Assembly (NCBI GenBank): GCA_002377645.1
Contig: DFQF01000076.1
Location: 1 to 17,407 of the forward strand
From: Nitrospinaceae bacterium UBA3496
GTDB taxonomy: Bacteria; UBA8248
Length of the DNA stretch: 17,407 bases
Reading direction: 5' to 3'
The position numbers and the translations under genes were made by a program. The first letter of the stretch is position 1; each line of letters opens with the position of its first letter. Shown piece after piece: positions 1-17,407 of this stretch. Below the pieces are notes generated by a model. It made no database searches and was not told the origin of the DNA. It saw nothing but the letters and a program-made list of their open reading frames with translations.

Positions 1-89
1 CCACATACGTAAATTCCAACCTGATTTGTTTTTACCGGTTTGAAAATTTCTTTCTTTTTTGACAATGTATTAAATATACGTATACCCAA
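1..89 (-). CDS. cysS: Cysteinyl-tRNA synthetase, N-terminal fragment (cut by left edge)
   Basis: The first 29 codons of a gene that runs off the left edge. Read on the minus strand they give a short lead, then NTLSKKKEIFKPV, then KTNQVGIYVCG. This matches the start of class I cysteinyl-tRNA synthetases, where a 'YNTLTRKKE' strand precedes the YVCGPTVYD segment; the Cys of that segment binds zinc in the known enzymes. CysRS charges tRNA-Cys in the cytoplasm. The only ordinary start codon is TTG at 89-87, with GGAG 11 bases upstream, a rather long spacing, so the start is provisional. It lies 39 bases downstream of the ispF stop in the same direction; an ispD-ispF-cysS order is, as I recall, seen in delta-proteobacteria. 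The catalytic HIGH and KMSKS motifs are outside the window, so the call rests on the short N-terminus and the context. Confidence 0.8.
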   Translation of the reverse strand, partial: MGIRIFNTLSKKKEIFKPVKTNQVGIYVC

Positions 90-128
90 TTTGAAAAAAT
101 CTCCATACTTATAAAAATTCAAAAAAAA

Positions 129-605
129 TTACTTTTTTACAACTGAGCAAATAGCTTGAGCAGCTATTCCCTCTTCCCTTCCAACAAAACCCAGGCCTTC
201 TGTGGTCGTAGCTTTCACTCCAATACAAGAAATTTCAATCGATAGAACTTCAGCAAGTTTCTTTCTCATATCCTGAACAAAAGGGGATATTTTTGGCCTT
301 TCGACATGGATAACTACATCAAAATTATTAAGAATATAACCTTCTTCAAATACAATTTGAAGTGCCCTCTTAAGAATTAAAAGACTATCTAAATCTTTAT
401 TTTTCTGATCTGTATCAGGAAAATAATATCCTATATCTCCTAAAGCAACTGCTCCCAAGAGAGCATCACTCATTGCATGCACAACCACATCAGCATCCGA
501 ATGTCCATCAAGACCTTTATCAAAAGGTATCTTCACCCCACCTAAAATTAAGGGCCGATTAGGAACTAACCTATGTACATCATAACCAATGCCAACTTTC
601 ATCAT
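129..605 (-). CDS. ispF: 2-C-methyl-D-erythritol 2,4-cyclodiphosphate synthase
   Basis: IspF converts 4-diphosphocytidyl-methylerythritol 2-phosphate to methylerythritol cyclodiphosphate and CMP, the fifth step of the MEP isoprenoid pathway; the family forms cytoplasmic trimers with zinc sites. The 158-residue protein is of normal length. Visible are the N-terminal GIGYDVH (Asp9 and His11 match known zinc ligands), LDGHSDADVVVHA (His43 is the third ligand) and the C-terminal KATTTEGLGFVGREEGIAA block that binds the cytidine part and closes the active site. Two consecutive ATGs start the frame; an AGGA lies about 8 bases upstream of the first. It follows ispD with a 25-base gap, so the two are very probably co-transcribed, and precedes cysS. 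Nothing odd is seen in the reading frame. Confidence 0.97.
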   Translation of the reverse strand: MMKVGIGYDVHRLVPNRPLILGGVKIPFDKGLDGHSDADVVVHAMSDALLGAVALGDIGYYFPDTDQKNKDLDSLLILKRALQIVFEEGYILNNFDVVIHVERPKISPFVQDMRKKLAEVLSIEISCIGVKATTTEGLGFVGREEGIAAQAICSVVKK

Positions 606-630
606 TTAGCAGATCCTATTAATTTATATG

Positions 631-1329
631 TCAATTAAAAGAATTTTCCTGTCTAAGGTAGAATTCGGCTAATAACAAATCATCTTTGGTAGTTATTTTA
701 AAATTCATTTTATTCGAAATAACAATTCGAGATTTAACTCCTATTTTTTCTAACAAAGATGATTCATCAGTTACTTCAGAATTATCCCCTTTGAAATCTA
801 TATAAGCTCTCTCCAAAATTTCTCTTCTAACAACTTGAGGAGTTTGTGCACTCCAAATATTTTTTCTAGGAACTGTCTGAATTGTATCCATTCTCTCATC
901 ACTAAGTTTTAAAGTATCTGATATCGCTAAAGCAGCAAGACTAGCACCTGTATGATAAGCCTCTAACAAACACCTTTCTAATAAATCTTTTGTAAAAAAA
1001 GGTCTAACTCCATCATGAACTACTACCCATTTCACTTGAACGGGAAGAGCATTCAATCCGTTTTCTACCGAACTCTTCCTATCAATTCCTCCCTCAACTA
1101 CTTTGACACCCACTAAAGAATCTCGTGGAATAATAACTGAATCTAGTTGTTTTTTTGGAAGTACTAAAGAAATGTGATTAAGTAATTTAGAATTTATTAA
1201 TCTTTCTAGCACATGTGAAACTATAGGTTTCCCATTAAGTTCACGAAATTGCTTTTTTTTATTACCTGGCAAACGCTCACCTAGACCTGCAGAAGGTATA
1301 ATTGCCCCAACAGTAAAAGGATCAGGCAG
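631..1329 (-). CDS. ispD: 2-C-methyl-D-erythritol 4-phosphate cytidylyltransferase (start codon uncertain)
   Basis: IspD couples CTP to methylerythritol phosphate in the MEP pathway. The nucleotide-binding loop reads VGAIIPSAGLGERLPGNKKK, followed by VVHDGVRPF (metal-binding Asp region), SAQTPQVVRREIL and the C-terminal KITTKDDLLLAE (conserved substrate-binding Lys). The first TTG (1272) lies inside the CTP loop and would delete GAIIPSAGLGE, so it cannot give a normal enzyme. The open frame runs up to 1386 (stop TAA at 1389-1387) but holds no ATG, GTG or TTG upstream of that loop. CTG at 1329 would give 232 residues, close to the usual length, and is used here. Other possibilities are ATA at 1359, preceded by purine-rich GAAAGAGAAGAG, or ATT at 1386. 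The enzyme identity is secure; the 5' end is not. Gene order is moaC-ispD-ispF, with about 40 bases after moaC. Confidence 0.93.
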   Translation of the reverse strand: MPDPFTVGAIIPSAGLGERLPGNKKKQFRELNGKPIVSHVLERLINSKLLNHISLVLPKKQLDSVIIPRDSLVGVKVVEGGIDRKSSVENGLNALPVQVKWVVVHDGVRPFFTKDLLERCLLEAYHTGASLAALAISDTLKLSDERMDTIQTVPRKNIWSAQTPQVVRREILERAYIDFKGDNSEVTDESSLLEKIGVKSRIVISNKMNFKITTKDDLLLAEFYLRQENSFN

Positions 1330-1426
1330 TGTTTTAGAATACTCTTTTTCTATATTTATTTTCTCTTCTCTTTCAGATAGTTTAATTTAGGAAAAATTAA
1401 AGGTTTATTTGAATTGATAGAAAAAA

Positions 1427-1939
1427 TCAAAGATTATACGATTCAATGTCTTCTAGTGAACGTACATAATCCCCTGATTTTCCTCCTGACTTTTTAATTA
1501 AACAAATTTCACCGAGAACCATCTCTTTATCTAATGATTTACACATATCATAGACTGTAAGACCCGCTACCGAGACAGCTGTAAGGGCTTCCATTTCAAC
1601 TCCAGTTCTGTCAAAAGCATTTACCTTAGAAAGAATACGTAAAAACGAGCTTTCTTCTTCTGAAATATCAGACCTAAAAAAAACCTCAACGCTAGTGATC
1701 CTAAGTGGGTGACACATTGGAATTAAATTGGAACATTTTTTTGCAGCAAAGATAGAAGCAATTCTAGCAGAAGCTATAACATCTCCCTTTGGAACTTTCA
1801 TATTTACAATAGATTTCAATGTATCAGAACTCATCATGAGTGATGCAGATGCAACGGCAATTCGGACACTCTCCTCCTTGTGTCCAACTTCTACCATTAC
1901 AGCTCTTCCTTTTGAATCAATATGATTTAGTTCTTCCAA
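1427..1939 (-). CDS. moaC: Cyclic pyranopterin monophosphate synthase
   Basis: MoaC acts with MoaA to turn GTP into cyclic pyranopterin monophosphate, the first stage of molybdenum cofactor synthesis. All diagnostic blocks are present in the 170 residues: KGDVIASARIA (Lys51), NLIPMCHPLRI (His77), FDRTGVEMEALTAVSVAGL, LTVYDMCK (Asp131, Lys134) and the flexible KKSGGKSGDY tail; these match residues implicated in catalysis in characterised MoaC. The start is TTG at 1939-1937, backed by AGGAG at 1950-1946 with a 6-base spacer, and the protein then has the family-typical 'LNHIDSKGRAVMVEVG' opening. It ends in TGA, a useful control showing that TGA is a normal stop in this genome. It lies 21 bases after dcd in the same direction. 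No other Mo-cofactor gene is nearby, but a molybdenum-hydroxylase gene lies at 5860-8112. Confidence 0.97.
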   Translation of the reverse strand: MEELNHIDSKGRAVMVEVGHKEESVRIAVASASLMMSSDTLKSIVNMKVPKGDVIASARIASIFAAKKCSNLIPMCHPLRITSVEVFFRSDISEEESSFLRILSKVNAFDRTGVEMEALTAVSVAGLTVYDMCKSLDKEMVLGEICLIKKSGGKSGDYVRSLEDIESYNL

Positions 1940-1960
1940 GACTTTCTCCTAAATTGTCAC

Positions 1961-2515
1961 TTAAATCTTTGCTAAAGTTAATCCTTTTTGACTTTGATAC
2001 TTACCTTTTTTATCTGCATAAGAAGTTTCACATTCTTCATCACTCTCAAAAAACAATACTTGAGCAATTCCCTCATTGGCATATATTTTGGCTGGCAAAG
2101 GAGTTGTATTTGAAACCTCTAAAGTGACAAAACCTTCCCATTCTGGTTCAAACGGAGTGACATTTACTATTATTCCACATCTGGCATATGTACTTTTCCC
2201 GACACAAACCGTTAAAACATTTCTTGGAATTCTAAAATATTCGACGGTTCTAGCAAGAGCAAAAGAATTTGGAGGTATCAAACAAGTATCGGATTGCATT
2301 TTAACTAAAGACCTTTCATCAAAATTTTTTGGATCAACAATAGTCGAATTTACATTGGTAAATATCATAAACTCATCTGCAATCCTTATGTCATATCCAT
2401 AAGAAGAAACTCCAAAAGATATTTTATCTCCTCTAACTTGCTTTTCTTCGAAAGGTTCAATCATTCCTTTTTCTTTTGACATCTTAGAAATCCACTTATC
2501 AGATTTTATACTCAT
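1961..2515 (-). CDS. dcd: dCTP deaminase
   Basis: Dcd deaminates dCTP to dUTP, feeding dUMP and then dTMP synthesis; the family is trimeric and cytoplasmic. The 184-residue protein matches the shorter bacterial Dcd type throughout: [58 protein letters not shown], then [19 protein letters not shown], which carries the catalytic Glu (Glu133 here), and [14 protein letters not shown]. The protein ends with [13 protein letters not shown], the usual C-terminal lid. The ATG start has GAGGGG upstream with good spacing. A 21-base gap to moaC suggests co-transcription; the parvulin gene lies 35 bases upstream. Nothing suggests a bifunctional deaminase/dUTPase. Confidence 0.97.
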
Positions 2516-2550
2516 TTTTCCCCTCTTTAATAAACAAATTGGAAATATAT

Positions 2551-3411
2551 TTATTTGAAATTTTTCAAAAATATTTTCGTATTACTCTTTTTTTCTAGTT
2601 TTTTCATTAGCGATCTATATCTTTCATTTTGTTTAGATTGAATAAAGAACATGCGTAGATTCTCCTTAACATCTTCATATTTTGCATCTTTAGCTGTTAC
2701 ATGTTCCGAAACTCTAAATATTTCCCAACCGAGTCTAGTTTTGACAGGCTTACTTACCTGACCTACGGGTAGTGCAAAAACTAACTTTTCAACTTTTTTA
2801 GGTAAAGTTCCCTTTTCAACCGTACCTAACACTCCTCCTGATTTCCGTGTTGGTTTATAAATTGATCTAGAACGGGCAATATTCGAAAAAATCTCTCCAC
2901 TTTTAATAAATTTCAGGATTTCGAATGCACTTTCTTTAGAACTAACAACTATATGACTCAGAGTCACCGACTCTTTTCTCTTAAATCTTTCTCTATGAAC
3001 AGTAAAAAAATTTTTTAAAACTTCATCTTCAACTTTAACATCTGAATATACTCTTTCTTTAAGAAGAAAATCTTTGAAGATTCTCTTCTTTGTCATCGAA
3101 GATAATTTAATAACTTCTTTCTTTGAGCCTACACCAAGACGTTTAGCTTCTTGGAAAAGCAACTCAGCACGAACAATTGATTCTAGAAATTTTCTTTTGT
3201 TTTTTTTAACACGAAGTTTCATAGCAGAAGAAAGTAAGCTAAGCCGAAATTCTATATCAGCCAGAGTGATTTTATGCCCGTTAACAGAGGCAACAATTAT
3301 CTTTGATTTTTTAACATTATTTTTCTTCTTTGCATCTAGTGGAGAAATTTGAAAAAAAAGAAAAAAAATCGGGAAAAATAAAAATAGTTTAAAAATAAAT
3401 GAATAGTTCAT
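2551..3411 (-). CDS. Exported SurA/PpiC-type parvulin peptidyl-prolyl isomerase
   Basis: Probable periplasmic folding helper: a parvulin domain isomerises Xaa-Pro bonds and SurA-like members chaperone outer-membrane proteins. Residues 1-27 form a signal peptide (short start, long hydrophobic run, then SPLDA before a lysine cluster). An N-terminal SurA-like helical part follows (about 38-145, with [17 protein letters not shown]). The parvulin domain covers about 148-238: [62 protein letters not shown] basic coiled tail ends the 286 residues. The frame could begin at TTG 3423, but ATG at 3411 sits 4 to 6 bases after GAGGAA and is preferred. It lies between the antiporter and dcd, with a 114-base upstream gap that could hold its own promoter. 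It could instead be a generic PpiC/PrsA-like foldase, because only one parvulin domain is present. Confidence 0.88.
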
Positions 3412-3525
3412 TAGTTTCCTCAAAACTTTTAGATTCTTTTAATATACATCTTCCAAGAGTCCTAAATTAAGTTTAATGCACTGGGAATAAAACTTCTACA
3501 ACAAAAATTGTTAATCCTTAACTAA

Positions 3526-4452
3526 TCAAAAAAATGAAACTGCCACATAAAGAATATAAGTGGCTAACAGAAAAAAACCAGACCTTGCATTTATTTTTTT
3601 TCTAAATAAAATAAAAAACAAAAATAAACCCATCATTAAAATCATAAAAGGCAAATCAAAAAAATAGGTCTTATGTTCTATTTTAAGAGGATTATAAAGG
3701 GCTGCAGAGCCAACTACCCAAGTTAAATTAAGAATATTTGCACCCACTACATTACCTAGGGCAATTCCACTATGTCCTTTCAAAGAAGAAGCAACTGCCA
3801 TGACCAACTCTGGCAAAGATGTTCCAATTGCTACCATTGTCAATGCAATGATTATTTCAGGAACACCCATGAGTTTAGCTATTGGAATAACATTACCAAC
3901 AACAAGGTAACTTCCAATTAAAACAAACGTGCCTCCAAAAATAAAAAATAAGATTATTTTATTTAAACTATCTTTACTCTCATCAGTTAATTCATCAGAA
4001 TTTCCAGATAAAGAAGAGATAATTAAATAGAAAATGGCAACTAAAAAGAGAATTGCTCCTAATGTACTACTTATAAAACCATGGCTAAAAAAATAAGAGA
4101 ATAAATAAAGAAATATACCTATTAGTAACATTAGAAAACTCTTTGAACTTATCTTCGTCGAATTAATAATTGGACTGATAATTGCTGACACAGATAATAC
4201 TAAACCTATATTACAAATCACCGAACCTACTGCATTTCCAAATGCTGTGTCTGGTTGGTTTTTTACTGAAGCAAGAAAAGAAACTGAAAATTCAGGTAAA
4301 GTAGTAAAAATACTGACTAATGTTGCGCCAATAACTAACTTTGGTACTTTTAACTTATTTGCAATCGCAACTGATGAATCTGCAAACCAACTCGCTCCCT
4401 TTGAAATAAGAAAAAGACCAAAACAAAATTTAAGAACAAAAATCAGTGTCAA
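3526..4452 (-). CDS. Calcium/sodium antiporter (YrbG/CaxA-like)
   Basis: Inner-membrane cation exchanger of the Ca2+:cation antiporter superfamily, expected to export Ca2+ (or another divalent cation) in exchange for Na+ or H+. The 308 residues contain about ten hydrophobic segments and the two inverted alpha repeats. Alpha-1 is GATLVSIFTTLPE with Glu54, followed by FGNAVGSVICN. Alpha-2 is ALTMVAIGTSLPE with Glu215, followed by LGNVVGANILN. Both ion-binding glutamates and both GN(A/V)VG motifs are kept; alpha-1 has FTTLPE where many members have GTSLPE. An acidic loop (NSDELTDESKDS, about 151-162) separates the halves. The start is TTG at 4452 with CAGGAAA about 7 bases upstream. It is transcribed away from the methyltransferase at 4666 and toward the parvulin gene. 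The transported ion cannot be settled from sequence. Confidence 0.93.
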   Translation of the reverse strand: MTLIFVLKFCFGLFLISKGASWFADSSVAIANKLKVPKLVIGATLVSIFTTLPEFSVSFLASVKNQPDTAFGNAVGSVICNIGLVLSVSAIISPIINSTKISSKSFLMLLIGIFLYLFSYFFSHGFISSTLGAILFLVAIFYLIISSLSGNSDELTDESKDSLNKIILFFIFGGTFVLIGSYLVVGNVIPIAKLMGVPEIIIALTMVAIGTSLPELVMAVASSLKGHSGIALGNVVGANILNLTWVVGSAALYNPLKIEHKTYFFDLPFMILMMGLFLFFILFRKKINARSGFFLLATYILYVAVSFF

Positions 4453-4665
4453 TTATAATTTCCTGTAAAATAAAAAAAGTTTAATAGGCGGGAAAAAATC
4501 ATAATTTCAAAAATAATAACCTTTTTATATTTTATAATAATTTAATACTAATCTAAACTCGTCAAAACAATTACAACCACAAAAAAAATTTTGCTTGAAA
4601 TTTATACGAGTATGGGATAATTTTTACGAATATTTTAAAGATTTTTTAACCAAGGAAATTGCACT
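4453..4665. promoter_or_regulatory. Divergent intergenic region with candidate promoters for the antiporter and the methyltransferase
   Basis: This AT-rich 213-bp gap separates divergent genes. On the minus strand, TTGAAA (4510-4505) and TATTAA (4486-4481) are separated by 18 bases and could drive the antiporter. On the plus strand, GATAAT (4616-4621) is preceded by TG one base away, an extended -10 pattern, with TTGAAA 15 or TTGCTT 19 bases upstream; it could drive the methyltransferase. Neither is a strong match and the base composition makes chance hits likely. No riboswitch-like or operator-like structure was recognised. Confidence 0.3.
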
Positions 4666-5292
4666 TTGGACAATCAGTATTCAATAGAGAAAATTTATGA
4701 CCGCTGGGGGAAATTTTATGATATTTTCTTCAAGAAAGTTTTTAGCGAGGGCAGAAATGTTGGTGTAGAACTGTTACAACTCAAATCAGACGAGAAACTA
4801 CTTGAAGTAGGTGTGGGCACTGGTCTCTCACTCCCACTATACCCGAAATCTTCTGAGATTATTGGAATCGACATTTCTTCAAAAATGCTAGAAAAAGCGG
4901 AAGAAAAGGTAAGAAGCCTACATCTAGAAAATGTTGATCTTACTGTAATGAATGCTCAAGAAATGGAATTTCCTGACAATTCTTTTGATTGCGTAACTGC
5001 TTGTTATGTAGTCAGTGCAGCACCAGATCCACAGAAGGTAGTATCCGAGATATGTCGTGTTTGTAAACCTAATGGTAGAATCGTATTTATTAATCACTTT
5101 AAAAGTCAGAATTTCTTCCTAGCTAAATTTGAAGAATTGATTAATGGAGCTTGCAAAAAAATCGGATGGGAAACAACTTTAGATCTAGACCCTCTTTTAA
5201 AATCCAATAATTTAACTTTAATAGCACAAGAACGCGTAAACTTATTCAATTATTGGAAAGCTGTTTTATGCATTAATTCTAAAGAGAAATAG
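4666..5292 (+). CDS. Class I SAM-dependent methyltransferase, PmtA-like (probable phospholipid N-methyltransferase)
   Basis: The closest family I recognise is bacterial phosphatidylethanolamine N-methyltransferase (PmtA), which makes phosphatidylcholine by successive SAM-dependent methylations at the membrane. The 208 residues open with IYDRWGKFYDIFFKKVFSEG, as in PmtA. SAM motif I is LLEVGVGTGLSLPLYP (45-60), with acidic GIDIS (67-71), NAQEMEFPDNSFDCV for motifs II-III and RVCKPNGRIVFINHF (131-145). The INHF and following KIGWETTLDLDPLL also resemble PmtA. The start is TTG at 4666 with AAGGAA at 4652-4657, spacing 8; the next gene starts 83 bases downstream. The fold is certain; the substrate is inferred, and a ubiquinone/menaquinone-type or other small-molecule methyltransferase is the main alternative. 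Confidence 0.7.
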   Translation: MDNQYSIEKIYDRWGKFYDIFFKKVFSEGRNVGVELLQLKSDEKLLEVGVGTGLSLPLYPKSSEIIGIDISSKMLEKAEEKVRSLHLENVDLTVMNAQEMEFPDNSFDCVTACYVVSAAPDPQKVVSEICRVCKPNGRIVFINHFKSQNFFLAKFEELINGACKKIGWETTLDLDPLLKSNNLTLIAQERVNLFNYWKAVLCINSKEK

Positions 5293-5374
5293 AGTTTACT
5301 TCATTACTGATTGTTTGAAAATTTACTTGTCATAAATCAGAAAAAATATAAGACAATTTAACGGGAGATTACAC

Positions 5375-5854
5375 ATGTCGGAAACAGAAAATATTATTCA
5401 TACTTCGAAAGCAAAAATTATTAAAGAACCTGGAAAAGCTATGAAAACCGGTTTTTTTGAAGCCTTTCCAGATGATCCTATCCCTTATGGAGTTCATGGG
5501 GGGATTAAGAATTTTTATAAAGTTGAACCAGAAGAAGAAAGACCAGCGACTTTAGACCATCTTGTAGCTTCAGTAGCTGGTTGACTAACTGGAAACATGA
5601 GTAGCGCGCTGGAAGCGCGTGGGATTTCAACCTATCCAGACAATCTAGTTGGACACGTAGAAGGTTATATTGAGAATGTTGAAGGAATGCCTTTAATAAC
5701 AAAAATTAAAATCCACTACACTGTAAAGATTCCAAAAGGGACAAGAGAAGACGCAGAAAGGGCCTTAAAAATACACGATCGGGGTTGCCCCGCAAGTCAA
5801 AGCGTTCAAAGAGGTATTAAAGTAGAGCACACAGCAGAATTCGAAGAAATATAA
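5375..5854 (+). CDS. OsmC-family selenoprotein (in-frame TGA read as selenocysteine)
   Basis: OsmC/Ohr proteins are thiol peroxidases that reduce organic hydroperoxides with a peroxidatic Cys and a second Cys. Here the frame runs from ATG 5375 to TAA 5854 with one TGA at 5582-5584, giving 159 residues with Sec at 70. The surroundings read LDHLVASVAG-U-LTGNMSSALEARGI, which is the conserved helix where OsmC proteins have their first Cys. The second Cys is kept at 138 in IHDRGCPASQSVQRGI. Frame and similarity continue unbroken past TGA: YIENVEGMPLITKIKIHYTVKIPKG is the usual OsmC strand pair. GGGAGA six bases before ATG 5375 gives a good ribosome site, whereas the internal ATG 5597 lies inside the predicted SECIS hairpin and would begin a protein without the active site. 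moaC and gpsA end in TGA, so TGA is not globally reassigned. The pairing with Cys138 implies a selenenylsulfide cycle (inference). OsmC-like selenoproteins have, to my knowledge, been reported from marine metagenomes. selA, selB, selC and selD are not in the window. Confidence 0.88.
5592..5628 (+). promoter_or_regulatory. Putative bacterial SECIS element just downstream of the Sec TGA
   Basis: Bacterial SECIS elements are hairpins inside the coding region, shortly after the UGA, that recruit SelB-Sec-tRNA. Here CGCGC (5605-5609) pairs perfectly with GCGCG (5615-5619) around the loop TGGAA (5610-5614); a G-U pair at 5604/5620 can extend it. A lower helix GAAA (5592-5595) with TTTC (5625-5628) is possible across an internal loop. 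The first loop G is at 5611, 26 bases past the TGA and second in the loop, which fits the general bacterial pattern of a G near the start of a small apical loop about 16-37 bases from UGA. The GC-rich stem stands out in an AT-rich gene. Confidence 0.75.
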
Positions 5855-5859
5855 AAAAT

Positions 5860-8112
5860 TTATTTTATTTTACCTAGGACCTCAAGAACATGGTCTGGGG
5901 TTACAGGGATTTGTTTTATACGCTCTCCAATAGCGTCACTAACAGCACAAGCCACTGCTGCAGCACCCGCAGTACATGGTGGTTCACCTATACCTTTTGC
6001 TCCATATGGACCAAGTCCTTCTCTTGACTCAAGAATAATATTCTCCCATTCTGGTGTTTCTGAAGCAGTAGGTATTAAATAACTTTCAAAATGTTCAGTC
6101 AGGACTTTGCCATCTTCTAGAAGAATTTCCTCCATCAATCCATGGCCTATTCCCATCATTGTACCTCCTTCAAACTGTCCTTCTACATGTTGACTATTAA
6201 TTGCTTGTCCGACATCATGACCAGACCAATAATTTAAAATTATAATCTCACCTGTTTCTTTATTTACTTTGACCTCGGCAGCATGAACACCAAAAACGTA
6301 ATCTAACCAACCACCTCCGGCTCCGTAAATCTCATTACCTTCATATTCATGCTCTCCAAATTTAACATTCCCAGTTGCATGCAACGGAACATTATTTTCT
6401 TTGCACTTTTTGATTACCTCTGTTAGTCTCACTGTTTTTTTAGGACTACCTATAACAGAAATAATACTGTCTTTAATATTAAGATCCTCTTTTGACGCCT
6501 CAAGAAGTTCAGAAGCTACGTCTAATAATCTATCACGTAATTGCATCCCAGCATCAAAAGTAGCACCACCAGAAACCATAGTTTGCCTGCTTCCTGCTGT
6601 AATACCAGCTAGAGGAGTTATGTGTGAATCTGACAAAATTGGAGATATATCTGAAAGTGGAATTCCTAATACTTCTGAGGCAATTTGACAATATGTTTGA
6701 GTTTGGCCTGCACCCACATCTGACGCACCAGCACGAAGTTGAACACTCCCATCATCATCTATAGAAAGAAATGCATCTCCTGCATTGAGTGGCCTACCAT
6801 AACCTCCTATATTACCAATAATTCCAAAACCCTTAACCCAAGGCGAAGGTATCGACCCTTCTATTTTCTTATTTTTCCTTTTAGCAACTTTTTTTGCCAC
6901 AGAGTCAAATAATTCTGGAAGCATAACTCTTCCTGGAACAGGCTGATTCTGCATTAAAGTTTCACCTTTTTTAATTATATTTTTGAGACGAAATTCGGTG
7001 GGGTCTATTTTTAACTTGAGTGCTAATTCATCCATTTGAGACTCATAAGCAAAACATACCTGATTGGCACCAACCCCCCTCATGGCTTCAGTAAAAGGAT
7101 TATTTGTAAGAATTGCTCTAGCTCTTCCTCTTGCATAGGGATAATTATAAGGACCGCCACTAACACATAAAGCTCCTAACAGAAGTCCTTTACTATTTGT
7201 AACATAAGCACCGGCATCCCCAATAATATCAACATCAATTGCAACTAACATTCCATCCTTATTTGCAGCAGAAATGTATTTCATTTCGAAAGGATGTTTT
7301 TTGCTTCCTGAATTTATTGTTTCCTCACGCGTATAGGCCATTCTAACAGGACGACCAGTTTCTATAGATAAAAGTGCTAGGAATGCACCCAACTGAGGGT
7401 GTTCTTTTCCTCCAAATGCCCCCCCAAGCATTGGACAATCGTATCGAACTTTACTTGCAGGAAGACCTAAAACACTAGCAACATTCTTGTAGTTTTCTAT
7501 TCCTTGCGTTGGAACACGTATATTAACCAAACCACTTTCGTCAACCCATGCCATACCTCCTTCAGGCTCAATAAATGCATGATCTACACACGAGGAAGTA
7601 TATGTATTCTCTACAACAACATCTGCATTTTCAATTATTTTATCTATATCAAATTTTTGAGAACTATTAGGTGATTTTAATGTTTTCCAGTCGCATACTA
7701 TTTCAGCATTCTTCAGATCTCTGTAATCATAGGAACCAGACAATTTTTCGTAAGTTATTTTAATTGATTTAGCGGCCTCCTCTGCTAAATCCCTATTTTC
7801 TGCAGCTATAAGAGCGACAGGATCTCCTATATCTAGTACAATCTCGTTGGCTAACAATGGAAAATCAGGATACCTTCCCGCATTTTGCCCAGGAATATCC
7901 TTTGCAGTAAGAACACAATGTACTCCTGGAATAGAAAGTGCTTTTTTTACGTCAATTTTTTTTATACGTGCAGGAGTGATTTCAGCACGAAGTACTTTCC
8001 CATAAAGTTCCCCGGGTAATCGAAAATCGTCACCATAAATTGTATCTCCAACTGCCTTAACTACAGCATCACTTTTAGTAGGGGAGGTTCCAATATAATC
8101 CAATTGCGGCAT
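5860..8112 (-). CDS. Xanthine dehydrogenase/aldehyde oxidase-family molybdopterin-binding (large) subunit
   Basis: Catalytic subunit of a molybdenum hydroxylase, which hydroxylates an aldehyde or N-heterocycle using water. The 750 residues show the N-terminal 'a/b hammerhead' domain (about 18-125; VGDTIYGDDFRLPGELYGKVLR) and the Mo-cofactor domain (about 150-750). Cofactor motifs are GGAFGGKE (230-237), AMRGVGANQ (343-351), GASDVGAGQTQ (462-472) and GPYGAKGIGEPP with the base Glu at 710. The position matching bovine xanthine oxidase Gln767 is Ala468. The frame opens at TTG 8124, but that codon lies within the ribosome site TTGGAG; ATG 8112, six bases after GGAG, is the better start. It follows the Gfo/Idh gene by 56 bases. 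No 2Fe-2S or FAD subunit is adjacent, so the electron path is unknown. Its 3' end meets the OsmC gene with a 5-base gap and no visible terminator. The substrate cannot be told. Confidence 0.93.
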   Translation of the reverse strand: MPQLDYIGTSPTKSDAVVKAVGDTIYGDDFRLPGELYGKVLRAEITPARIKKIDVKKALSIPGVHCVLTAKDIPGQNAGRYPDFPLLANEIVLDIGDPVALIAAENRDLAEEAAKSIKITYEKLSGSYDYRDLKNAEIVCDWKTLKSPNSSQKFDIDKIIENADVVVENTYTSSCVDHAFIEPEGGMAWVDESGLVNIRVPTQGIENYKNVASVLGLPASKVRYDCPMLGGAFGGKEHPQLGAFLALLSIETGRPVRMAYTREETINSGSKKHPFEMKYISAANKDGMLVAIDVDIIGDAGAYVTNSKGLLLGALCVSGGPYNYPYARGRARAILTNNPFTEAMRGVGANQVCFAYESQMDELALKLKIDPTEFRLKNIIKKGETLMQNQPVPGRVMLPELFDSVAKKVAKRKNKKIEGSIPSPWVKGFGIIGNIGGYGRPLNAGDAFLSIDDDGSVQLRAGASDVGAGQTQTYCQIASEVLGIPLSDISPILSDSHITPLAGITAGSRQTMVSGGATFDAGMQLRDRLLDVASELLEASKEDLNIKDSIISVIGSPKKTVRLTEVIKKCKENNVPLHATGNVKFGEHEYEGNEIYGAGGGWLDYVFGVHAAEVKVNKETGEIIILNYWSGHDVGQAINSQHVEGQFEGGTMMGIGHGLMEEILLEDGKVLTEHFESYLIPTASETPEWENIILESREGLGPYGAKGIGEPPCTAGAAAVACAVSDAIGERIKQIPVTPDHVLEVLGKIK

Positions 8113-8168
8113 TTTGTTCTCCAAAAGTTTATAAACTACAAATCATAAAACAACAGTTCAAAGAACTA

Positions 8169-9167
8169 TTAGTCTCTATAGGTAGAAACTTCTATAGCTT
8201 TTCCTGTTCTAGAACTTTCTATTACAGACTGTAAAACGGCAACTACTTCCAAACCTTCAACTCCTCCGGTCTCAACGGATTTCTCTCCATTTATACAAGA
8301 TGCAAAATCACTTAACTGTTCAGAAAGAGGATCGATCGGCTCAAGAGAAATCTCTTCTTTTTTGTCATCCCCTGCTTTCGTAATGTAAAGTTTAGTTCCT
8401 TCAAAATCACTATAAGCATTCATGCCAGTTCCAAATGCAGAGGTCTCACAAATTTTTGGAACAACAAAAGTCGTTCCAACGTATCCCAAAGGTCCACTCT
8501 CATACTCAACAATAAAACTTGTCACATCATCAAGGTTCGTTTTAGATAAAAGTTTTTTACTAAAAGCAGAAACGCGCTTTGCGGGACCTGCTAAAAACTG
8601 GAGATTGTCGACCATATGTACTCCCAAACCACACATAGAACCAGCAGGACTTTCTTCGGGATCATTTCTCCATCCTGGTCTTGGCTCGAGACCTCCCGCT
8701 AGCGATAAATTAGCCTGCATTTGATGCAAAACTCCTAATTCTCCTGAATCAATAAAATTTTTAATCTTTCGATTCGCAGAGCAACGTCTACGGTGATGAC
8801 CGACTTGAAGAACAACACCCGCACTCTCGGTAACTTTGATAGCTTCTTTTGCATCCTCACATGTTAATGTTAGAGGCTTTTCTACAAAAACATGCTTGCC
8901 TGCACTAGCAGCCTGTGAAATTATATCTAAATGGGTAGAATGAGGGGTTGCAACTAACAAACCGTCAATACTAGAGTCTTTTAAAATCTCGTCTAAATTC
9001 TCTGCAGAATTACAACTATATTTTTCGGAAAAAGCTTTCCGTGTATCTGAACTTCTTGCAAAACAAGAAACTATATCACACGAGCCACTTCTCCCAGCTG
9101 CGTCTGCTAACATTCCACCCCACCAACCTAAACCAATAGAAGCCAGTTTAACTTTTTCAGAACTCAT
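8169..9167 (-). CDS. Gfo/Idh/MocA-family NAD(P)-dependent oxidoreductase
   Basis: Members of this family oxidise or reduce sugars, inositols and related cyclic compounds, or cleave glycosidic links, using NAD(P). The N-terminal Rossmann half has LASIGLGWWGGML (dinucleotide loop, 8-20), LLVATPHSTHLD and the signature HVFVEKPLTLT with Glu96-Lys97-Pro98. The C-terminal half has GLGVHMVDNLQFLAG with His184 and Asp187, the usual catalytic pair. Length is 332 residues, normal. A longer frame begins at 9203, but ATG 9167 lies just after a strong GAGGGGAG ribosome site and gives the standard N-terminus. It is the upstream partner of the molybdenum-hydroxylase subunit, suggesting a shared catabolic pathway. 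A weak extended -10 (TGTTATAGT) lies in the 92-base gap upstream. Substrate unknown. Confidence 0.9.
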   Translation of the reverse strand: MSSEKVKLASIGLGWWGGMLADAAGRSGSCDIVSCFARSSDTRKAFSEKYSCNSAENLDEILKDSSIDGLLVATPHSTHLDIISQAASAGKHVFVEKPLTLTCEDAKEAIKVTESAGVVLQVGHHRRRCSANRKIKNFIDSGELGVLHQMQANLSLAGGLEPRPGWRNDPEESPAGSMCGLGVHMVDNLQFLAGPAKRVSAFSKKLLSKTNLDDVTSFIVEYESGPLGYVGTTFVVPKICETSAFGTGMNAYSDFEGTKLYITKAGDDKKEEISLEPIDPLSEQLSDFASCINGEKSVETGGVEGLEVVAVLQSVIESSRTGKAIEVSTYRD

Positions 9168-9259
9168 ATTCTCCCCTCTATGATTTTCAAAGATCAATTT
9201 CAAAAAAATATCCGTTGATACTATAACAATTGTACATTTTTAACTAGTTACAATCTGCG

Positions 9260-9955
9260 TTAATTAAACAAAATGTTTTGTATTTGAAGAAAAATATTTT
9301 GAATCTCTACAAAAAGTAGACTATAGAAAGAGAGAGTTTCTACACGTCCTTGAAGAAGAAGAATTATGACTCCAGTTATCAAAGAAATAGATAAAAAATA
9401 AATTATAACTAACGAGAAAAAAAACCCATTAGTATTAATATCGGTCTGTTTAATCATTAAAGATTTCAGAGTCATTACTATATGTAACATTAATGAAAAC
9501 CCTACAAGAGTAATCGTCAAATACCATATAAATTTATATTTAAAAAAATTCCATACGAGGAATCCTATTAAGAGCAAAATAAAAGTTAAAAAAGGGAAAA
9601 AATAAGGAGCAAGCAAAATCACAGGGTTAGTACTACTTAAAACCACTTCACCTTTGAACTTAGAAACTTTAAATCTTATTATTTTTTTAAAGAAGATAAT
9701 CCCAAAAAATAAATGCGTAAATTCATGAATAAAAGTATATAAAAATTCAAATTTACAAAATCTATAAAATAAAAAAAATAGGATGGCTCCGGAAAAAAGA
9801 AGTGTACTTTCAAAATCTTTACCTAACGGCGAAAAACCTGAATTCAAACTACCAACTTTTAAATAAACTTCTTGAACTAAGATTTTGGTAATAGCCCAAC
9901 AGGGAGGCAAAAAAAAGATAGCTATTAAAAAAAAGAGAATTTTTCTAAAAATCAA
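9260..9955 (-). CDS. Polytopic membrane protein with HEFTH zinc-protease motif (M50-like)
   Basis: I do not recognise a named family with certainty. The 231 residues hold about six hydrophobic segments (about 5-21, 52-66, 73-90, 108-135, 142-165, 178-200). The sequence TFIHEFTHLFFG at 75-86 contains HEFTH (His77, Glu78, His81) at the edge of a membrane segment, as in M50 site-2-type metallopeptidases, and TNPVILLAPYFFPF (109-122) looks like a second membrane motif. KQTDINTNGFFFSL (169-182) offers Asp172 as a possible third metal ligand; this is inference. Such proteins cut substrates within or near the membrane. The start is TTG 9955, 22 bases after the gpsA stop, with only a distant AAGGG, so the start is weakly supported. 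It appears to be the last gene of the 13384-9260 run. It could also be a catalytically inactive membrane protein. Confidence 0.62.
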   Translation of the reverse strand: MIFRKILFFLIAIFFLPPCWAITKILVQEVYLKVGSLNSGFSPLGKDFESTLLFSGAILFFLFYRFCKFEFLYTFIHEFTHLFFGIIFFKKIIRFKVSKFKGEVVLSSTNPVILLAPYFFPFLTFILLLIGFLVWNFFKYKFIWYLTITLVGFSLMLHIVMTLKSLMIKQTDINTNGFFFSLVIIYFLSISLITGVIILLLQGRVETLSFYSLLFVEIQNIFLQIQNILFN

Positions 9956-9977
9956 AACATGCCATATAACCCTTAGT

Positions 9978-10997
9978 TCAGGTTCTTTCTTCTTTAAATG
10001 GGCGTTTCATAAGTTGATTGAGTGATTCTAAAGGATTCTTTTCTTTAAATAAAACCGCATTTATTTCCTCACAAATCGGCATTTCAACAGATAATTTCTT
10101 GGAAAGGGAAAGAGCAATAGGAGCGGTTGCAACTCCTTCAGCAACAGAAGTCATAGAATCTAAAATATCACTTAACTTTTCTCCTTTTCCTATCCTATAT
10201 CCTACTGTCCTGTTACGACTTATCTCTCCGGTACAGGTAAGAATTAGATCTCCCATACCTGAAAGTCCCGATAAAGTTTGAGGGTCTCCTCCCATCTTTA
10301 ATGCTAAACGAGAAATTTCTTTAAGACCCCTGACTATTAAAGCTGCTCTCGCATTCAGACCAACTTCTAAACCATCAACAATTCCTGCCGCAAGCGCAAT
10401 CACATTTTTCAAAGCACCACCAACCTGAACACCTATTGGGTCATTACTACAGTAAATACGAAAAAATGAAGAAGAGAATGCCTTTTGTATTTTAACTCCA
10501 GACTCAAAGTCCAAAGAAGCAGCAGTAATTACGGTAGGATTACGTTTTGCTAATTCTAGGGCAAATGTTGGCCCCGATAAACTGACAATATTATTAACAC
10601 TGTCACATGAATCTTTTAATGATTTTTCTATAATCTGAGAAGGCAGCAAAAATGAAATTGGATCGAAACCTTTTGTTACACTTACTATAGTTGATTCTTC
10701 ATGTATTGTGGGTGATAAACTTTTCCAAATTTTCGCTACAACATGACTAGGCATAGCGCTTAAAATAACATCTTGTCCTGAAGAAGATGCTTCAACTAAA
10801 TCAGAAGTAAATTCTAAATTTTCATGAAGACTAAAATCGGGCAAATAAAGATCGTTAACGTTTGTCTCTTTCATACGAGAACACAAATCTTCTTCAAAAA
10901 TCCAAAGAACAGTTTGATGACCAATATCAGAAAGGAAGTCTGCAAGAGCTGTTCCCCAAGCACCTGCACCGATAACTGCAATTCGTAATGGATTCAA
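9978..10997 (-). CDS. gpsA: Glycerol-3-phosphate dehydrogenase [NAD(P)+]
   Basis: GpsA reduces dihydroxyacetone phosphate to sn-glycerol 3-phosphate, the backbone for phospholipid synthesis, in the cytoplasm. The 339 residues have AVIGAGAWGTALADFL (7-22, NAD(P) loop), AMPSH and VSVTKGF (Lys109 region), VSLSGPTFALELA, GVQVGGALKNVIALAAGIVDG with the catalytic Lys197, and GLSGMGDLILTCTGEISRN. The C-terminal EGVATAPIALSLSKKLSVEMPI is also typical. The start is TTG 10997 with AGGAG five bases upstream; the second-codon context NPLRIAVIGAG is normal. It ends in TGA. The cupin gene lies 35 bases upstream and the HEFTH membrane gene 22 bases downstream, so it sits inside an operon-like run. Confidence 0.97.
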   Translation of the reverse strand: MNPLRIAVIGAGAWGTALADFLSDIGHQTVLWIFEEDLCSRMKETNVNDLYLPDFSLHENLEFTSDLVEASSSGQDVILSAMPSHVVAKIWKSLSPTIHEESTIVSVTKGFDPISFLLPSQIIEKSLKDSCDSVNNIVSLSGPTFALELAKRNPTVITAASLDFESGVKIQKAFSSSFFRIYCSNDPIGVQVGGALKNVIALAAGIVDGLEVGLNARAALIVRGLKEISRLALKMGGDPQTLSGLSGMGDLILTCTGEISRNRTVGYRIGKGEKLSDILDSMTSVAEGVATAPIALSLSKKLSVEMPICEEINAVLFKEKNPLESLNQLMKRPFKEERT

Positions 10998-11032
10998 TCT
11001 TTCTCCTATATATTACATTTACAGAATAACAA

Positions 11033-11557
11033 CTAATTTTTATCGTCTTTTTTTATTTTGGATAATTGTTTACTTCTAGAAGTAACTCCCTTCGCGACAG
11101 CTTTCTTCCCTGTATCGGTCTTTGCACTCCATTCAATTTCGTGAGCCAAATGTTTTTCTTCATTCCAAATATGTTCAGTTCCATCTCCCATAAAAACACA
11201 AAAAACCTCACACCCGTCCGGATATTCATAAGGACCGTGTGGGAGATCCCAACCAAAGACATAATCGCCAGGTCGCAGATCCTTTCCAGCAACACACATT
11301 CTTCCCTTAGTCACAAGAATAGAATGCCAACTTTTGTGCGTATGCTCAGGTTCAACATAGCCAGGAGGGAATTTCACCTTCATATCAAAACGTTTCATTA
11401 GTGGATCATGATTGAAAATTTTCACTTTTACGCCCTTGGGCAAAGTCAACATCTTTAATGCTGTACCCTCCTGCCACTTTACTTCTCTGTCATGCATAGC
11501 TTTAAACTTATTTACAAATTTCTTCTTTCGTTTTACTGCTTTAATATTTTTATTCAT
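11033..11557 (-). CDS. Cupin-domain protein of unknown function
   Basis: A 174-residue protein with one cupin beta-barrel (about 45-135) between lysine-rich ends (KAVKRKKKFVNKFK at the start; KQLSKIKKDDKN at the end). Cupin motif 1 reads GYVEPEHTHKSWHSILVTKG: His72 and His74 are the HxH metal ligands and His78 sits where many cupins have Glu. Motif 2 reads GDYVFGWDLPHGPY with His107. This could give a four-His metal site, as known in some dioxygenase-like cupins; the metal and substrate are not visible. There is no signal peptide. ATG start, with GAGGAG six bases upstream. It is 24 bases after the DtxR-type regulator and 35 before gpsA. A role in metal or redox response is only a guess from context. 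Confidence 0.75.
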   Translation of the reverse strand: MNKNIKAVKRKKKFVNKFKAMHDREVKWQEGTALKMLTLPKGVKVKIFNHDPLMKRFDMKVKFPPGYVEPEHTHKSWHSILVTKGRMCVAGKDLRPGDYVFGWDLPHGPYEYPDGCEVFCVFMGDGTEHIWNEEKHLAHEIEWSAKTDTGKKAVAKGVTSRSKQLSKIKKDDKN

Positions 11558-11581
11558 TAAATACTCCTCAAAATTAAGTTT

Positions 11582-12247
11582 TCAACACACAAAAACTAAA
11601 GAAGCAACAGAATTACTGAAGGTATGTGAAACTTCATTTATAGAAATTGTAATTGTATCAGTCTTTACAGACTTTTTTAATATCTCCACAGAAACACCTG
11701 GAATTAATCCTATTTCACCTAAATACTTGAGAACTTCATTATTTTCTTGTCCTACCCGAGTTATTGAAACTTGAATTCCTTCTTCAACTTCTAACAATTT
11801 TTTCTCATTCATTTTCTTGATATTCCCTTCCTTTGAAGGAATGGGATCTCCATGTGGATCTAATGTTGGGAATCCTAAACTTTTATCCAAAACTTCTTCC
11901 AATTCTTCACTTAGAACATGCTCAAGCTTTTCAGCTTCAATATCAACTTTATCCCAATCTATCCCCATTTTCTGGTTTAGAAATAGTTCAATGAGTCTGT
12001 GATGTCGGATTATTTCAAGCGCTACTTTCTCACCCTTTTTTGTAAGTGATACTCCTTGATAGGGTTTATAAATCACTAATTTCATTTTTTGCAATTTCTT
12101 CAACATGCCGGTTACTGAAGCAGAAGACAAGCCCATTTTTGATGCAATCGAACTAGTTTTAACTGGTGAAAGTATTTGTTCAAGTTTGAAAATATTTTTC
12201 AAATAATCTTCAGTACGATTACTAAAAAGATCGTCTTCTCGTAACAA
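11582..12247 (-). CDS. DtxR/MntR-family metal-dependent transcriptional regulator
   Basis: These proteins bind Fe2+ or Mn2+ and then DNA, usually repressing metal uptake genes. The 221 residues show the N-terminal winged helix (about 10-72: NRTEDYLKNIFKLEQ, ASKMGLSSASVTGMLKKLQ, VSLTKKGEKVALEIIRHHRL), the metal-binding dimerisation helices (about 78-150: RHHRLIELFLNQKMG, VDIEAEKLEHVLSEELEEVLD, DPHGDPIP) and a C-terminal FeoA/SH3-like domain (about 155-221), absent from the short Bacillus MntR. His/Glu/Asp ligand positions typical of the family are present, but iron versus manganese cannot be decided. The start is TTG 12247 with GAGGTG four bases upstream. It lies 57 bases after the TonB-like gene, so it may respond to the metal whose uptake that gene powers. 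Confidence 0.92.
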   Translation of the reverse strand: MLREDDLFSNRTEDYLKNIFKLEQILSPVKTSSIASKMGLSSASVTGMLKKLQKMKLVIYKPYQGVSLTKKGEKVALEIIRHHRLIELFLNQKMGIDWDKVDIEAEKLEHVLSEELEEVLDKSLGFPTLDPHGDPIPSKEGNIKKMNEKKLLEVEEGIQVSITRVGQENNEVLKYLGEIGLIPGVSVEILKKSVKTDTITISINEVSHTFSNSVASLVFVC

Positions 12248-12304
12248 AGAACACCTCAGCTAAAATTTGTTTCAGATAAAATAAAAATTCAAAATTATTA
12301 ATAC

Positions 12305-13384
12305 TTAGTTCTTTAAAAATTTTCTAACAAAAAATCTTTCTGACAGATACTCGAAAGTCCCCTGAATCTTTAAAGTTTTCCTTTTTAATCTTAAGGGAAA
12401 GGGCCTAAACGAAAATGACGCTCTAGTTACAGCAGAAATAGCTTCATCATCTAAAACTCCATGTCCAGAGGATTTTAATAGATGAATCTTTTTTAATCTA
12501 CCGTCTTTTTGAAGAGTAAATTGTAGTTTCAACTCTCCATTCAACCCCCTTGCTTCCGGTGCCCACCATACCCAAGATTCTTCAATCTTTTCTTTAATAT
12601 GTTTAAAATATCTGAAATACTCTGTCTTACTTGTCGATAGTGAAATAGGTTCATCATCCTTATTTTTTTTCTTAGATTGAAAATCTGCAGTCACCACCTT
12701 ATCTAAAAGCATTTCAGTAACTTTAAATATTTTTTTTTCTTTTGAGTCTATTCTAAATAATTTCAGTCGATCTTCTTCATATTTTGATTTTAGATTATTG
12801 CGTACCGAGATTGGTTTCTTTGTTCTATTGGATTCTTGTTTTTTTTCAATGATTATTTTTTCGAACTGAGATACCTTTTTTTTTGATGTTAACTTTCTTT
12901 TTTCATCTTTGGAATTATCTAATGAATTGGAAATTTTTTTAGAAATTTTAGATTTATTATAAATTACTGATGATGAATTCTGAAAAAATTCTCTCTTCTT
13001 TCCTAAAATATCCTCTTTTTTACTTATCTTAAAATCTAAACTTTTCTTTTTAATTTCCTTGGTCGGGGTTTCTTTTTGAATCTTCAAAAGATTCTTCTGA
13101 TTTTTTTGATTATTTTCCTGAATCTGAATTTTTTTGTTTTTTAAAAAATAACCGCTCTCTTCTCTATTTACATTAGAAAGAAGTTTTTTAACCTTTTTAT
13201 TTTTTTGTATTTTATCTGGTTCCCAATCCACGGAAATAAATCTATAGGTTTGAGGCGTATTATCTAAAATTTCAGAAAAATTAAATATAACTCCAAAAAC
13301 GAAAGCTAGCACAACATGGACAAAAAAAGAAATTATAAAAAGGGAGGAGAAACTATACACGGGAAAAAATCTTAACCTCTGCAT
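12305..13384 (-). CDS. TonB-family energy transducer
   Basis: TonB links the proton-driven ExbB/ExbD motor in the inner membrane to outer-membrane receptors for iron complexes, B12 and similar ligands. The 359 residues have an N-terminal anchor (about 11-35, FSSLFIISFFVHVVLAFVFG) and a long, low-complexity, lysine-rich periplasmic linker (about 55-260), lysine/serine/asparagine-rich where classical TonB is proline-rich. The C-terminal TonB domain (about 265-355) has YFRYFKHIKEKIEESWVWW, NGELKLQFTLQKDGRLKKI, SSGHGVLDDEAISAVTRASF and FRPFP. ATG start with a weak upstream AAGAGAA. exbB, exbD and a receptor are not in the window. A TolA-like role is less likely because the GVLDDEA(I/A)xAV signature is that of TonB. 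It heads the 13384-9260 run. Confidence 0.88.
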   Translation of the reverse strand: MQRLRFFPVYSFSSLFIISFFVHVVLAFVFGVIFNFSEILDNTPQTYRFISVDWEPDKIQKNKKVKKLLSNVNREESGYFLKNKKIQIQENNQKNQKNLLKIQKETPTKEIKKKSLDFKISKKEDILGKKREFFQNSSSVIYNKSKISKKISNSLDNSKDEKRKLTSKKKVSQFEKIIIEKKQESNRTKKPISVRNNLKSKYEEDRLKLFRIDSKEKKIFKVTEMLLDKVVTADFQSKKKNKDDEPISLSTSKTEYFRYFKHIKEKIEESWVWWAPEARGLNGELKLQFTLQKDGRLKKIHLLKSSGHGVLDDEAISAVTRASFSFRPFPLRLKRKTLKIQGTFEYLSERFFVRKFLKN

Positions 13385-13487
13385 ATTTTCGATTCTCTTT
13401 TTAAGAATTTTTTACTAAAACTCATTCAAAAACATAAGAATATCCAAAATCTAATCAACGGTATAAGAATACTTTAAAATTGTCCAT

Positions 13488-13524
13488 AAAAAAAAACGGG
13501 AGAAGGAAAATCCTTCTCCCGTTT
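13488..13524 (-). terminator. Rho-independent terminator of the groES-groEL operon
   Basis: A perfect 14-bp inverted repeat (13494-13507 with 13511-13524; core CGGGAGAAGGA / TCCTTCTCCCG) encloses a 3-base loop and, on the minus strand, is followed by nine T residues (complement of 13488-13496). It begins 14 bases beyond the groEL stop. It should also insulate the TonB-like gene downstream from heat-shock transcription. Confidence 0.95.
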
Positions 13525-13538
13525 AATCAAAATTAAAG

Positions 13539-15185
13539 TTACATCATACCGCCCATACCACCCATTCCACCAGGAGGCATACCAGGAGGCATAGCAGCAG
13601 CCGCTCCACCTTCTTCAGGTTTATCTGAAATAACACACTCAGTAGTAAGCATCAAACCTGCAACAGATGCAGCATTTTGTAGTGCAGAACGTGTTACCTT
13701 AGCAGGATCAATAACGCCAACTTTAACAAGATCTTCGAATTTGTCAGATGCCGCATTATAGCCTGTATTACCTTTTTCTGCTTTCACTTTCTGTACAATT
13801 ATAGAGCCCTCTTGACCCGCATTATTAGAAATCTCTCTAAGAGGAGCCTCTAAAGCTTTAGCTAGAATTTCTATTCCAACTTGCCTGTCGCCAGCAGAAG
13901 TCATACTCTCAACTCCTTTCTGACTTCGAACTAACGCAACTCCACCACCTACTACCACTCCTTCTTCTACTGCCGCTCTGGTAGCATTCAGTGCATCTTC
14001 TACTCTCGCTTTCTTCTCTTTCATTTCTGTCTCTGTAGCTGCACCAACATTAATAACGGCAACTCCACCAACAAGTTTTGCAAGTCGTTCTTGAAGTTTT
14101 TCTCTATCGTAATCACTTGTTGTTTCTTCTATTTGATTTCTAATTTGTTTCACACGACCTTCTATATCTTTAGCTTTTCCTTTTCCTTCAACAATAGTCG
14201 AGTTGTCTTTATCAATAGTTACTCGTTTTGCTTGACCAAGGTCGTCCACGGTAATATTTTCAAGTTTAATTCCCAAGTCTTCGCTCAACATTTTCCCACC
14301 AGTTAAAATTGCCATATCTTCCAGCATTGCTTTACGACGATCTCCAAAACCTGGCGCTTTAACAGCAGAAACATTTAAAGTCCCGCGAAGTTTATTAACA
14401 ACTAAAGTAGCCAGTGCTTCTCCATCTATATCTTCAGCAATAAGCAAAAGAGGTTTTCCCATTTTTGCTACTTTTTCTAATAGAGGCAGAAGATCGCGCA
14501 TATTGGATATTTTCTTTTCATGAAAAAGTATGTAAGGATCTTCCAATACAGCTTCCATACGATCAGCATTAGTTACAAAATATGGACTTAAATACCCTCT
14601 ATCAAACTGCATACCCTCAACTATATCTAAAGAAGTTTCCATAGATTTTGCTTCTTCAACAGTAATAACACCATCTTTTCCTACTTTATCCATAGCTTCC
14701 GCTATCAAATCACCAATAGTAGGGTCATTATTTGCCGAAATAGTCCCCACCTGAGCTATTTCTTTTTTATCTCTCACAGGTTTGGAGATTTTCTTTAATT
14801 CAGCCACTACAGACTCTACCGCTTCATCAATGCCTCTTTTTAAATCAATTGGGTTTGCGCCAGCAGTTACATTTCTAAGCCCTTCTGTAAAAATTGCCTG
14901 AGCTAGAACTGTTGCAGTCGTAGTTCCATCACCAGCAATATCAGAAGTTTTGCTAGCAACTTCATTTACTAGTTGTGCACCCATATTTTCAAACTGATCT
15001 TCTAATTCAATTTCTTTAGCAACTGTCACACCATCTTTAGTTGAAGCAGGTGAACCAAACTTCTTGTCTATGACAACATTTCTACCACGTGGTCCGAGAG
15101 TAACCTTTACCGCATTCGCTAGTTGGTCTACCCCTTTCTTAATCTTTCCACGAGCTTCCTCATCAAACAAAATAATCTTCGACAT
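13539..15185 (-). CDS. groEL: 60-kDa chaperonin GroEL
   Basis: ATP-driven chaperonin that folds proteins inside a double heptamer ring with its GroES lid. The 548 residues match group I chaperonins end to end: [20 protein letters not shown], the nucleotide site [72 protein letters not shown] and [14 protein letters not shown]. The C-terminal tail is the usual glycine-methionine type ([12 protein letters not shown]). ATG start; GGAG lies 11 bases upstream, a slightly long spacing. It is 42 bases after groES, followed by a strong terminator. Transcription is expected from the groES promoter under HrcA/CIRCE control. Confidence 0.99.
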
Positions 15186-15227
15186 GATTAGTTTAACTCC
15201 TTAGTATCTAAAATTTTAATTTTTAAT

Positions 15228-15530
15228 TTAAGAAAGAACAGCTAAAACATCATCTTCACGCATTATCAACAGTTCTTCACCCTCTACTTTTACCTCAGTG
15301 CCCGCATATTTGGCAAAAAGCACTTTGTCACCCTCTTTAACTTCAATAGATTGACGCTTTCCATCATCTGTTACTTTTCCAGGTCCAGTTGCTACCACCT
15401 CGCCTTCTTGAGGTTTTTCCTTAGCAGAATCAGGAATTATAATACCCCCTATTTCCTCTTCTTCTGCATCCAGGCGCCTTACGAGAATGCGATCTTGCAA
15501 AGGTTGCACCTTTGCCTTTAACTTCGCCAT
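15228..15530 (-). CDS. groES: 10-kDa co-chaperonin GroES
   Basis: Heptameric lid of GroEL. The 100-residue protein has [14 protein letters not shown], the mobile loop [66 protein letters not shown]. The frame can be extended to TTG 15548, but that codon is part of the TTGAAGGAG ribosome site; ATG 15530, nine bases after GGAG, gives the normal start ([14 protein letters not shown]). It is the first gene of the groESL operon, with promoter and CIRCE 60-125 bases upstream. Confidence 0.98.
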
Positions 15531-15591
15531 TTTTATGTTCTCCTTCAAAAATTAATAGCTAGATTAAAAATAAAAAAATTATAAAGAACGC

Positions 15592-15620
15592 TTTATAGAC
15601 AAGTTTTAATTATATGTCAA
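15592..15620 (-). promoter_or_regulatory. Sigma70-type promoter of groESL
   Basis: On the minus strand TTGACA (15620-15615) and TATAAA (15597-15592) are separated by exactly 17 bases, a near-perfect housekeeping promoter. It lies about 60 bases upstream of the groES start and 6 bases downstream of the CIRCE repeat. No sigma32-type sequence is needed to explain expression. Confidence 0.88.
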
Positions 15621-15626
15621 CAAAAT

Positions 15627-15653
15627 TTAGCACTCTAAAGAACTAAGTGCTAA
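15627..15653. promoter_or_regulatory. CIRCE operator (HrcA binding site)
   Basis: TTAGCACTC-N9-AAGTGCTAA differs from the CIRCE consensus (TTAGCACTC-N9-GAGTGCTAA) at one position. The dyad can be read as 13-bp arms (15622-15634 and 15646-15658, AAAATTTAGCACT and its complement). HrcA, encoded elsewhere, represses chaperone genes from this site until heat or unfolded protein titrates GroEL. It sits in the divergent region between groES and the enoyl-CoA hydratase-family gene. Confidence 0.95.
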
Positions 15654-15710
15654 ATTTTATAAAAATCTGCAATATAATTTATACTATTTACTAAAAAATG
15701 AAGAATTAAT

Positions 15711-15739
15711 GATTCTTTTGAATCTTATTAGAAAGATTC
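15711..15739. repeat. Overlapping inverted repeats upstream of the crotonase-family gene
   Basis: GAATCTT (15720-15726) and AAGATTC (15733-15739) form a perfect 7-bp dyad with a 6-base centre. A further GATTC (15711-15715) can pair with the GAATC at 15720-15724 around TTTT, so the two hairpins exclude each other. The dyad lies 13 bases upstream of a TATAAT (15753-15758), overlapping where a -35 box would be. It may be an operator for the downstream gene; chance in AT-rich DNA is possible. Confidence 0.4.
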
Positions 15740-15784
15740 ACATTGAATTATATATAATACGTATAAAAATTATGGAGAAACTAA

Positions 15785-16564
15785 ATGACTTATCAGAACA
15801 TACAAGTAACTTTAGAAGAAGATGGAATTGGAATCATTACAATAAATAGACCCGAAGTTCGCAATGCAATTGATCCAGACACTTGGGAAGAGATTAGAGA
15901 TGGAGTTAGAAGTTTATATGACAAAAAAGAAATAGGAGCGATCATAATTACCGGTAGTGGGGAGAAAGCTTTTGCAGCCGGTTCCGATATTAGCCAAATA
16001 AAGGAAAGGGACATATTAGACGGCCTAAAAGCAGTAAGCCAATTTGTCCTTTCAGATATAGAAGAAATCGAAAAACCAATAATTGCTGCCGTTAATGGAT
16101 TCGCTCTTGGTGGAGGTTGTGAACTTGCTCTAGCTTGCGACATTAGAATAGCAAGCAAAACCGCAAAATTTGGTCAACCAGAAGTTAATCTTGCAATTAT
16201 ACCTGGAGCAGGAGGTACGCAAAGACTAGCAAATCTGATTGGAATCGGAAGAGCTAAAGAGTTAATTCTAACGGGAGATATAATTGACGCTGATGAAGCT
16301 TATCGCATAGGTTTAGTCAATCGCGTTGTTGAACCAAACGAATTAATGGATAAATCAAAAGAAATTGCAAGGAAAATTATTTCAAAGGGTCCTATGGCCA
16401 TACGTTTAGCAAAATTAGCACTTAACACAGGAAATCACTATGGAGTAAAAGCAGGGATGATCGTAGAGCGCCTCGCTCAATCTTGTCTAATGACTACTAG
16501 TGACAAGAATGAAGGAACTTCAGCTTTTCTAGAAAAAAGGAAAGCTGAATTTAAAAATCGATAG
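15785..16564 (+). CDS. Enoyl-CoA hydratase/isomerase (crotonase) family protein
   Basis: Crotonase-fold enzymes act on acyl-CoA thioesters; the commonest reaction is hydration of trans-2-enoyl-CoA in fatty-acid beta-oxidation. The 259 residues, the usual length, include ITINRPEVRNAID, the CoA/oxyanion loop AFAAGSDI (62-69), AAVNGFALGGGCELALACD (oxyanion Gly and Glu113) and FGQPEVNLAIIPGAGGTQRL (Glu133). Both acid/base glutamates of true hydratases (rat Glu144 and Glu164) are therefore present, favouring hydratase over isomerase or decarboxylase. ATG start with GGAG seven bases upstream. It is a single plus-strand gene divergent from groES; a TATAAT lies at 15753-15758 without a clear -35 box. 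Chain-length and pathway cannot be told. Confidence 0.92.
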   Translation: MTYQNIQVTLEEDGIGIITINRPEVRNAIDPDTWEEIRDGVRSLYDKKEIGAIIITGSGEKAFAAGSDISQIKERDILDGLKAVSQFVLSDIEEIEKPIIAAVNGFALGGGCELALACDIRIASKTAKFGQPEVNLAIIPGAGGTQRLANLIGIGRAKELILTGDIIDADEAYRIGLVNRVVEPNELMDKSKEIARKIISKGPMAIRLAKLALNTGNHYGVKAGMIVERLAQSCLMTTSDKNEGTSAFLEKRKAEFKNR

Positions 16565-16585
16565 ACCTTAGTGCAAAAATCCGAG

Positions 16586-17407
16586 TTAATTGGTGTGTAC
16601 ATAATCTTGAGAACGGAAAGAAACATTTAAATCATTTGCGATTTTAATACAATCATCATTGTCAGTAATTCCTGAAAGATTTACAGCTGTCACTTCAATT
16701 TCTTGAAAGAAAGTGCGCGCTTTAATTATAAAATTCTTGACTTCAACAAAAGGCTCTTTGATATCTTTTGTCTTGCAAATTTTTTCGTAAGACTCTGCAT
16801 TACCTGCCTGAAGACTAATTGAAATTGCATCGACATTTTCACTTAAATCAGGCAAAATATCTTTTCCATTAGTTACACTTCCTAAACCATTCGTAACTAA
16901 TCTTATTTTTTTTGCTCCTTTTTCCTTCAACAATTTAGTTATTTCAATCATAACATCTAATCTAAGTGTAGGTTCCCCAAAACCACTAAAAACAATCTCT
17001 TCATAAGATGAAGGATCAATTATTTCAGCCATAACATCCGAGACACTAGGCTCTTTATCTAAAATCAAATTTGAACCTTTAAAAAAACCATCACCGATTA
17101 ATCCACAAAAAAAACAAGAGTTGTTACATTTATTTGTAATATTTAAATACAAATTCTGTCGATGTTCGTATGTAAAAGCACCTTTTTTCAAATTGCCATC
17201 TATTCCAAAAAGTCTGATATTATTGGCAGTAGTAATTCTTCCTAGTTCTTCTAGACTAATTTCGTGTAATTCAGCTATAACTTTTGCAGTTTCAATCATG
17301 TAAAATGGCTCATTACGCTTGCCTCTATTAGGATGTGGCGTTAAATATGGACAATCGGTTTCTAAAAGAATTCTCTCCAAAGGAACTTTTCGAAAAACCT
17401 CTCGCAG
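16586..17407 (-). CDS. TatD-family hydrolase fused to a radical SAM domain (C-terminal part; cut by right edge)
   Basis: The open frame continues to the right edge, so the 5' part is missing. The visible N-terminal 70 residues are the end of a TatD metal-dependent nuclease: [20 protein letters not shown] (the Asp of LETD is a metal ligand), [19 protein letters not shown] and [12 protein letters not shown], where ordinary TatD proteins stop. About 15 residues later a radical SAM domain begins: [17 protein letters not shown], with CxxxCxxC cysteines for the [4Fe-4S] cluster, then [14 protein letters not shown] (SAM-binding GxGEP motif), IRLVTNGLG and AISISLQAG. The frame is unbroken across the junction. 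Radical SAM proteins associated with or fused to TatD are a known but uncharacterised family; the chemistry is unknown. It ends 22 bases from the convergent crotonase-family gene. Confidence 0.9.

Follow-up and report, generated by a model that had tools for sequence, protein, structure and literature searches.

Selenocysteine (Sec)-containing OsmC proteins with the motif UxxT are known from marine metagenomes, beginning with the Sargasso Sea selenoproteome of 2005 (PMC1088965) and again in 2008 (PMC2398784), and reviews from 2022 and 2026 give the same motif (PMC9312934, PMC13188914). Sec in an OsmC protein is thus not new as a kind. Here we analyzed an osmC-like gene in a 17,407-nt stretch of DNA (referred to as the window, meaning the whole stretch) for which the initial annotation had proposed Sec in place of the peroxidatic Cys. 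In the scheme for OsmC and Ohr proteins, the residue at the first Cys position attacks and that at the second resolves.

An osmC-like gene with a TGA codon at the catalytic position

The features on which the reading is based are as follows:

5363 to 5367, + strand: ribosome-binding-like GGGAG, 7 nt ahead of the start codon (ATG, 5375; read from the sequence)
5375 to 5854, + strand: predicted gene for an OsmC-like selenoprotein of 159 residues (Sec70), terminated by TAA (open-frame reading, Pfam match, orthologues in 16 of 18 phylum genomes)
5582 to 5584, + strand: in-frame TGA, codon 70, most likely selenocysteine, aligned with the catalytic Cys of OsmC proteins (frame reading, structure alignments, orthologues)
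5786 to 5788, + strand: TGC codon of the second (resolving) Cys, Cys138 (structure alignments, and Cys in all but one of the 31 rows in the relatives' alignment A2, below)

The frame contains one in-frame TGA before it terminates at TAA. That this TGA sits at the conserved first Cys of OsmC, and that the resolving Cys is kept, was confirmed by alignment to two solved chains: codon 70 aligns with the first Cys of 1ukk (AGC) and 6d9n (SAC), and Cys138 aligns with their second Cys (GCP and VCP). We take the first and second Cys of these chains to be the catalytic residues. Similarity also continues past the TGA, as the initial annotation had stated, with the Pfam OsmC family (PF02566) matching residues 56 to 152 of the read-through protein at an E value of 2.9e-14 and 53.7 bits, compared to a gathering score of 27.5. 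In an AlphaFold model with Cys in place of Sec (pLDDT 93.3), the predicted OsmC fold is continuous through the Sec site, which lies within helix 59-80, and the best PDB match of the model by Foldseek is the Thermus thermophilus OsmC protein 1ukk (E value of 5.0e-10). The Pfam match above the gathering score and the fold, the latter taken from a predicted model, place the protein in the OsmC superfamily.

The TGA is conserved across the phylum and beyond

Of the 18 phylum genomes searched (the source genome included), all labelled as one family and comprising six genera, 16 have the gene, and each of the 16 copies carries exactly one TGA. A profile search again recovered the gene in 16 of the 18 genomes, the window row in that search also counting its own closing TAA, and in neither search was the gene found in G006 or G011. 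In every locus read, the first TGA falls at the identical codon; with one TGA in all 16 copies, this indicates that the codon is not there by chance. Three loci from genomes labelled Syntrophobacteraceae, Deltaproteobacteria and Desulfobacteraceae (L027 to L029) share the TGA at 43 to 47% identity; a second TGA near the end of L028 was taken as its stop. The orthologue alignment (A1) has 17 rows, with the window first, drawn from 20 loci (L026 to L045) after removal of L030 (the window again), L034 (on the contig of L026), L040 (read beyond its end) and L045 (cut by a contig end).

Among nine orthologue pairs, dN was 0.09 to 0.25 on either side of the TGA, and dS was 0.35 to 1.25 in 8 of the 18 comparisons and not computable in the other 10 (returned as −1, saturation). 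Purifying selection acts on both halves of the gene. A pseudogene, or a TGA that is a sequencing error for TGC or TGT, might be suspected, since the assembly is a draft and the frame has one internal stop, but the low dN versus high dS on either side of the codon and the recurrence of this one TGA in all 16 orthologues from the 18 genomes and in the three deltaproteobacterial loci in effect refute this explanation, to which we assign virtually no probability.

The source genome encodes the selenocysteine machinery

The source genome is a draft of 2.25 Mb in 100 contigs (91.6% complete, 5.5% contamination). It contains selA (567.6 bits) and selB (401.9 bits), both above cut-off and together on one contig (C23), as well as a tRNA-Sec scoring 76.2 bits, with ARAGORN likewise reporting a tRNA-SeC. 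Its selD (337.9 bits; L016, 1393-2559, − strand) has an in-frame TGA of its own, in GGUGSK. All of selA, selB, selC and selD, which a bacterial selenoprotein requires, are therefore present. The initial annotation had concluded that the host uses Sec and had named the absence of selB or selC as grounds for giving up the reading; with both genes present, this check did not refute it. Identical searches of 14 control genomes gave matches above cut-off for selB in two, tRNA-Sec in five, selA in one and selD in two. Within the phylum, selB was above cut-off in 14 of the 18 genomes. G013 has a contig-edge piece only, and no selB above cut-off was found in the gene-bearing drafts G001, G002 and G010 (91, 67 and 79% complete). 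All three deltaproteobacterial genomes have selB above cut-off.

Many distant relatives carry Cys at the predicted Sec site

An initial database search returned 23 relatives, 20 of them only 87 to 90 residues long, and the five that were read have their first residue at the TGA position or just beyond it. A profile search that scored the 7996 candidates with the most words in common found at least 3317 relatives, and the best 120 of these are considered here. Alignment to homologues, proposed with the initial annotation as a check for Cys at residue 70, showed Cys in 11 and Trp in 14 of the 25 top-ranked new full-length relatives (P0025 to P0049, 137 to 164 residues). Thus, an in-frame TGA stands where homologues carry Cys. 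The other matches listed in the profile search are mostly 85 to 94 residues long, and the 15 read start at or after the site. Database entries for the branch are mostly stumps, some 85 to 94 residues long, that begin after the TGA.

The relatives' alignment (A2) comprises 31 rows: five of the window lineage, L027 to L029, and 23 of the 25 full-length proteins, P0043 and P0048 having been left out as partial (both with Trp at the site). P0002, whose middle around the site is in another frame, was also left out. Among the 23 proteins, the site column holds Cys in 11 and Trp in 12.

The Trp residues in 14 of the 25 full-length relatives raise the question of whether TGA is reassigned to Trp in the source organism (code 4 or similar). 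Against this, among 18 other window genes whose stops were checked, 5 end at TGA, 10 at TAA and 3 at TAG, which argues that TGA is not reassigned wholesale, as the initial annotation had reasoned; the sel genes and tRNA-Sec are present in the source genome; and 11 of the same 25 relatives carry Cys. The simplest and probable origin of the Trp in the relatives is a TGA that metagenome gene callers read under code 4. We give reassignment next to no credence. Such code-4 reading of TGA probably also puts erroneous Trp residues into protein databases.

A slightly less improbable explanation is that translation terminates at the TGA and restarts at the ATG at 5597, 12 nt downstream, to give two short proteins. 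This ATG opens an 85-residue frame and has a weak GGA ahead of it, and such pieces are stored as proteins in databases. However, full-length Cys relatives run unbroken through the site, and so does the predicted OsmC fold, which would have to be divided inside helix 59-80. We regard two separate proteins as very improbable. The pseudogene, sequencing-error, reassignment and two-protein explanations were set aside on the orthologue TGA codons, dN/dS, the TGA stops, the sel genes and the unbroken Cys relatives.

A SECIS-like hairpin follows the TGA

Downstream of the codon, folding predicts the following element:

5604 to 5620, + strand: SECIS-like hairpin, predicted 7-bp stem GCGCGCU/AGCGCGU, loop GGA (5611-5613), 26 nt past the TGA (folding, codon conservation)

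If the closing U-A pair is left open, the stem has 6 bp and the loop is UGGAA (5610-5614), 25 nt past the TGA. The minimum free energy (MFE) of the hairpin is −10.3 with 40 nt folded and −11.5 with 48 nt folded. As given in PMC13188914, the bSECIS model has a loop of 3 to 9 nt with a G in the first two loop positions, an upper stem of 4 to 16 bp, a distance of 16 to 37 nt from the UGA and an MFE of −7.5 kcal/mol or lower; the loop pattern N1-G-G-N-N2 is also named there. In either drawing, the window hairpin falls within these loop, stem, G-position, spacing and MFE limits, and UGGAA corresponds to the named pattern.

Single-sequence folding of the 48 nt showed no significant excess stability over shuffles (z = −0.82; 46 of 200 shuffled sequences did as well), and the relatives L031 (z = −0.94) and L027 (z = −0.69) likewise folded no better than shuffles. 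L029, one of two deltaproteobacterial loci folded, gave no stable hairpin and was worse than most shuffles (z = +1.25). Rfam at its gathering threshold had no match in the window. Codon usage was compared among 15 orthologue rows (without L026, L027 to L029 and L045). Nine of 116 usable codons had no synonymous variation among rows sharing the residue, and five of these are consecutive, at +7 to +11, inside the hairpin. A run so long arose in 9 per 100,000 shuffles, a figure that is not a strict probability because the rows are related and because the window's own residues differ from the frozen run at +7 and +10 (AGC and GAA). The mean codon conservation of the ten codons from +5 to +14 is 0.843 compared to 0.735 elsewhere, but is not unique, since two other spans score higher (0.867 at −27 and 0.865 at +41).

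The sel machinery, the TGA in 16 orthologues, the Cys in distant homologues and the SECIS-like hairpin with its frozen codons together strongly support Sec at the catalytic position. Insertion of Sec at UGA70 is by far the best reading of these sequence data, and we consider it very probable. The proposal of Sec in place of the peroxidatic Cys is supported to that extent.

A subfamily distinct from the known Sec-OsmC proteins

The window protein is like the 2005 OsmC-like selenoprotein (PMC1088965) and the curated family NF041052 (OsmC_like_Se) in belonging to the OsmC family, in having Sec at the catalytic Cys and in keeping the second Cys, but it has UxxG where they have UxxT. It scores 19.9 bits to NF041052, compared to the curated cut-off of 95, and so lies outside that family. 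Four other OsmC genes in the source genome, with 146.8 to 178 bits to NF041052, have UxxT and one TGA each at the catalytic position. In all four (on contigs C90, C15, C31 and C61; L022 to L025), a hairpin, GCGCGGTACGCGC, lies past the TGA. BLASTP barely aligned the window protein with these paralogues (best E value of 0.013), indicating a separate subfamily. By sequence comparison, the UxxG OsmC is a very diverged subfamily that is absent from the catalogues checked and missed by NF041052.

Because the four paralogues are of the UxxT Sec type, all five OsmC-family genes found in this incomplete genome carry a Sec codon. The listing of OsmC matches for the 18 genomes has 150 entries (the genome table gives 152), 94 with one TGA and 56 with none, the place of the TGA having been read for a subset. 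No UxxG OsmC was found in the available portions of PMC1088965, PMC2398784, PMC13188914 and PMC9312934, and a literature search that covered few subscription papers found no selenoproteins of Nitrospinota or Nitrospina.

Neighboring genes

The genes flanking the osmC-like gene are as follows:

4666 to 5292, + strand: methyltransferase gene upstream of the OsmC gene (profile matches)
5860 to 8124, − strand: xanthine dehydrogenase-family molybdopterin subunit (profile matches), convergent with the OsmC gene, the stop codons five bases apart

A methyltransferase homologue lies upstream in at least 7 of the 17 loci compared (window included). In at least 5 of the 17, the gene immediately preceding the OsmC gene is another + strand gene, which by eye looks like an EamA-type transporter and which stands between the methyltransferase and OsmC genes in at least L102, L107 and L108. 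These counts are lower bounds since spurious frames in GC-rich loci hid genes. The function of the OsmC gene does not follow from its upstream neighbors.

Proposed mechanism and substrate

Whereas the reading frame, site, machinery, conservation and predicted fold come directly from the sequence, we infer insertion in vivo, the redox chemistry and the substrate. SelB and tRNA-Sec, guided by the hairpin just past the codon, would decode UGA70 and a full-length protein with the OsmC fold would be made. By analogy with OsmC/Ohr, Sec70 at the peroxidatic position would attack a peroxide or similar electrophile to form a selenenic acid, which Cys138 would resolve to a selenenylsulfide, and a cellular thiol reductant would then open the latter. 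We have less confidence in this peroxidase chemistry than in the insertion of Sec, as no clear counterpart of the active-site Arg of Ohr emerged from the alignments. That Sec would make the enzyme a faster hydroperoxide reductase, as the initial annotation had suggested, is likewise conjectural.

We moderately favor an organic hydroperoxide as the substrate. Relative to the OsmC/Ohr organic hydroperoxide reductases (TIGR03562; 1ukk, 6d9n), the window protein shares the predicted fold and the two Cys positions but has a Sec codon for the first Cys and scores 26.6 bits to the TIGR03562 peroxiredoxin model, against a cut-off of 85.8. This low score would also suit a Sec-containing protein that acts on a different electrophile (a persulfide or disulfide, for example), an alternative that competes only on the substrate. 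Not all OsmC-family proteins are tested peroxidases, and one Foldseek match, 6mjn, has "regulator of sulfide" in its title. Both OsmC/Ohr redox positions are kept, however, and we view another electrophile as possible although somewhat doubtful.

The Ohr active site presumably has an Arg besides the two Cys positions. Column 24 of A2 has Arg in 26 of 31 rows and Lys24 in the five rows of the window lineage, but this pattern varies with the alignment used, since A1 is gapped differently here and places Lys at this site in two deltaproteobacterial rows of the three as well. Little is thus drawn from the Arg/Lys pattern. A literature search on the OsmC/Ohr peroxidatic cysteine and arginine, which covered few subscription papers, found no papers.

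The UxxG branch is a second OsmC subfamily that would have Sec at the identical site. Because the branch is stored as post-TGA pieces and missed by the curated Sec model, automatic annotation hides its selenoprotein nature. Sec codons in five of five OsmC genes found in one genome offer a natural Sec/Cys comparison set for the benefit of selenium in OsmC chemistry. We lean, if only slightly, toward the view that this lineage has most of its OsmC repertoire as Sec genes, which would belong to two or more deeply divergent subfamilies (UxxT and UxxG, the latter absent from the catalogues checked), and that, with all five OsmC genes found in the source genome being Sec genes, its OsmC-type redox defense would depend wholly on selenium.
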